Shown here: in pieces, positions 1 through 64,000 of the stretch
Numbering within the stretch: position 1 is the stretch's first letter
Layout of the letters: each line of letters begins with the position of its first letter
From: Sphingomonas sp. MA1305
GTDB taxonomy: Bacteria; Pseudomonadota; Alphaproteobacteria; Sphingomonadales; Sphingomonadaceae
Length of the DNA: 64,000 nt
Assembly: GCF_016107325.1 (NCBI RefSeq)
Contig: NZ_RCVT01000001.1
Coordinates: forward strand, 1,116,001-1,180,000
Direction of reading: 5' to 3'
Program-made: the position numbers and the translations under genes
The notes under the pieces: generated by a model
Told to the model about the DNA's origin: nothing
Database searches by the model: none
Seen by the model: the letters and a program-made list of their open reading frames with translations, nothing else

Positions 1-1548
1 GGCGGCATGGTCCGGGTCGCGCGCACGGGCGATGATCGGCAGGTCCGGCGCCAGTGCGCGGATCCGCCGGGTCAGCCGCACGGTCAGCACCGGATCGTCC
101 ATGGTCAGGATCAGCGCGCGCGCTCGCGCAATGCCCAGCCGCTCGATCAGCTCGCCGCGGGCGACGTCGCCGAACACCACGGGATAGCCGGCCTCGCGTG
201 CCTCACCGACCGCGTCGATGTCGGCTTCGACCGCAATGAACGGCTGTTTGTGCACGCGCAGCAGGTCCGCGACCATCCGGCCGACGCGGCCGAAGCCGAT
301 CACCACGGCGGCGGTGTCGTCCGGCTCCGGCGTCAGGGCGTCCTGCGCGCGGGCGTCGATCCGCCGCGAGATCACCTGGCCGGCACGCGCGAGCAACGGC
401 GTGATTGTCAGCCCGATCGCGGTCACTGTCTGCCAAAAGGCGGCGGTGGAGGCGGTGATCAACTGCGCCTGCGTCGCGGTGGCGAGCACGATCAGCGTGG
501 TTTCGGACGGGCTGCCCATCAGCAGGCCGGTTTCCGCCGCCAGACCGCGGCGCGACTGGGCGACGCGCAGCAGCAGATAGGTGACCACCGACTTGACCAG
601 CACCACGCCGACCACCGCGGCGAGCAGCCCCGGCCAATTGGCGAGGATCAGCCTGAGATCGAGGCTCATGCCGACGGTGATCAGGAACACGCCGAGCGCC
701 AGGCCCTTGAACGGCGCGGTGACCAGTTCGACCTCGGTATGATATTCGGTCTCGGCGATCAGCAGCCCCGCGAGCAACGCACCCACGATCGGTGACAGAC
801 CGGCCGCGGTGGTCGCGACGCTGGCGACGATGACGACGAGCAGCGAGGCGGCGAGGAACAGTTCCGGGCTCTTGGTCCGCGCCGCCTGCGCGAACAGGCG
901 GGGCAGGAAGATGCGGCCGCCGATGTAGATCGCCGCCACCGTGCCCATGCCGCGCAGCGCCACGCCCGCCAAGCCGACCCAGCCGCCCTCGCTGGCGGTC
1001 GGCGCCATCGCGCCCAATGCGAAGATGATCGGCACCAGCGCCAGATCCTCGAACAGCAGCATCGAGAAGGCGCCGCGCCCGACCGGACTGGTCGTGCCGA
1101 CCAGCGGCAGCACCAAGGCGGTCGACGACAGTGCCAGCGCGAGGCCGAGCCCCGCCGCGCCCGCCCAGGGCTGGCCCAGCAGGTGGAGCGTGACGCCGAT
1201 CAGCGCCGCCGAGCCGAGCAGCTCCGCCGGACCGGTGCCGAACACCTGGCGCCGCAGCGACCAGAGCCGTCGGAACGACAATTCCAGCCCGATCGAGAAC
1301 AGCAGCATGACGATGCCGAGTTCGGCGAACGGCTCGATCGATTCCGGGTTGGAGATGGTCAGATAATAAAGCCAGGGCGCCTGCGGCACGAGGCTGCCGA
1401 GCCCCGCTGGTCCGACCAATATGCCGACCAGGATGAAGCCGATCACCGGGCTGACTTTGAAGCGCGCAAAGGCGGGGATCACCAACCCCGCTGCGCCCAG
1501 GATCACCAGCGTGTCCGAGAAACCTTCATTGTCGAGACCAATTGCCAT
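1..1548 (-). CDS. Kef/CPA2-type monovalent cation:proton antiporter, C-terminus cut by window edge
   Basis: The reading frame opens at ATG 1548 and stays open for 516 codons to the window edge, so the C-terminus is missing. About the first 390 residues are a run of hydrophobic helices typical of the Na+/H+ exchanger domain of the CPA2 family. A Rossmann nucleotide-binding (TrkA-N/RCK) domain starts near residue 411 with the glycine-rich motif VVIGFGRVGRM. This is the domain order of KefB/KefC glutathione-gated potassium efflux systems and of YbaL. It is expected in the inner membrane, exchanging K+ or Na+ for protons. KefB/C proteins run to roughly 600 residues, so about 90 are lost. KefB, KefC and YbaL cannot be told apart from this fragment. 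Confidence 0.9.
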   Translation of the reverse strand, partial: MAIGLDNEGFSDTLVILGAAGLVIPAFARFKVSPVIGFILVGILVGPAGLGSLVPQAPWLYYLTISNPESIEPFAELGIVMLLFSIGLELSFRRLWSLRRQVFGTGPAELLGSAALIGVTLHLLGQPWAGAAGLGLALALSSTALVLPLVGTTSPVGRGAFSMLLFEDLALVPIIFALGAMAPTASEGGWVGLAGVALRGMGTVAAIYIGGRIFLPRLFAQAARTKSPELFLAASLLVVIVASVATTAAGLSPIVGALLAGLLIAETEYHTEVELVTAPFKGLALGVFLITVGMSLDLRLILANWPGLLAAVVGVVLVKSVVTYLLLRVAQSRRGLAAETGLLMGSPSETTLIVLATATQAQLITASTAAFWQTVTAIGLTITPLLARAGQVISRRIDARAQDALTPEPDDTAAVVIGFGRVGRMVADLLRVHKQPFIAVEADIDAVGEAREAGYPVVFGDVARGELIERLGIARARALILTMDDPVLTVRLTRRIRALAPDLPIIARARDPDHAA

Positions 1549-1715
1549 ACCGCGACCTTAATCATGTTGGGCGTCGCTTGTCAGGCATTGATCGTCCGCT
1601 TGCCGCGTCCGGCAATGTTTTGTCGGTGTTGCGCGCGTCAGCCCATTAACCGCTCTTCTTGCAATCGCGGCAAAGATTAGCAGGGCATCATCGTGATCGA
1701 AGGGGAGATTTTCTG

Positions 1716-2222
1716 ATGATCATCATGCTCACCGCACTGCAAGCCGCCGTCATTGCGGCGCCGCCGGCGCCCCCGGCGCCCCCCCAGATCTACCTGACCC
1801 CGATCAGCCCCCCGCCGGGGCAATCGAACCGCAACGGTGTGCCGACGATGCCGGCACCGAAGCGCAGCCGGATCGGTGTGGTGGTGAGGGCGGGCAATCT
1901 GCCGCTGTGGGACGGCGCACTCTGGGTCGCCAGTCGCGGCGTCAGCGTCTGGCGACAGAGCGTGCAGGAGCCGCTGCCCGAACAATGCGGCCCCCGGCCA
2001 TGGTCCAACGACCAGAACGAGATCAGCGTCCAATTGTCGCCAGTTATCGACGAGGCGAATGCGTCGCGGATCGCGGTGACCGTGCGCTGGGTGCGGTCCG
2101 GCGACGATGTCTGCGGCGGGAGCCGCTCGGTCGAGTTGCGTCAGACGATCGCCGTGCCGCCGAGCGGCGTCGCCGTCGTGCGCGGTGACGCGGGGCTGGT
2201 CGTCGAGCTGCGCCAGCGCTGA
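1716..2222 (+). CDS. Secreted protein of unknown function
   Basis: This 168-residue protein starts at ATG 1716, with an AGGGGAG ribosome site at 1701-1707. It has a short hydrophobic N-terminus, then a proline/alanine-rich stretch (residues about 15-40), then a beta-rich C-terminal domain of about 115 residues with two cysteines (in EQCGPRP and DVCGG) that could form a disulfide. The N-terminus looks like a weak signal peptide, so a periplasmic location is inferred. I do not recognise a family. It stands alone between a divergent antiporter gene and the convergent icd gene, with which it shares a terminator. Confidence 0.65.
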   Translation: MIIMLTALQAAVIAAPPAPPAPPQIYLTPISPPPGQSNRNGVPTMPAPKRSRIGVVVRAGNLPLWDGALWVASRGVSVWRQSVQEPLPEQCGPRPWSNDQNEISVQLSPVIDEANASRIAVTVRWVRSGDDVCGGSRSVELRQTIAVPPSGVAVVRGDAGLVVELRQR

Positions 2223-2230
2223 TACGAAAA

Positions 2231-2263
2231 GGGGCGCGACCTCGCGGTCGCGCCCCGTCTTTT
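2231..2263. terminator. Bidirectional intrinsic terminator between the secreted unknown and icd
   Basis: A perfect 11-base stem (2231-2241 with 2246-2256) closes a 4-base loop. It is flanked by AAAA on the left and a T-rich TCTTTT stretch on the right, so it should terminate transcription in both directions. It lies between two convergent genes. Confidence 0.85.
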
Positions 2264-2283
2264 GTTGGTTCGCCTGAAGGCGA

Positions 2284-3504
2284 TCAGGCCCAGGCGGCCA
2301 TCTTGGTTTCCAGGTTCGACCGCACCGCCTCGAAGAACTGCTCGGTGGTCATCCACGGCTGGTCCGGCCCGATCAGGATGGCGAGATCCTTGGTCATCTG
2401 GCCATTCTCGACGCACTCGATGCAGACGCGCTCCAGCGTCTCCGCGAAGCGGACGACGTCGGGCGTGTTGTCGAACTTGCCGCGATACTTCAAGCCGCCG
2501 GTCCAGGCGAAGATCGACGCGATCGGGTTGGTCGACGTCGCCTTGCCCTGCTGATGCTGGCGATAGTGGCGGGTGACAGTGCCGTGCGCCGCTTCCGCCT
2601 CGACCGTCTTGCCGTCCGGGGTGAGCAGCACCGAGGTCATCAGGCCCAGGCTGCCGAAGCCCTGCGCGACCTGGTCCGATTGGACGTCGCCGTCATAGTT
2701 CTTACAGGCCCAGACGAACTCGCCGTTCCACTTCAGCGCCGATGCGACCATGTCGTCGATCAGGCGATGCTCGTAGACGATGCCGGCTTCCTTGAACTTG
2801 TCCTTGAACTCGGCCTCGAACACCTCGGCGAACAGGTCCTTGAAGCGGCCGTCATAGGCCTTGAGGATCGTGTTCTTGGTCGACAGATACACCGGCCACT
2901 TCAGGTTGAGGCCATAGTGCATCGACGCGCGGGCGAAGTCGCGAATCGAGTCGTCGAGATTGTACATGCCCATCGCGACGCCCGACGAGGGGAATTGGAA
3001 CACCTCCTCGTCGATACGCGTGCCGTCCTCACCCTCGAAGACGAGGCGCAGCTTGCCCGGACCGGGAACGCGGAAGTCGGTCGCCTTATACTGGTCACCG
3101 AAGGCGTGGCGGCCGACGACGATCGGGTGCGTCCAGCCCGGGATCAGGCGGGGGACGTTCTTGATCACGATCGGCTCGCGGAACACGACACCGCCCAGGA
3201 TGTTGCGGATCGTGCCGTTCGGCGACTTCCACATCTTCTTCAGGCCGAATTCCTCGACCCGCGCCTCGTCGGGGGTAATCGTCGCGCACTTCACCGCGAC
3301 ACCATATTTCTGCGTCGCCTTGGCGGCGTCGACCGTCACCTTATCCTCAGTGGCGTCGCGATGCTCGATGCCGAGGTCGTAATAATCGAGTTCGATGTCG
3401 AGGTACGGCTTGATCAGGCGCTCGCGGATCCATTCCCAGATGATCCGCGTCATCTCGTCGCCGTCGATCTCCACGACGGGCGTGTTCACCTTGATCTTCG
3501 CCAT
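2284..3504 (-). CDS. icd: NADP-dependent isocitrate dehydrogenase
   Basis: The 406-residue protein oxidises isocitrate to 2-oxoglutarate and CO2 with NADP+ in the TCA cycle. The start is set at ATG 3504 ([20 protein letters not shown]), the usual start of the homodimeric, eukaryote-like class II enzymes. The frame continues upstream, but that part reads as non-family sequence. The substrate-binding SPNGTIRN motif is at residues 94-101, and the length matches the family (about 405). It is a single gene ending at a bidirectional hairpin. Confidence 0.97.
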
Positions 3505-3655
3505 GTTTCGCATCCTATGGGAGGGGGAATTTGCCGCTCGTCTAGGCAGAAGCGGGCAGGGGATCAACCTGCGATGCGGGCCGGTCCGCGGATCGCGCGC
3601 CGCTGCGCGGCTCCGGCGTTGTGTTGCCGGAAGGTCACGGTTACACCCTCGATCT

Positions 3656-4387
3656 ATGCCATCGCTCGAAAAGCCTCCCCACACGCCGCTGCCGACGACC
3701 ACCGTCAAATGGCGCTTTCCCGCCGTTCATCCGGAGGGGCACAAATATGCCGCCATCGCCTTCGGCATCACTTTGCTGGCGACGATCGTCACCAAGGTGC
3801 TGTTCTGGCCGCTGTTCGCGGTCGTCATCTGGGTGCTGACCTTCTTCCGCGATCCGGTACGCACGACGCCCACCGGTGAGGGCCTGATCATCGCGCCTGC
3901 CGACGGACTGGTGACAATGATCCAGCGCGTGCCGGTGCCCCGCGAGCTGGTCGGCGAGCTGGGCGATGCACCGTTGACCCGTGTGTCGATCTTCATGTCG
4001 GTGTTCGATGTCCACATCAATCGCACGCCGATCGCCGGTACGATCCGCCAGGTCGTCTACATCTCCGGCAAGTTCCTCAACGCCGATCTCGACAAGGCTT
4101 CGGACGAGAATGAACGCCAGCACATCGTCGTCGAGGGCCGCGACGGCCGTCGCATCGGCTTTACCCAGATCGCCGGCCTCGTCGCCCGCCGCATCGTCCC
4201 CTTCGTCAAGCCCGGCGACATGGTGGCGACCGGCCAGCGGATCGGCCTGATCCGCTTTGGCAGCCGCGTCGATGTCTTCCTGCCCGACGACATCGTGCCG
4301 CAGGTCGTGCTCGGCCAGCGCTCGATCGCGGGCGAGACGGTGATCGGTCGCGTCGGCGGCGTGCCGGTTGCAGGCATCAGCCAGTGA
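3656..4387 (+). CDS. psd: Phosphatidylserine decarboxylase proenzyme
   Basis: This membrane-associated, pyruvoyl-dependent enzyme converts phosphatidylserine to phosphatidylethanolamine. The start is ATG 3656, giving 243 residues, the short form usual in alphaproteobacteria. A hydrophobic segment spans about residues 32-64. Conserved residues include D83 in APADG and H120 in VFDVHINR. The self-cleavage site is the Gly202-Ser203 pair in RFGSR, where Ser becomes the pyruvoyl group of the small chain. Its stop overlaps the pssA start by 4 bases, so the two steps of phosphatidylethanolamine synthesis are translationally coupled. Confidence 0.96.
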
Positions 4388-5259
4388 CGCCGGACGATCC
4401 TTCGTTCCCGGTGAGCGATCCCGATCTGATGCCTACGACTCCGCCAGTGCGGCCGCGCCGGCCGATGCGGGCGCTGCGTCGTCCGGCCGGCGGGCTGCCG
4501 TTGCGCGCTGTCGCGCCCAATGCCGTCACCGCCCTTGCCTTGTGTTCGGGGCTGAGCGGCGTGCGTTTCGCGATCGGCGGCGAATGGCAGAGCGCGGTGA
4601 CGATGATCATGATCGCCGGTGTCCTCGACGGTATCGACGGTCGCATCGCGCGGTTGCTGCGAGGCGAAAGCCGCTTCGGCGCCGAACTCGATTCCCTGTC
4701 CGACGCGATCTCGTTCGGCGTGGCGCCGGCGCTGATCGTCTATCTCTGGTCGCTGGCCGCCTTGCCGCGGCTCGGCTGGATCTGCGCGCTCGTCTTCGCG
4801 GTTTTCTGCGCCTTGCGTCTGGCGCGGTTCAACGCGCGGATCGACGCCGACGAACAGCCGCACAAGTCGGCCGGCTTCCTCACCGGCGTGCCAGCTCCGG
4901 CAGGTGCCGCCCTGGCGATGCTGCCGCTCTATTTCTGGTTCTGGACCGACGAACCATTGTTCGCCTCGCCTTGGCTGGTGGCACCATGGATCGCGTTCAT
5001 CGCCGTGCTGATGGCATCCAGCGTCGCGACCTACTCCTGGGCGTCGTTCCGCTTGCGCCGGACGGTGCGATTCGAGGCGCTGGCGGGGGTCGTGCTGCTC
5101 GGTGCCGCGCTGGTGTCGATGCCGTGGCATACACTGTGCGTGCTGTGCCTCGGCTATCTGATCAGCATTCCGTTCAGCGTGATGGGCTATGCCCGGTTCA
5201 AGCGACTTCGCGCAGCCGGCGAACGGCCGCGGGGACCGGCGTCGCCGCCCAGCGCCTGA
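4384..5259 (+). CDS. pssA: CDP-diacylglycerol--serine O-phosphatidyltransferase
   Basis: This integral membrane enzyme makes phosphatidylserine from CDP-diacylglycerol and serine, the substrate of the Psd encoded just upstream. The CDP-alcohol phosphatidyltransferase signature DG-x2-AR-x8-G-x3-D-x3-D is complete: D85, G86, A89, R90, G99, D103, D107. It is followed by several hydrophobic helices. A GTG start at 4384 overlaps the psd stop. An ATG at 4429 (residue 16) is a possible alternative, because the first 15 residues are poorly conserved-looking. Its last 62 bases overlap a convergent small gene. Confidence 0.95.
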
Positions 5260-5434
5260 CGGCGATACGGCGTTCGGCCGTGGCGAGCTGGGCGAGCGGC
5301 ATGAACGCCGGCTCGACATGGCCGTCCATCAACCGGACGATCCGCCGCCATTGCGGGGAGACCGTCGCGACGATCACGCCGGCGGCAACCGCAAACGCAC
5401 CGACGAAAATCATAATGCTGACCATTGCAACCAT
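5198..5434 (-). CDS. Small single-pass membrane protein, unknown function
   Basis: The predicted protein has 78 residues, with a start at ATG 5434 behind a good GGGAGG ribosome site at 5441-5446. Residues about 3-25 form one hydrophobic segment (MVSIMIFVGAFAVAAGVIVA), followed by an Arg-rich soluble tail. The 3' end overlaps the convergent pssA gene by 62 bases. The ribosome site and the transmembrane segment argue that it is real, but the overlap and the lack of a recognised family keep confidence moderate. Confidence 0.6.
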   Translation of the reverse strand: MVAMVSIMIFVGAFAVAAGVIVATVSPQWRRIVRLMDGHVEPAFMPLAQLATAERRIAVRRWAATPVPAAVRRLREVA

Positions 5435-5752
5435 GTTCGCCTCCCTGGCGCGAACTTTCTTGTGGATAAGTCCGCTAAACCGGTGATTAACCATCAGGTT
5501 CCGCCCGCTTCGGAATTTTTCGCGCTTTTTCAGCGACTTTCGTAACGGTCTTGATCTGTTCCAGCGTCCGTGCCCCTGATGGACCCTCTATGTTCCATTT
5601 ACGTTCCACGGTCAAGTGGTTGCGTTTCGTGTCGCGTTGCGCTAGGGGCGCCCCTCTCAACCCCGCATGGGAAGCAACATAGCCCGGTGCGTCGGCCTGA
5701 TCGGTCGCACGTCATCCGCTTCCCAGAGGCTTAACCGGAAGGATCTATCCCT
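5435..5752. other. 318-base non-coding region upstream of rpsB
   Basis: No gene is seen here. The stretch is clearly more AT-rich than its surroundings near 5455-5600 and must carry the rpsB-tsf promoter and leader, and the promoter of the small minus-strand gene. A purine-rich GGAAGGA ribosome site precedes rpsB. I could not assign -35/-10 boxes with confidence. It contains a DnaA-box-like and a CtrA-like site (listed separately) and a short direct repeat GTTCCA (5592-5597 and 5603-5608). Confidence 0.6.
5461..5494. promoter_or_regulatory. Candidate DnaA box and CtrA-like half-site
   Basis: Bases 5461-5469 are, on the minus strand, an exact TTATCCACA, the consensus DnaA box. Bases 5487-5494 are TTAACCAT on the plus strand, which resembles one class of CtrA binding site. 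They are 17 bases apart in the leader between a minus-strand small gene and rpsB. Either could be chance; only the base match is seen, and binding is inferred. Confidence 0.3.
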
Positions 5753-6577
5753 ATGGCGGCTCCCGTCGTCACCATGCAGCAGCTCATCGAAACCGGCGCG
5801 CATTTCGGCCACCAGACCCATCGCTGGAACCCGAAGATGAAGCCGTATCTGTTCGGCGATCGCAATGGCGTCCACATCATCGACCTGTCGCAGACCGTGC
5901 CGCTGTTCGCGCGCGCGCTCGAATTCGTGTCGTCAACCGTCGCCGCCGGCGGCAAGGTGCTGTTCGTCGGCACCAAGCGTCAGGCGCAGGAGCCGGTCGC
6001 CGAGGCCGCGCGTCGTTCGGGCCAGCATTTCGTCAACCACCGCTGGCTGGGCGGCATGCTCACCAACTGGAAGACGATCAGCAATTCGATCAAGCGCCTC
6101 AAGAGCCTTGAGGAGCAGCTGTCGGGCGACACGCACGGCCTGACCAAGAAGGAAGTGCTGCAGCTCACCCGTGAGCGCGACAAGCTCGAGCTGTCGCTCG
6201 GCGGCATCCGTGACATGGGCGGCATCCCCGACGTGATGTTCGTGATCGACGCCAACAAGGAAGAGCTGGCGATCAAGGAAGCCAACACGCTCGGCATCCC
6301 GGTCGTCGCGATCCTCGATTCGAACGTCTCGCCCGACGGCATCGCCTTCCCGGTGCCGGCGAACGACGATGCGAGCCGCGCGATCCGCCTGTATTGCGAG
6401 GCGATCGCGATCGCCGCGACTCGCGGCAACGTCGAGCAGCAGCAGCGCCGCGGCGTTGATCTCGGCGCGATGGAGGAGGCTCCCGTCGAGGAGGCCGTCT
6501 CGGTCGAGCCGGAGCAGCCGGCGGCCGCCAACGTCGAGGGTGCTGGCGCGGAGGCCGAGCGTCAGATCGACGCATAA
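5753..6577 (+). CDS. rpsB: 30S ribosomal protein S2
   Basis: This 274-residue S2 protein of the small ribosomal subunit starts with the family pattern [20 protein letters not shown] and contains [15 protein letters not shown]. The C-terminus is extended by about 35 acidic, low-complexity residues (EEAPVEEAV and similar), which is common in alphaproteobacteria. S2 is needed for S1 binding and translation initiation. It is followed by tsf, the usual rpsB-tsf order, with a strong hairpin between the two. Confidence 0.98.
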
Positions 6578-6602
6578 GCCACCGACGTCATCGAACTTTC
6601 AT

Positions 6603-6641
6603 GCGGGCGGGGCACGGCGCGGAGCGCTCCGCCCCGCCCGC
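6603..6641 (+). promoter_or_regulatory. GC-rich hairpin between rpsB and tsf
   Basis: A perfect 11-base stem (6603-6613 with 6631-6641) encloses a 17-base loop that itself contains the palindrome GGAGCGCTCC (6621-6630). No T-run follows, so it is more likely an attenuator, RNA-processing or mRNA-stabilising element that adjusts tsf expression against rpsB than a full terminator. Confidence 0.55.
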
Positions 6642-6670
6642 AACCACATTCGAAACTAGAGGATAGCACA

Positions 6671-7606
6671 ATGGCCGATATCACCGCCGCGATGGTCAAG
6701 GACCTGCGCGAGAAGAGCGGCGCGGGCATGATGGACTGCAAGAAGGCGCTCAACGAGGCCGGCGGCGACATGGACGCCGCGCTGGACTGGCTGCGCACCA
6801 AGGGTCTGGCGGCCGCGCAGAAGAAGTCGAGCCGTACCGCCGCCGAGGGCCTGGTCGGCGTCGCCGTCTCGGGCACCAAGGGTGCGGTGGTCGAGGTTAA
6901 TTCGGAAACCGACTTCGTCGCCAAGAACGACCAGTTCCAGCAGTTCGTCCGCGAGGTCACCCAGATCGCGCTGGCGACCGGTGACGACGTCGAGGCGCTG
7001 AAGGACGAGAAGACCCCGTCGGGCAAGACCGTCGCCGAGGTGCTGACCAACAACATCGCGACGATCGGCGAGAACCAGTCGCTGCGCCGCGCCAAGCGCC
7101 TCGAAGTGTCGAAGGGTGCGGTGGTTCCCTACGTGCATACCCAGCAGGGACCGGGCCTCGGCAAGATCGGCGTACTCGTCGCTCTGGAATCGGAAGCAAG
7201 CGATGAGGTTCTGCAGTCGCTCGGCAAGCAGCTGGCGATGCATGTCGCCGCCGCCTTCCCGAAGGCGCTGAACGAGGAGGACCTCGACGAGGCCGAGATC
7301 GAGCGCGAGCGCGCGATCGCGGCCGAGAAGGCGGGCGAGAGCGGCAAGCCGGCGGACATCATCGCCAAGATGGTCGAAGGCTCGATCGCCAAGTACCGCA
7401 AGGAGCATGCTCTGGTCAGCCAGCTGTTCGTGATGGACGGCAAGACCAAGATCAGCGACGTCGTCGCCAAGGCGGGCAAGGACGCCGGCGCCGAGATCAA
7501 GCTGGTCGACTATGTCCGCTTCCAGCTCGGCGAGGGCATCGAGAAGGAAGTGTCCGACTTCGCCGCCGAAGTCGCCGCCGCCTCGGGCGTGCCGCAGAAG
7601 CAGTAA
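6671..7606 (+). CDS. tsf: Translation elongation factor Ts
   Basis: EF-Ts recycles EF-Tu by exchanging its GDP for GTP. The 311-residue protein has the N-terminal UBA-like domain ([20 protein letters not shown]) and the core signature [11 protein letters not shown]. The length is that of proteobacterial EF-Ts with a full dimerisation region. It lies 93 bases downstream of rpsB and is followed by a likely terminator. Confidence 0.98.
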
Positions 7607-7627
7607 GCCGGTCGTCACGACCGATAG

Positions 7628-7669
7628 CGCAAGGGGCGTCGTCCGCGAGGATGGCGCCCTTTGCGTTTC
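7628..7669 (+). terminator. Probable intrinsic terminator after tsf
   Basis: An 11-base stem (7628-7638 with 7655-7665, one G-U pair) with a 16-base loop is followed by TTTCG. It separates the translation genes from the TonB-dependent receptor gene. Confidence 0.55.
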
Positions 7670-7774
7670 GAAACCAACGCGATCGCCCGCTGCAACCTTT
7701 TGGTAACCAACATGTCACCGCACTGACCCGCGTTCTCCCTAGGCCCACGCCGGACTTCAAGGGGGACGATCGAA

Positions 7775-10171
7775 GTGCTGACCAGGATCGCGTTGCTCAC
7801 CACCGTTGCCGCCATTGGCCTCGTCGCGCCGGCCATGGCGCAGGAATTGCCCGCCGCGGCGGACCCGGCACCGCAGGATCAATCGGCGACGCAAGAGAGC
7901 GGCGACATCGTCGTGCTCGGCTTCGGCGAGAGCCGTCAGGTGCAGACGGTCACCGCGATCGATCTCGAACGGCTGACGCCGGGCACTTCGCCGCTGAAGG
8001 CGATCGCCAAGCTCCCCGGGGTCAATTTCCAGTCGGCGGATGCATTCGGCGCCTATGAATGGTCGACGCGCATCTCGCTGCGCGGCTTCAACCAGAACCA
8101 GCTCGGCTTCACCCTTGACGGCGTGCCGCTCGGCGACATGAGCTACGGCAACGTCAACGGCCTGCACATCAGCCGCGCCGTCATCTCGGAAAACCTCGCC
8201 AGCACCACGGTGGCGCAGGGGGCAGGGGCGCTCGGCACCGCCTCGACCAGCAATCTCGGCGGCACGATCCAATTTACCTCCCGCAAGCCGTCGGAGACGT
8301 TCGATCTGGTCGGCTCCGGCACCTATGGCAGCGACAATACCTGGCGCGGTTTCGCCCGGCTCGACACCGGCGATCTCGGCGGCGGGCTGAAGGGCTATGT
8401 CAGCTATGGCTATCTCACCACCGACAAGTGGAAGGGATATGGCACGCAGCGCCAGCATCAGGTCAACGCCAAGCTGGTCGAGGATCTGGGGACACGCGGC
8501 AGCATCACCGCCTTCGTCGATTATTCGGATCGTCGCGAGAACGATTATCAGGATCTGAGCTACGCCATCATCAGCCGGCGCGGCCTCAACGACGACAATA
8601 TCAGCGACAATTACCCGCTCGCGCTGCAACTGGCGCGGGTTTACCAGAACCAGGCGGCGCTCGCCGCCTATCGTCAGGCGAACGGCGGCGTCACCGTCGG
8701 CTTCGTCGCACCGTGGGCGGACGCCGGCTATACCTTCCCGACCGGCTTCGGTAGCGTCGACGATGCCTATTATGACGCCGCAGGTCTGCGCCGGGATTGG
8801 CTGGGTGGCGTCACCTTCGACGGCCGACTGACCGACCGGCTGTCGATCGTCTCCACCACCTATTACCATCACAACAAGGGCCAGGGATCGTGGATTACGC
8901 CCTATTCGCCGACGCCGGCCGGTGCGCTCGGCGGTGACGGCCAACCGCTGCCGCTCGCCTCGGCCGCGGCCTACGGCTATGCCTCGCCGCTCGGCTTTCG
9001 CACCACGGAATATGGTATCGACCGCGGCGGCAATGTCACGCGCCTCGCGCTCGACACCGGCGCCAACCGCCTAGAGGTCGGTGGCTGGTACGAAAGCAAC
9101 AGCTTTACCCAGGCACGCCGGTTCTATGGGATGAGCAACACGAGCGCGGATCGTAACGCCCGCGACTTCCAGTCCAATCCCTATTTCACGCAGTGGAACG
9201 GCAAATACGATACCGAGACGCTGCAATATTTCGTCGCCGACACGCTGCGGCTCGGCGCCCTGACGCTGAACGGCGGCTGGAAGGGCATGCGCGTCCGCAA
9301 CCAGGCCAATCTGCTCACCGGCTCGCTGGTCAACGGCAAGATCAAGGCCGAAGACTGGTTCCTGCCGCAGGTCGGCGCGGTGTTCGACCTTGGCCACGGC
9401 GCGGAAGTGTTCGCCAGCTATACCGAGAATATGCGCGCCTTTGTCTCGTCGGCGACCTCAGGGCCGTTCGCGACCACGCAGGACGGGTTCAACGCGATCC
9501 GCAACACGCTCAAGCCCGAGACGTCGAAGACGGGCGAGGGCGGTGTCCGCCTGCGCACCGGCGGCTTGCAACTGTCGGCGGCGGGCTATTACATCCACTT
9601 CGCCGATCGCCTGCTCAGCTTCGCCAACGGTTCGGGGATCCAGGGCAATCCGCCGACGCTCAACAATGCCGGCAGCGTCGAAAGCTACGGCGCCGAAGTA
9701 TCGGCCTTTTACCGCATCGTCCGGCCGCTGACCGTGTTCGCCAGCTACAGCTACAACAAGGCGACCTATCAGGACGACGTCCGGAACGCCGCCGGACAGG
9801 TGCTGACCGCGACTGCGGGCAAGACCGTGGTCGACACGCCGGAACATATGGCGAAGGGCGAGCTGGTCTACGACGACAGCCGCTTTTTCGCCCGCGCCGG
9901 CGTCGACTATATGGCGAAGCGCTACTTCACCTATCTCAACGATCAGTCGGTCGCCGGACGGGTGCTGGTCGATGCCAGCCTCGGCTATCGCTTCGGCGAC
10001 GACAGCGGCGTGTTTCACGGTTTCGCCATCGAGGGCAGCGTCACCAACCTGACCGACAAGAAGTACATTTCGACGATCGGTTCGAACGGTTACACCGCGA
10101 GCGGTGACAACCAGACCCTGCTGGCCGGCGCGCCGCGCCAGTTCTTCGTGACGATCCGCCGCGGCTTCTGA
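7775..10171 (+). CDS. TonB-dependent outer-membrane receptor
   Basis: The 798-residue precursor starts at GTG 7775 with a GGGGGA ribosome site at 7761-7766. A signal peptide ends at AMA (residues 20-22). A TonB-box-like DIVVLGFG follows near residue 44. The plug domain has SLRGFNQNQLGFTLDGVPLG, and the beta-barrel ends in FFVTIRRGF, with a terminal Phe for BAM recognition. It would import a siderophore, vitamin or other large ligand using TonB energy. The ligand cannot be told: no transport or regulatory gene sits beside it and I see no Fur-like box. It is flanked by hairpins and appears monocistronic. Confidence 0.93.
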   Translation: MLTRIALLTTVAAIGLVAPAMAQELPAAADPAPQDQSATQESGDIVVLGFGESRQVQTVTAIDLERLTPGTSPLKAIAKLPGVNFQSADAFGAYEWSTRISLRGFNQNQLGFTLDGVPLGDMSYGNVNGLHISRAVISENLASTTVAQGAGALGTASTSNLGGTIQFTSRKPSETFDLVGSGTYGSDNTWRGFARLDTGDLGGGLKGYVSYGYLTTDKWKGYGTQRQHQVNAKLVEDLGTRGSITAFVDYSDRRENDYQDLSYAIISRRGLNDDNISDNYPLALQLARVYQNQAALAAYRQANGGVTVGFVAPWADAGYTFPTGFGSVDDAYYDAAGLRRDWLGGVTFDGRLTDRLSIVSTTYYHHNKGQGSWITPYSPTPAGALGGDGQPLPLASAAAYGYASPLGFRTTEYGIDRGGNVTRLALDTGANRLEVGGWYESNSFTQARRFYGMSNTSADRNARDFQSNPYFTQWNGKYDTETLQYFVADTLRLGALTLNGGWKGMRVRNQANLLTGSLVNGKIKAEDWFLPQVGAVFDLGHGAEVFASYTENMRAFVSSATSGPFATTQDGFNAIRNTLKPETSKTGEGGVRLRTGGLQLSAAGYYIHFADRLLSFANGSGIQGNPPTLNNAGSVESYGAEVSAFYRIVRPLTVFASYSYNKATYQDDVRNAAGQVLTATAGKTVVDTPEHMAKGELVYDDSRFFARAGVDYMAKRYFTYLNDQSVAGRVLVDASLGYRFGDDSGVFHGFAIEGSVTNLTDKKYISTIGSNGYTASGDNQTLLAGAPRQFFVTIRRGF

Positions 10172-10198
10172 CCGCGGCGCCCGCCACCGGGTCCCGAT

Positions 10199-10221
10199 CC
10201 CCCTCCCGCCGCCGGAGGGGG
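10199..10221 (+). terminator. Weak candidate terminator after the TonB receptor
   Basis: An 8-base GC stem (10199-10206 with 10214-10221) with a 7-base loop lies 28 bases after the receptor stop. There is no clear T-run, so the assignment is tentative. Confidence 0.35.
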
Positions 10222-10366
10222 GAAGGGCGTTTGCCGCCGGTCGGGGCTCGCGGCGAAAGCCCGGCATCTGCACGGAAACCTCACCACGGCACGGCGAGCC
10301 GAGGTTGCTCCCGCGCGCCTCTCCGCCTAAGGTCCGCGCCGCCTCCCCATAGACGAATAGGACCTC

Positions 10367-11098
10367 ATGAGCCCCGCGCCGCGCTTTAAACGCATCTTGT
10401 TGAAATTGTCCGGCGAAGTCCTGATGGGCGACGGCTCCGGCCTGTCGATCGATCCCACCGTCACCGCCCGCGTCGCCGAAGAGATCGCCGACGTGAAGGC
10501 GCAGGGGTACGAGCTGTGCATCGTGGTCGGCGGCGGCAACATCTTCCGCGGCATATCGGGGGCGGCGCGCGGCATGGAGCGCGCGACCGGCGACTATATG
10601 GGCATGCTCGCGACGGTGATGAACGCGCTGGCGGTGCAGAATGCGCTGGAGCAGATCGGCGTCGAGACCCGCGTCCAGTCGGCGATCCCGATGGCATCGG
10701 TGTGCGAACCGTTCATCCGTCGTCGCGCCATGCGCCACCTGGAAAAGGGACGGGTGGTGATCTTCGCCGCCGGCGTCGGCTCGCCCTTCTTCACCACCGA
10801 CTCGGGTGCCGCCCTGCGCGCCGCAGAGATGAACTGCGATGCCTTGTTCAAGGGCACCAGCGTCGATGGCGTCTACAATGCCGATCCCAAGAAGGATGCC
10901 AGCGCCAAGCGTTATGCGACGGTCAGCTACGACACCGTGCTGGCCGACAATCTCAAGGTGATGGACGCCAGCGCCGTTGCCCTGTGCCGCGATTCGAATA
11001 TTCCGATCGTCGTCTTCAACATCCGCGAGCATGGCAATTTCTCCGCCGTGCTGCGCGGCGAGGGTGTGTCGACGGTCGTGCAGAAGGAAACGGAGTAA
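10367..11098 (+). CDS. pyrH: UMP kinase
   Basis: This cytoplasmic enzyme phosphorylates UMP to UDP in pyrimidine synthesis. The 243-residue protein shows [11 protein letters not shown] at residues 12-22, GGGNIFRG near residue 60, and the UMP-binding [14 protein letters not shown]. It is part of the amino-acid kinase fold and works as a hexamer in bacteria. An AGGACC ribosome site precedes ATG 10367. It is the first gene of the pyrH-frr-uppS-cdsA-dxr-rseP-bamA run, a conserved alphaproteobacterial order. Confidence 0.98.
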
Positions 11099-11101
11099 GC
11101 C

Positions 11102-11659
11102 ATGCCAGCCTATGACAAGTCCGATCTCGAGCGCCGCATGGCCGGTGCGGTCGAAGCGCTCAAGCACGACCTCGGTGGCCTGCGTACGGGCCGCGCCTCG
11201 ACCTCGCTGCTCGATCCGGTGACCGTCGAGGTCTATGGGTCGCACATGCCGCTCAACCAGGTCGCGACCGTATCGGCGCCGGAGCCGCGCATGCTGTCGG
11301 TGCAGGTCTGGGACAAGAGCAACGTCGGGCCGGTCGAGAAGGCGATCCGCTCGGCCGGGCTCGGCCTCAATCCGATCAACGACGGCCAGACGCTGCGCCT
11401 GCCGATTCCCGACCTGACCGAGGAGCGGCGCAAGGAACTGGCCAAGCTGGCCGGCAAATATGCCGAGCAGGCGCGCATCGCGGTGCGCAACGTCCGCCGC
11501 GACGGCATGGACAGCCTGAAGACCGACGAGAAGAAGGGCGTGTTCAGCGAGGACGAGCGCAAGCGCCACGAGACCGAGGTGCAGAAGCTGACCGACGCCA
11601 CCATCGCCGATCTCGACGCGGCGGCGGCGGCGAAGGAAAAGGAAATCCTGGGCAAGTGA
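11102..11659 (+). CDS. frr: Ribosome recycling factor
   Basis: The 185-residue factor splits post-termination ribosomes together with EF-G. It has the characteristic [20 protein letters not shown] near the N-terminus and the C-terminal helical region with [12 protein letters not shown]. The length equals the family standard. It starts 3 bases after pyrH, so the two are co-translated. A hairpin separates it from uppS. Confidence 0.98.
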
Positions 11660-11683
11660 CGGGCAAACAGCGTCAGCTGTTTA

Positions 11684-11704
11684 GCTCATGCCGGGGGCAT
11701 GAGC
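11684..11704 (+). promoter_or_regulatory. Hairpin between frr and uppS
   Basis: A perfect 9-base stem (11684-11692 with 11696-11704) closes a 3-base GGG loop in the 73-base gap. There is no T-run. It may damp read-through from pyrH-frr or protect the mRNA; the function is inferred only from its position. Confidence 0.45.
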
Positions 11705-11732
11705 GGCCCGTCGCTCCTTGCGGAGCGATGGC

Positions 11733-12470
11733 ATGAGCAGCGCCCCCCTTCTGTCGGCCGTGCCCGACAGCGGCCTTGTTCCGCGCCACGTCGCGATCAT
11801 CATGGACGGCAACGGCCGCTGGGCGAAACAGCGGCTGCTGCCCCGTGTCGCCGGCCACAAGGCGGGGGTCGAGGCGGTGCGCCGCGTCACCCGTGCCGCG
11901 CGGGCGATGGGGATCGAGGCGCTGACGCTCTACGCCTTCTCGTCGGAGAATTGGCGGCGGCCGGAGGACGAGATCGGCGCGCTGATGGGCCTGTTGCGGC
12001 TGTTCATCCGCTCCGATCTCGCCGAACTCGTCGCCGAGAACGTGCGGCTGCGCATCATCGGCGACTATCGCCGCTTCGCGCCCGATCTGGTCGAGCTGGT
12101 CGACGATGCGGTGGCGCGGACCGCCGGCAACGCCGGGCCAATCCTGGCGATCGCGCTCAATTACGGATCGCAGGCGGAACTGGTCGCCGCGACGCAGCGG
12201 CTCGCCGCGCGCGCGGCGGCGGGCGACATCGATGCGGCCGCGATCACCGCGGCGGATATCGAAGCGGAACTCGACACCGCCGACCTGCCGCCGCTCGACC
12301 TGGTGATCCGCTCGTCGGGCGAACAGCGCCTGTCGAATTTCCTGCTGTGGCAGGCGGCCTATGCCGAATTGCTGTTCGTCGACACCCTGTGGCCCGATTT
12401 CGACGGCGATGCGCTGGCCGAGGCGGTCGCCGCCTTCGGGCGGCGGCAGCGGCGTTACGGCGGCCTGTGA
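11733..12470 (+). CDS. uppS: Isoprenyl transferase (undecaprenyl diphosphate synthase)
   Basis: This cis-prenyltransferase builds C55 undecaprenyl diphosphate, the lipid carrier for peptidoglycan and surface polysaccharide. The start is set at ATG 11733, behind GGAGCG; an in-frame TTG at 11718 is less likely. Among its 245 residues are the catalytic D25 in IIMDGNGRW and the C-terminal RSSGEQRLSNFLLWQ substrate-binding motif. Its stop overlaps cdsA by 4 bases. Its isoprenoid substrates come from the MEP pathway, which the nearby dxr starts. Confidence 0.97.
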   Translation: MSSAPLLSAVPDSGLVPRHVAIIMDGNGRWAKQRLLPRVAGHKAGVEAVRRVTRAARAMGIEALTLYAFSSENWRRPEDEIGALMGLLRLFIRSDLAELVAENVRLRIIGDYRRFAPDLVELVDDAVARTAGNAGPILAIALNYGSQAELVAATQRLAARAAAGDIDAAAITAADIEAELDTADLPPLDLVIRSSGEQRLSNFLLWQAAYAELLFVDTLWPDFDGDALAEAVAAFGRRQRRYGGL

Positions 12471-13273
12471 CCTCGCCCGACCAGCCGTCGCCGCGACGGC
12501 CCTCCGAACTCGTCGTCCGGACCGTCACCGGGCTCGGCCTGATCGCGCTGGCGCTGGTCGCGCTTGTGCTCGGCGGCTTTCCGCTGTGGCTGCTCACCGC
12601 CGTCGCCGGCGTGTTCATGATGGCCGAGTGGAGCGATCTGCACGGCGCCGGCCCGCGCGACAAGCGCCTGGCGCAATTCGCGCTATTCACCGCGCTGGCG
12701 ATCATGAGTCCGCTCGCCGCCGGTCCGAACTTCTTCGCGCTCGGCCTGCTCGCCGGCGTGTTCTTCTTCGTCACCATCGTCACCCGCCGGCCGCAGCTCG
12801 GCATCGGCACGCTCTATGTCGGCCTGCCGATCTTCGCCTTGCTGCTGATCCGCCACCAGAAGCCCGATGGCCTCGTCTATGCGCTTTGGGCGCTGGCCTT
12901 GGTCTGGGCGACCGACATCGGCGCCTATTTCGCCGGGCGCGGCATCGGCGGTCCCAAGCTTGCGCCGCGCGTCAGCCCAAACAAGACCTGGGCGGGGCTG
13001 ATCGGCGGGATCGTCGCGGCCAGCCTGCTCGCGCTGGCGATGCACCTTGCCTATGGCCTGCCGCTGCGGCTGATGCTCGCGACGCCATTGCTCGCCGTGC
13101 TCGCGCAGCTCGGCGATCTCTACGAAAGCCATCTCAAGCGCCGGGCCGGCGTCAAGGATTCGGGAGACCTGATCCCCGGTCACGGCGGCTTCCTCGACCG
13201 GCTCGACGGCGTCGTGCCGGTCGCCCCGGTCGCCGCGCTGCTCGTCATCCTGCCGCAGCTGCTCACCGCATGA
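12467..13273 (+). CDS. cdsA: Phosphatidate cytidylyltransferase
   Basis: This membrane enzyme converts phosphatidic acid and CTP to CDP-diacylglycerol, the precursor used by PssA in this same window. The start is GTG 12467, overlapping the uppS stop, which gives 268 residues. Several hydrophobic helices precede the full CdsA signature near the C-terminus: SHLKRRAGVKDSGD followed by LIPGHGGFLDRLDG. Its stop overlaps the dxr start by 4 bases. Confidence 0.97.
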   Translation: MTSPDQPSPRRPSELVVRTVTGLGLIALALVALVLGGFPLWLLTAVAGVFMMAEWSDLHGAGPRDKRLAQFALFTALAIMSPLAAGPNFFALGLLAGVFFFVTIVTRRPQLGIGTLYVGLPIFALLLIRHQKPDGLVYALWALALVWATDIGAYFAGRGIGGPKLAPRVSPNKTWAGLIGGIVAASLLALAMHLAYGLPLRLMLATPLLAVLAQLGDLYESHLKRRAGVKDSGDLIPGHGGFLDRLDGVVPVAPVAALLVILPQLLTA

Positions 13274-14445
13274 AGACCGTCTCCATCCTCGGCGCCACCG
13301 GCTCGGTCGGCACCTCGACCCTCGATCTGGTCGAGCGCGAGCCCGATCGCTTCCGCGTCCGCGCGCTCACCGCCAATTGCGACGTCGACGGGCTCGCCGC
13401 CGCGGCGCAGCGGACCCGGGCGGAGCTGGCGGTGGTCGCCGACGAACGCTGCCTGCCCGCCCTGCGCGATACGCTCGCCGGCACCGGCATCGCAGCGGCG
13501 GGCGGCGCGCAGGCGGTGTGCGACGCGGCGCGCGGTGCCGACTGGACGATGGGGGCGATCGTCGGCTGCGCCGGGCTCGGCCCGGTGATGGCGGCGATCG
13601 AGGGCGGCGGCACCGTCGTCCTCGCCAACAAGGAGCCCCTGGTCTCGGCAGGGGAGGTGATCCTCGCCGCCGCGGCCCGCACCGGCGCGACGCTGCTGCC
13701 CGCCGACAGCGAGCATAATGCGATCTTCCAATGCCTCGACGCCGCCCGCCCGGCGAGCGTCCGCCGCATCATCCTGACCGCGAGCGGCGGCCCGTTCCGC
13801 GATTGGTCGACCGAGCGGATGCGCGCCGTCACGCCGGCGCAGGCGGTCGCCCACCCCAATTGGTCGATGGGCGCGAAGATCAGCGTCGACAGCGCGACGA
13901 TGATGAACAAGGGGCTGGAGCTGATCGAGGCGGCGCGCCTGTTCCCGATCCCCGCCGACCGCATCGAGATCGTGCTGCACCGCCAGTCGGTGATCCATTC
14001 GATGGTCGATTATGTCGACGGGTCGATGCTCGCCCAGCTCGGCCCCAGCGACATGCGCGTGCCGATCGCCCACACGCTTGCCTGGCCGGAGCGGATGGCG
14101 ACGCCGATGGAGCCGCTCGACCTCGTCAAGATCGGCCGGCTCGATTTCGAGGCGGCGGATGCGGTGCGTTTCCCGGCCTTGCGGCTGGCGCGCGAGGCGC
14201 TCGACGCGGGTGGCGCGCGGCCGGCGATCCTCAACGCCGCCAATGAGATCGCGGTCGCCGCCTTTCTGGCGAACCGCATCGGCTTCCTCGAAATTGCCGC
14301 AATCGTCGCCGATACCCTCGACCGGTTCGATCCGCCGCCGCCCGGTACGCTCGAGGATGTCCTTGCCGTCGATGCCGAAGCGAGACGATTGGCGGAAGAA
14401 CTGGTACAGGGGCACGGTTCGCGCGTTGAGGGTTGCGTAGCTTGA
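13270..14445 (+). CDS. dxr: 1-deoxy-D-xylulose 5-phosphate reductoisomerase
   Basis: Dxr makes 2-C-methyl-D-erythritol 4-phosphate with NADPH, the first committed step of the MEP isoprenoid pathway. The start is ATG 13270, giving 391 residues. Features seen are the NADPH-binding GATGSVGTSTL at residues 8-18, LANKEPLVSAGE, LPADSEHNAIFQ (metal-binding Asp and Glu) and the substrate loop AHPNWSMGAKISVDSATMMN. It overlaps both neighbours by 4 bases (cdsA upstream, rseP downstream). The fused IspDF encoded at 38.5 kb acts later in the same pathway. Confidence 0.98.
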   Translation: MKTVSILGATGSVGTSTLDLVEREPDRFRVRALTANCDVDGLAAAAQRTRAELAVVADERCLPALRDTLAGTGIAAAGGAQAVCDAARGADWTMGAIVGCAGLGPVMAAIEGGGTVVLANKEPLVSAGEVILAAAARTGATLLPADSEHNAIFQCLDAARPASVRRIILTASGGPFRDWSTERMRAVTPAQAVAHPNWSMGAKISVDSATMMNKGLELIEAARLFPIPADRIEIVLHRQSVIHSMVDYVDGSMLAQLGPSDMRVPIAHTLAWPERMATPMEPLDLVKIGRLDFEAADAVRFPALRLAREALDAGGARPAILNAANEIAVAAFLANRIGFLEIAAIVADTLDRFDPPPPGTLEDVLAVDAEARRLAEELVQGHGSRVEGCVA

Positions 14446-15575
14446 TCCAGTCTCCGGGTATCCTGTTGACCGCCGTCGCCTTCCTGTGTGCGATCGGTCC
14501 GCTCGTCTTTATCCACGAAATGGGCCATTATCTCGCCGGGCGGCTGTTCGGCGTGAAGGCGGAGGCCTTTTCGATCGGCTTCGGGCGCGAGGTCGCGGGC
14601 TTCACCGATCGGCGCGGCACCCGCTGGAAGTTCGGCTGGCTGCCGCTCGGCGGCTATGTCCGCTTCGCCGGCGACATGAACCCGGCGAGCCAGCCCGACG
14701 CCGCCTGGCTGTCGCTGCCCGCCGAGGAACGCCGCCGCACCTTCCAGGCGAAGCCCTTGTGGCAGCGCGCGATCATCGTCGCCGCCGGACCGGCGGTGAA
14801 TCTCGTCCTCGCCGTCCTCATCCTCGCCGGCTTCGCTTATGCCTATGGCGTCGATCGCACGCCGGCGGTGGTCGGCAGCGTCGTTGCGGCGGGCCCCGGC
14901 GCCAAGGCCGGCCTCGTCCCCGGCGACCGTATCGTCGCGATCGACGGCCGCGCGATGGCGACCTTCTCCGACGTCGCGCGCTTCGCGTTGATCCGGCCGG
15001 GCCAGCATGTCGACCTGTCGGTGGACCACGCCGGCAGCGTCGTGACGCGGCCGCTCGACATCGGCACGGTCCATCAGCGCGATCGCTTCGGCAACGAATA
15101 TCGCATCGGCCGGATCGGCATCGCCAGCGGCGATCCCGTGCTGGCGCGGGTCGGGCTGTTGGCGGCACCGGTCGCTGGCGTGCGGATGACGGTCGACATC
15201 ATCGGCGGCACGCTCGAGACGCTCGGCCAGATCATCAGCGGTCGCCGCTCGATGGACGAACTCGGCGGCCCGATCCGCATCGCCAAGATCTCCGGCGAGC
15301 AGATGGCGCTCGGCTGGTCGGCCTTCGTCTGGCTGGTCGCGATGCTGTCGATCAATCTGGGGTTCATCAACCTGCTGCCAGTTCCGATGCTCGATGGCGG
15401 CCATTTGTTCTTTTATGCGATCGAGGCCGTGCGCCGCCGCCCGCTCGAACCGCGCGTCCAGGAATGGGCGTTCCGCGGCGGGCTGGCGATGGTATTGGCG
15501 CTGATGCTGGTCGTGACCTTCAACGATTTGATCGCCGTGGGCCTTTGGCAACGGCTGGCCGGGTTGATCGGCTGA
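14442..15575 (+). CDS. rseP: RIP metalloprotease RseP/MmpA (site-2 protease)
   Basis: This inner-membrane zinc protease cuts substrates within the membrane, classically anti-sigma factors in envelope stress; Caulobacter MmpA cleaves the polarity factor PodJ. The start chosen is TTG 14442 because GAGGG at 14428-14432 is well spaced, and it overlaps the dxr stop. The 377 residues include the HEMGH zinc motif at 25-29, a PDZ domain in the middle (about residues 115-200) and the third ligand region NLLPVPMLDGGHLFF near the C-terminus. It sits directly before bamA, the usual place. Confidence 0.96.
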   Translation: MIQSPGILLTAVAFLCAIGPLVFIHEMGHYLAGRLFGVKAEAFSIGFGREVAGFTDRRGTRWKFGWLPLGGYVRFAGDMNPASQPDAAWLSLPAEERRRTFQAKPLWQRAIIVAAGPAVNLVLAVLILAGFAYAYGVDRTPAVVGSVVAAGPGAKAGLVPGDRIVAIDGRAMATFSDVARFALIRPGQHVDLSVDHAGSVVTRPLDIGTVHQRDRFGNEYRIGRIGIASGDPVLARVGLLAAPVAGVRMTVDIIGGTLETLGQIISGRRSMDELGGPIRIAKISGEQMALGWSAFVWLVAMLSINLGFINLLPVPMLDGGHLFFYAIEAVRRRPLEPRVQEWAFRGGLAMVLALMLVVTFNDLIAVGLWQRLAGLIG

Positions 15576-15635
15576 ACCGCTTGGGGCAGGGCTGGCGCCC
15601 GGGCCTTTTCGCCTGACGTATTTGGGGTGGGTTGA

Positions 15636-18380
15636 GTGACCGCGATGAAGAGTTCGAAATTCGCGCAGACGGGCGCGTTGCTGCTGGCCGGCACCGTGCT
15701 GTCGGGCGTGCCCGCGATGGCCCAGACCAAACCGGCCAATCCCGCCGCATCGGCGCCGGGCACGTCTGCGGCAGCGCCCGCTGGCCAGGTCGCGGCCACG
15801 CCGGCGCCGCAGCGCGTGATCAAGACGCTGCGCGTCGAGGGATCGCAGCGCATCGAGCCCGAGACGGTGCTGTCCTACACCAAGCTGCGCGTCGGCGCGC
15901 CCTACACGCCAGAGTCGCTCGACCAGGCGCTGAAGGACCTGCAGGCGTCGGAACTGTTCGTCGACTATTCGATCTCGGGCGTCGAGAGCGGCGACATCGT
16001 GCTGCGGGTGCGCGAGAATCCGATCATCAACCGCGTCATCCTCGAAGGCAACAAGGCGCTCAAGAGCGACAAGATCACCAAGGAGATCAAGCTCGCGCCG
16101 CGCCAGATCTTCACCCGTACCGCGGTGCGCCAGGACGTGGCGCGGATCATCGAACTCTACCGCCGCCAGGGCCGCTTCGCCGCCGTGGTCAGCCCGAAGA
16201 TGGTCAGCCTCGACCAGAATCGCGTCGACGTGGTGTTCGAAATCACCGAGGGGCCGAAGTCGAAGGTCCGCCAGATCAACATCATCGGCAACGAGGTGTT
16301 CAGCGACGACAAGCTGCGCGGTGAGATGTACACCAAGCAGTCGCGCTGGTTCCGTCTGCTGTCGTCCAACACCAGCTACGATCAGGACCGGCTCAACGCC
16401 GACCAGCAGAAGCTGCGCCTGTTCTACCTGACCCAGGGCTATGCCGATTTCCGCGTCACCAGTGCGGTCGCCGAGCTGACCCCGGACAAGCGCGACTTCA
16501 TCATCACCTACGTCGTCGAAGAGGGGAAGCGCTACAAGTTCGGCGACGTCACCGTCGACAGCGAGATCCGCGACTTCGACAACAAGAAGCTCGCGGCGTC
16601 GCTGCCGGTCAAGAAGGGCGACTGGTACAACGCCAAGCTGGTCGAGGATTCGATCGACCAGCTGAGCGAGGCCGCCGGCCTGTTCGGCTACGCCTTCACC
16701 AACGTCGAGCCGGACTATAACCGCGACCCCGAAACGCTGACGATGGGGTTGAACTTCCACATCGGCCAGGCGCAGCGCACCTATGTCGAGCGGGTCGAGA
16801 TCAACGGCAACACCCAGACCCAGGACAAGGTCGTCCGCCGCGAGATCCGGCTTGCCGAAGGCGATGCGTTCAACAGCTTCCAGGTCAAGCGGTCGCAGGA
16901 TCGCATCAACTCGCTGGGCTTCTTCCAGGACAAGATGGAGATCAAGCAGAACCCCGGTTCCGCCCCCGATCGCGTCGTCCTGGAAACCAACCTTGAGGAA
17001 AAGTCGACCGGCGAGCTGCAGCTGTCCGTCGGCTATTCGAGCCTCGAACGGTTCATCATCCAGGCGAACATCACGCAGCGCAACTTCCGCGGCAAGGGCC
17101 AGGAATTGCGCGCCGGCGTCAACTATTCGACCTATTCGAAGTCGGTCGAACTCGGCTTCACCGAACCCTATCTGTTCGACAAGAACGTCGCGGTCGCATT
17201 CGACGTGTTCCGCCGCGACTATAACTCCTTCAATTATATCGGCACGCAGCGGCAGACGACCTATTCGCAGGTGTCGACCGGCTTCCAGGTCCGTGCCGGC
17301 GTGCCGCTGACCGAATATTGGCAGCTCGCGGGCCGCTACGGCCTGTCCTACGACGAAGTCGGGCTCGATCAGGCGACCTATTTCACCGACGGCGTCTGCG
17401 ACCCGCTGAAGGCCGGCCGCTATCTGTGCGAGGCGATCGGCAACCGCTGGACGTCGTCGATCGGCTATTCGTTGATCTTCGACAGCCTCAACAGCCGCCT
17501 GCGACCGACCGCGGGTCAGCGCTTCTCGTTCAGCCAGGATTTCGCCGGTCTCGGCGGCGACGTGAAATATATCCGCACCCGCGCCGAAGGATCGAAATTC
17601 TGGGGCCTGGGCGGCGGCTTCGTCTTCTCGGTGCTGGGCGAGGGCGGCTATATCAAGTCGCTCGAGGGCAGCCGTGGTGCCGGCATCGACAAGGTCCGCA
17701 TCACCGACCGCTGGTATCTCGGCGAACCGCAGTTCCGCGGCTTCGACATCCGCGGCGTCGGCCCGCGCGTGCAGCGCATCCCGTATACGACGGATGCGAA
17801 CGGCAAGCAGGTGCTGGTCACCGACCGCGACCAGATCGTCGACGACGCGCTGGGCGGCACCGCCTATTACCTCGCCCGGGCGGAGCTGGAGCTGCCGCTC
17901 GGCGCCGGCGCGCGCGAGCTTGGCCTGCGGCCGTCGATCTACGTCCAGGCGGGTAGCCTGTGGAATCTGACGCGGCCGCTGCCGACCGCGACCTTCCCGA
18001 CGATCACCGATTCCAACGGCAACGTTACGGTGCTGCCGATCAGCACGCCGGTGAAGGACAGCTCCGGTCGCCAGCTCTACATCGTCTCGTCGACCGACAC
18101 GACCAATGCCGGTGCGATCACGACCTGTGCGATCGGCTATTCGTCGACCGGCGGCGGGGCCTGCTCGGGATCCTCGACGAACAGCCTGTACCAGACTTCC
18201 ACCGCACCGTTTAAGGAAGTCTATTACGGCAGCACCGCGCTGCCGCGCGTCTCGGTCGGTATCGGCGTCAACTGGAATTCGCCGTTCGGTCCGCTGCGCA
18301 TCGATCTTGCCAAGGCGATCGTGACCCAGAAGGGCGACGATCCCAAGCTCATCACCTTCAACGTAGGGACTCAGTTCTAA
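15636..18380 (+). CDS. bamA: Outer-membrane protein assembly factor BamA
   Basis: BamA is the Omp85 core of the BAM complex, which inserts beta-barrel proteins into the outer membrane. The 914-residue precursor has a signal peptide ending at AMA (residues 27-29), a Pro/Ala linker, five POTRA repeats over about residues 50-470 and a C-terminal barrel ending in TFNVGTQF. The start is GTG 15636 with a GGGGT ribosome site; ATG 15645 is an alternative. Its stop overlaps the start of ompH, which encodes a periplasmic chaperone for the same clients. Confidence 0.97.
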   Translation: MTAMKSSKFAQTGALLLAGTVLSGVPAMAQTKPANPAASAPGTSAAAPAGQVAATPAPQRVIKTLRVEGSQRIEPETVLSYTKLRVGAPYTPESLDQALKDLQASELFVDYSISGVESGDIVLRVRENPIINRVILEGNKALKSDKITKEIKLAPRQIFTRTAVRQDVARIIELYRRQGRFAAVVSPKMVSLDQNRVDVVFEITEGPKSKVRQINIIGNEVFSDDKLRGEMYTKQSRWFRLLSSNTSYDQDRLNADQQKLRLFYLTQGYADFRVTSAVAELTPDKRDFIITYVVEEGKRYKFGDVTVDSEIRDFDNKKLAASLPVKKGDWYNAKLVEDSIDQLSEAAGLFGYAFTNVEPDYNRDPETLTMGLNFHIGQAQRTYVERVEINGNTQTQDKVVRREIRLAEGDAFNSFQVKRSQDRINSLGFFQDKMEIKQNPGSAPDRVVLETNLEEKSTGELQLSVGYSSLERFIIQANITQRNFRGKGQELRAGVNYSTYSKSVELGFTEPYLFDKNVAVAFDVFRRDYNSFNYIGTQRQTTYSQVSTGFQVRAGVPLTEYWQLAGRYGLSYDEVGLDQATYFTDGVCDPLKAGRYLCEAIGNRWTSSIGYSLIFDSLNSRLRPTAGQRFSFSQDFAGLGGDVKYIRTRAEGSKFWGLGGGFVFSVLGEGGYIKSLEGSRGAGIDKVRITDRWYLGEPQFRGFDIRGVGPRVQRIPYTTDANGKQVLVTDRDQIVDDALGGTAYYLARAELELPLGAGARELGLRPSIYVQAGSLWNLTRPLPTATFPTITDSNGNVTVLPISTPVKDSSGRQLYIVSSTDTTNAGAITTCAIGYSSTGGGACSGSSTNSLYQTSTAPFKEVYYGSTALPRVSVGIGVNWNSPFGPLRIDLAKAIVTQKGDDPKLITFNVGTQF

Positions 18381-19102
18381 TGAAGACTATCACCAAGACG
18401 TCGCTCGTCGCGGCGGCCGGCATGGCCGCTGCTCTCGTTGCGGGTGGCGCGGTCGCGCAGACCGCGGGCATCGCCACCGTTCAGCCGGACGCCGCGATCC
18501 TCAGCGCCAAGGCGTTCGACGCGGCCAACCAGCAGATCGGGACCACCTACAAGACGCAGCTCGATCAGGCGGCGTCGCAGCAGACCGCGCTCAACACCCA
18601 GCTGCGCACGTTGCTCGACACCAACAAGGACGGCCAGGTCAGCCAGGCCGAACTGCAGGCCGCGCAGGCGCCGAACAGCGCGATCGGCAACCAGATCCGC
18701 GCCGCCCAGCAGAAGGCGGAGCCGCAGATCGAATCGCTGCAGCGTCCGGCGACGCTGGCCCAGGCCTATGCGATCGAGCAGATCTCGCAAAAGTATGACG
18801 CGGCGCTGCGCGCGGTGGTCAATGCCAAGAAGATCAGCATCGTCCTGACCCCGAATGCGATCCAATATGCGCCGCCGGCGACCGACGTGACCCGCGACGT
18901 GATCGCGGAGATCGACCGGTCGACGCCGACCGTGACGATCACGCCGCCGGCCAACTGGCAGCCGCAGCAGGACACGGTGCAGCTGCTCCAGCAATATCGC
19001 CAGATCGTCGCCGCCAATGCGCAGCGCCAGGCGCAGGCCGCGCCGGGTGCCGGCGCCGCCGCTGCGCCTGCCACCACCGGCAAAGCGCCGCAGGGCCGCT
19101 GA
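18380..19102 (+). CDS. OmpH/Skp-family periplasmic chaperone with an EF-hand-like loop
   Basis: Skp-type proteins hold unfolded outer-membrane proteins on their way to BamA. The 240-residue precursor has a signal peptide ending at AVA (about residue 26), then a long Gln/Ala-rich helical region expected to form coiled-coil arms, and a Pro/Ala-rich tail. Within the helical arm lies [12 protein letters not shown] (residues 80-91), which matches the 12-residue calcium-binding EF-hand loop at every ligand position. E. coli Skp has no such loop. It is longer than Skp (161 residues). Its ATG overlaps the bamA stop by 1 base. Confidence 0.88.
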
Positions 19103-19113
19103 GCGCTGACCCG

Positions 19114-19602
19114 GTGAGCGACGACACGACCAATGCGGCGAAGGGCGCCATGACCGGTTACGACGTGACCAAGGTCATGGCGGCCCTGCCGCACCGCTAT
19201 CCGATGCTGCTCGTCGACCGCGTCGTGGAACTCGTTCCCGACGAATCGATCGCCGCGATCAAGGCGGTGACGATCAACGAGGGCTTCTTCGAGGGGCATT
19301 TCCCCGGTCGTCCGATCATGCCGGGCGTGCTGATCGTCGAGGCGCTGGCCCAGGCGGCCGGCATCCTGGCGGTGGAAAGCCTCGGCCTCGCCGGCTCGGG
19401 CAAGCTCGTCTATTTCATGGCGATCGACGGTGCGAAATTCCGCAAGCCGGTCGAACCGGGCGTGCTGCTCCGGTTGGAGGCGAGTTTCGTGCAGAAGCGC
19501 GCCAGCGTCTGCAAGTTCGCAGGCGTTGCGAAGATCGACGGACAAGTCGTTGCAGAGGCGAACTTTACCGCGATGATCGCCGACCCGCCTGCCAAGGCGT
19601 GA
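19114..19602 (+). CDS. fabZ: 3-hydroxyacyl-[acyl-carrier-protein] dehydratase FabZ
   Basis: FabZ removes water from 3-hydroxyacyl-ACP in fatty-acid elongation. It is a hot-dog-fold protein of 162 residues with [13 protein letters not shown] (catalytic His) and [20 protein letters not shown] (catalytic Glu). The GTG at 19114 is used here; ATG 19150, twelve codons on, is a serious alternative and leaves the domain intact. In many Gram-negatives lpxD and lpxA flank this gene in the bamA operon; here neither is present. It is the last gene before a terminator. Confidence 0.96.
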
Positions 19603-19631
19603 TCGTGCGACCTTTGCGACTTTTGACAAAT

Positions 19632-19668
19632 GGCGGCGTCCCGGTTACGGGCGCCGCCTTCCTCTTTC
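19632..19668 (+). terminator. Terminator after fabZ
   Basis: A two-part stem, GGCGGCG/CGCCGCC (19632-19638 with 19652-19658) and CCCG/CGGG (19640-19643 with 19648-19651), closes a GTTA loop and is followed by a pyrimidine run with TTCCTCTTT. It ends the long pyrH-to-fabZ run. A TTGACA at 19623-19628 could instead be a -35 box for rpmE. Confidence 0.7.
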
Positions 19669-19705
19669 AGGCTGGTCGGAACCAGCCGCCACAAGGAATG
19701 TGACG

Positions 19706-19939
19706 ATGAAGGCCGATACCCACCCCGACTATCACATGATCAAGGTCCAGATGACCGACGGCACCGTGTTCGAGACCCGCTCCACCTGGGGCAAGGAAGG
19801 CGACACGATGCAGCTCGACATCGACCCGCTGGCGCACCCGGCCTGGACCGGCGGCCGCGGCCAGATGCTCGACGCGGGTGGCCAGGTCGCGCGCTTCAAC
19901 AAGCGTTTCGGTGGTGGTCTGACGCTCCGCAAGGGCTGA
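19706..19939 (+). CDS. rpmE: 50S ribosomal protein L31
   Basis: The 77-residue L31 of the large subunit starts at ATG 19706, with AAGGA 8 bases upstream; this gives the family start [10 protein letters not shown]. The GTG at 19700 is too close to that ribosome site. The protein has no CxxC zinc motif, so it is the zinc-free (C-minus) form, and it includes the FNKRFGG motif near the C-terminus. Confidence 0.96.
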
Positions 19940-19990
19940 TCGACGTTTCGTTAACGCAGCCGCAACCAGTCCTGCCGTATCGGACGGGCC

Positions 19991-20302
19991 ATGTTCGCGG
20001 CTGAATATGAATCTGCCGAATCCAACGGCCGGCGCCGCGCTCCGCGCGCGCCGGTTTCGTTGGATGCGCAGATCGGCAAGGCCGCGCGCACCCTGTGCAA
20101 GGTGGTCGACATCTCGATCCACGGTGCCCGGCTCCATACCTATTCGGCCCTGACCAAGGGCACGACGATCTGGTTGACCCTGCCCGAGGCGGGCTCGATC
20201 GCCGCCGACGTCATGTGGGCAGACGACTTCACCGCCGGCTGCCAGTTCCACCATCCGCTCGACATGGACGTCTTCGACAAGCTGGTGGCGCTCAACCGCT
20301 AG
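19991..20302 (+). CDS. Single-domain PilZ protein, putative c-di-GMP receptor
   Basis: The 103-residue protein is essentially one PilZ domain. Both parts of the c-di-GMP-binding signature are present: RxxxR at R15-R19 (RRAPR) and DxSxxG at D40-G45 (DISIHG). Stand-alone PilZ proteins signal by protein contact, often in motility, cellulose or exopolysaccharide control. No partner gene lies adjacent, so the output is unknown. A TTAACG stretch lies about 40 bases upstream of the start. Confidence 0.87.
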   Translation: MFAAEYESAESNGRRRAPRAPVSLDAQIGKAARTLCKVVDISIHGARLHTYSALTKGTTIWLTLPEAGSIAADVMWADDFTAGCQFHHPLDMDVFDKLVALNR

Positions 20303-20475
20303 GGCGGGGGAGTGGGCTGCGTCCGGCATGGTAAATCACCGGCTGGCAAATACGAGCGCCGGCGACGTCGCGGTCCGTGGCGCCGGATGGTTGGTCGACG
20401 GCAGCGCGGCCTCTCGCCAAGCACTATGGGTTTGATTAGCGTCTCGGTTCCATTGCCGATGCCGAGGTCCTCGTC

Positions 20476-20946
20476 GTGATCACCCTGCTGCCATTCGCCC
20501 TGCTGGTAGTGCAAACCGGTGCCTGCGAACCCGTCCCGCCATCGCTCTCGGGCTGGACTACTCCTACCCCCGTCAAAGCCGGCACCCGCGCCGCCGTCGC
20601 AACCCCGCTGCCGATCGGTGTGGCGGCCGCAGTCGGGCTTGCCCGGTCTACCGATGTCGCACTCGCTGCTCCGGCCCATAAGCCGGCGGCGCCGGCGACC
20701 AGCGGCGGCCTGCTGGCGATCTCCGTGCCAACTGCCGCGCGGTATCGCGTGGCACTGGGCGCCGCCGCCTGGATCGATCTGATCCGCGACGGCCGCCCGC
20801 TGGCCTCGACGGCCCATGCACATGGTCCGGCCTGTTCGACGATTCGCAAGATGGTCGACTTCGACCTGACCCCCGGCCGTTATCTTCTGCAGATCGTCGG
20901 AAGCGCGGCGCCGACCGTCACGGTCAAGATCGCCAGACTGGATTGA
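20476..20946 (+). CDS. Secreted protein of unknown function
   Basis: The 156-residue protein starts at GTG 20476. The N-terminal hydrophobic segment (ITLLPFALLVVQTGA) followed by Cys17 suggests a signal peptide. A low-complexity Ala/Pro/Thr linker (residues about 25-75) leads to a C-terminal beta-rich domain with two cysteines, one in ACSTIRKMVDFDLTPGRYLLQ. Domains of this look in sphingomonads are usually annotated only as hypothetical, and I recognise no function. It is followed by the tRNA-Ser gene on the opposite strand. Confidence 0.7.
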   Translation: MITLLPFALLVVQTGACEPVPPSLSGWTTPTPVKAGTRAAVATPLPIGVAAAVGLARSTDVALAAPAHKPAAPATSGGLLAISVPTAARYRVALGAAAWIDLIRDGRPLASTAHAHGPACSTIRKMVDFDLTPGRYLLQIVGSAAPTVTVKIARLD

Positions 20947-20951
20947 GGCCG

Positions 20952-21042
<91 letters not shown>

Positions 21043-21148
21043 GCATGCGCAGGGCGTGGCGCCTCGATAGTCCGAGCGCGGCATGGCGTGCAAGGGGCGC
21101 GACGATCCGGGGTTCACCGCGGCGGCCCCCTGTGGCACCTGCTTGGCC

Positions 21149-22195
21149 ATGTGGGGGCTGATCTCAGGACGATGGCGGCGCGGCGCGACCGTCGCCGCGG
21201 TGGCGCTGACGCTCGGCGGGGCGACGCCCGTCGCGGCGCAGGACGAGGCGGGCTTCCAGGCCTATCTGCCGCAGCTGCGCGCGCAGGCGCTGGCCGCCGG
21301 AGTGACGCCGAGGACGGTCGAGGCGGTGTTTCCGACGCTGACGCTCAGCACCCGCACGATCGAGCTCGATCGCGCCCAGCCGGGCAATCCCGGCAGCACC
21401 GCGACGCCGCCCTTTGCGCCCTATCAGCGCAGCCATGTCGACGCCGCACGGATCGCGCGTGGCCGGGCGACCTATCAGGCGCAGCGCGGCCGCCTCGCCG
21501 CGGTTGAGCGGCAGACCGGCGTGCCCGAATCGATCATGGTGGCGATCTGGGGGCACGAGACCAATTACGGTGCCTATACCGGCAATTTCGACCTGCTGCG
21601 CAGCCTCGCCAGCCTCGCCTACGAGGGGCGCCGTCGCGACCTGTTCGCCGGCGAGTTCATCGCCGGCCTTAAGATGCTCGACCGCGGCGTGCCGCGCGCG
21701 CAATTGGTCGGCAGCTGGGCCGGTGCGACGGGCAATCCGCAATTCCTGCCCTCCGTCTATCTGCGCCTCGGCCGCGATGGCGACGGCGACGGCCGCGTCG
21801 ACATCTGGAACAGCCCGGCGGACACGCTGGCCTCGATCGGCAATTACTTCGCCAATGCCGGCTGGCGCCCGGGCCAGCCCTGGGGCATCGCGGTGCGCGT
21901 GCCTGCGGGGCTGGATCGCAGTCAGCTGACCAATCGCCTCGTCTCGCCGCGCTGCCCGCGGGTGTTCGAACGGCACAGCGGCTGGAAGACGATGGCCGAA
22001 TGGCGTGCGCTGGGCGTGCAGCCGCAGGGCAGGGGCTGGCCCGCCGATTCGGTGCTGGCGACGCTGATCGAGCCGGACGGCCCGAACGCCACTGCCTATC
22101 TGCTGACCGGCAATTACCGCGTCATCCTCGACTATAATTGCTCCAACTTCTACGCCCTGTCGGTCGGCCTGCTCGCCGACGCCGTGGAGGGATGA
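21149..22195 (+). CDS. MltB-family lytic murein transglycosylase
   Basis: This enzyme cuts the peptidoglycan glycan strand, making 1,6-anhydro ends. The start is taken at ATG 21149, which places a signal peptide (ending GATPVAAQ) at the N-terminus; the frame extends to ATG 21083. The 348 residues contain the SLT_2 domain with catalytic Glu in AIWGHETNYG and the GNPQFLPS motif. DGDGDGRVDIW near residue 212 resembles the EF-hand-like calcium site known in E. coli MltB (Slt35). There is no C-terminal peptidoglycan-binding domain. Confidence 0.93.
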   Translation: MWGLISGRWRRGATVAAVALTLGGATPVAAQDEAGFQAYLPQLRAQALAAGVTPRTVEAVFPTLTLSTRTIELDRAQPGNPGSTATPPFAPYQRSHVDAARIARGRATYQAQRGRLAAVERQTGVPESIMVAIWGHETNYGAYTGNFDLLRSLASLAYEGRRRDLFAGEFIAGLKMLDRGVPRAQLVGSWAGATGNPQFLPSVYLRLGRDGDGDGRVDIWNSPADTLASIGNYFANAGWRPGQPWGIAVRVPAGLDRSQLTNRLVSPRCPRVFERHSGWKTMAEWRALGVQPQGRGWPADSVLATLIEPDGPNATAYLLTGNYRVILDYNCSNFYALSVGLLADAVEG

Positions 22196-22259
22196 CGCCG
22201 CGCCGTCACCTCCCTATGCTGCCGCCTTTCTCCCTGCCTCGAAAGCCTTAGACGCCGAC

Positions 22260-23426
22260 ATGAACAAGCTGATCGCCGCCCCGTTGCTCGCCGCCCTGCT
22301 CGCCACGCCGACCATCGCCGCGGCGCCGCAGTTCCAGGGCACCGCGCCGATCGCCTATATGGAGGATCTGTCGTCGGGCGCGGTCCTCTACCAGCGCGAC
22401 GCCGATCGCCGCATGCCGCCGGCATCGATGGCGAAGATGATGACCGTCTACGTCGCCTTCGACCTGATCAAGAAGGGCGAACTGAAGCTCGACCAGACCT
22501 TCCAGGTCCGGCCGGAGACGTGGCAGAAGTGGCACGGCCCGCAGGCCGGATCGACCATGTTCCTCTCCTCGGGCGAGAATGTCAGTGTCGAGAATCTGCT
22601 GAAGGGTATCGTCACCCTGTCCGGCAACGACGCCTGCGTCGTGCTGGCCGAGGGCATCAGCGGCACCGAGCAGAGCTTCACCGACCGGATGAACGATGCC
22701 GCCAAGCGCATCGGCCTGACCAACAGCCACTTCGGCACGTCCAACGGCTGGCCCGACGGCGGGGCGACCTATGTCACCGCGCGCGATCTCGCCCATCTCG
22801 CCGCGGCGACGATCAAGGACTTTCCGGACCTCTACAAGCGCTTCTATTCGCTGCCGAACTTCACCTGGGGCAAGACGCTGGGCGCGGGCGCGGACATTAC
22901 CCAGGCGAACCGCGACCCGTTGCTCGGCCGCGTCGCCGGTGCCGACGGCCTGAAGACCGGCCATACCGAAGAGGCAGGCTATGGCTTCACTGGCTCGGCC
23001 GAACAGAATGGCCGCCGCCTCGTCATGGTCGTCGCCGGCCTGCCGACCTACAGCGGCCGCGCCGAGGAATCGGTGCGCTTCATGGACTGGGGCTTCCGCG
23101 CCTGGCAGGCCAAGCCGGTCGTTGCCGCTGGCCGCGAAGTCAGCACCGCCGAGGTGCAGATGGGCAGCAGCAGCAAGGTCGGCCTGGTCGCCCCCAAGCA
23201 GCTGACCGTGACGCTGCCGTCCGGCGCCGCGCCGCAACTCAGCGCCAAGGTCGTCTACGAAGGTCCGATCCGGGCGCCGATCAAACAGGGTCAGCATATC
23301 GCCGACCTCGTCATCACCTCGCCCGATATGCCCGAACAGCGGCTGCCGCTGGTCGCGGCACAGGATGTCGGCGAGGCCGGCTTCTTCGGCCGCGCCTGGG
23401 CGGGGCTGACCTCGCTGTTCGGCTGA
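22260..23426 (+). CDS. D-alanyl-D-alanine carboxypeptidase (PBP5/6 family)
   Basis: This low-molecular-weight penicillin-binding protein removes the terminal D-Ala from peptidoglycan stem peptides in the periplasm. The 388-residue precursor has a signal peptide (cleavage near residue 22) and all three serine-transferase motifs: S56-M-A-K59, S121-G-N123 and K-T-G in GLKTGHTEEAG. The C-terminal PBP5 beta domain (VTLPSGAAPQLSAK) precedes a final amphipathic helix, WAGLTSLFG, for membrane attachment. It lies directly before holB. Confidence 0.95.
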   Translation: MNKLIAAPLLAALLATPTIAAAPQFQGTAPIAYMEDLSSGAVLYQRDADRRMPPASMAKMMTVYVAFDLIKKGELKLDQTFQVRPETWQKWHGPQAGSTMFLSSGENVSVENLLKGIVTLSGNDACVVLAEGISGTEQSFTDRMNDAAKRIGLTNSHFGTSNGWPDGGATYVTARDLAHLAAATIKDFPDLYKRFYSLPNFTWGKTLGAGADITQANRDPLLGRVAGADGLKTGHTEEAGYGFTGSAEQNGRRLVMVVAGLPTYSGRAEESVRFMDWGFRAWQAKPVVAAGREVSTAEVQMGSSSKVGLVAPKQLTVTLPSGAAPQLSAKVVYEGPIRAPIKQGQHIADLVITSPDMPEQRLPLVAAQDVGEAGFFGRAWAGLTSLFG

Positions 23427-23431
23427 ACGCG

Positions 23432-24415
23432 ATGACGGGGGGCGGGCCGCCGTTCGGCAATGCCGCGGCGCAGGCCGCCTTCCTCGCCGCTCTCCACGGC
23501 GGGTCGCTGCATCATGCCTGGCTGATCACCGGGCCGGAGGGCGTCGGCAAGGCGCGCTTCGCCGAGGCCGCCGCCCTGCGCATGCTGGCGGAGGCGGGTG
23601 CCACACGTCCGCTGCCGTCCGGTCTCGCCGTCCCCGCCGACCATCCGACGCGGGCGCTGGTCGAGGCCGGTTCGCACCCGGACCTGCGTATCCTGCGCCG
23701 TCTGCCCAAGGATGCGGACAAGCCCGACCAGGATCTCGCGCGCAGCATCACCATCGCGCAGGTGCGCAGCCTGCAGCCGATGTTCGCGACGACGCCGGCG
23801 ATGGGGCCGCGCCGCGTCGTGATCATCGACGCGGTCGACGACCTCGAGCGGGGCGGCGCCAATGCGTTGCTCAAGAACCTCGAGGAGCCGCCCGCCGGCA
23901 CGATCTTCCTGCTGGTCAGCCACGCCCCCGGCCGGCTGCTGCCGACGATCCGCTCGCGCTGCCGCCTGCTGCGCTTCGCACCGCTCGACGAGGCGGAGAT
24001 GACGCAGGCGCTCGGCGCCCTGCTGCCCGAGGCCGACGCGGACGAGATCGCCACGCTGGTGCGCAGCGGGGAGGGGGCGCCCGGCCGTGCGGTCCGCTAT
24101 GCCGGGCTCGATGTCGCCGGCCTCGACGCCGCGATCGCCGCGATCGCGACCGACGGCGACCCCGGCAATGCCCGCCGCGCCGCCTTGGCCAAGACGCTGG
24201 CCGGTAAGGCGAGCGCGCCGCGCTACGAACTGTTTCTCGAACGCGTGCCTGCGCTCATCGCGCGGGAGGCGCGCAGCCGCACCGGTCCGAGTCTCAAGGC
24301 GGCGCTCGACGCGCAGGCCGCCGCCCGCGACCTCGCCGGCGCGGCGGTCGGCCTGTCGCTCGATCCCCAGGCAACGGTATATGAGATGGCCGGCATCCTC
24401 GCGACGCTGCGCTGA
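23432..24415 (+). CDS. holB: DNA polymerase III delta-prime subunit
   Basis: This clamp-loader subunit helps place the beta sliding clamp on DNA. The start is ATG 23432, giving 327 residues. A P-loop GPEGVGKA begins near residue 34, followed by the AAA+ core with VVIIDAVDDLERGGANALLK and the sensor region SHAPGRLLPTIRSRCR. The zinc cysteines found in E. coli delta-prime are not visible. In many alphaproteobacteria tmk precedes holB; here the carboxypeptidase gene does, with only 5 bases between. Confidence 0.93.
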   Translation: MTGGGPPFGNAAAQAAFLAALHGGSLHHAWLITGPEGVGKARFAEAAALRMLAEAGATRPLPSGLAVPADHPTRALVEAGSHPDLRILRRLPKDADKPDQDLARSITIAQVRSLQPMFATTPAMGPRRVVIIDAVDDLERGGANALLKNLEEPPAGTIFLLVSHAPGRLLPTIRSRCRLLRFAPLDEAEMTQALGALLPEADADEIATLVRSGEGAPGRAVRYAGLDVAGLDAAIAAIATDGDPGNARRAALAKTLAGKASAPRYELFLERVPALIAREARSRTGPSLKAALDAQAAARDLAGAAVGLSLDPQATVYEMAGILATLR

Positions 24416-24470
24416 TCCATGATGCCGGCGGAGGCGCGGCGCGCCGTATGCGCAGGCCGCACGCCCTCTT

Positions 24471-24567
24471 CGTCATTCCCGCGAAGGCGGGAATCCAGAC
24501 GCGCCGCCGTTTCGGTCAATGGACGAAAGGTCAGCGTATCTGGATCCCCGCCTGCGCCGGGATGACG
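24471..24567. repeat. Palindromic intergenic repeat, long form
   Basis: Two arms of about 29 bases, 24471-24499 and 24539-24567, are imperfect inverted copies of each other. They carry CGTCATTCCCGC and GCGCCGGGATGACG ends, and each arm also folds on itself. They enclose a roughly 40-base spacer in the 264-base gap between holB and metG. A single-arm relative occurs at 45933-45964. The arrangement is like short REP/MITE-type elements. No gene is seen in the rest of this gap. Confidence 0.75.
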
Positions 24568-24679
24568 GCATGCGTCAGGGTTGGCTGCCGGGACCCCGAG
24601 GATGGGCCGCCTCTGCCGACCCCACACCCTTGGCGAGCAGGCTTCACCTCGTCCCGTCGATCGCGTAGAGCCCGGCGCC

Positions 24680-26236
24680 ATGGCCGATCCCTATTACATC
24701 ACCACCGCGATCCATTATCCCAACGGCCGCCCGCACATCGGCCATGCCTATGAGATGATCGCCGCCGATGCGATTGCGCGCTTCCAACGTCAGGCGGGGC
24801 GCGACGTGCGCTTCCAGACCGGCACCGACGAACATGGCCTCAAAATGGCCCAGACCGCCCGTGCCCGGAACATGGAAACGCGCGCGTTCGCCGATCAGAT
24901 GTCGTCCTATTTCAGCGACATGGCCGCCACTCTCAACATCAGCTACGATCGCTTCATCCGCACCGTCGAGCCGGATCATTATGCCGCCAGCCAGGCGATC
25001 TGGCGCGCGATGCAGGCCAATGGCGATCTGTATCTCGATCGTTACGAAGGCTGGTATTCGGTCCGCGACGAAGCCTTTTACGACGAGAAGGAGCTGGTCG
25101 ACGGGGAGGGGGGGCAGCGCCTGTCGCCGCAGGGCACGCCGGTCGAATGGACCGCGGAAGAGACCTGGTTCTTCCGCCTGTCGAAATACCAGCAGCCGCT
25201 GCTCGATTTCTACGCTGCCAACCCCGATTTCATCCGGCCGGAAGCGCGCCGCAACGAAGTGCTGCGCTTCGTCGAAGGGGGGCTGTCCGACCTGTCGGTG
25301 TCGCGGACCAGCTTCGACTGGGGCGTGCCGGTGCCCGACAGCCCCGGCCACGTCATGTACGTCTGGGTCGACGCGCTGACTAACTACCTCACCGGAGCCG
25401 GCTATCCCGACGATGCGGCGATGATGGCGCGCTATTGGCCGGCCGATTTGCATCTGATCGGTAAGGATATCACCCGCTTTCACACCGTCTATTGGCCGGC
25501 CTTCCTGATGGCGGCGCAATTGCCGTTGCCGCGTCAGGTCTTCGCCCATGGCTTCGTGCTCCACCGCGGCGAGAAGATGTCCAAGTCGGTCGGCAACGTC
25601 GTCAGCCCCGACGAACTCACCGACGCCTTCGGCATCGATGCGGTCCGCTATTTCCTGCTCCGCGAGGTCAGCTTCGGCCAGGACGGCAGCTATTCGGCGG
25701 AGGCGATCGTCACCCGCGTCAATGCCGAACTGGCCAACAGCTTCGGCAACCTCGCCCAGCGCACGCTGTCGTTCATCGCCAAGAACCTGGGCGGTACGTT
25801 GCCCAGCGAAGGCCGTGCCGATCCGGCGGATGAGATGCTGATCGAGGAAATGGTCGTCGCCTGCGCCGGCCTGCGCACCGCCTTCGACGATCTGATGCTG
25901 AGCCAGGGGATCGAGGCGTGGATGCGCGGCGTCTTCGCCTGCAACCAATATATCGATGCGCAGGCGCCCTGGGCGCTCCGCAAGACCGATCCCGAACGGA
26001 TGCACGCCGTGCTCCGCACCTTGGTCCGTGCGATCCGCATGCTCGCCATCGCCATTCTGCCGGTGGTGCCGGCCTCGGCGGCCAAGGTGCTCGATCAGAT
26101 CGGCGCGGCCGAGCGCGATCATGCCGCGATCGACGACGATGGCTGGTATGCGAGGGCGGAGGCGGCGGGCTTCGTCATTGCGCCACCATCGCCCGTCTTC
26201 CCCCGGCTCGAATTGCCGGTGGCGGAGGACGCCTGA
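24680..26236 (+). CDS. metG: Methionyl-tRNA synthetase
   Basis: This class I synthetase charges tRNA-Met. The start is ATG 24680 (MADPYYITTAIHYPNG), giving 518 residues. Signature motifs are HIGH at residues 19-22 and KMSKS beginning at K299. The connective region shows FYDEKELVDGEGG but no paired cysteines, so it is a form without the zinc knuckle, and there is no C-terminal tRNA-binding extension. It overlaps tatD by 1 base (TGATG), as in the conserved metG-tatD order. Confidence 0.97.
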   Translation: MADPYYITTAIHYPNGRPHIGHAYEMIAADAIARFQRQAGRDVRFQTGTDEHGLKMAQTARARNMETRAFADQMSSYFSDMAATLNISYDRFIRTVEPDHYAASQAIWRAMQANGDLYLDRYEGWYSVRDEAFYDEKELVDGEGGQRLSPQGTPVEWTAEETWFFRLSKYQQPLLDFYAANPDFIRPEARRNEVLRFVEGGLSDLSVSRTSFDWGVPVPDSPGHVMYVWVDALTNYLTGAGYPDDAAMMARYWPADLHLIGKDITRFHTVYWPAFLMAAQLPLPRQVFAHGFVLHRGEKMSKSVGNVVSPDELTDAFGIDAVRYFLLREVSFGQDGSYSAEAIVTRVNAELANSFGNLAQRTLSFIAKNLGGTLPSEGRADPADEMLIEEMVVACAGLRTAFDDLMLSQGIEAWMRGVFACNQYIDAQAPWALRKTDPERMHAVLRTLVRAIRMLAIAILPVVPASAAKVLDQIGAAERDHAAIDDDGWYARAEAAGFVIAPPSPVFPRLELPVAEDA

Positions 26237-27024
26237 TGTTCGCCGACAGCCATTGCCACCTCAACTACAAGGGGCTGGTCGAGGAGCAGCAGGCGGTGCT
26301 GGCGCGCGCCCGCGCCCGCGGCGTCTCAGCGATGCTCAACATCGCGACGCGCGAGCGCGAGTGGGACGAGATCGTCGCCACCGCGGAGCGCGAGCCGGAC
26401 GTCTGGGCCTCGGTTGGCATCCACCCGCATGAGGCGGACCAGCATCCGCATGTCGACACCGCCAAGCTCGTCGCCCGCGCGCAGCATCCCCGCGTCATCG
26501 GCATCGGCGAAAGCGGTCTCGACTATTTCTACGACCATTCCGACCGCGCCCGTCAGCAGGCGAGCTTCCGCGCCCATATCGCCGCATCGCGCGAGACCGG
26601 GCTGCCGTTGATCGTCCATACCCGCGATGCCGAGGAGGACACGCTCGCGATCCTCGGCGAGGAGATGGAGCAGGGGGTCTATCCCGGTGTCATCCACTGT
26701 TTCACCGCCAGCGGCGCCTTCGCCGACGCGGCGCTCGCGCTCGGACTTTACATTTCGATCTCGGGAATCGTCACCTTCAAGAATGCGCGCGACCTGCAGG
26801 AGACGGCGGCACGCCTGCCTGCGGACCGGCTGCTGATCGAGACCGACGCGCCGTTCCTCGCTCCGGTGCCGCATCGTGGCAAGACCGGCGAACCGGCCTT
26901 CGTCGCCGACACCGCGGCCTTCCTGGCGCAGCTGCGCGGCGAGACGGTTGAGGATCTGGCGTCACGAACGGCGGCCAACTTCTTCACCTTGTTCGGCAAG
27001 GCCGGGCAAGCCGGGCGGGCATGA
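26236..27024 (+). CDS. TatD-family metal-dependent deoxyribonuclease
   Basis: The 262-residue TIM-barrel hydrolase has the metal ligands of the family: H6 and H8 in ADSHCHLNY, Glu in GIGESGLDYFY, His in IVHTRDAEED and in VIHCFTAS, and Asp in IETDAPFLAP. TatD proteins are magnesium-dependent 3'-5' nucleases linked to DNA repair and nucleic-acid turnover. This one, next to metG, corresponds to the YcfH group. Start ATG 26236 overlaps the metG stop; its own stop overlaps the next start by 4 bases. Confidence 0.95.
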   Translation: MFADSHCHLNYKGLVEEQQAVLARARARGVSAMLNIATREREWDEIVATAEREPDVWASVGIHPHEADQHPHVDTAKLVARAQHPRVIGIGESGLDYFYDHSDRARQQASFRAHIAASRETGLPLIVHTRDAEEDTLAILGEEMEQGVYPGVIHCFTASGAFADAALALGLYISISGIVTFKNARDLQETAARLPADRLLIETDAPFLAPVPHRGKTGEPAFVADTAAFLAQLRGETVEDLASRTAANFFTLFGKAGQAGRA

Positions 27025-27785
27025 AGGTTCGCATCCTGGGCTCCGGCACGTCGTCGGGCGTGCCGCGGATCGGCAACGATTGGGGCAGCTGCGATCCGGC
27101 CGAACCGCGCAACCGCCGTACCCGTGCGTCGTTGCTGGTCGAGCATGACGGGGTGAGGGTGCTGGTCGATACCAGCCCCGATCTGCGCGAACAGCTGCTC
27201 GCCGCCGACGTCGCGACGGTCGACGCGATCCTGTGGACGCACGATCACGCCGACCATTGCCACGGCATCGACGATGTCCGCCAGATCTTCCATGCGCTCG
27301 GCCATCCGGTCGCCGGCTATGCCCGGTCGGGAACGCTGGAGGCGTTGCAGGCGCGCTTCACCTATGTCTTCGCCGGTCGGCGCGGCTATCCGTCGACCGT
27401 CGCCGGTCAGCCGCTGCCCGATCGGCTGGTGGTCGGCGGGATCACGATCGACGTGGTCGACCAGCCGCACGGCAATATCTTGTCGGCGGGGCTCCGCTTC
27501 ACGGCGGGCGGCAAGAGCGTCGGCTATGCCACGGATTTCCATGAGCTGACGCCGGCGATGCGGTCGCTCTACACCGGTCTCGACGTGTGGATCGTCGATG
27601 CCCTGCGCTATGCGCCGCATCCGACCCATCCCGACGTCCCGACGGTGCTCGGCTGGATCGAGACGCTCGCTCCCGGCCGGTCAGCCTTCGTACATATGGA
27701 TCACAGTATGGACTATGCGACGCTCCGCGCGACGCTGCCCGCCGGCGTGGAGCCGGGCTACGACGGGCTGGAATTTCACCTATGA
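27021..27785 (+). CDS. Metallo-beta-lactamase-fold hydrolase, PhnP-like
   Basis: The 254-residue protein has the metal-binding HxHxDH motif at H74-H79 (HDHADH) and further His at YATDFHELT and FVHMDHS. The start VRILGSGTSSGVPRIG is typical of the PhnP/RNase Z-like branch, whose known members cut phosphodiester bonds (PhnP acts on cyclic ribose phosphates). No phosphonate genes are nearby, so the substrate is unknown. It sits in a tightly coupled metG-tatD-MBL-protease run with 4-base overlaps. Confidence 0.9.
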   Translation: MKVRILGSGTSSGVPRIGNDWGSCDPAEPRNRRTRASLLVEHDGVRVLVDTSPDLREQLLAADVATVDAILWTHDHADHCHGIDDVRQIFHALGHPVAGYARSGTLEALQARFTYVFAGRRGYPSTVAGQPLPDRLVVGGITIDVVDQPHGNILSAGLRFTAGGKSVGYATDFHELTPAMRSLYTGLDVWIVDALRYAPHPTHPDVPTVLGWIETLAPGRSAFVHMDHSMDYATLRATLPAGVEPGYDGLEFHL

Positions 27786-28399
27786 CACCGGATCTGGGCG
27801 GTCAGGCCGCTCTGTATCTGCTTCTCCTGATCCTGCCGATCTCTGCGCTGATCGCGCGCCGCGTGCCGATCCTGCGCGTGCTGTTCTCGCTCGCGTCCTG
27901 GGGGATCATCGCGGCGCTGCTGCTCGTCGTCGTCAACCAGCGTGAGCAATTCGATCCGTATCTCCAGCGCATCGCCGCGCTCTTGAAGCTCGACGACCAG
28001 AATGTTGTCGGCAAAGAAACGCGCATCCGGATGAGCCCGGACGGCCATTTCTGGGCGCGAGTGAGCGTCGACGGGGTCGAACGGCGCATGCTGGTCGACA
28101 GCGGCGCGACGGTGACCGCGTTGTCGATCGCGACCGCCGACGCCGCCGGTCTGTCGGTGAAGGACGGCATGTTCCCGATGGTGCTCAGCACCGCCAACGG
28201 CCGCATCACCGCCAAGACCGCGACGGTCGGCGAGCTGCGGCTGGGCGACATCGCGGCACGCGATCTGGGCGTCGTCGTATCACCCGCATTCGGCGATACC
28301 GACGTGCTCGGCATGAATTTCCTGTCCAAGCTGAAATCCTGGCGAGTCGAGGGTCGGACACTGATCCTCGAACCGCATCACCCGCAGGATTTAACATAA
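27782..28399 (+). CDS. Membrane-anchored retropepsin-like aspartic protease
   Basis: Two hydrophobic segments (about residues 10-27 and 33-52) are followed by a clan AA aspartic protease domain in this 205-residue protein. The catalytic D106-S-G-A is in MLVDSGATV, and the flap-side motif is DVLGMNFLSKL. Such single-lobed proteases must dimerise. This family is widespread in alphaproteobacteria, with no firmly known substrate. The protease domain should face the periplasm if both helices cross the membrane and the N-terminus is outside; topology is not certain. Confidence 0.88.
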   Translation: MTPDLGGQAALYLLLLILPISALIARRVPILRVLFSLASWGIIAALLLVVVNQREQFDPYLQRIAALLKLDDQNVVGKETRIRMSPDGHFWARVSVDGVERRMLVDSGATVTALSIATADAAGLSVKDGMFPMVLSTANGRITAKTATVGELRLGDIAARDLGVVVSPAFGDTDVLGMNFLSKLKSWRVEGRTLILEPHHPQDLT

Positions 28400-28420
28400 T
28401 ACATATTATCGAACTCGCCG

Positions 28421-29215
28421 ATGGTGCGAGAGGGGGGCGCTGCGGCGTATCTGTGCGTGAAGAATGAGAAGATCGACCGTCTCGTCGCCATCATGGCCCG
28501 TCTTCGCGATCCGCAGCACGGCTGTGAATGGGATGTCGCCCAGACCTGGGCGACCATCGCGCCGTACACGATCGAGGAAGCCTATGAGGTCGCCGACGCC
28601 ATCGCCCGCGACGACGTCGCCGATCTGAAGGACGAGCTCGGCGACCTGCTGCTCCAGGTCGTCTTCCACAGCCGCATCGCCGAAGAATGCGGCGCCTTCA
28701 ATCTCGGCGACGTCGCCGATGCGATCAGCGCCAAGATGGAACGGCGCCACCCCCATATCTTCGGCGACGAGACCAAGGGCGGCCATCATCGCTGGGAAGA
28801 GGTCAAGGCTGCGGAACGGGCCGCCAAGGGTGCCTCCAGCGCGTTGGACGGCGTCGCGATCGGCCTTCCCGCCCTGCTTCGCGCCGAGAAGCTGCAGAAG
28901 CGCGCCGCGTGCGTCGGCTTCGACTGGCCGAACGCCGACGGCTCGCGCGCCAAGATCAGCGAGGAATTGGCCGAGGTCGCCGACGCGTCTACGCCTGACC
29001 ACGTCGAGGAAGAGATTGGCGACCTTCTCTTCGCCGTCGTCAATTGGGCCCGGCACCTGGGCGTCGACCCCGAGGCGGCGCTGCGGCGAGGCAATGCCAA
29101 GTTCGAGGCCCGTTTCCGGGCCATGGAGGCTTTAGCCGGTGAGGCCTTCCCCCAGCTCGACCTGGATGCCAAGGAGGCGCTGTGGCAGCGGGTGAAAGGC
29201 TCAGTGCCGCTGTAG
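28421..29215 (+). CDS. mazG: Nucleoside triphosphate pyrophosphohydrolase MazG
   Basis: MazG hydrolyses NTPs and dNTPs to monophosphates and pyrophosphate, cleaning the pool and, in E. coli, lowering ppGpp during starvation. The 264 residues contain two MazG domains. The first has EEAYEVADAI and DELGDLLLQVVFH. The second has EELAEVADAS and EEEIGDLLFAVVNW, each with the metal-binding ExxE/ExxD pattern. The true start may be a few codons inside (for example GTG 28457). It overlaps the convergent hflX by 15 bases. Confidence 0.94.
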   Translation: MVREGGAAAYLCVKNEKIDRLVAIMARLRDPQHGCEWDVAQTWATIAPYTIEEAYEVADAIARDDVADLKDELGDLLLQVVFHSRIAEECGAFNLGDVADAISAKMERRHPHIFGDETKGGHHRWEEVKAAERAAKGASSALDGVAIGLPALLRAEKLQKRAACVGFDWPNADGSRAKISEELAEVADASTPDHVEEEIGDLLFAVVNWARHLGVDPEAALRRGNAKFEARFRAMEALAGEAFPQLDLDAKEALWQRVKGSVPL

Positions 29216-30490
29216 GAAGCGTTCGTAATCGCGTTCCGCCAGCCGCACCTCATATTGCGTCTGCAGCCCCTCGCTCTGCTGGCCGATGACTTCGCCATGC
29301 GCGTGCAGCCAAGCCGCGCCCGCGCCATCGGCCGCGTCGAGGGTGATCCAATAACGGCGATGTCCGGCGGTAAGCTTGGCGGCGACGGCCGTGATCAGCG
29401 TATCTACCCCTGCTCCGGTCAGGGCCGAAATCGCAACGACGTCCTCTCGTCGCGCCGCTTCGGTAAGCATGTCCTCCCGCGCCTCGCCGTCGAGCAGGTC
29501 GAGCTTGTTCCAGGCTTCGAACCGCGGCGTCGCGTCGCCGACACCGATCTCCGCCAGCACCGCCTCGACGTCGGCGCGCTGGGCCTCGCTGTCGGGATGC
29601 GCGATGTCGCGAACGTGGATCAGCAGATCGGCGGATACCACTTCTTCCAACGTCGCCTTGAAGGCCGCGACTAGCTGCGTCGGCAGGTCGGACACGAAGC
29701 CAACCGTGTCCGACAGGATCGCCTTGTCGATGCCGGGAAGCGAGATTTGCCGTAGCGTCGGGTCCAGCGTCGCGAACAGCAGGTCCTCGGCCATGACATG
29801 CGCGCCGGTAAGGCGATTGAACAGCGTCGACTTGCCCGCATTCGTGTAGCCGACCAACGCGATCACCGGCCATGGCGCACGCTGGCGTCGATCGCGGTGA
29901 AGGCCGCGCGTCCGGCTCACCTGCTCGAGTTCCCGCCGGAGCCGTGCCATGCGATCGCGGATGAGTCGTCGATCCGCCTCGATCTGCGTCTCGCCCGGGC
30001 CGCCGAGAAAGCCGAAGCCGCCGCGTTGCCGCTCCAGGTGAGTCCAGCTGCGGACCAGCCGACCCGCCTGATAGTCGAGATGGGCGAGCTCGACCTGCAA
30101 CCGTCCTTCCGCAGTTGCAGCACGTTCGCCGAAGATTTCCAGGATCAGGCCGGTGCGGTCGATGACCTTGGCACCGAGACCGGTCTCCAAATTGCGCTGC
30201 TGCACGGGCGTCAGGCTGGCGTCGAAGATGACGAGATCCGCCTCGTCCTGCTGGACGTGCGTGGCGATCTGCTCCACCTGGCCGCTGCCGATCAGCGTCG
30301 CCGGCTTCGGCGCACGGACGCGCACGGCGAGCCGGTCGGTGACGACCAGCCCGATCGCGGCGGCCAGACCGGCAGTTTCGTCCAGCCGTGCCTCGGCGTC
30401 GCGGCTCGCGTCACCCTGGTCGGGCAGGACAACGATGGCCCTGCCCCCACGGGCGAACTCGTCGCGGTCACGATTGAAGCCGGTGCTCAC
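29201..30490 (-). CDS. hflX: GTPase HflX
   Basis: HflX is a ribosome-associated GTPase that splits stalled 70S ribosomes under stress. The start is put at GTG 30490 (STGFNRDRDEFARGG follows), just after the hfq stop; a TTG at 30523 would add 11 residues overlapping hfq. The 429 residues have an N-terminal HflX domain ending in GPGETQIEADRRLI, and a G domain with P-loop GYTNAGKST (about residues 211-219), DTVGFVSDLP and NKLD. hfq-hflX is a conserved gene pair. Confidence 0.95.
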   Translation of the reverse strand: MSTGFNRDRDEFARGGRAIVVLPDQGDASRDAEARLDETAGLAAAIGLVVTDRLAVRVRAPKPATLIGSGQVEQIATHVQQDEADLVIFDASLTPVQQRNLETGLGAKVIDRTGLILEIFGERAATAEGRLQVELAHLDYQAGRLVRSWTHLERQRGGFGFLGGPGETQIEADRRLIRDRMARLRRELEQVSRTRGLHRDRRQRAPWPVIALVGYTNAGKSTLFNRLTGAHVMAEDLLFATLDPTLRQISLPGIDKAILSDTVGFVSDLPTQLVAAFKATLEEVVSADLLIHVRDIAHPDSEAQRADVEAVLAEIGVGDATPRFEAWNKLDLLDGEAREDMLTEAARREDVVAISALTGAGVDTLITAVAAKLTAGHRRYWITLDAADGAGAAWLHAHGEVIGQQSEGLQTQYEVRLAERDYERFLQRH

Positions 30491-30494
30491 GCGG

Positions 30495-30980
30495 TCACTC
30501 TGCGTCGTCGCCTTCGTCGGCAAGGTTGAGCGGCCGCGACGGTTGGATCGTCGAGACGGCGTGCTTGTAGACGAGCTGCGCCATGCCCTCGCGCTGCAGC
30601 AGCATGCAGAACAGGTCGAAGCCCGCGATCTGGCCCTGCAGCATGACGCCGTTGATCAGGAACATCGTCACCGAATCCTCCGCCTTGCGGACGGCGTTCA
30701 GGAAGATCTCCTGCAGCAACGGCTGCTTGCGTTGTGACTCGCCGACCGAGTCGACGATTGCGGCGATATCAAGCGGACCAGAGGGCATGATGGTCGAGAT
30801 GGCATGCTTGTAGATCAGCTGCGATTGGCCGTCGCGGCGCAGTAGCACCGAAAAATTGTCGAACCAGGTGACAATGCCCTGCAATTTGACGCCCTTGACC
30901 AAGAACATGGTCACCGGGGTCTTCGAGCGGCGGAGGGCGTTGAGAAATAGGTCCTGCAGCGAACCTTGCTTGTCGGCCAT
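30495..30980 (-). CDS. hfq: RNA chaperone Hfq, fused tandem two-domain form
   Basis: Hfq pairs small RNAs with mRNAs. Ordinary Hfq is about 80-100 residues and has one Sm fold. This 161-residue protein holds two: residues about 8-70 and 88-150, offset by 81. Each has the Sm1 pattern ([13 protein letters not shown] and [13 protein letters not shown]) and the Sm2 pattern ending in YKHA (57-60 and 138-141). The first copy keeps the basic rim R17/R18/K20; the second has R98/K99 followed by A100, E101 and D102. Three chains would form a six-fold ring with alternating sites (inferred). It is followed by hflX. Confidence 0.97.
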
Positions 30981-31105
30981 GAAAAAGCCTTTCGTTCTTG
31001 GCGAGCCGTTTGCCCGCTATCGCGCCGTTTCCCGGCGTCGGATCGGCGTCGAGCGACGACGCCAGTCAGTTATGTATGGACGCAGATCGCGTACGTCCAC
31101 CCGGA

Positions 31106-32476
31106 TCAATCGTCGCGCATGTCGGTAATGCCGAGCAGCTTCAACTTGCGGTGGAGCGCGGAGCGTTCCATGCCGATGAAGCTCGCCGTGCGGCTGATGT
31201 TTCCGGAGAAGCGGCGGATCTGGACGCGCAGATACTCGCGCTCGAAGGTTTCCCGCGCTTCTCGCAAGGGGGCGCCCATGATCGCGCCGCCTCCGCCGAT
31301 ATCGCCCTGCTCGCCGAGCACCTCAGCGGGCAGCAGGTCGAGATCGATGCGGCCGATGCGATCGCCGGGGGCGAGAATGATCGTCCGCTCGACCACGTTG
31401 CGGAGCTGGCGAACGTTACCGGGCCAATCGTAGGACTGTAACGCGACCATGGCGTCGGCCGCGATCTCCGGCGTCGGCACGCGGCGTTCGTTGGCATAGT
31501 GGGCGATGAAATGCTCGACCAGCGCCGGTATGTCTTCGCGCCGTTCGGAGAGCGCCGGGATACTGACGGGGACGACGTTGAGACGGTAGTAAAGGTCCTC
31601 GCGGAAGCGACCAGCGGCGATCTCATCGGTCAGGTCCCGCGAGGTGGCGGTGACGACGCGGACATCGACCTTGACGGTGCGGGTGCCGCCGATGCGGCTG
31701 AAGCTCTGGTCGGTCAGCACCCGCAGGATGCGCGCCTGCGTCGCGACCGGCATGTCGGCGATCTCGTCGAGGAACAGCGTGCCGCCATGCGCCTGTTCGA
31801 GCAGCCCGGTGCGGACGAGATCACCCCCCTCCTCCACGCCGAACAGCTCCTCCTCGACGCGTTCCGGGGTCATGCGGGCGGCGCTGACGATGACGAACGG
31901 CGCCTGGGCGCGGTTGCTCCAGCCGTGGAGCAGCCGGGCGGCGACCTCCTTGCCGACGCCGGCGGGGCCCATGATGAGCACGCGGCTGCCGGTCGCGGCG
32001 ACGCGCTTCAAGGTGGCGCGCACCGTGTTGATCGCGCCGGAGCTGCCGGTCAGGTCGTTCTCGCGCCCGGCGCTGGCGCGGAGCGAGGCGACCTCGCGAC
32101 GCAGCCGTTCGGTCTCGGTAGCACGGGCGACGAGCAGCAGCAGCCGCTCCGCCTCGAACGGCTTTTCGATGAAGTCGGAGGCGCCGCGACGGATCGCGGC
32201 GACGGCCGTGTCGAGATTGCCGTGGCCGGAGATGACGAGGACCGGGATCGACGGATCGCGGCGCTTGATCTCGTCGAGCAGGTCGAGACCGTCGAGCCGC
32301 GAGCCCTGCAGCCAGACGTCGAGCAGCACAAGCGACGGCCGCCGCGTCGCGATCGCCTCCAGCGCCGCATCGCTGTCGGCGGCGGCGCGCGTCTCATAGC
32401 CTTCGTCTTCGAGGACGCCGGCGACCAGTTCGCGGATGTCGTGTTCGTCGTCGACGACGAGGATGTCGAGGGCCAT
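31106..32476 (-). CDS. ntrX: Response regulator NtrX, lacking the GAFTGA loop
   Basis: The 456-residue protein pairs with NtrY, encoded immediately upstream. The receiver domain has phosphoacceptor D53 (LLDVWLQG); the AAA+ domain has Walker A at 170-177 (GPAGVGKE) and Walker B GGTLFLDEIA; a Fis-type helix-turn-helix ends the protein (ALHRKLKLLGI). Where sigma-54 activators have GAFTGA it reads GVEEGG (213-218), so it is unlikely to activate sigma-54 and probably works with sigma-70 or as a repressor, as proposed for other alphaproteobacterial NtrX. NtrYX systems respond to nitrogen or redox state. Confidence 0.95.
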   Translation of the reverse strand: MALDILVVDDEHDIRELVAGVLEDEGYETRAAADSDAALEAIATRRPSLVLLDVWLQGSRLDGLDLLDEIKRRDPSIPVLVISGHGNLDTAVAAIRRGASDFIEKPFEAERLLLLVARATETERLRREVASLRASAGRENDLTGSSGAINTVRATLKRVAATGSRVLIMGPAGVGKEVAARLLHGWSNRAQAPFVIVSAARMTPERVEEELFGVEEGGDLVRTGLLEQAHGGTLFLDEIADMPVATQARILRVLTDQSFSRIGGTRTVKVDVRVVTATSRDLTDEIAAGRFREDLYYRLNVVPVSIPALSERREDIPALVEHFIAHYANERRVPTPEIAADAMVALQSYDWPGNVRQLRNVVERTIILAPGDRIGRIDLDLLPAEVLGEQGDIGGGGAIMGAPLREARETFEREYLRVQIRRFSGNISRTASFIGMERSALHRKLKLLGITDMRDD

Positions 32477-32479
32477 GCT

Positions 32480-34708
32480 TCAGGTCCGATTGGAGGTAAG
32501 GGCAGCGAGCCGGCCCTCCCCCGCCGGCTCGGGCGCGGTGGCGCCCTGGTCGAGGCGGGCGAGCGCGGCACTGTCGAAGGCCATCCGCACCACCGTGCCG
32601 CCGCCCTCCCGGTCGGCGAAGGTCATGGTGCCGTGATGCTCCTCGACGATCTTCTTGACGATGGCGAGGCCGAGGCCGGTGCCGCGGGCGCGGGTCGTCA
32701 TATAGGGCTCGACGATGCGGTCGCGTTCGGGTGGCAGGCCGATGCCGGTGTCGGCGACCTCGACGATCAGAACTTCTCGATCTTCGCGCATATGCATCAT
32801 CACCGAACCACCACCTTCGCCTTTACTTTCAATGGCTTCGACGGCGTTCTTCACGATGTTCGTGAATGCCTGGCCCAACTGGCGGCGATCGCAGACCAGG
32901 GTCGGCATGGTGGCGGGATGATCGAAGGTGAAGCGGATCGACGGATGCGCGACCTCGTGCAGGAACAGGGCCTGGCGACCGACGTCGACGATCGATTCCT
33001 CGCGGAACACCGGCTTGGGCATGCGCGCGAAGGAGGAGAATTCGTCGACCATGCGGCGCAGATCGCCGACCTGGCGGACAATCGTGTCGGTCAGCCGCGC
33101 GAAGGTCGTGTCCTCGGGATCGATCTTGCTGCCGTAACGGCGTTGCAGCCGTTCGGCGGCGAGCTGGATCGGGGTCAGCGGATTCTTGATCTCGTGCGCG
33201 ATGCGCCGCGCGACATCGGACCAGGCGGCGCGGCGCTGGTCGAGCAATTGCTGGGTGATGTCGTCGAAGGTGAGGATCGGGCCGGATTCGGTCCGCGCGA
33301 TCCGCACCGCGAGCGTCCGCGGCTCGCCGGGACGGGCGACCTGGACGATCGCCTCGCGCTCGCCCGAGGCGACGAAATCGGCGAGTTCGGCGGAGACGTC
33401 CGCCAGGCGCCGACCGACCAGCCCCTCGCCCTCGTCCGCGCCGAGCAGTCCCGTCGCCGAGCGATTGGCGATGCGGATATCGCCGCCAACACCGGTCGCG
33501 ATCACACCGGCAGAAACTCCAGCCATCACCGCTTCGATCAGCGCCCGGCGTGCCTGCAGCTGCTCGTTGGCGGTGACCAATTCGGTGTTCTGCTCTTCGA
33601 GCCGCCCCGTCATCTGATTAAAGGCATTGGCGAGCGTGCCGATCTCGTCGCGGGTCCGCGGGGCGGTGACGCGGGTCTTCAAATCACCCTCGGTGACGCG
33701 CCGCGCCGCGCCGACCAGTTCGCTGACCGGACGCACCAGCCGATCGGCCACATTGAGGGCAAACCACACCGCGAAGGCAACGATGAGAAGCGAAACCACC
33801 AGTAACGCCGCATTGAAGCGCAGCTGCAAAGTACGGGAGCGCGACTGCATGGCACGGAAATCGGCGGTAATCTGCTCGCCCCGCCGCCACTGCGCCGCGG
33901 TCTGCGGGTCGAAGACACGCGCCGCGTAGAGATAGGCACCCTGCTCGTAATCCATCGGAACGATGACGCCGACGCGATCCTTGCGTTCGATCACGACCTT
34001 CGTGGCGCCCGCGTTCAGTTTCGCCGCGATTTCGGGCGTGATGATCCGTTCCAAATGCCGCTTGTACGGGTTGATATAGGCTTGCGGGATCGGATCGCCC
34101 TTCAGGTAAAAGGCTGCTTCCGACATGTTTCTGTTGAAGGCCTGAAACGCGATGCCCTGCGCGAAATATTCACTGTCAACGTCGTTCTTCGTGAGATAGT
34201 AGCGAAGATCCTTTGTCATCGCCTGCGTCTGGTCGCTGACGCGATCGAGTTCTTGATTGTAGTTGATCCGCAGCAGCGAGGTCGCGTTTTCCAGCATGCC
34301 GCGCGCGCGGTCCGAGGACCAGAACTCGACGCCATATTGAAACAGCAGGGAGGCGAAGATCGTCACCAGCAACGCGGGCACCGCCGCCACGGCAGAGAAG
34401 ATGGCGACGAGCCGTACGTGCAGTCGTCCCTCGCCACCGATGAGCGATTGGGCGGCACGGCGTCTGGCGATGCGTCGCCCCGCCAGCATCAACAGCAGAA
34501 TGCCGGGCACCAGATTGGCGACCAGCAGCAGTGCCATGACCGGGGGCGACAGAGGCACCTGTGGGGTGTTGGTACCCGTGATGACGAAATAGGTCGCCAC
34601 TGCAACGGCAATGGCGATCCCGAGAACCAGCACCTCGACAGCCGGCGTGATCCGAAGCCAGCGGTGATCGGAAGCGTGGGGCAGTGCAGGCGTCGGCGAC
34701 GCAGTCAT
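32480..34708 (-). CDS. ntrY: Sensor histidine kinase NtrY
   Basis: This 742-residue membrane kinase is the partner of NtrX, encoded 3 bases downstream. The start is ATG 34708 (MTASPTPALPHASDH); upstream codons of the frame are rich in non-family residues. The order is: three N-terminal hydrophobic segments, an extracytoplasmic region, another membrane helix, HAMP (VADRLVRPVSELVGAARR), PAS, HisKA with the phospho-His in RIAHEIKNPLTP (about residue 505), and HATPase with VADTGIGLPPE and GTGLGLAIVKKI. The 193-base gap towards ntrC should hold its promoter. Confidence 0.94.
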   Translation of the reverse strand: MTASPTPALPHASDHRWLRITPAVEVLVLGIAIAVAVATYFVITGTNTPQVPLSPPVMALLLVANLVPGILLLMLAGRRIARRRAAQSLIGGEGRLHVRLVAIFSAVAAVPALLVTIFASLLFQYGVEFWSSDRARGMLENATSLLRINYNQELDRVSDQTQAMTKDLRYYLTKNDVDSEYFAQGIAFQAFNRNMSEAAFYLKGDPIPQAYINPYKRHLERIITPEIAAKLNAGATKVVIERKDRVGVIVPMDYEQGAYLYAARVFDPQTAAQWRRGEQITADFRAMQSRSRTLQLRFNAALLVVSLLIVAFAVWFALNVADRLVRPVSELVGAARRVTEGDLKTRVTAPRTRDEIGTLANAFNQMTGRLEEQNTELVTANEQLQARRALIEAVMAGVSAGVIATGVGGDIRIANRSATGLLGADEGEGLVGRRLADVSAELADFVASGEREAIVQVARPGEPRTLAVRIARTESGPILTFDDITQQLLDQRRAAWSDVARRIAHEIKNPLTPIQLAAERLQRRYGSKIDPEDTTFARLTDTIVRQVGDLRRMVDEFSSFARMPKPVFREESIVDVGRQALFLHEVAHPSIRFTFDHPATMPTLVCDRRQLGQAFTNIVKNAVEAIESKGEGGGSVMMHMREDREVLIVEVADTGIGLPPERDRIVEPYMTTRARGTGLGLAIVKKIVEEHHGTMTFADREGGGTVVRMAFDSAALARLDQGATAPEPAGEGRLAALTSNRT

Positions 34709-34901
34709 CGGTGCATCATTACAACGTGGATTGTTGCACGGAAACCACAATCTTTGCTGCCGCATTCGATGATCGTCCGGCGCCGGAACAGGCCTCGATC
34801 ACCCGCCAATTGCAGCATCCTGATCGCTCAAAAAGACGCCACCGCCGGCGGATCCGGTCGCGTCGATCGCCCCCAAGTCAGCGGGCAGCACGGGCGGGTC
34901 G

Positions 34902-36325
<1,424 letters not shown>

Positions 36326-36329
<4 letters not shown>

Positions 36330-37366
36330 GACGCCGCCCGGGGCAGCAGGAGGCGCAGCGTCGTCATCTCGGGGGTTCCTTCGCGGGCATATTGGACGAT
36401 GCCGCCCATGTCGCGCATCAGCTTGTCGACCAGGGCAAGGCCGAGCCCCTGCCCCTCCGGCCGACCGGAGACGAAGGGGTCGAACAGATGCTCGGCGATG
36501 TCAGCGGGCGCGCCGGGGCCATTGTCGATGACGCAGATCTCGATCGGCAGCGGCACGCGCGGCCGGCCCGGCGCGGCGCTGACCGCCATGCCGTGGCGAT
36601 AGGCGGTGGTCAGGATCAGGCGCGGCTGGCGTTCCGCCCGCGCGGCCTCATAGGCGTTCTTGAGCAGGTTGATCAGGATCTGGAGCAGCGCGTCGCGGTT
36701 GATCAGCGCCGGCGGCAACGAGGGGTCGAACCGCTCCTCGATCGTGACGCCGCGGGCAAAGCCGGCGAGTGCCAGCCGGCGGGCATGGCCGATCAGCGGA
36801 TAGATGTTCTCAGCGGCACGATCGAGCGGACGGGTGTCGCTGAAATCCTGCATGCGGTCGATCAAGGCGGCGATCCGGTCGACCTCGGTGACGATCAGGC
36901 TGGTCAGCTCGCCCGCGCCGATCAGCTGCGCCGCACCGCGGATGCCCGACAGGGGATTCTTGATCTCGTGCGCCAGCATCGCGGCGGCGCCGCTCGCCGC
37001 GCGCGCGCTGGCAGCGCGGCCGGCGGAATGGCCGAGCCCGCGCGTGCTGGCGGCGGCATGGAGCGTGACGACGCGCCAGCCGGGATGATCGGCGAGCATG
37101 GCGGCGGCATAATCGACGCGGATCTTGCCGCGCGGCGTCGCGATCTCGACGTCATAGACGGCGACGCCATGGCCGTCGTTGGGCGTGCCCTCGGTCGGCG
37201 GCGGCAGGATGGCGGCGAGCGGCTGGCCGCGCATCACCCGCTCGGACAGGTTGAGCAGCCCTTCGGCATTGGTGTTGGCGTGGGCGATGCGATCGTCGGG
37301 ATCGACGGCGATCGCCGCCACCGGCAGCGCCGCAAACAGTTCGGCGAAACCGGGACGCCCCGCCAA
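36326..37366 (-). CDS. ntrB: Nitrogen regulation sensor kinase NtrB
   Basis: This soluble histidine kinase phosphorylates NtrC and is normally controlled by PII proteins. The 346 residues have an N-terminal PAS domain (LPVAAIAVDPDDRIAHAN), HisKA with H133 in MLAHEIKNPLSG, and an HATPase domain with CVIDNGPGAP and GQGLGLALVDKL. The only start that keeps the PAS domain whole is TTG 37366, because a stop (the dusB TGA) lies three codons upstream in the same frame. It thus depends on dusB translation, fitting the dusB-ntrB-ntrC operon known as nifR3-ntrBC. Confidence 0.95.
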
Positions 37367-37372
37367 GGTGCG

Positions 37373-38398
37373 TCAGGCCGCCTGCGGCAGCGGTGTCGTC
37401 CGCAGCGACGGCTGGCCGCGGAACGGCGCGTAGAAGTCGGCGAGCATGCGCTGCACGACCTTGGCGTCGGGCTCCTGATTGACCGTGTTGCGGAACTCGG
37501 CCGATCCGTTCAGCCCCTTGGTGTACCAGCCGATGTGCTTGCGCGCCATGTTGACCCCGGTGTGGGTGCCGTAATGATCGAGCATCGCCTCGTAATGTTC
37601 GGCGATGGTGCGATATTGCTCGTCCATATCCGGATCGGCACGGCGTTCGCCGGTGGCGAACCAGTGCATCACCTGGCCGAGCAACCACGGCCGGCCATAG
37701 GCGCCGCGACCGATCATGATGCCGTCCGCGCCCGACTGGTCGAGCGCGGCTTCGGCATCCTCGATCGAACAGATGTCGCCGTTGGCGATCACCGGCAGAT
37801 CGACCGCATCCTTGACGCGGCGGATGAAGCCCCAGTCGGCCTGACCCTTGTACATCTGGTTGCGGGTGCGGCCATGGACGGTGATCAGCTGGACGCCGAG
37901 GTCCTGCGCGATACGCGACAATTCGGGCGCGTTGAGGCTGTCGTGACACCAGCCCATCCGCATCTTGAGCGTGACGGGTGCCCGAACCGCCTTGACGACG
38001 CTGTCGATCAGCTGCGCGGCGAGCTTCAGGTCGCGCATCAGCGCCGACCCGGCGTCGCCGTTGGTGACCTTGCGCACCGGGCAGCCCATGTTGATGTCGA
38101 TGATCGCGGCGCCGCGATCCTCGGCGAGCTTGGCCGCCTCCGCCATCTCATAGGGGGTGCAGCCGACGAGCTGCATCGACACCGGCTCTTCCGACAGGTG
38201 CCACGCCGCCTTCTGGATCGACTGGCGCGTCTCGCGGATGGCCGCCTGGCTGGCGATCATCTCGGTGACGTTGAGGCCGGAACCGTAGCGACGCACCAAG
38301 GTGCGGAACGGCATGTCGGTGACGCCGGTCATCGGCGCCAGCACGACGGGCTGGTCGATCCGCACGGGACCGATCTGAATGGGGGCGAAGGGTCGCAT
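37373..38398 (-). CDS. dusB: tRNA-dihydrouridine synthase B
   Basis: This FMN enzyme reduces uridine to dihydrouridine in tRNA D-loops. The 341 residues have [13 protein letters not shown] at the N-terminus, the catalytic C106 in [10 protein letters not shown], and IANGDI and [11 protein letters not shown] of the FMN-binding TIM barrel. In alphaproteobacteria it is called nifR3 and leads the ntrBC operon, as here. It is divergent from ispDF, with a 68-base gap holding both promoters. Confidence 0.96.
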
Positions 38399-38466
38399 CG
38401 ATCTGCCTGAAAAACGGGCAGCTCCCTACCCTTTCCGGCGTCGGCTGGCAAGGCTAGGGGCGGCGC

Positions 38467-39603
38467 ATGACCGATCGATTGGGAACGACGGCGCTGATCG
38501 TGGCGGCGGGCTCCGGCTCGCGTGCGGGCGGCGCGGTGCCGAAACAATATGCGCCGCTCGGGGGCAAGCCGCTGCTGCGCTGGGCCTATGAGGCGTTCGC
38601 CCGCCATCCCGCCATCGCCGAGGTGGTGGTGGTGATCGCCGCCGGGGCGGAGGCGCAGGCACGGGCAGCACTGGGCGACGGCGCGCGGCTGGTGACCGGC
38701 GGGGCGAGCCGGCGCGAGTCGGTGGCGCGCGGACTGGCGGCGGTCGACGGCGCGCGCGTGCTGGTCCACGATGCGGCGCGGCCGTTCGTGCCGGCGGCGG
38801 TGATCGACCGGGTGATCGCGGCGCTGGACGAGGCGGAGGGCGCCTATCCGGTGCTGGCGGTGGCGGACACGCTGGTGCGTGACGGGGCGGTGGTGCCGCG
38901 CGACGGCCTCGCCCGGGTGCAGACGCCGCAGGGCTTCCGCACCGAGGTGCTGCGTGCCGCCCATGCCGGCTGGCCCGCCGACGAAGAGGCGACCGACGAC
39001 GCCCAGATGGTGCGGCGGCTTGGCGGACGCGTCGTTCTGGTGCAGGGCGATGCGATGCTCGACAAGGTCACGCACCCGCAGGATTTCGCCGCCGCCGAGA
39101 CGCGGCTCGCCTTTGAGACGCGCAGCGCGTCCGGCTTCGACGTCCACCGGCTGGAGGCCGGTGAGGACTTGTGGCTGGGCGGCGTGCTGATCCCGCACGA
39201 CAGGGGCCTGTCCGGCCACAGCGACGCTGACGTCGCGCTGCACGCGATCACCGATGCGCTGCTCGGCACGATCGCGGCGGGCGACATCGGCACGCACTTT
39301 CCGCCGAGCGACCCGCAGTGGCGCGGCGCCGAATCGGGCCAGTTCCTGCGCCATGCCGCAGGGCTGGTCGCCGAACAGGGCGGTCGCATCGACTTCATCG
39401 ACCTTACCCTGATCTGCGAGGCGCCCAAGATCGGCCCGCACCGACCGGCGATGCGGGCGCGGATCGCCGAACTGCTGGCGCTTCCCGAAGGCCGGGTCAG
39501 CGTCAAGGCGACGACCACCGAACGGCTGGGCTTCACCGGCCGCGGCGAGGGGATTGCCGCGCAGGCGGTGGCGACGATCAGCCTGCCGGAGCAGCCGCGA
39601 TGA
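38467..39603 (+). CDS. ispDF: Bifunctional IspD/IspF
   Basis: One 378-residue polypeptide carries two MEP-pathway enzymes. Residues 1 to about 215 are IspD (2-C-methyl-D-erythritol 4-phosphate cytidylyltransferase): ALIVAAGSGSRAGGAVPKQY, VHDAARPFV and the downstream TPQGF. Residues about 220-378 are IspF (the 2,4-cyclodiphosphate synthase), with zinc ligands D225 and H227 in GFDVHRLE, then GHSDADVALHAITDALLG and VKATTTERLGFTGRGEG. The fusion is common in alphaproteobacteria. IspE, which works between them, is not in the window. Confidence 0.97.
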   Translation: MTDRLGTTALIVAAGSGSRAGGAVPKQYAPLGGKPLLRWAYEAFARHPAIAEVVVVIAAGAEAQARAALGDGARLVTGGASRRESVARGLAAVDGARVLVHDAARPFVPAAVIDRVIAALDEAEGAYPVLAVADTLVRDGAVVPRDGLARVQTPQGFRTEVLRAAHAGWPADEEATDDAQMVRRLGGRVVLVQGDAMLDKVTHPQDFAAAETRLAFETRSASGFDVHRLEAGEDLWLGGVLIPHDRGLSGHSDADVALHAITDALLGTIAAGDIGTHFPPSDPQWRGAESGQFLRHAAGLVAEQGGRIDFIDLTLICEAPKIGPHRPAMRARIAELLALPEGRVSVKATTTERLGFTGRGEGIAAQAVATISLPEQPR

Positions 39604-40121
39604 TCCGCGCGCTCCTGCTGTCGACCGTGTTGCTCGCCGCGCCGGTGCAGGCGCAGAGCCGCTGCCTGACTGCGCCCGAGGCGGAGGCGGTCACGCTCGT
39701 CGCGCTGCCGACGATCATCCAGCAGACCGGCGTCGTCTGTGCGACACGGTTGCCGTCGTCCAGCCTGCTGCGTCAGACCGACGGCGGCTTCATCGACAAG
39801 TATCGCGATGCCGCCGAGCGCGCCTGGCCGAACGCGCGCGCCGCCATCGTCAAGCTCAGCGATCCGCTGATCGACGGGCTGCTGCAGTCCGAATTCGCGC
39901 GGCCGCTGCTCACCGCGGCGTTGGCACCGCTGCTGGTCGGCCGGATCAATCCGGCGGATTGCGGCACGATCGACCGGTTCGTGACGCAGCTCGCCCCCCT
40001 GCCGCCGCAGAATACCGCCGGCGTGATCGTGACGACGCTGGGCTACCTCAAGGCGGAGAAGGCGAAGGGCAAGGACAGCGCCGTGCCCGACCTGCCGCTG
40101 TGCACGGGGAGCGCGCGATGA
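39600..40121 (+). CDS. Periplasmic protein of unknown function
   Basis: The 173-residue precursor starts at ATG 39600, overlapping the ispDF stop by 4 bases, and its own stop overlaps the next gene by 4. A signal peptide ends at VQAQ (about residue 19). The mature part is helical-looking, with four cysteines (C22, C47, C121 and C169), enough for two disulfides. I recognise no domain. Its position inside a coupled ispDF-X-pncC unit is the only functional hint. Confidence 0.75.
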   Translation: MIRALLLSTVLLAAPVQAQSRCLTAPEAEAVTLVALPTIIQQTGVVCATRLPSSSLLRQTDGGFIDKYRDAAERAWPNARAAIVKLSDPLIDGLLQSEFARPLLTAALAPLLVGRINPADCGTIDRFVTQLAPLPPQNTAGVIVTTLGYLKAEKAKGKDSAVPDLPLCTGSAR

Positions 40122-40621
40122 CCGATACGATCCTGCCCGCCGAACTGGTCGCCGCCGCCGCCCGCGTGGTCGAGGCGAACCGCGCCGCCGGGCGTACCGT
40201 CGCGGTCGCGGAGAGCTGCACCGGCGGCCTGGTCGCGGCGGCGATCACCGAGATCCCCGGCTCGTCCGACGTGCTCGGCGCCGGTTTCGTCACCTATTCG
40301 AATGACGCCAAGAAGGCGCTGCTCAAGGTCAATGCCGATGTGCTCGACACGTTCGGCGCGGTGTCGATCGCGACCGCCTGGGCGATGGCGCAGGGCGCGC
40401 TGACGCAGAGCGGCGCCGATGTCGCGGTGGCGATCACCGGGGTCGCCGGCCCCGGCGGCGGATCGGTCAAGAAGCCGGTCGGCACCGTCGTCTTCGCCCG
40501 CGCCGAGAAGGGCGCGGACCAAGCCGACGTGCATGCCGACATGAAGGCGTTCGGTGACCTCGGCCGCGGCGGCATCCGCCTTCAGGCGGCGCTGGTCGCG
40601 CTGGAGCTGTTGCTGCCGTAG
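40118..40621 (+). CDS. CinA C-terminal-domain protein, nicotinamide-nucleotide amidase type
   Basis: The 167-residue protein is a stand-alone CinA-C (PncC-like) domain that deamidates nicotinamide mononucleotide for NAD salvage in characterised members. The start is ATG 40118 (MTDTILPAELVAAA). Family motifs are VAVAESCTGGLVAAAIT (with the catalytic Ser), GAGFVTYSNDAKK and AITGVAGPGGGS. It overlaps the preceding unknown gene by 4 bases and the convergent ratA gene by 40. Confidence 0.92.
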   Translation: MTDTILPAELVAAAARVVEANRAAGRTVAVAESCTGGLVAAAITEIPGSSDVLGAGFVTYSNDAKKALLKVNADVLDTFGAVSIATAWAMAQGALTQSGADVAVAITGVAGPGGGSVKKPVGTVVFARAEKGADQADVHADMKAFGDLGRGGIRLQAALVALELLLP

Positions 40622-41040
40622 AGTTTGGCGGCGCGTTCCTCGAAGGCGCCGATCATCTTGCGCAGCGCCATGCCGAACACTTGGCCGGCGAGCATCTCGA
40701 ACATCCGGTTCTTGAACTGGAAATCGACGGTGAAGTCGACCGCGCACCCTGCCCCGTCGGGCCGGAAGCGCCAGTCGTTGTGGAGGTACTTCAGCGGCCC
40801 GTCGACATATTCGACATGGATATGGTCGGGCCGCTGCTTCTCGACCTTCGAGGTGAACGTCTCGCGCAGCCCCTTGAAGCCGACGATCATGTCGGCGAGC
40901 GTCGCGGTGTCGCTGTTCTGGCGGACGCGCATCGCGCTGACCCAGGGCAGGAACTCCGGATAGCGCTGCACGTCGGCGACCAGATCGAACATCTGCTCCG
41001 GCGTGTACGGCAGTCGCCGCGTCTCGCTATGGTTGGGCAT
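40582..41040 (-). CDS. RatA/Coq10-family START-domain protein
   Basis: The 152-residue protein belongs to the START/polyketide-cyclase fold shared by RatA and Coq10. It opens with [21 protein letters not shown] and has [13 protein letters not shown] and [18 protein letters not shown]. RatA was reported as a toxin that blocks 70S assembly in E. coli, while the eukaryotic and many bacterial relatives bind ubiquinone; no antitoxin gene lies here, so a quinone role is more likely. It overlaps the upstream lipA by 14 bases and the convergent CinA-C gene by 40. Confidence 0.92.
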
Positions 41041-41968
41041 GAACGGGCTTCGCCCCCGCCAGCTTCGCCTCCCGTGCCGCCCGCATCTTCGCGAAATCGT
41101 CGCCGGCGTGATAGCTCGACCGGGTCAGCGGCGACGAGGCGACGAGCAGGAAGCCCTTCGCCCGCGCGATCGAGGCATAGGCGGCGAACGCCTTCGGATT
41201 GACGAATTCGGCGACCTTGGCGTGGCGCGGCGTCGGCTGCAGATATTGGCCCATGGTGAGGAAGTCGATGTCGGCCGAGCGCATGTCGTCCATCACCTGA
41301 TGGACCTCGAGCCGCTCCTCGTCAAGGCCGAGCATGATGCCCGACTTGGTGAAGATCGACGGATCGAGCTTCTTGACGCTCTCCAGCAGGCGCAGCGAGG
41401 CGTAATAACGCGCGCCCGGCCGGATCGTCGGATAGAGCCTGGGGACGGTTTCGAGATTGTGGTTGTAGACGTCGGGCCGGGCGGCGACGATCGCCTCGAC
41501 CGCGGCCTCGTGCTTGTTGCGGAAGTCCGGGGTCAGGATCTCGATCGTCGTCGTCGGGTTGGACCGCCGGATCGCCTCGATCACCTTGACGAACTGCTTG
41601 GCGCCGCCGTCGGGCAGGTCGTCCCGGTCGACCGAGGTGACGACGATATGCTCGAGGCCCATCTGCGCCGCCGCATCCGCCACGTTCTGCGGCTCCATCG
41701 GGTCGACCGCACGCGGCATGCCGGTCTTGACGTTGCAGAAGGCGCAGGCGCGCGTGCAGGTGTCACCGAGGATCATGACGGTGGCATGTTTCTTCGACCA
41801 GCATTCGCCGATGTTCGGGCAGGCCGCTTCTTCGCACACCGTCGTCAGGCTCTTGGCGCGCATCAGCTCGCGCGTCGCGGCAAAGCCGGCGCTGGTCGGC
41901 GCCTTGACGCGAATCCAGTCGGGCTTGCGCTGCCGCTCCGGGCGGGCCACCGGGGTCATCTCGTTCAT
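41027..41968 (-). CDS. lipA: Lipoyl synthase
   Basis: This radical SAM enzyme inserts two sulfurs into octanoyl-protein to make lipoyl cofactors for 2-oxoacid dehydrogenases. Start ATG 41968 ([20 protein letters not shown]) gives 313 residues; the frame opens earlier at GTG 42016. Both iron-sulfur cluster motifs are present: the auxiliary cluster C45, C50, C56 ([12 protein letters not shown]) and the radical SAM cluster C71, C75, C78 (CTRACAFC). The C-terminal Ser ligand is in [11 protein letters not shown]. It is co-transcribed with the START-domain gene. Confidence 0.97.
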
Positions 41969-42087
41969 GACGCGCGAGATAGCGCCTGTGGCCCGGCGAA
42001 ACAACGGATGTGCCACGAAGTGTTGCTATGGGACCGCAAAGGCCCTGAAGTGCGTTAGCGGACGCGATATTTCTTCAGGAGGGATGC

Positions 42088-42717
42088 GTGACCGACTTTG
42101 CCGACATGATCCAGGGCTACCACCGTTTCCGCGACACCGGCTGGGCGCAGCAGCGCGAGCGCTGGGACGAATTGAAGGACGGCCAGAGCCCCAAGGTGAT
42201 GGTGATCGCCTGCTCGGACAGCCGGGTCGATCCGTCGCAGATCTTCGACGTATCGCCGGGCGAGATCTTCGTGGTGCGCAACGTCGCCAATCTGGTGCCG
42301 CCCTATGAGGTCGGCGGCGGCCGTCATGGCGTCTCGGCGGCGTTGGAGTTCGCCGTGACGCAGCTCGAGGTACCGGAGGTGGTGGTGATGGGCCATGCCT
42401 CGTGCGGCGGCTGTGCAGCGTCGCTGTCGGGTGCGTTCGACGGCCATGCGCCGGGCGATGGCGGCTTCATCGCGCAATGGGTCGGCCTGCTCGACGAGGC
42501 ACGCGAGAAGGTACGTGCCGAGCACGGCGACGGCCCTGAGGCAAAGAGGGCAATGGAGCATGAGGCGGTGCGCGTCAGCCTCGCCAATCTGCGCACCTTC
42601 CCCTTCGTCAAGGAGCGGGAAGAGGCCGGCACATTGGCGCTGCGCGGCGCCTATTTCGCGATCGCCGACGGCGTGCTGCACGTGATGGATGACGAGGGCC
42701 GGTTCGCGGCGGCATAG
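42088..42717 (+). CDS. Beta-class carbonic anhydrase
   Basis: The 209-residue zinc enzyme interconverts CO2 and bicarbonate. The start is GTG 42088, with AGGAGGG at 42077-42083. Zinc ligands C42, H103 and C106 lie in ACSDSRVD and MGHASCGGC, with the D44/R46 catalytic dyad. It stands alone, convergent with ppk2 and separated from it by a strong hairpin. Bicarbonate supply for the biotin-dependent carboxylase at 58-62 kb is a possible but unproven link. Confidence 0.95.
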   Translation: MTDFADMIQGYHRFRDTGWAQQRERWDELKDGQSPKVMVIACSDSRVDPSQIFDVSPGEIFVVRNVANLVPPYEVGGGRHGVSAALEFAVTQLEVPEVVVMGHASCGGCAASLSGAFDGHAPGDGGFIAQWVGLLDEAREKVRAEHGDGPEAKRAMEHEAVRVSLANLRTFPFVKEREEAGTLALRGAYFAIADGVLHVMDDEGRFAAA

Positions 42718-42723
42718 CCGATT

Positions 42724-42758
42724 GCCCGTCGCCCCGGCCGATCCCCGGGGCGACGGGC
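42724..42758. terminator. Strong GC hairpin between convergent carbonic anhydrase and ppk2 genes
   Basis: A perfect 14-base stem (42724-42737 with 42745-42758) closes a 7-base loop, starting 7 bases after the carbonic anhydrase stop and 19 bases before the ppk2 end. No T-run is present on either side, but the position and stem strength suggest a bidirectional terminator or 3'-end stabiliser. Confidence 0.65.
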
Positions 42759-42776
42759 GGCAGGCGGCAGGCGTCC

Positions 42777-43547
42777 TCAGCCTGCCAGCGCTTCCCTGGC
42801 GATCCGTTCCAGTTCCGGATCGAGCGGCGGCGGCGTCATGTCGACATGGCGTTCGAGCTGGTCTGCGACGGCGGTAAGCGCAGTGATGCGGGCAGATTTC
42901 TTGTCGTTCCCCGCGATCACCGTCCAAGGCGCACCGCCCGTATCGGTGCGGGCGAACATGTCGTGCATCGCGGCCAGATAGTCGGCGCGACGGGCGCGAT
43001 TGCGATAATCGTCGGGACCCGTCTTCCACCGTTTCCACGGATCTTCCAGCCGCGCCTTGAGCCGTTTGTCCTGTTCCTTCTGGCTGGTGTGGACGAACAG
43101 TTTGACCAGCGCCGTGCCGCCTTCGATCAGTTCGGCTTCGAAGGCGTTGATCTCTTCGTAGCCGCGGCGCCATTCCTCCTCGCTGGCATAGCCCTCGACC
43201 CGCTCGACGAGCACGCGGCCATACCAGCTGCGGTCGAAGACGCTGATGTTGCCGGGCTGCGGCAGCCGTTGACGGAACCGCCAGAGGAAGTCGTGCGCCT
43301 TTTCCTCCGCGGTCGGCGCGCTGATCGGATAGACTTCGTAGCGCCGCTGGTCCCAGCGCTGGGTGAGACGCTCGATGATGCCGCCCTTCCCCGCCGCGTC
43401 CCAGCCCTCCAGCATGACGACCGCGGCGCGGTCGTGAAGGATATGGGCGATGAGGATATGCTCAAGCCGCTTCTGTAGGACCTTCAGATCGTCGGCATAG
43501 TCGCCCTTGTAATGATGGTCGCTCTCATAGTCGTTCAGGTCGATCAT
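42777..43547 (-). CDS. ppk2: Polyphosphate kinase 2
   Basis: PPK2 enzymes transfer phosphate between polyphosphate and nucleotides, most often making ADP/ATP or GTP from polyphosphate. The 256 residues have Walker A at 48-56 (GWDAAGKGG), Walker B with the lid start VFDRSWYGRVLVERVEG, and the conserved EQDKRLKARLEDPWKRWK. This looks like a class I enzyme (nucleoside diphosphate phosphorylating), but class cannot be settled by eye. Its start overlaps the end of the APC permease gene by 23 bases. Confidence 0.94.
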   Translation of the reverse strand: MIDLNDYESDHHYKGDYADDLKVLQKRLEHILIAHILHDRAAVVMLEGWDAAGKGGIIERLTQRWDQRRYEVYPISAPTAEEKAHDFLWRFRQRLPQPGNISVFDRSWYGRVLVERVEGYASEEEWRRGYEEINAFEAELIEGGTALVKLFVHTSQKEQDKRLKARLEDPWKRWKTGPDDYRNRARRADYLAAMHDMFARTDTGGAPWTVIAGNDKKSARITALTAVADQLERHVDMTPPPLDPELERIAREALAG

Positions 43548-44937
43548 CCGTCACCTCCGGCACGTGAACGCGCCAGTCGCCGCGGCGACGCAGCACCAGC
43601 ACGTAATAGGCGGCGGAAGCTGCGATCTGCAGTGCGGTCATGATCAGGCCGGGCCGGCCCTCGGCGGGGTCGAGCCAACTCGTCCAAGTGACGTAGCCGA
43701 GCGCGATCAGCGTCGCGACCGGCGCGAGCGGAAAGAGCGGCATGCGATAGGCGGCATGCGCGGTGGCGCCATTGAGCCGGCCGACCAGCGCGGCGACGGC
43801 GATGCCGGCATAGATGGCGACGAGGCCGGTGCCGCTGAGCACCAGCAGCAGCGTCAACGGCAGGAAACAGCAGGCGACGCCGACCCCGCCGACGATCAGC
43901 GTGCCGACCCAGGGCGAACCCAGGCGCGGATGGATCATCGCCATCCACCGGTCGAGCGGTCGGCCCCAACTGCCATCGCGGGCGGTGCCGTAGAAGAAGC
44001 GAGCGCAGGCGAGGATGCAGGCGATGATCGCGTTGACGATGGCGATGACCACGCCGATCGCGATCGCGTCCGCCGTCCAGCCACCGCCGCGCATCCGGGC
44101 GAGCAAGCCGAACGGATCGTCGGCGGTGACCGCGCCGTGCAGATCGGGCGCGCCGACCAGCAACGCGACGGTCGGTGCGATCTCGAACACCAGGGTAAGG
44201 ACGAGGCTGGCGAGGATCGCACGCGCGATCAGTCGCGACGGCTCGCGCATCTCCTCCGCAAAATAGACCGCGGCACCATAGCCGTTGAGCGCGAAGATCG
44301 CGATCGAGGTGGCAAGGCCAATTGCCGCCGGGCTGGCGGGGACCAGCGCGGCTGCCGACGGCATGACGGGGTGGAGCAGCATCGCGCCGACCGGGCGGGC
44401 GCGATCGGCGAGACCGAGCGCGACGATCGCCGCCAGCGCCAGCATCTCGCCGAGCAAAAAGAGGCCCGTGACCCAGGCGTTGACCCGGATCTGGAGCAGC
44501 GCGATCAGCGTCGCACCAGTGACCACGACGACCGCCACCGGCACGGTCGGCAGCCCCGGCCAGACGGTCGACAGCACCGCACTGATGCCAAGTCCGGCGA
44601 CCGGCGGGAAGAACAGATTGTTGAACACATTGACGCCGAGCATCACGAAGCCGGCGAGCGGCCCCAGCGTCTGCGCCACCGCGACATATTCGCCACCGGC
44701 GGCGGGCCAGGCGCTGGACAGTTCGGCATAGACGAAGGCGGTCGCGACGCAGACGATGCCGGCGAGCACCATCGCCCAGATCGCGCCGGTCCCGGCGACC
44801 TGCAGCATCCCCGGCACGATGACGAACACCGACGAGGCCGGAGTTGCCACAGACAAGGTCAGGAACAAGACGCCCATCACGCCCAGGCTGCGGGTGAGCG
44901 GCGGCACCGGCCGGCCAAGTGGTTGATCGTCCAGCAT
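43525..44937 (-). CDS. APC-superfamily amino acid/polyamine permease
   Basis: The 470-residue inner-membrane transporter has about 12 hydrophobic helices. It has the TM1 region LGVMGVLFLTLSVATPASSV and the TM2-3 loop with AELSSAWPAAGGEYVAVAQ, typical of the amino acid-polyamine-organocation superfamily. The start is ATG 44937, with GGGGGA upstream; ATG 44952 has a poorly placed ribosome site. The substrate is unknown. It is translationally coupled to ppk2, and a TTAACCAT motif lies about 36 bases upstream on its strand. Confidence 0.9.
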   Translation of the reverse strand: MLDDQPLGRPVPPLTRSLGVMGVLFLTLSVATPASSVFVIVPGMLQVAGTGAIWAMVLAGIVCVATAFVYAELSSAWPAAGGEYVAVAQTLGPLAGFVMLGVNVFNNLFFPPVAGLGISAVLSTVWPGLPTVPVAVVVVTGATLIALLQIRVNAWVTGLFLLGEMLALAAIVALGLADRARPVGAMLLHPVMPSAAALVPASPAAIGLATSIAIFALNGYGAAVYFAEEMREPSRLIARAILASLVLTLVFEIAPTVALLVGAPDLHGAVTADDPFGLLARMRGGGWTADAIAIGVVIAIVNAIIACILACARFFYGTARDGSWGRPLDRWMAMIHPRLGSPWVGTLIVGGVGVACCFLPLTLLLVLSGTGLVAIYAGIAVAALVGRLNGATAHAAYRMPLFPLAPVATLIALGYVTWTSWLDPAEGRPGLIMTALQIAASAAYYVLVLRRRGDWRVHVPEVTDDRPERL

Positions 44938-45075
44938 TGTCCCCCGGCTCATACCCCGGCGGGTCTAGTGGCATGGTTAATGTGGCGAAGAAAGATGGCG
45001 ATGCTGGCCTTTCCCGCCCCTCCCGGGCCCGCAACCGGTGTGCTATCGCTCTGCCACACGTGGTGGGAGACGATC

Positions 45076-45912
45076 ATGCCCTTTCAATCCCCTTGGCAGC
45101 AGGGCGCCGGCAGCGGCGGCGGTGCCGACGACATCGAATTCGAGATCAAGGGTGAGGAGTTGCAATTCCTCGAGATCGAGCTGGATCCCGGCGAAAGCGC
45201 GGTGGCGGAGGCGGGCGCAATGGTGTGGAAGGACGCCTCCGTCGCGATGACCACCGTGTTCGGCGACGGCAGCGGCGACCAGGGTGGCGGCTTCATGGGC
45301 AAGTTGCTCGGTGCCGGGCGGCGGCTGGTCACCGGCGAGAGCCTGTTCACCACCGTCTTCACGCATGAGGGGCGCGGCAAGGCGCGAGTCGCCTTCGGCT
45401 CGCCGACGCCGGGCTCGATCCTGCCGATCCGCCTGTCCGACGTCGGCGGGCAGCTGATCTGTCAGAAGGATGCCTTCCTCGCCGCGGCACGCGGCGTGCA
45501 GCTCGGCATCTATTTCCAGCGGCGAGTGCTCACCGGCCTGTTCGGCGGCGAAGGCTTCATCATGCAGTCGCTGACCGGCGACGGCTGGGTCTTCGTGCAG
45601 ATGGGCGGCACCGTCGTCGAGCGCGAACTGGCGCCGGGCGAGGAATTGCATGTCGACACCGGCTGCCTGGCGGCGATGACGCCGTCGATCGATTTCGACC
45701 TGGTCACCGTCGGCGGGGTGCGCAGCGCGCTGTTCGGCGGCGAAGGATTGTTCTTCGCGCGGCTGCGCGGGCCGGGCAAGGTGTGGATCCAGTCGCTGCC
45801 CTTCTCGCGATTGGCCGGGCGGATGCTGGCGGCGGCGAACGGCCGTGGCGGCAATCGCGGCGAAGGATCGGTGCTCGGCGGCTTCGGCGACTGGGTCGGC
45901 GGGAACGACTGA
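45076..45912 (+). CDS. AIM24-family protein
   Basis: The 278-residue soluble protein matches the AIM24 (TIGR00266) family, a beta-rich fold found from bacteria to yeast mitochondria with no agreed biochemical function. The start is ATG 45076. Typical traits are Gly-rich blocks (GESLFTTVFTHEGRGKARVAFG), LFGGEGFIMQSLTGDGWVFVQ and the second repeat ALFGGEGLFFARLRGPGKVW. It stands alone and ends 20 bases before a palindromic repeat. Confidence 0.9.
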   Translation: MPFQSPWQQGAGSGGGADDIEFEIKGEELQFLEIELDPGESAVAEAGAMVWKDASVAMTTVFGDGSGDQGGGFMGKLLGAGRRLVTGESLFTTVFTHEGRGKARVAFGSPTPGSILPIRLSDVGGQLICQKDAFLAAARGVQLGIYFQRRVLTGLFGGEGFIMQSLTGDGWVFVQMGGTVVERELAPGEELHVDTGCLAAMTPSIDFDLVTVGGVRSALFGGEGLFFARLRGPGKVWIQSLPFSRLAGRMLAAANGRGGNRGEGSVLGGFGDWVGGND

Positions 45913-45932
45913 GGCTGGAGCATCCATCATCA

Positions 45933-45964
45933 TTCGTCATCCCCGCGCAGGCGGGGATGACGAA
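45933..45964. repeat. Palindromic repeat, single-arm form, at a convergent gene end
   Basis: A perfect 14-base stem (45933-45946 with 45951-45964) with a GCAG loop carries the same CGTCATCCCCGC core as the arms of the 24471-24567 element. It fills the gap between the convergent AIM24-like gene and aspS and can act as a bidirectional terminator. Confidence 0.8.
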
Positions 45965-45969
45965 GGGGG

Positions 45970-47790
45970 TTACCCCGCGCTCGGTGCCACCGTCGCGGTG
46001 ACGCCCGCGGTGGGCTCGACCGGCACCGCCGAGCGGATCGACAGCTCGCGCAGCTGCTTCGGCGCCGCCGGGCTCGGCGCGCCCATCAGCAGGTCCTCGG
46101 CGCGCTGGTTCATCGGGAATAGCGTGATCTCGCGCAGATTCTGCGCGCCGCAGATCAGCATGACGATGCGGTCGACGCCGGCGGCCATGCCGCCGTGCGG
46201 CGGCGCGCCATACTGGAAGGCGCGGTAGAGGCCGCCGAACCGCTCCTCGACGTCCGCCTTGCTCAGCCCGACCAGCTCGAACGCCTTGACCATCAGGTCC
46301 GGCGACTGGTTGCGGATCGAGCCCGAGGCGATCTCATAGCCGTTGCAGACGAGGTCGTACTGGAAGGCCTTGATCTTCAGCGGCTCGCCCGCGTTGAGCG
46401 CGTCCATCCCGCCCTGCGGCATCGAGAAGGGATTGTGCGCGAACTCGACCTTCTTCTCGTCCTCGTCCCATTCGTAGAAGGGAAAGTCGACGATCCAGCA
46501 CAGGCGGAACGCGCCCTGCTCGATCAGGCCGAGCTGGTCGGCGACGCGGGTGCGTGCCGCGCCGGCGAGCTTCGCCGCGGCCTCTGCCTTGCCGGCCGCG
46601 AAGAACAGGCCATCGTCGGGCCCCAGGCCGAGCGCGGCGTAGAGCGCCTCCATCCCGTCGGTGCCGTGGTTCTTGGCGATCGGGCCGCCGAACTCGCCGC
46701 CCTTGCGGGTGACGTAGCCGAGGCCGGCATGCCCCTCGCCGCGCGCCCATTCGTTCATCTCGTCGAAGAACTTGCGGCTCTTGTCGGCGGTGGCCGGTGC
46801 GGGGATCGCGCGGACGACACCGCCCGAACCGACGATCTTCTCGAACAGGCCGAAGCCGCTTTGCGTGAAATGCTCCGACACGTCGGTGATGAGCAGCGGG
46901 TTGCGCAGGTCGGGCTTGTCGCTGCCGTACTTCAGCATCGCCTCGTCATAGGGGATGCGCGGGAACTCGCCGGTCGGCGTGACGCTGCGGCCGTCGGCGA
47001 AATGTTCGAAGATGCCGCCGATCACCGGCTCCATCGTCTCCCACACCTCTTCCTGCGTGACGAAGCTCATCTCCAGGTCGAGCTGGTAGAATTCGCCGGG
47101 CAGGCGGTCGGCGCGCGGGTCCTCGTCGCGGAAGCAGGGCGCGATCTGGAAATAGCGGTCGAAGCCGGCGACCATCAGCAGCTGCTTGTACTGCTGCGGC
47201 GCCTGCGGCAGCGCGTAGAACTTGCCCGGATGGATGCGGCTCGGCACCAGGAAGTCGCGCGCGCCCTCCGGCGACGACGCGGTCAGGATCGGCGTCGAAT
47301 ATTCGGTGAAGCCGGCATCCTCCATGCGGCGGCGCATCGCCGCGATCACCTTGGTCCGGCGGACGATGTTGGCGTGCAGCGTCTCGCGGCGCAGGTCGAG
47401 GAAGCGGTAGCGGAGGCGGATATCTTCCGGATAATCCTGTTCGCCCGCCACCGGCATCGGCAACTCGTCCGCCGCCGACAATACCGTGGCGCCGCGCGCG
47501 AAGACCTCGATCTCGCCGGTGGCGAGATTGGGGTTCACCGTGCCGGCCGAACGCGCCTTCACCACCCCGTCGATCGTGACCACCGATTCGACGCGCACCT
47601 GCTCAAGGATCGGCAAAGCGGCCGAATCGCTGTCGGCGACGATCTGGGTGATGCCGTAATGATCGCGCAGATCGACGAACAGCACGCCGCCATGGTCCCG
47701 CTTGCGATGGACCCAGCCCGACAGGCGGACGGTCTCGCCGACGGCCGAGGCACTGAGCGCGGCGCAGGTGTGGGTGCGATAGGCGTGCAT
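45970..47790 (-). CDS. aspS: Aspartyl-tRNA synthetase
   Basis: This class II synthetase charges tRNA-Asp (and possibly tRNA-Asn, since the bacterial long form can be non-discriminating). The start is ATG 47790 (MHAYRTHTC), giving 606 residues. The N-terminal OB domain has [20 protein letters not shown]. Motif 2 is [19 protein letters not shown], the GAD insertion domain is in the middle and motif 3 is [16 protein letters not shown] Pro/Ala-rich tail of about 30 residues follows the usual end near EDLLMGAPS. It is divergent from rnd. Confidence 0.97.
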
Positions 47791-47912
47791 AAAAGAATTC
47801 CAACAATGTCCGTCGCCGCCCGGCAAGCTGGCCCGACGGTTGATCGATGGCCGCGCCCTCCCCTTTCCATCCCCTCTTTGTCAACCCGCACGCGCGGGCT
47901 ATGGACGGTCGG

Positions 47913-49088
47913 ATGCACATCCACCCGTTGATTACCGACAGCGCGACTCTCGCCAATCTCTGCACCCGCCTCGCCGATGCCGACTTCGTCACCGTCGACA
48001 CCGAGTTCATGCGCGAGAGCACCTATTATCCGGAACTCTGCCTGATCCAGATCGCCGATGTGAACGAGGCAGCGGCGATCGATCCGATGGCGCCGGGGCT
48101 CGACCTGACGCCGCTGCTGCAGTTGCTGACCGACAATGAGGACGTGCTCAAGGTCTTCCATGCCGGCGGCCAGGATATCGAGATCATCTACAATCTGACC
48201 GGCAAGACGCCGCACCCGCTGTTCGACACGCAGGTCGCGGCGATGGCGCTCGGCCAGGGCGAGCAGATCGGCTATTCCAATCTGGTCGACAGCTGGCTGG
48301 GCATCCAGGTCGACAAGGGCGCGCGCTTCACCGACTGGGCGCGGCGCCCGCTCGATGCGCGGCAGATCGAATATGCGATTGGCGACGTCACCCATCTCGC
48401 CCGCATCTTTCCCAAGATGCTGGAGCGGCTGCGCAAGACGGGGCGCGGCGCCTGGCTGGATCAGGAAATGGAGCGGCTTGCCGATCCCGCCAATTACGCC
48501 AACGACCCGGATGGCGCGTGGAAGCGCGTCCGCGTGTCGAGCCGCAAGGCGGACGTGCTCGGCCGCCTCAAGGCGCTGGCCCGCTGGCGCGAGCTGGAGG
48601 CGCAGGCCAAGGATTTGCCGCGCGGCCGGATCGTCAAGGACGAGACGCTCGGCGACCTTGCCGGCCACCCGCCGCGGCGGCAGGCCGACCTCGCCAAGGT
48701 GCGCGGACTGTCGGCGACCTGGGCAGCGAACGACATCGGCGGCCGGCTGATGGCGGCGCTCGACGCGGCAGAGCCGCTGCCGGCGGACGAGATGCCGCCG
48801 CGCGACGACCGCAAGCCCGGCCTGGGTAAGGACGGCGCACTGGTCGCCGACCTGCTCAAGCTGTTGCTGAAGATCCGCGCCCGCGACATCGACGTGGCCT
48901 CGCGCCTGCTCGCGCGTTCGGACGAGCTGGAGATGCTCGCTGCCGGCGTGCGCACGGGCCTCCCCATGCTGCAGGGTTGGCGCTATGATCAATTCGGTCG
49001 CGACGCGCTCGATCTGGTCGAGGGGCGACTCGGCTTCGCCGTGCAGGGCGGCAAGCTTAAAATGACGCGCGGCGAGGAGGCGGCATGA
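47913..49088 (+). CDS. rnd: Ribonuclease D
   Basis: This 3'-5' exoribonuclease trims tRNA precursors. The start is taken at ATG 47913 (MHIHPLITDSATL), since upstream in-frame ATGs at 47847 and 47901 add sequence unlike the family. The 391 residues show the DEDDy exonuclease residues: D29 and E31 in VTVDTEFMRE, Asp in FHAGGQDIEIIY, and Y-x3-D in YAIGDVTHL. An HRDC domain follows in the second half. It is co-directional with the I78 lipoprotein gene, overlapping it by 4 bases. Confidence 0.95.
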   Translation: MHIHPLITDSATLANLCTRLADADFVTVDTEFMRESTYYPELCLIQIADVNEAAAIDPMAPGLDLTPLLQLLTDNEDVLKVFHAGGQDIEIIYNLTGKTPHPLFDTQVAAMALGQGEQIGYSNLVDSWLGIQVDKGARFTDWARRPLDARQIEYAIGDVTHLARIFPKMLERLRKTGRGAWLDQEMERLADPANYANDPDGAWKRVRVSSRKADVLGRLKALARWRELEAQAKDLPRGRIVKDETLGDLAGHPPRRQADLAKVRGLSATWAANDIGGRLMAALDAAEPLPADEMPPRDDRKPGLGKDGALVADLLKLLLKIRARDIDVASRLLARSDELEMLAAGVRTGLPMLQGWRYDQFGRDALDLVEGRLGFAVQGGKLKMTRGEEAA

Positions 49089-49375
49089 CCAAGCTGACGG
49101 TGGCGGCGATCGCGGGGGCTCTGCTGATCCAGGGCTGCGCGACGGTACCGGAACCGGTGCCGACGGGGCCCTGCAAGGTGACGCAGCAGATGCATATCCG
49201 CTACGCCGGGATGAAGTATCGCGAGCGGATGCGGCGCGGGCTGGAGCGGGACGCCAACGCGCCGGTGTCGCGAATCCTGCGCGCCGATGCGGGCGGGACG
49301 ATGGATTTCCGGACCGAGCGGCTGAACATCCACCTGGGCGATGACGGCCGGATCGACGGACTGCGCTGCGGCTGA
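49085..49375 (+). CDS. Putative I78-family peptidase-inhibitor lipoprotein
   Basis: The 96-residue protein has a hydrophobic leader and a lipobox-like IQGC with Cys18, so it is probably lipid-anchored. The C-terminal part, RADAGGTMDFRTERLNIH followed by LGDDGRIDGLRCG, has the look of potato-inhibitor-like I78 proteins (V/M-T-M-D-x-R-x-x-R-L-N and a GxI..CG end). Known members inhibit serine proteases. It is coupled to rnd by a 4-base overlap. Family assignment is by pattern only. Confidence 0.72.
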   Translation: MTKLTVAAIAGALLIQGCATVPEPVPTGPCKVTQQMHIRYAGMKYRERMRRGLERDANAPVSRILRADAGGTMDFRTERLNIHLGDDGRIDGLRCG

Positions 49376-49400
49376 TCGTCCGCCGCTGCCGCCGGACGGG

Positions 49401-50867
49401 TCAGCCGATGGAGCTGACGACCGGCCGGCGCTTGAGCAGCAAGGCGAGCGCGGCATGCCGGCGCTCGACCGTCTCCGCATATAGTTGCCGATCCGCCGCC
49501 TTCAGCGCCAGCGTCACATCCTTGGCCGTCATCGACAGGGCGGTGCGGTGCAGCGGTCCGGCGAGACCCGCGCTGAAACGCTGGCCGAGACGGATCGCCA
49601 GACCCCAGCGGATGGCGGCGTCGAGCTGTCCCGGACTGGCAAGCGCGGCGAGCAGCGGGTGCGGCGTCGTGACACCGCCGAGGCTGGAGTGCAGCGCCTG
49701 CGCGAGCATCGCGCGTTCCGCGGCGTCGATCCCGACCCAATTGCCGTGCAGCGCGATCTCGAAGCCGCGCTCGTCCCGGAATTCAGGATTGGCATGCCAG
49801 CCGACGTCGGCGAGCAGACAGGCGGCGTGGCGGATCCGGGCGTAGGCCGCGGGCTCGTCGGCGAATAGGGGCGCGATCCAGCCGTCGAGCAGGTCGCCAT
49901 GTTCCGGAAATCGGCCGAGCAACCGTCCTTCCTCTCGCGCGCCGACGATCAGCGGATCGAGAGCACGGGTCGCCGGGTCAAGCGCGGCATAGAGCAGGCC
50001 TTCACGCAGGCCGAAGGTTGAGGCGACGCCGGCACTGCTGCCGAGTTCGCGCATGACGATGCCGAGCAGGGCGGTGGCATCGCCGAGCGCGGCGGCGCGG
50101 GCGGACGACATGCCCGGCACCGCGCGCAACCGCTGGCGCGGCAGATGGGCGATGCTGCGGCCAAGCCGAGCGACGGTTTGCGGCGCGAGCGCATAGCCGT
50201 GGATGATCGGCAGCGGATAGTGCGTCAGGCTCATGTCAAGCCGGGCGAGCGCGCGCCACGAGCCGCCGACCATGTAGAGCGGCAGACCCCTGCCCCGCCC
50301 GGTCCAGCGGGCATCGCGGATCATACGCGACACCTGGCGGTCGAACGCGCCGCTGCGCTGTGCGCGCAGCGCGGCGATGCGCAGCACGCCGAGCGGAAAG
50401 GAAATTCGGTCGGTCACCGTATTGGCGACAACGCGGACCAGTTCGAGGCTGCCGCCGCCGAGATCGCCGACGATGCCGTCCGCGTCGGGAATGGCGGACA
50501 GCACGCCCATGCCGGCGGCGGTCGCCTCCTGCTCGCCGCTGAGCAGTTCCACCGACAGACCGAAATGGGCGGCGGCGGCGATGAAGTCACGCCCGTTGCT
50601 GGCGTCGCGAACCGCGGCGGTGGCGACGGTGCGTACTTCCGCCTTCATCTCGCGCGCGACGGCCGCGAAGCGCGCCAAGGCACCGATCGCCAATGCCATC
50701 GATTCCGCATCGATCGCGCCGGTCGCCGACAGGCTGCGGCCGAGGCCGGCCATGACCTTTTCGTTGAACAGGGCGGCGGGAACGCGTGGGTGACCTTGAT
50801 AGACGACGAGGCGCACCGAATTCGAGCCGATGTCGATGATCGCGGTGCGGGGGTAGGAGACCGCCAT
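49401..50867 (-). CDS. ppx: Exopolyphosphatase, Ppx/GppA family
   Basis: Ppx/GppA proteins remove terminal phosphates from polyphosphate or convert pppGpp to ppGpp. The 488 residues have the ASKHA-fold phosphate loop IDIGSNSVRLVVYQG near residue 10, LLSGEQEATAAGMGVLSAI, the second loop VGDLGGGSLELVRV, and a C-terminal HD-like helical region (LLADVGWHANPEFR). The start is ATG 50867; a GTG directly before it is equally possible. It lies 97 bases downstream of ppk1, the enzyme making its substrate. Confidence 0.94.
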   Translation of the reverse strand: MAVSYPRTAIIDIGSNSVRLVVYQGHPRVPAALFNEKVMAGLGRSLSATGAIDAESMALAIGALARFAAVAREMKAEVRTVATAAVRDASNGRDFIAAAAHFGLSVELLSGEQEATAAGMGVLSAIPDADGIVGDLGGGSLELVRVVANTVTDRISFPLGVLRIAALRAQRSGAFDRQVSRMIRDARWTGRGRGLPLYMVGGSWRALARLDMSLTHYPLPIIHGYALAPQTVARLGRSIAHLPRQRLRAVPGMSSARAAALGDATALLGIVMRELGSSAGVASTFGLREGLLYAALDPATRALDPLIVGAREEGRLLGRFPEHGDLLDGWIAPLFADEPAAYARIRHAACLLADVGWHANPEFRDERGFEIALHGNWVGIDAAERAMLAQALHSSLGGVTTPHPLLAALASPGQLDAAIRWGLAIRLGQRFSAGLAGPLHRTALSMTAKDVTLALKAADRQLYAETVERRHAALALLLKRRPVVSSIG

Positions 50868-50964
50868 CACGCTGCCATCCGGTTATCGATGACGGAGGGA
50901 TGCGCGGCGCTCACGGAGCCACCCATGACCCGACCACCGCAATTGCGGGCGCGCGCCGCACCGA

Positions 50965-53133
50965 TCAGGACGGTTGCCGCCGCCGCAGCGACAGGGTCGG
51001 CACCGCGTCGCTTTCCGCCAGCGCCTGGCCGCGGCCGGACAGCGATGGATTGGTCATGAAGTAGCGGTGCAGGTTGAACGGCTTTTCCCCCGGCTCGTCG
51101 CGGATATAGCGGCCGTCGGGCTGTAGCTCCCAGCTCTGTTCGGTGTCGAGCAGGTTGGCGACCATGACCTGGTCGAGCACCTGGTCGTGGACGGTCGGGT
51201 TTTCGATCGGCAGCATATATTCGACGCGTCGGTCGAGGTTGCGCGGCATCCAGTCGGCGGACGAGATGAACACCTTCGCATTGTCGTTGGGCAAAGCCGC
51301 GCCATTACCGAAGCAGAAGATGCGGCTGTGTTCGAGGAAGCGGCCGACCACCGACTTCACCCGGATGTTTTCCGACATGCCGGCCACGCCGGGACGCAGG
51401 CAGCAGATGCCGCGCAGGATCAACTCGATCTCGACGCCGGCATTGCTCGCCTCGTACAGCTTTTCGATGATCGCCGGGTCGACCAGGCTGTTCATCTTCG
51501 CCCACACCATGCCGCAGCCGCCGGCACGGGCATGCGCGATCTCCTCGTCGATCAGCGCGAGCAGGTCCTTCCGCAGGTCACGCGGGCTGAGGCTGAGCTT
51601 GGCGATGTCGGTCGGTTCGACATAGCCGGTGACGTAGTTGAACATTTGTGCCGCATCGCGACCGATCCGTGGATCGGCGGTGAAGAAGCTGAGGTCGGTG
51701 TAGATGCGCGCTGTAACGGGGTGATAATTGCCGGTGCCGAAGTGGCAATAGGTGCGGAACTGGCCGTTCTCGCGCCGGACGATCATCGACACCTTGGCGT
51801 GCGTCTTCCATTCCAGGAAGCCGTAGACGACCTGGACCCCGGCGCGTTCGAGCGCGCTGGCCCACAGGATATTCTGTTCCTCGTCGAAGCGCGCGCGCAA
51901 TTCGACCACGGCGGTGACCGACTTGCCGGCCTCCGCCGCCGCGATCAGCGCGTTGATTACCGCCGATTGCTTGCCGGCGCGATACAGCGTCTGCTTGATC
52001 GCGATGACGTCGGGGTCCTGCGCCGCCTGCTTGAGGAAGGCGAGCACGACGTCGAACGTCTCATAGGGATGATGGACGATGATGTCCTTCGCGCGGATCG
52101 CGGCAAAACAGTCGCCGCCGAATTCGCGGATGCGTTCGGGAAAACGTGGAACGAAGGGCAGGAACTTGAGGTCGGGACGATCCTCGTCGACCACCGCGTC
52201 GAGATCGCCGATGCCGAGCAGATTGCCACTTTCGGTGACGATCGCGTCGCCGCCCAATTCGGCGCGCAGCACCGCGGCGAGCGTGTCGGGCATGCCCGTC
52301 TCCAGCTCCAGCCGGATGACGCGGCCGCGACGGCGGCGCTTGATGGCATTGGCGAAGTAGCGGACCAGATCCTCCGCCTCTTCGTCGATCTCGATGTCGC
52401 TGTCGCGCAGCACCCGGAAGGCGGCGGCACCGTGCACGGCATAGCCGGGGAAGACGAGCGGCGCGAACCGCTTGAGGATCGCCTCGATCGAGACGTAGCG
52501 GGCGGGCTCGCCGGGGAGGCGGACGAAGCGGCGCGCGGAGGCGGGGATCATCACCAGCTCGCGGACCGGCTCGCCGTCCGACTGGCGGACCAGGTCGAAC
52601 ATCACCGACAACCCCTTGTTGGGGATGAAGGGGAACGGGTGCGCGGGATCCAGCGCCTGCGGCGTGAGGATCGGGAAGATCTGCTCGCGGAAATGCGTCT
52701 CAAGCCAGGCGGCGGCTTCGGCGTCGACCTCGTCGCGACGCAGGACGTGCAGATTGGCTTCGTCGAGCAGGGTGCGCAGGTCGCCCCACACCTGCTGCTG
52801 ATCGGCCATCAGCGCGTCCGCCTCTTCGGTGATCGCGGCGAGCTGCTGCCCCGGCGTCAGCCCGTCGGTGGAGCGGCGATCGACGTCCTTGAGCTGCTGG
52901 CCCTTCAGCCCGGCGACGCGGACCATGAAGAATTCGTCGAGGTTCGAGCCGGAGATCGACAGGAAGCGCAGCCGCTCGAGCAGGGGATGCGCCGGATTGC
53001 ACGCTTCGTCCAGGACGCGACGGTTGAACGCCAGCCACGACAGCTCGCGGTTGAAATAGCGATCATTGACCTCCGGCACGAAGGGGTCGTCGTCAGCGTC
53101 GGTCAGATGGGAGAGATGGGCAGGCCTGGTCAT
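50965..53133 (-). CDS. ppk: Polyphosphate kinase 1
   Basis: PPK1 reversibly polymerises ATP gamma-phosphate into inorganic polyphosphate, usually at the membrane. The 722 residues start with [22 protein letters not shown]. The phosphoenzyme-forming His is H464 in [19 protein letters not shown], and a second catalytic-site region includes [19 protein letters not shown]. The length fits the family (about 690-730). Its start overlaps the hdaA stop by 4 bases, so it is co-translated with a DnaA regulator. Confidence 0.97.
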
Positions 53134-53765
53134 GGTTCGTCGCTAGAGACCAACGATTGCGGTTGCGTGACGATCCCCGCCGCAAACAGCACGTTGCGGG
53201 CGAGTGGGATCGACAGCCGCCGGCGCGTCTCCAACGCCGCCTGATCGAGCGCGTCGACGGTGCGCTGGATCGCGACGTGACTGCGTTCGATCCGCGTCGC
53301 CAGCCAGTCGATCAGCTCCGGCCGGGCGTCGAGGCCGCGACGGTGGAACAGGTGCGCCAGCAGCTCGCGGACGAGCGCGTCGTCGGGCATGTCGATCGCG
53401 GCATGCGGGCTGGCGGCGAGGCGCGATCGCAGATCGGGCAGCCGCACCGCCCAGGCCGGCGGCAGCGCGTCCGCGACGATGACCAGCGGCCGCCGTTCCG
53501 CCTGCGCCCGGTTCCAGGCGTGGAACAGCTGGGTCTCCGGCAGGCTTTCCGCATCGTCGATGATCGTGCCGCCGCTCTTCGCCGCGAAGATGCGGGCGAG
53601 CAGGCTGCGCCCCGACTTGCGCGGGCCGGTCAGCACCGCGGCCATCACCGGCCAGGACGCCCAATGCTCCAGCGTGCGCGCCGCTCCCGCATTGGACGGG
53701 GTGACAAGGAAGGCATCGTCGCGGGGATCCGCCGGCCAGCCAAGCGGCAGCGCGAGCTGGCTCAT
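53130..53765 (-). CDS. hdaA: DnaA inactivator HdaA (Hda homologue)
   Basis: HdaA promotes ATP hydrolysis by DnaA after the clamp is loaded, so each origin fires once. The 211-residue protein starts [10 protein letters not shown], where QLALPL (residues 3-8) fits the beta-clamp-binding motif. A DnaA-like AAA+ domain follows, with a P-loop-type [13 protein letters not shown] (Arg in place of the usual Lys, as in E. coli Hda) and TIIDDAESL. The C-terminal region has [18 protein letters not shown]-like sensor 2 helices. It overlaps ppk1 and the upstream DUF2066-like gene by 4 bases each. Confidence 0.9.
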
Positions 53766-55015
53766 CCGGCCGGCTGGGTGTCGGCCGGTACCTCGGGCGG
53801 CGCGAGCCGCGGTGCGCGGCGGATGCGCAGCGTCTGCCCCGATCCACTGACCTGATAGCCGCGTACCTCGAGGGCGGCGCGCAGCGAGGCGGGATCGCCG
53901 TCATAGCTGACGCGGAGCAGCGAGACGCCGCCCAACGCCAGGCTGGTGGTGGTCGCGGCCCGGACCCCGGGAATGCCGCGCAGCAGCCCCTCGATATTGG
54001 CAACCGATGTGGCGCTGGGGGTATCCGCCTGGACGACGATAGGAATGCCGGCGCTGGCAGTGCTGCCGGTGTCGCCGACGATCTCCGCCAGCGTCTCGCC
54101 GCTCGCCTCGTCGTCGGCCGTCGGCTCGGCTACCGGTTCGGGCGCGGGCGGCGGCGACAAAGTGGCATCGACGTTGAGTGCGCCGCCACGCAGCGCCTGC
54201 TGATAGAGCGCGTCCATCCGCTGGACGCCGGTGTCGAGCAATTGCGGAAGGCCCGCGGCATTGCCGACGCGCAGCGTGAAACTGCCGACGAGCTGATTGT
54301 CGGGACCGTGGCGCGCCTGGAAGACGCCGATGATCGGCCCGCCCGGATAGCTGCGATAGAGGCGCACCACCGGGATCAGCACGTCCGACGCGCCATATTG
54401 GTCGAGCACATTGCGCCACCAGCCGCGTCCTGGCCGGCCGATCTGGCCGGCGTTGAGCAGCAAGGCGTCGGCGCCGCTGCCCGACGGACGGATATAATCG
54501 ATCGTACTGTTGCCGGTGCGCAGCCGCGCCCAGGCCGCCTGCCACGGGCTGGGCTGTTCGAACATCAGCTCCGTGCCGGCGGAGACGAGCAGCGGCATCA
54601 CCAGCATCGGCCGCGACCGATCGGCATAGGCGCTGATGCCGAGCAGTCCGGCGGCGCGGGTCCGGTCGAACAGCACGCCGAGACGGCCGATATAGCGGTT
54701 GGGGCCGATCTGTTCGTTCTCGACGACGATGCCCGAGACCATGCCGTCGAGCGTGCCGTCGCTGACTAGGCCGCCGCCACCGCCGAGTCGCCGCGACAAT
54801 TGCACCCAGGCCTTACGCTGGGCGAGCCGCCAGCCGCCGAGCCGCGCCTGATCGGCGGTCTTGGCGGCGACGTCGACCGTGACGCCGGAGACCTCATAGC
54901 TGCCCGAGGTGTCGATCGGCGCGACGCCGCGGCTGCCCTCGATCTGGGCGAGCGCGCCGGCGCCGGCGAGCAGCGCCGCACCGGCGAGAAGGGAGAACAG
55001 GGACCGCGGACGCAT
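53762..55015 (-). CDS. DUF2066-like secreted protein with C-terminal HMA-like fold
   Basis: The 417-residue precursor has a signal peptide ending ALAQ (about residue 24). The N-terminal half (YEVSGVTVDVAAKTADQARL and RKAWVQLSRRLGG) resembles the DUF2066 domain, which precedes hdaA in other alphaproteobacteria. An acidic Pro-rich linker (residues about 285-320) leads to a C-terminal domain of about 80 residues with a beta-alpha-beta pattern like metal-transport HMA folds but without CxxC. The function is unknown. It is divergent from purM and coupled to hdaA. Confidence 0.78.
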   Translation of the reverse strand: MRPRSLFSLLAGAALLAGAGALAQIEGSRGVAPIDTSGSYEVSGVTVDVAAKTADQARLGGWRLAQRKAWVQLSRRLGGGGGLVSDGTLDGMVSGIVVENEQIGPNRYIGRLGVLFDRTRAAGLLGISAYADRSRPMLVMPLLVSAGTELMFEQPSPWQAAWARLRTGNSTIDYIRPSGSGADALLLNAGQIGRPGRGWWRNVLDQYGASDVLIPVVRLYRSYPGGPIIGVFQARHGPDNQLVGSFTLRVGNAAGLPQLLDTGVQRMDALYQQALRGGALNVDATLSPPPAPEPVAEPTADDEASGETLAEIVGDTGSTASAGIPIVVQADTPSATSVANIEGLLRGIPGVRAATTTSLALGGVSLLRVSYDGDPASLRAALEVRGYQVSGSGQTLRIRRAPRLAPPEVPADTQPAG

Positions 55016-55077
55016 CGTGGCAGCCTTTTGGCGAAGCAGGCGTGGAAATCCAAGCGCGATGTGGCTAGGTCGCCGCC

Positions 55078-56187
55078 ATGAGCACCGAAGCCGAACCGAA
55101 CGCGCCCTATACCTATGCCGATGCCGGAGTGTCGATCGCCGCGGGCAATGCGCTGGTCCGCGCCATCGGCCCCCTCGCCCGATCGACGCGGCGGCCGGGC
55201 GCCGATGCCGACCTGGGCGGCTTCGGCGGCTTCTTCGACCTCAAGGCGGCGGGCTTCACCGACCCCCTGCTGGTTGCCGCCAACGACGGGGTCGGCACCA
55301 AGCTGAAGCTGGCGATCGAATCGGGTCGGCACGAGGGTGTCGGCATCGACCTGGTCGCCATGTGCGGCAACGATCTGATCGTCCAAGGCGCCGAGCCGTT
55401 GTTCTTCCTGGATTATTACGCGACCGGCAAGCTCGACAACGGCATCGCCGAGCGGGTCGTCGCGTCGATCGCGGAGGGCTGCCGCCAGGCCGGCTGCGCG
55501 CTGATCGGCGGCGAGACGGCCGAGATGCCGGGCATGTATGCCGATGGCGACTATGACCTCGCCGGTTTCTGCGTCGGCGCGGTCGAGCGCGACCGGGTGC
55601 TGACCGGCCGGACCATCGCCGCCGGCGACGTCGTACTCGGCCTCGCATCGAGCGGCGTCCATTCCAACGGCTATTCACTGGTTCGCCGACTCGCCGCGGA
55701 CAAGGGGTGGAAGCTCGACCGACCGGCGCTGTTCGATTCAGACCGGTTGCTGATCGACACGCTGATGGCGCCTACGCGTATCTATGTCGCCAGCCTGCTG
55801 CCGCTGGTGCGCGAAGGACGGATCAAGGGTCTGGCGCATATCACCGGCGGCGGTCTGCTCGAGAACATCCCGCGCGTGCTGCCCGAGGGTGCGCATGCGG
55901 TGATCGACGCCGGTGCCTGGGAACAGCCGCGGCTGATGGCCTTTCTGCAGGCGCAGGGCGGCATCGAGCCGGAGGAGATGGCGCGCACCTTCAATTGCGG
56001 GATCGGCATGGCGGTGGTCGTCGCCGCCGAAGCGGCCGACGACGTCGCCGCGGCGCTGCGCGCGGCGGGGGAGACGGTCCATAGGATCGGCCGGATCGAG
56101 GCGGGGCCGCGCGGGTGCACGGTCCGCGGTCCGGCGGAGAGCTGGTCGGCGCGAGCCGACTGGACCGCGACGCACAACCACGGCTGA
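55078..56187 (+). CDS. purM: Phosphoribosylformylglycinamidine cyclo-ligase (AIR synthetase)
   Basis: PurM closes the imidazole ring in purine synthesis, using ATP to make aminoimidazole ribonucleotide. The 369 residues include [19 protein letters not shown], the nucleotide-binding [34 protein letters not shown] and [16 protein letters not shown]. It is followed 6 bases later by purN, the common purMN pair. The 62-base gap to the divergent DUF2066-like gene must hold both promoters. Confidence 0.98.
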
Positions 56188-56193
56188 GCGGCG

Positions 56194-56739
56194 ATGAAAC
56201 GCGTCGGCATCCTGATCTCCGGGCGGGGATCGAACATGATGGCGCTGGTCGAGGCGGGGATCGACGTCGCGCTGGTCGCCTCCGACAAACCGGACGCGGC
56301 CGGCCTGGCCTGGGCGCGGGAACGTGGCCTCGCCACCTTCGCCCTGTCGCCCAAGGGCATCGGCAAACCGGCCTATGAGGCGGCGATCGACGCCGCGCTC
56401 CGCGAGGCGGGCGTCGAGGTGATCGCGCTGGCCGGCTACATGCGTCTGCTGTCGAACGATTTCGTCGCCAGGTGGCGCGGCCGGATCATCAACATCCACC
56501 CGTCGTTGCTGCCCAAATACAAGGGCTTGGACACGCACGCGCGGGCAATTGCGGCGGGCGATGCGGTCGCCGGCTGTTCGGTCCATGTCGTCACCGAGGA
56601 ACTGGATGCCGGCGAAGTGCTTGGACAGGCGGAGGTGCCGGTGCTGCCCGGTGACACGCCCGACGCGCTCGCTGCGCGGGTGCTGGACGCCGAGCACCGC
56701 CTGTACCCGCAGGTGCTGAAGGAGTTCGCCAGCCGATGA
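56194..56739 (+). CDS. purN: Phosphoribosylglycinamide formyltransferase
   Basis: PurN transfers a formyl group from 10-formyltetrahydrofolate to GAR in purine synthesis. The 181 residues have VGILISGRGSNMMALVEA at the N-terminus, the catalytic Asn-His-Asp set in IINIHPSLLPKYKGLDTHARA (N and H) and VTEELDAGEVL (Asp). It lies between purM and a YjbR gene that its stop overlaps by 4 bases. Confidence 0.97.
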   Translation: MKRVGILISGRGSNMMALVEAGIDVALVASDKPDAAGLAWARERGLATFALSPKGIGKPAYEAAIDAALREAGVEVIALAGYMRLLSNDFVARWRGRIINIHPSLLPKYKGLDTHARAIAAGDAVAGCSVHVVTEELDAGEVLGQAEVPVLPGDTPDALAARVLDAEHRLYPQVLKEFASR

Positions 56740-57095
56740 CCAGTCCCCTCGACCGTATCCGCGCGATCGCGCTCGTCCTGCCCGACAGCGAAGAGCGGGA
56801 AAGCCATGGCCAACCCACCTTCTTCGTCGCGGGCAAGCCCTTCTCGCAATTCCGTGACGACCATCACGGCGACGGCCGCACCGCCGTGTGCGTGCGGACG
56901 AGTGGACCAGACGAGCAGGCGAAGCTGATTGCGGCGGCGCCGGACACCTATGCCACGCCGTCCAATCTCGGCACCGAACATTGGGTCGCCATCGATCTGT
57001 CGGCGGAAGCGGACTGGACGCTGGTCGAGGATCGGATCGCGCGCAGCTGGGAATTGAGCGCGCCGGCCGCGTTGCTGGAGGCCGGCGGGCGATGA
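56736..57095 (+). CDS. MmcQ/YjbR-family protein
   Basis: The 119-residue protein has the YjbR-like fold pattern: ALVLPDSEERESHGQPTFFV at the N-terminus, a central strand region FSQFRDDHHGDGRTAVCVRT, and the end NLGTEHWVAIDLSAEADW. Members are called DNA-binding from structural similarity only; a molecular role is not established. It is coupled to both neighbours by 4-base overlaps in the purM-purN run, which does not by itself imply a purine role. Confidence 0.88.
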   Translation: MTSPLDRIRAIALVLPDSEERESHGQPTFFVAGKPFSQFRDDHHGDGRTAVCVRTSGPDEQAKLIAAAPDTYATPSNLGTEHWVAIDLSAEADWTLVEDRIARSWELSAPAALLEAGGR

Positions 57096-57670
57096 CGGAG
57101 ACGGCGGATCAGGCCCGCACCCGCCGGCGCTGGATCACGCTGGCCGAGGTCGTCGCGGTCGCGGGCGTCGTGATCGCGGCGCTGACGCTGTATCTCAACG
57201 TCTCGGACCGGCGCGCCGACCAGGCGGAACGCGCCGCCACGGCGCAGAAGGACGCGGCGGTCCAGGCGCGCGTCGAGCTGACCGGCACCGTCGATGGCGA
57301 CACCATCACCCTCAAGGATCCGCGCCACGACATCACCGACACGACGATCCTGTTCCCCAAGGCGCTGGGCGTCGGCAAGCAGGCGCCGGTCGAGCCGGAG
57401 GTCGACGCGTCGATGTTCAACCGAGCACTGCTCAAGATCACCGACGGCGGCCCCGATGCGCGCACGGGCAGGCTGCCGGTGCTGATCACGACCCGCTATT
57501 GGGATGGCGATGCGACGCGCAGCGCGCGCGGCTTGTACGACATCGTCTGGCGGACCCACGGCCGCCGGTTGTTCGGACGGGCGCTGACACTGGAAGGATT
57601 CCGCCTGCGCCAGACCGGGGGCGACGCCGCGGCGCTGGAGCGTGCCTGGGACGCGGCCAAGCCCCGCTGA
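57092..57670 (+). CDS. Single-pass membrane protein of unknown function
   Basis: The 192-residue protein starts at ATG 57092, overlapping the YjbR gene. A basic N-terminus (RTRRRW) precedes one transmembrane helix (residues about 16-37), then a short Ala-rich helix and a soluble domain of about 140 residues containing GTVDGDTITLKDPRHDITD and YDIVWRTHGRRLF. The basic segment before the helix suggests the soluble part is outside the cytoplasm. I recognise no family. It is the last gene of the purM run, converging with the leucine operon. Confidence 0.78.
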   Translation: MTETADQARTRRRWITLAEVVAVAGVVIAALTLYLNVSDRRADQAERAATAQKDAAVQARVELTGTVDGDTITLKDPRHDITDTTILFPKALGVGKQAPVEPEVDASMFNRALLKITDGGPDARTGRLPVLITTRYWDGDATRSARGLYDIVWRTHGRRLFGRALTLEGFRLRQTGGDAAALERAWDAAKPR

Positions 57671-58120
57671 TCAGCCGCGTCGTTTCAGCAAGGAGGTCCG
57701 CAGGCATTGGCAGACGGTCTCGTCGCGCTGGTTGAGCATGACGTGACGGAACGTGACCAGACCGGCATCCGGGCGGCTCTTGCTGTCGCGCAGTTCGACC
57801 ACCTCCGTCTCGGCGCGCAACGTGTCGCCGAGGAAGACCGGCTTTGGCATCACCAATTTGTCATAGCCGAGATTGGCGACCAGCGTGCCTAGCGTCGTAT
57901 CCGTCACCGACAGGCCGACCATCAGCGCAAAGGTGAAGGTGCCGTTGACCAGGATCTGGCCGAATTCCGAGGCACGCGCCGCTTCCGCATCGAGGTGCAG
58001 CGGCTGCGGATTATGCGTCATCGTCGAAAAAAGCAGATTGTCCGTCTCGGTCACGGTCCGACGAATGTCGTGCACGACCCGGTCGCCGACCGTCCATTCG
58101 TCATAACAGCGACCCGCCAT
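57671..58120 (-). CDS. MaoC-family dehydratase
   Basis: The 149-residue hot-dog protein is an enoyl-CoA-hydratase-type MaoC member. The start is ATG 58120 (MAGRCYDEWTVGD), overlapping the mccA stop by 1 base. The conserved stretch RRTVTETDNLLFSTMTHNPQ followed by PLHLDAEAA marks the subgroup with TExDN...NPQPLH rather than the simple GDxNPLH hydratase motif. As the last gene of ivd-mccB-mccA it may hydrate a branched enoyl-CoA of leucine breakdown, standing in for methylglutaconyl-CoA hydratase; that is inference. Confidence 0.88.
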   Translation of the reverse strand: MAGRCYDEWTVGDRVVHDIRRTVTETDNLLFSTMTHNPQPLHLDAEAARASEFGQILVNGTFTFALMVGLSVTDTTLGTLVANLGYDKLVMPKPVFLGDTLRAETEVVELRDSKSRPDAGLVTFRHVMLNQRDETVCQCLRTSLLKRRG

Positions 58121-59979
58121 CACGAACCCCTTTCGATGCGGACGAGCATGGTCCCCTCGGTCACCTGCCCGCCTGCCGTTGCGGCCAGTGCAGCGACCGT
58201 GCCGTCGAAGGGCGCAGTCAGGCTGTGTTCCATCTTCATCGCCTCCAGCGTCACCAGTTTCTGGCCGGCGGTGACCCGGGCGCCCTCGGTGACATCGACC
58301 GCAATGATGCGGCCCGGCATCGGCGCGAGGATCGCACCGTCCGCCGCACCGCCGCCCGCGGCCGCCGTCGCGCGCCACGGCATGACCTGCCAGGTCTGGC
58401 CGCCTTTGGTGATCAGCAGGCGCGACAGGCCGGGCGTACCGGTGACGGTCGCGCCGGCGAAGTCGACCTCGACCGGCTCGCCGCCGACATCGAGGCGGGC
58501 GATCCGACGCGACGGGGCATTGAGCCGGAAGCCGCCAATGGACCCGGCCGCATCGCCGGCAAGCGCGGCGGCGGCATCGACCAACGCTTCCTCGCTCGGC
58601 AGCGCCGGCGGCAGCAGGGCGTCGCCCTCGCGGGCGATCAACCCGGTGTCGACACAGCCGGATACGAAATCAGGATGGTCGAGCGCCTCGACCAGGAAAC
58701 CGGCGTTGGTGCGCAGCGGCCAGATCACCGCCTCGTCCAGCGCATCGGCCAGCGTCTCGCGCGCCTCGTCGCGTGTCTCGCCGTGCGCGATCAGCTTGGC
58801 GATCATCGGGTCGTAAAAAGGCGTGATCGTCGCCCCCTGCTCCACCCCGGTGTCGACTCGCACACCCGTCTCGTCCGGATCGCCCAGGTCGAAGGCATCG
58901 AGCCGGCCGATCGACGGCAGGAAGCCCTTGGCCGGGTCTTCCGCATATAGCCGCGCCTCGATCGCGTGGCCGTGGATGGCGAGCTGATCCTGGCGCAGCG
59001 GCAGCGGCTCGCCGCTCGCGACGCGCAGCTGCCACTCGACCAGATCCTGGCCGGTGATCGCCTCGGTGACGGGATGCTCTACCTGGAGCCGCGTGTTCAT
59101 CTCCATGAACCAGATCCGGTCGGCGTGCAGGCCATCGCTGGCATCGGCGATGAATTCGATCGTGCCGGCGCCGACATAGTCGACCGCCTGCGCCGCGCGC
59201 ACCGCCGCATCGCAGACCGCGGCGCGGGTCGCAGCGTCCATACCCGGCGCAGGCGCCTCTTCGATCACCTTCTGGTGGCGGCGCTGCAGCGAACAGTCGC
59301 GCTCGAACAGATGGACGACGTCACCACGCGTGTCGCCGAACACCTGCACCTCGATATGCCGGGGCGACAGGATGTATTTCTCGATCAGTACGCGATCGTC
59401 GCCGAATGAGGAGGCCGCCTCGCGGCGGCAGCTGGCGAGCGCGTCGGCGAAGTCGGCGGCATCGTCGACGCGGCGCATGCCCTTGCCGCCGCCGCCCGCC
59501 ACCGCCTTGATCAGTACGGGATATCCGATCGCATCGGCCTGCGCCTGCAGATGGTCGGGACGCTGGTCCTCGCCCTGATAGCCGGGGGTGACGGGCACGC
59601 CGGCGGCGATCATCCGCGTCTTGGCTGCGTCCTTCAGCCCCATCGCGCGGATGCTGGCGGGGGGCGCCCCGACCCAGACGAGGCCGGCGGTGATCACCGC
59701 CTCGGCGAAATCGGCATTTTCGCTGAGGAAGCCGTAGCCGGGGTGGATCGCCTGTGCGCCGCTGTCGCGGGCCGCGGCGATGATCCGCTCGCCGACGAGA
59801 TAGCTCTCGCGCGCCGCGGCGGGGCCGATATGCACCGCCTCGTCCGCCTCACGGACGTGCAGCGCGTCGGCATCGGCATCGGAATAGACGGCAACGGTGC
59901 GGATGCCGAGCCGCCGCGCGGTGCGGATGATCCGGCAGGCGATCTCGCCGCGGTTGGCGATCAGCAACGATTCGATCAT
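58120..59979 (-). CDS. Methylcrotonyl-CoA carboxylase biotin-carboxylase/carrier subunit
   Basis: The 619-residue alpha subunit carboxylates its own biotin with ATP and bicarbonate. Start ATG 59979 (MIESLLIANRGEIACRIIR) overlaps the previous stop by 4 bases. It has an ATP-grasp domain (AVAGGGGKGMR, MEMNTRLQVEHPVTE), a linker domain, and the C-terminal biotinyl domain with K582 in EAMKMEH. Related acetyl- and propionyl-CoA carboxylases share this layout; the methylcrotonyl assignment rests on the neighbouring ivd and beta subunit. Confidence 0.92.
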   Translation of the reverse strand: MIESLLIANRGEIACRIIRTARRLGIRTVAVYSDADADALHVREADEAVHIGPAAARESYLVGERIIAAARDSGAQAIHPGYGFLSENADFAEAVITAGLVWVGAPPASIRAMGLKDAAKTRMIAAGVPVTPGYQGEDQRPDHLQAQADAIGYPVLIKAVAGGGGKGMRRVDDAADFADALASCRREAASSFGDDRVLIEKYILSPRHIEVQVFGDTRGDVVHLFERDCSLQRRHQKVIEEAPAPGMDAATRAAVCDAAVRAAQAVDYVGAGTIEFIADASDGLHADRIWFMEMNTRLQVEHPVTEAITGQDLVEWQLRVASGEPLPLRQDQLAIHGHAIEARLYAEDPAKGFLPSIGRLDAFDLGDPDETGVRVDTGVEQGATITPFYDPMIAKLIAHGETRDEARETLADALDEAVIWPLRTNAGFLVEALDHPDFVSGCVDTGLIAREGDALLPPALPSEEALVDAAAALAGDAAGSIGGFRLNAPSRRIARLDVGGEPVEVDFAGATVTGTPGLSRLLITKGGQTWQVMPWRATAAAGGGAADGAILAPMPGRIIAVDVTEGARVTAGQKLVTLEAMKMEHSLTAPFDGTVAALAATAGGQVTEGTMLVRIERGS

Positions 59980-60449
59980 GCCGGGCATCCGGTGGTGCGC
60001 TGCGTCCAGGTGACGTTGAGGACGCGCCAGCGCCCGTCCTCGCGGACCAGGTCGAAATGGTCGGTGCCGCAATGATGCACCTTGCCGTCGATGGTGAAGA
60101 CGTAGGGGCTCCACACCATGGCGATGTCGCCGTCGACCTCGACCGCGGGATCGGTCAGCCGTTCCTGATAGCGTTCCGGACCGGGTTTCACGCCGGCGGC
60201 GAATTCCGGCCAGCTGGTGCGGCGGACCTCGCGGCGGCCGTCGGGCCGCTCGGCGACGACGGTGGCACCGCCGTCGGGACGGACCTGTGCCAGGATCGCC
60301 GCGCCGTCGCGCGCGGCGAGGCCGCGGAACATGGCGTCGATCGGCGCCATCACGTTCGCCGCATCGGCGTCGGCATAGGGCAGCGGATTGGCGGGCGGCA
60401 GCTTGTCCGACGCCTGGACCTGAAGCGCGAGCAGGAGAGCGAGGATCAT
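59976..60449 (-). CDS. Secreted NTF2-like protein inside the leucine operon
   Basis: The 157-residue protein starts at ATG 60449 with a very short signal-like leader (MILALLLALQVQAS). The rest follows the NTF2/SnoaL pattern: helix PIDAMFRGLAARDGAAILAQ, then strands, ending with HFDLVREDGRWRVLNVTWTQ. Two cysteines are in the second half. NTF2-like domains serve as enzymes or binding modules, and no function is assigned. It sits between the two carboxylase subunit genes, 5 bases after one and overlapping the other by 4. Confidence 0.8.
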   Translation of the reverse strand: MILALLLALQVQASDKLPPANPLPYADADAANVMAPIDAMFRGLAARDGAAILAQVRPDGGATVVAERPDGRREVRRTSWPEFAAGVKPGPERYQERLTDPAVEVDGDIAMVWSPYVFTIDGKVHHCGTDHFDLVREDGRWRVLNVTWTQRTTGCPA

Positions 60450-60454
60450 CGGGG

Positions 60455-62044
60455 TCACATCCGGAACACGCCGAAGCGCGGCGCTTCGGCTATGGGAGCA
60501 GCGAGACAGGCGTCGAGCGCGAGGCCGAGCACGTCGCGGGTCTGGACCGGATCGATGATGCCATCGTCCCACAGTCGCGCGGTGGCATGCCAGGGGTTGC
60601 CTTCATCCTCGTAGCGGGCGCGGATCGGCGCCTTGAAGGCATCGGCCTCTTCCGGGGTCCATCGCTCCGCGTCACGATGGACGGTGGCGAGCACGCTCGC
60701 CGCCTGTTCGCCGCCCATCACGCTGATCCGGCTGTTGGGCCAGGTGAACAGGAAGCGTGGGCCATAGGCGCGCCCGCACATGCCGTAGTTGCCGGCGCCG
60801 AAGCTGCCGCCGATCAGGATGGTGATCTTGGGCACGCTGGCGGTGGCGACGGCGGTGACCAGCTTGGCGCCATGCTTGGCGATGCCTTCCGCCTCGTAGC
60901 GGCCGCCGACCATGAAGCCGCTGATGTTCTGCAGGAAAAGCAACGGCACGCGGCGTTGACAGGCGAGCTCGATGAAATGCGCGCCCTTTTGCGCGCTTTC
61001 GCTGAACAGCACGCCGTTGTTGGCGAGGATCGCGACCGGCATGCCGTGGATATGGGCAAAGCCGCAGACCAAGGACGCGCCGTAGAGCGACTTGAACTCG
61101 TGGAATTCCGAGCCGTCGACCAGCCGGGCGATCACCTCGTGCACGTCATAGGGCGCGCGCACGTCCTGGGGGATCAGGCCGTAGAGGTCCTCGGCCGGAT
61201 GCAGCGGATCGCGTGGCGCGATCCGGTTGACCGCGGCGGGCGTCGCCGGCGGCAGGGTCGCGACGATGTCGCGGACGATGGTCAGCGCATGGTCGTCATT
61301 CTCGGCGACGTGATCGACGACGCCGGAGCGGCGGCCGTGCGTGTCGGCGCCGCCCAGCTCCTCGGCGCTGATCACCTCGCCCGTCGCGGCCTTGACCAGC
61401 GGCGGACCGGCGAGGAAGATCGTGCCGGCGCCGGCGACGATCACCGTCTCGTCGGACATCGCCGGGACATAGGCGCCGCCGGCGGTACAGCTGCCCATCA
61501 CGCAGGCGATCTGCGGAATGCCGAGCGCCGACATATTCGCCTGGTTGAAGAAGATGCGGCCGAAATGGTCGCGGTCGGGAAACACCTCCGCCTGATGCGG
61601 CAGATTGGCGCCGCCGCTGTCGACCAGGTAGATGCAGGGCAGCCGATTCTCCTGCGCGATCTCCTGCGCGCGCAGATGCTTCTTGACGGTCAGCGGATAG
61701 TAGGTGCCGCCCTTCACCGTCGCGTCGTTACAGACGATCATCACCTGCCGGCCCGAGACGTGGCCGATGCCGGCGATCATGCCCGCGCCGGGCACCTCGC
61801 CGTCGTACAGGTTGTAGGCGGCGAGCTGGCCGATCTCGAGGAACGGGCTGCCCGGATCGAGCAGCTGTTCGACCCGGTCGCGGGGCAGCAATTTGCCGCG
61901 ACCGGTGTGCCGCTCGCGCGCCGCGACGCTGCCGCCGCGTGCCGCCCGAGCGACGTCGGCCCGCAGCCGTTCCGCCAGCGCACGATTATGCGCCGCAAGC
62001 GCCGGATCGATGGCGGCGGTGGTCGGGATGACCGGGGCGTTCAT
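60455..62044 (-). CDS. Methylcrotonyl-CoA carboxylase carboxyltransferase subunit
   Basis: The 529-residue beta subunit moves carboxyl from biotin to 3-methylcrotonyl-CoA. The crotonase-like carboxyltransferase folds are visible: [58 protein letters not shown] (typical of methylcrotonyl-specific enzymes), [17 protein letters not shown], and [20 protein letters not shown]. It lies between ivd and the NTF2-like gene, and its pairing with the 58.1-60.0 kb alpha subunit follows from position and size. Confidence 0.95.
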
Positions 62045-62054
62045 GCCGCCGTCC

Positions 62055-63224
62055 TCACTGCGCCACCTTGGGGGCGGCGCCGATCAATTCGCGGCCGATC
62101 AGCATGCGGCGGATCTCGTTGGTCCCCGCCCCGATGTCGAGCAGCTTGGCGTCGCGCATGAAGCGTTCGACCGGCCAGTCCTTGGTATAGCCCGCACCGC
62201 CCAGCGCCTGGATCGCCTCCAGCGCCACCTTCACCGCATTCTCGCTCGCCAGCAGAATCGCGCCGGCCGCGTCGAAGCGGGTCGTCTTGCCCGCGTCGCA
62301 GCTCTTCGCCACCGCATAGACATAGGCACGCGCCGAATTGAGCGCGATATACATGTCGGCGACCTTCGCCTGCATCAGCTGGAACTGGCCGATCGGCTGG
62401 CCGAACTGCTTGCGCTCGCGGACATAGGGGATGACGACGTCGAGGCAGGCCTGCATGATGCCGAGCTGGATCGCGGCGAGCACCGCCCGTTCATAGTCGA
62501 GGCCGCTCATCAGCACCCCGACCCCGCCGTTCAGCGGGCCCATGACGTTCTCGCGCGGTACCTCGCACCCGTCGAACACCAGCTCCGCGGTCGGCGAGCC
62601 GCGCATGCCCATCTTGTCGATCTTCTGCCCGATCGAAAAGCCGGGCATGTCCTTCTCGATCAGGAAGGCGGTGATGCCGCGGCTGCCTTCGCCCGTCTTG
62701 GCATAGACGACGAGCGTGTCGGCATAGGCCGCGTTGGTGATCCAGAATTTCGTCCCGTCGAGCACGTAGCCGCGATCGGTTTCGCGCGCGCGCAGCTTCA
62801 TCGACACGACGTCGGAGCCGGCGTTCGCCTCTGACATCGCCAGGCTGCCGACATGCTCGCCGGAAATGAGCTTGGGCAGATATTTGGCCTTTTGCTCCGG
62901 ATTGGCCCAGCGGCGGATCTGATTGACGCAGAGGTTGGAATGCGCGCCATAGCTGAGCCCGATCGAGCCCGAGGCGCGCGAAACCTCCTCCACCGCGACG
63001 ACATGTTCGAGATAGCCGAGGCCAAGACCGCCGTCGGCCTCCTCGACGGTGATGCCGTGCAGGCCCAGTTCCCCCATGGCGGGCCACAGCTCGTCGCGCG
63101 GGAACCAGTCGTCGGCGTCGATCTTCGCCGCCAGCGGCGCGATCCGGTCGGTCGCGAAGCGCCGGGTGCTGTCGCGGATCATCTCCGCCGCCTCGCCGAG
63201 CGCGAAATCAAAATCGGGGGTCAC
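62055..63224 (-). CDS. ivd: Isovaleryl-CoA dehydrogenase
   Basis: This FAD enzyme oxidises isovaleryl-CoA to 3-methylcrotonyl-CoA in leucine breakdown, giving the carboxylase its substrate. The start is GTG 63224 behind GGAGAGG, giving 389 residues, the family length. Seen are the acyl-CoA dehydrogenase signatures [17 protein letters not shown] and [16 protein letters not shown], the catalytic base E245 in LDYERAV (the position used by isovaleryl-type enzymes) and [20 protein letters not shown]. It is the first gene of the operon, divergent from the formaldehyde dehydrogenase. Confidence 0.95.
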
Positions 63225-63353
63225 AGCCGCCACCTCTCCACATATCGTTGCAAATGCGACTAGCAGGCCGGCGTCAGCGATCAACCCTGGATGCTTGCGG
63301 CCGAGGCGCGCAGTGAATACCGGTTCGCCCGTCACCGATCGGAGCCAATGCCC

Positions 63354-64000
63354 ATGAAGACCCGCGCCGCCGTCGCGTTCGAGGCCAAACAGCCGCTGGA
63401 GATCGTCGAACTCGACCTCGAAGGCCCCAAGGCCGGCGAGGTGTTGGTCGAGATCATGGCGACCGGCATCTGCCACACCGACGCCTATACGCTTGACGGC
63501 CTCGACAGCGAGGGGCTGTTCCCGAGCGTGCTCGGTCACGAGGGCTGCGGCATCGTCCGCGAGGTCGGCGCCGGGGTGACCAGCGTCGTGCCGGGCGATC
63601 ACGTCATCCCGCTGTACACGCCCGAATGCCGCCAGTGTAAATCGTGCCTCAGCCAGAAGACCAATCTCTGCACCGCGATCCGCGCGACCCAGGGCAAGGG
63701 ATTGATGCCGGACGGCACCACCCGCTTCAGCTACAAGGGCCAGCCGATCTTTCACTATATGGGCTGCTCGACCTTCTCCAACTTCACCGTCCTGCCCGAG
63801 ATCGCGGTGGCGAAGATCCGCGAAGACGCTCCGTTCGACACGACCTGCTACGTCGGCTGCGGCGTGACGACCGGCGTCGGCGCGGTCGTCAACACCGCCA
63901 AGGTCGAGCCCGGTGCGACGGTGATCGTGTTCGGCCTGGGTGGCATCGGCCTCAACGTCATCCAGGGCGCGAAGCTGGCCGGCGCGCTGCGCATCATCGG
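63354..64000 (+). CDS. S-(hydroxymethyl)glutathione dehydrogenase / class III alcohol dehydrogenase, C-terminus cut by window edge
   Basis: This zinc enzyme oxidises the glutathione adduct of formaldehyde with NAD+ and can reduce S-nitrosoglutathione. The start is ATG 63354 with GGAG 9 bases upstream; 215 residues are visible of about 370. The catalytic zinc ligands C40 and H62 (GHEGCGIV), the structural zinc set C92, C95, C98, C106, the class III hallmark [11 protein letters not shown] and the NAD-binding [10 protein letters not shown] are present. The third catalytic zinc ligand is probably C169 (YVGCGVTTG). Confidence 0.96.

Follow-up and report, generated by a model that had tools for sequence, protein, structure and literature searches.

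The ompH gene and its product

The window (the 64,000-nucleotide stretch of DNA analysed here) carries on its plus strand an ompH/skp gene (18380..19102) encoding a 240-residue periplasmic chaperone of the OmpH family. Directly upstream lies bamA (15636..18380, plus strand), recognized by its Omp85 and POTRA domains, and directly downstream lies fabZ (19114..19602, plus strand), with a FabA-like domain scoring 123 bits. The ompH start codon begins on the final base of the stop codon of bamA (TAATG), so that the two genes overlap by one base. The minus strand opposite ompH (18380–19102) is likewise free of stops.

That the product is of the Skp/OmpH type, as a preliminary description of this DNA had proposed, is borne out by both its sequence and its predicted fold. 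Pfam OmpH (PF03938) matches the window protein at 45.6 bits, above the cut-off of 32.4, and is found at E ≤ 0.01 in 25 of the 26 aligned family proteins. AlphaFold2 (AF2) modelling of the window protein with 25 relatives gave a mean pLDDT of 81.5, and of 92 in the blocks around the loop described below; the models rest on 24–26 sequences, all of them loop-bearing. The whole model has the small body and long helical hairpin arm of OmpH/Skp. Its four best PDB entries, 4kqt, the Skp entries 1u2m and 1sg2, and SkpA in 8gl8, have Z scores of 8.9–10.9 and the next entry 5.9, values to be read together with the high r.m.s.d. of these superpositions (2.8–9.1 Å) and with helical Z scores under about 13 being possibly generic.

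Two further features flank the chaperone domain. The hydrophobic N terminus is a putative signal peptide (residues 1–26; 18380..18457, plus strand), with cleavage predicted at about A26–Q27; A26 and Q27 are invariant in the 26 aligned proteins, and residues 1–24 have pLDDT values below 50 in the AF2 model. The C-terminal extension (residues 183–240; 18926..19099, plus strand), delineated from the alignment and the AF2 model, has conserved P183, P190, P195, Q204 and final R, and a predicted helix at residues 197–220.

A complete EF-hand-type loop

EF-hand loops comprise 12 residues, with oxygen ligands at positions 1, 3, 5, 9 and 12 and a hydrophobic residue at position 8. Residues 80–91 of the window protein (18617..18652, plus strand) have all of these features. 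They also fit PROSITE pattern PS00018. The ligand residues are kept in 67 relatives. The complete EF-hand-type loop of the preliminary description stands; its assignment draws on sequence, shuffles, conservation, a PDB profile search and an overlay of the tip. A PS00018-type loop arises in 26 of 200,000 shuffles of the window protein. The match is the only one in the protein, which does not have paired hands.

Conservation in the 67 loop-bearing proteins is concentrated on the ligand positions. Position 1 is D in 66 and N in one (entropy 0.11 bits), position 3 is N in 62 and D in five (0.38 bits), position 5 is D in 60 and N in seven (0.48 bits), and position 12 is E throughout (0.00 bits); the mean for the arm is 1.72 bits, and loop positions 4, 10 and 11 are variable at 1.7–2.0 bits. 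Over the whole protein, the five columns of lowest entropy include E91 and D80. Position 9 is S/T/D/N/E in 67 of 67 and position 8 is L/V/I in 66 of 67. In EF-hands, calcium is usually bound in bidentate fashion by the Glu at position 12. Position 6, as a rule Gly in such loops, is G in only 44 of the 67. Judged from the aligned sequences, conservation of the ligand positions is the pattern that would be expected of a kept metal site and not of a plain turn.

The Pfam EF-hand models cover residues 78–95, with EF-hand_5 reaching 16.5 bits on the loop residues (E 0.006; cut-off 25.9) and EF-hand_1 reaching 14 bits (cut-off 25.4). Of the 26 aligned proteins only 4 match EF-hand_5 at E ≤ 0.01, and of a second set of 26 only 2 do so at E ≤ 0.1. 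Since both models stay below their cut-offs, we assign the product to OmpH and call its loop EF-hand-type, without counting it among the Pfam EF-hand proteins. A profile built from tip sequences, run against those of the PDB, retrieved 34 chains at E ≤ 1, the best being 2jnx, calcium binding protein 2 (3.5e-5). The top chains owe their E-values to a sum over hands; in the three alignments displayed, none of the stretches reaches E 1 by itself. By name, 28 of the 34 chains are EF-hand or calcium-binding proteins and one, the APC coiled coil 1deb, is not. The other five we take to be EF-hand proteins (three of glucosidase 2 beta, the kinase 3q5i and the coelenterazine-binding 2hps).

A second PS00018-like match in the window, within the plus-strand ORF 31442–33802, was set aside as spurious: the frame is without a Pfam family and runs antisense to two long minus-strand frames. 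By eye, one of these frames resembles a response regulator and the other a histidine kinase.

Predicted structure of the arm tip

The AF2 model places helices at residues 44–56 and 58–79, a loop at 80–88, a helix at 89–96 and a long helix at 101–149. The ascending arm helix (helix E, residues 58–79; 18551..18616, plus strand; block pLDDT 94–96) leads into the loop, which is followed by the short helix F of the EF-hand (residues 89–96; 18644..18667, plus strand) and then by the descending arm helix (residues 101–149; 18680..18826, plus strand). With the helices in this order around residues 80–88, the loop would close off the hairpin at the far end of the arm. Hence the mid-arm location given in the preliminary description is correct along the sequence but not in the model, where the loop is the outer tip of the arm hairpin. 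The tip predicted alone has the same helix-loop-helix layout as in the full-length model, and in the AF2 predictions the second helix sets in near loop position 10, as in a helix-loop-helix hand.

The tip model superimposes on residues 24–64 of the EF-hand entry 3px1 over 41 residues with an r.m.s.d. of 1.2 Å and a low Z of 3.6 (VIA-align). As the 41 aligned residues fill a range of 41, D80 falls on residue 46 of the 3px1 chain. Among the 12 VIA-align matches listed for the tip, 8 are by title unrelated helical proteins, with Z scores (3.6–5.1) at least equal to that of 3px1. Foldseek with the tip model found nothing significant (best E 4.5), 3 of the 12 matches listed being EF-hand proteins by name. 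Loopless relatives have a short turn at the same place in the alignment, for example ARAAPNANEAALRTQ. A comparison of arm length by anchor distance left 73 of 198 proteins unanchored and was set aside.

Distribution of the loop

The surveyed family was taken as Sphingomonadaceae in the wide GTDB sense and comprised 298 genomes, 279 of which contain a match to the window protein. OmpH loci were read in 198 of the 298: 65 have a strict loop, two a near-loop (NTNGDREVDQAE and DANGDGNTTNEE) and 131 no loop. The resulting 67 loop-bearing proteins come from 25 of the 69 genera read. In 66 of the 67 loop-bearing and 129 of the 131 loopless loci, ompH lies within 400 bases after bamA; two of the three exceptions are loci cut short. 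A further 26 named loci, retrieved with a set of patterns that includes one across the loop, were kept outside the frequency counts. The remaining 100 genomes either score at most 107.6 bits with a 26-protein profile (73) or have no match to it (27). They presumably lack the loop, because the loop-bearing proteins read score at least 160, and the best loopless protein 163, against at most 107.6 in these genomes.

The loop is patchy within genera, both states occurring, among the loci read, in g1, g7, g9, g15, g38, g45, g67, g80, g90 and g96. In the window's own genus (g1) it is present in G000, G245, G155 and G726, the last of which comes from the order survey and is outside the 67; G091 and G280 have a loopless OmpH, and no relative of the window protein was found in G205. 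Sphingomonas parapaucimobilis YK209 has a loopless OmpH as well. Conservation of the loop in OmpH proteins beside bamA, raised in the preliminary description, is mixed: the ligands hardly vary across the 67 proteins, but 131 others read in the family have no loop, two of them in the same genus. The loop itself is real and is conserved within one group of OmpH proteins.

Outside the family no strict loop was seen. Of the OmpH loci that belong to the same class but to other families, 65 were read and none has it, these being the best-scoring, and so not a random sample, of 101 matching out-of-family genomes in a survey of 385. Likewise, it is found in 0 of the 30 best PF03938 loci of a phylum survey in which 123 of 150 genomes matched, again top-scoring and not random. 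A loose loop pattern fits one of the 65 class and two of the 30 phylum proteins, none of them strict. In the order survey, matches to the profile from other families all score 26.4 bits or less.

The distribution also bears on a proposed tie between the loop and an unusual outer leaflet. LpxC (PF03331) was found in none of 70 family genomes, of which 26 are loop-bearing, whereas in the others OmpH either has no loop or was not read; it was found in 4 of 14 control genomes, E. coli and Caulobacter included. With the LpxC-less state constant and the loop variable across the 70 genomes, a link to the outer leaflet or to loss of LPS is not supported, and we dropped it.

Inheritance of ompH between bamA and fabZ

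Trees were built for 186 genomes, 63 of them with the loop, after 12 of the 198 had been dropped for a BamA of fewer than 300 residues; the OmpH tree was made without the loop columns. The BamA tree requires 17 changes of loop state (47–59 in 20 shuffles), the OmpH tree only two (48–59 in 20 shuffles). Simple vertical inheritance was rejected, since holding the loop-bearing BamA rows as one clade gave a p-AU of 1.6e-59. For OmpH, again without the loop columns, the loop-bearing rows as one clade gave a p-AU of 0.69 and the constrained tree had the higher likelihood; in the unconstrained tree, with its two changes, they are not one clade. These p-AU tests used quick trees of 40 loop and 40 loopless rows hand-picked from the 186.

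Within genera, pairs differing in the loop (n=34) have median identities of 70% for BamA and 33.5% for OmpH, and pairs agreeing in it (n=228) of 79% and 72%. At matched BamA identity, the OmpH medians of differing versus agreeing pairs are 37 versus 45% (BamA 60–70%), 32 versus 61% (BamA 70–80%) and 32 versus 77% (BamA 80–90%). Two genomes of one genus, G089 and G153, are 80% identical in BamA, 30% in OmpH and 94% in FabZ, and the neighbouring fabZ does not follow the loop trait. Some pairs that agree in the loop are also down to 29–33% OmpH identity, so replacement or fast change of OmpH is not confined to loop differences.

Two changes on the OmpH tree against 17 on the BamA tree, with a fabZ that does not follow, suggest that ompH has been swapped in place. 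An alternative is that two ancient ompH copies underwent differential loss. The simplest reading, and the one we infer, is that ompH was replaced in place, with its neighbours bamA and fabZ kept. The loop-bearing OmpH of G155, 48% identical to the loopless protein of G280 and 45% to the window protein, points to gain or loss of the loop within a lineage. Nothing indicated a plasmid vector: with the window protein as query, tblastn retrieved a single record from a plasmid collection, a loopless OmpH of Sphingomonas parapaucimobilis in an ordinary dxr-rseP-bamA-ompH-fabZ stretch.

Proposed role of the loop

We regard a calcium-stabilized arm tip, a structural staple rather than a sensor, as the most likely role of the loop and, on the sequences and models, a probable one. 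The hairpin turn at the arm tip of an OmpH/Skp would have become a single EF-hand-type unit made up of helix E, the 12-residue loop and helix F. We infer that this unit binds calcium, one ion at the tip of each arm of the presumed trimer, and free calcium in the periplasm is expected to track the outside medium. Calcium would fold and fasten the tip, stiffening the end of the arm, and would fix the angle of the turn from the ascending into the descending helix. A precedent for such stapling is the EF-hand of E. coli Slt35, the melting point of which is reported to rise from 48.0 to 55.5 °C in 1 mM CaCl2 (PMC8307938). The loop is dispensable for the basic job of the chaperone, since 131 of the 198 loci read are loopless in the same gene slot.

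Two readings do without calcium. Were the tip metal-free, the DxNxDG segment would be a well-capped turn joining the arm helices, ion-free in the cell. The other short turns of loopless relatives at the same place indicate that a turn suffices, yet a plain turn has no obvious need for the E that all 67 proteins have at position 12, alongside D/N at positions 1, 3 and 5, and we consider this reading unlikely. A chance match without meaning is scarcely credible: the motif is single, in a Gln/Ala-rich helical protein, and the Pfam EF-hand models fall below cut-off, but the low count among the shuffles and the near-invariance of the ligands over 67 proteins from 25 genera speak against it.

Other readings give calcium a more active part. 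As a switch, its binding would alter the angle of the tip and open or close the client cavity, so that grip followed outside calcium. EF-hands change helix angle upon calcium binding, a single site would be expected to bind weakly enough for a response at millimolar calcium, and the AF2 model has the loop at the arm tip. Position 13, which lies where helix F starts, is however variable (Q/A/I/L/V in varying proportions across the 67), without the conserved hydrophobic face of sensor EF-hands. This makes a calmodulin-like sensor exposing a target patch less likely, and a switch seems decidedly unlikely. Calcium might also let the tips of one or two trimers pair, closing the cavity round a client. 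EF-hands normally occur in pairs, and the pairing strand has a hydrophobic residue at position 8 in 66 of 67; the residue there also serves the core of a lone EF-hand, however, and we find pairing very improbable. A calcium-gated Skp, in which the three tips pair at the calcium level of the medium, inside one trimer or across two, the cage shuts over an unfolded outer-membrane protein and the trait spreads among species by in-place ompH swapping, is highly doubtful.

Calcium may help to shape the loop-bearing version of this chaperone, an escort of outer-membrane proteins. Skp works without ATP, and a site at the tip would give direct access to how grip and release are tuned in such chaperones, through a single residue (E91), a single ion, and relatives that have or lack the loop in this gene slot. 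If ompH is indeed exchanged by itself, with bamA and fabZ left in place, two deep Skp lineages would be interchangeable in one pathway.

Comparison with known systems

No report of an EF-hand in OmpH or Skp was found among the papers listed in searches of open-licence literature. In its accessible text, a paper on Skp (PMC9638971) does not mention EF-hands and names calcium once, in an assay buffer; the accessible text of a review (PMC10574481) mentions neither OmpH nor such a site.

The closest known proteins are OmpH CC_1914 of Caulobacter crescentus (4kqt; Foldseek E 8.8e-5; VIA-align Z 10.9, 161 residues, r.m.s.d. 9.1 Å) and Skp of E. coli (1sg2; Foldseek E 7.1e-4; VIA-align Z 9.3, 139 residues, r.m.s.d. 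7.0 Å). Both share with the window protein the Pfam OmpH family and a gene beside bamA. Unlike them, the window protein has a C-terminal extension after about residue 183 and a strict loop, which is present in 0 of the 95 out-of-family OmpH proteins read (65 from the class, 30 from the phylum).

Calmodulin-type proteins, such as 3px1 of Entamoeba and 2jnx, resemble the window protein in the sequence of the loop and in the predicted helix-loop-helix geometry, whereas the window OmpH has only one hand, set on the end of a helical hairpin, and is without a conserved hydrophobic target face. The lytic transglycosylase Slt35 (MltB), a cell-wall enzyme of E. coli, has one EF-hand, and calcium is reported to raise its thermal stability (PMC8307938). 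It is an enzyme with a lysozyme-like domain and not a coiled-coil chaperone, and the likeness is one without homology.

Variation at the ompH locus

Between species, ompH alone appears to be exchanged, with bamA and fabZ staying in place at its two sides, as judged from the window gene (18380-19102) and the loci of the family survey. In two surveyed genomes of one genus, G089 and G153, identity is 80% for BamA and 94% for FabZ, but only 30% for OmpH, the Skp-type chaperone. In G205, a genome of the window's own genus rated 100% complete, repeated searching found no relative of the window OmpH; either the protein has diverged strongly there or the gene has been lost.

The part of OmpH that aligns with Skp ends before a C-terminal extension (window 18926-19099), which reads TPPANWQP..., includes a Gln-rich helix and terminates in GR. 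Invariant P, Q and R residues mark this extension across 26 proteins bearing the EF-hand-type loop, and the tail of the loopless OmpH of Sphingomonas parapaucimobilis resembles it. The locus of strain YK209 (L345; NZ_CP155750.1:443382-453846) belongs to this loopless type. It is part of an 853-kb YK209 replicon, labelled a plasmid, that holds dxr, rseP, bamA, ompH, fabZ and rpmE; this replicon is either chromid-like or a wrongly labelled part of the chromosome.

Other EF-hand-like sequences in the window

At 31442-33802 (plus strand), a PS00018-like match falls within a long open frame. This frame is probably spurious: no Pfam family was found for it, and the minus strand opposite it carries two long frames resembling regulator genes.

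An MltB/Slt35-like lytic transglycosylase (21083-22195, plus strand; SLT_2 domain, 305.7 bits) carries its own loop, DGDGDGRVDIWNSPAD, so that two envelope proteins of the window have EF-hand-like loops. This loop is possibly the counterpart of the single EF-hand of Slt35 (MltB), the E. coli lytic transglycosylase.
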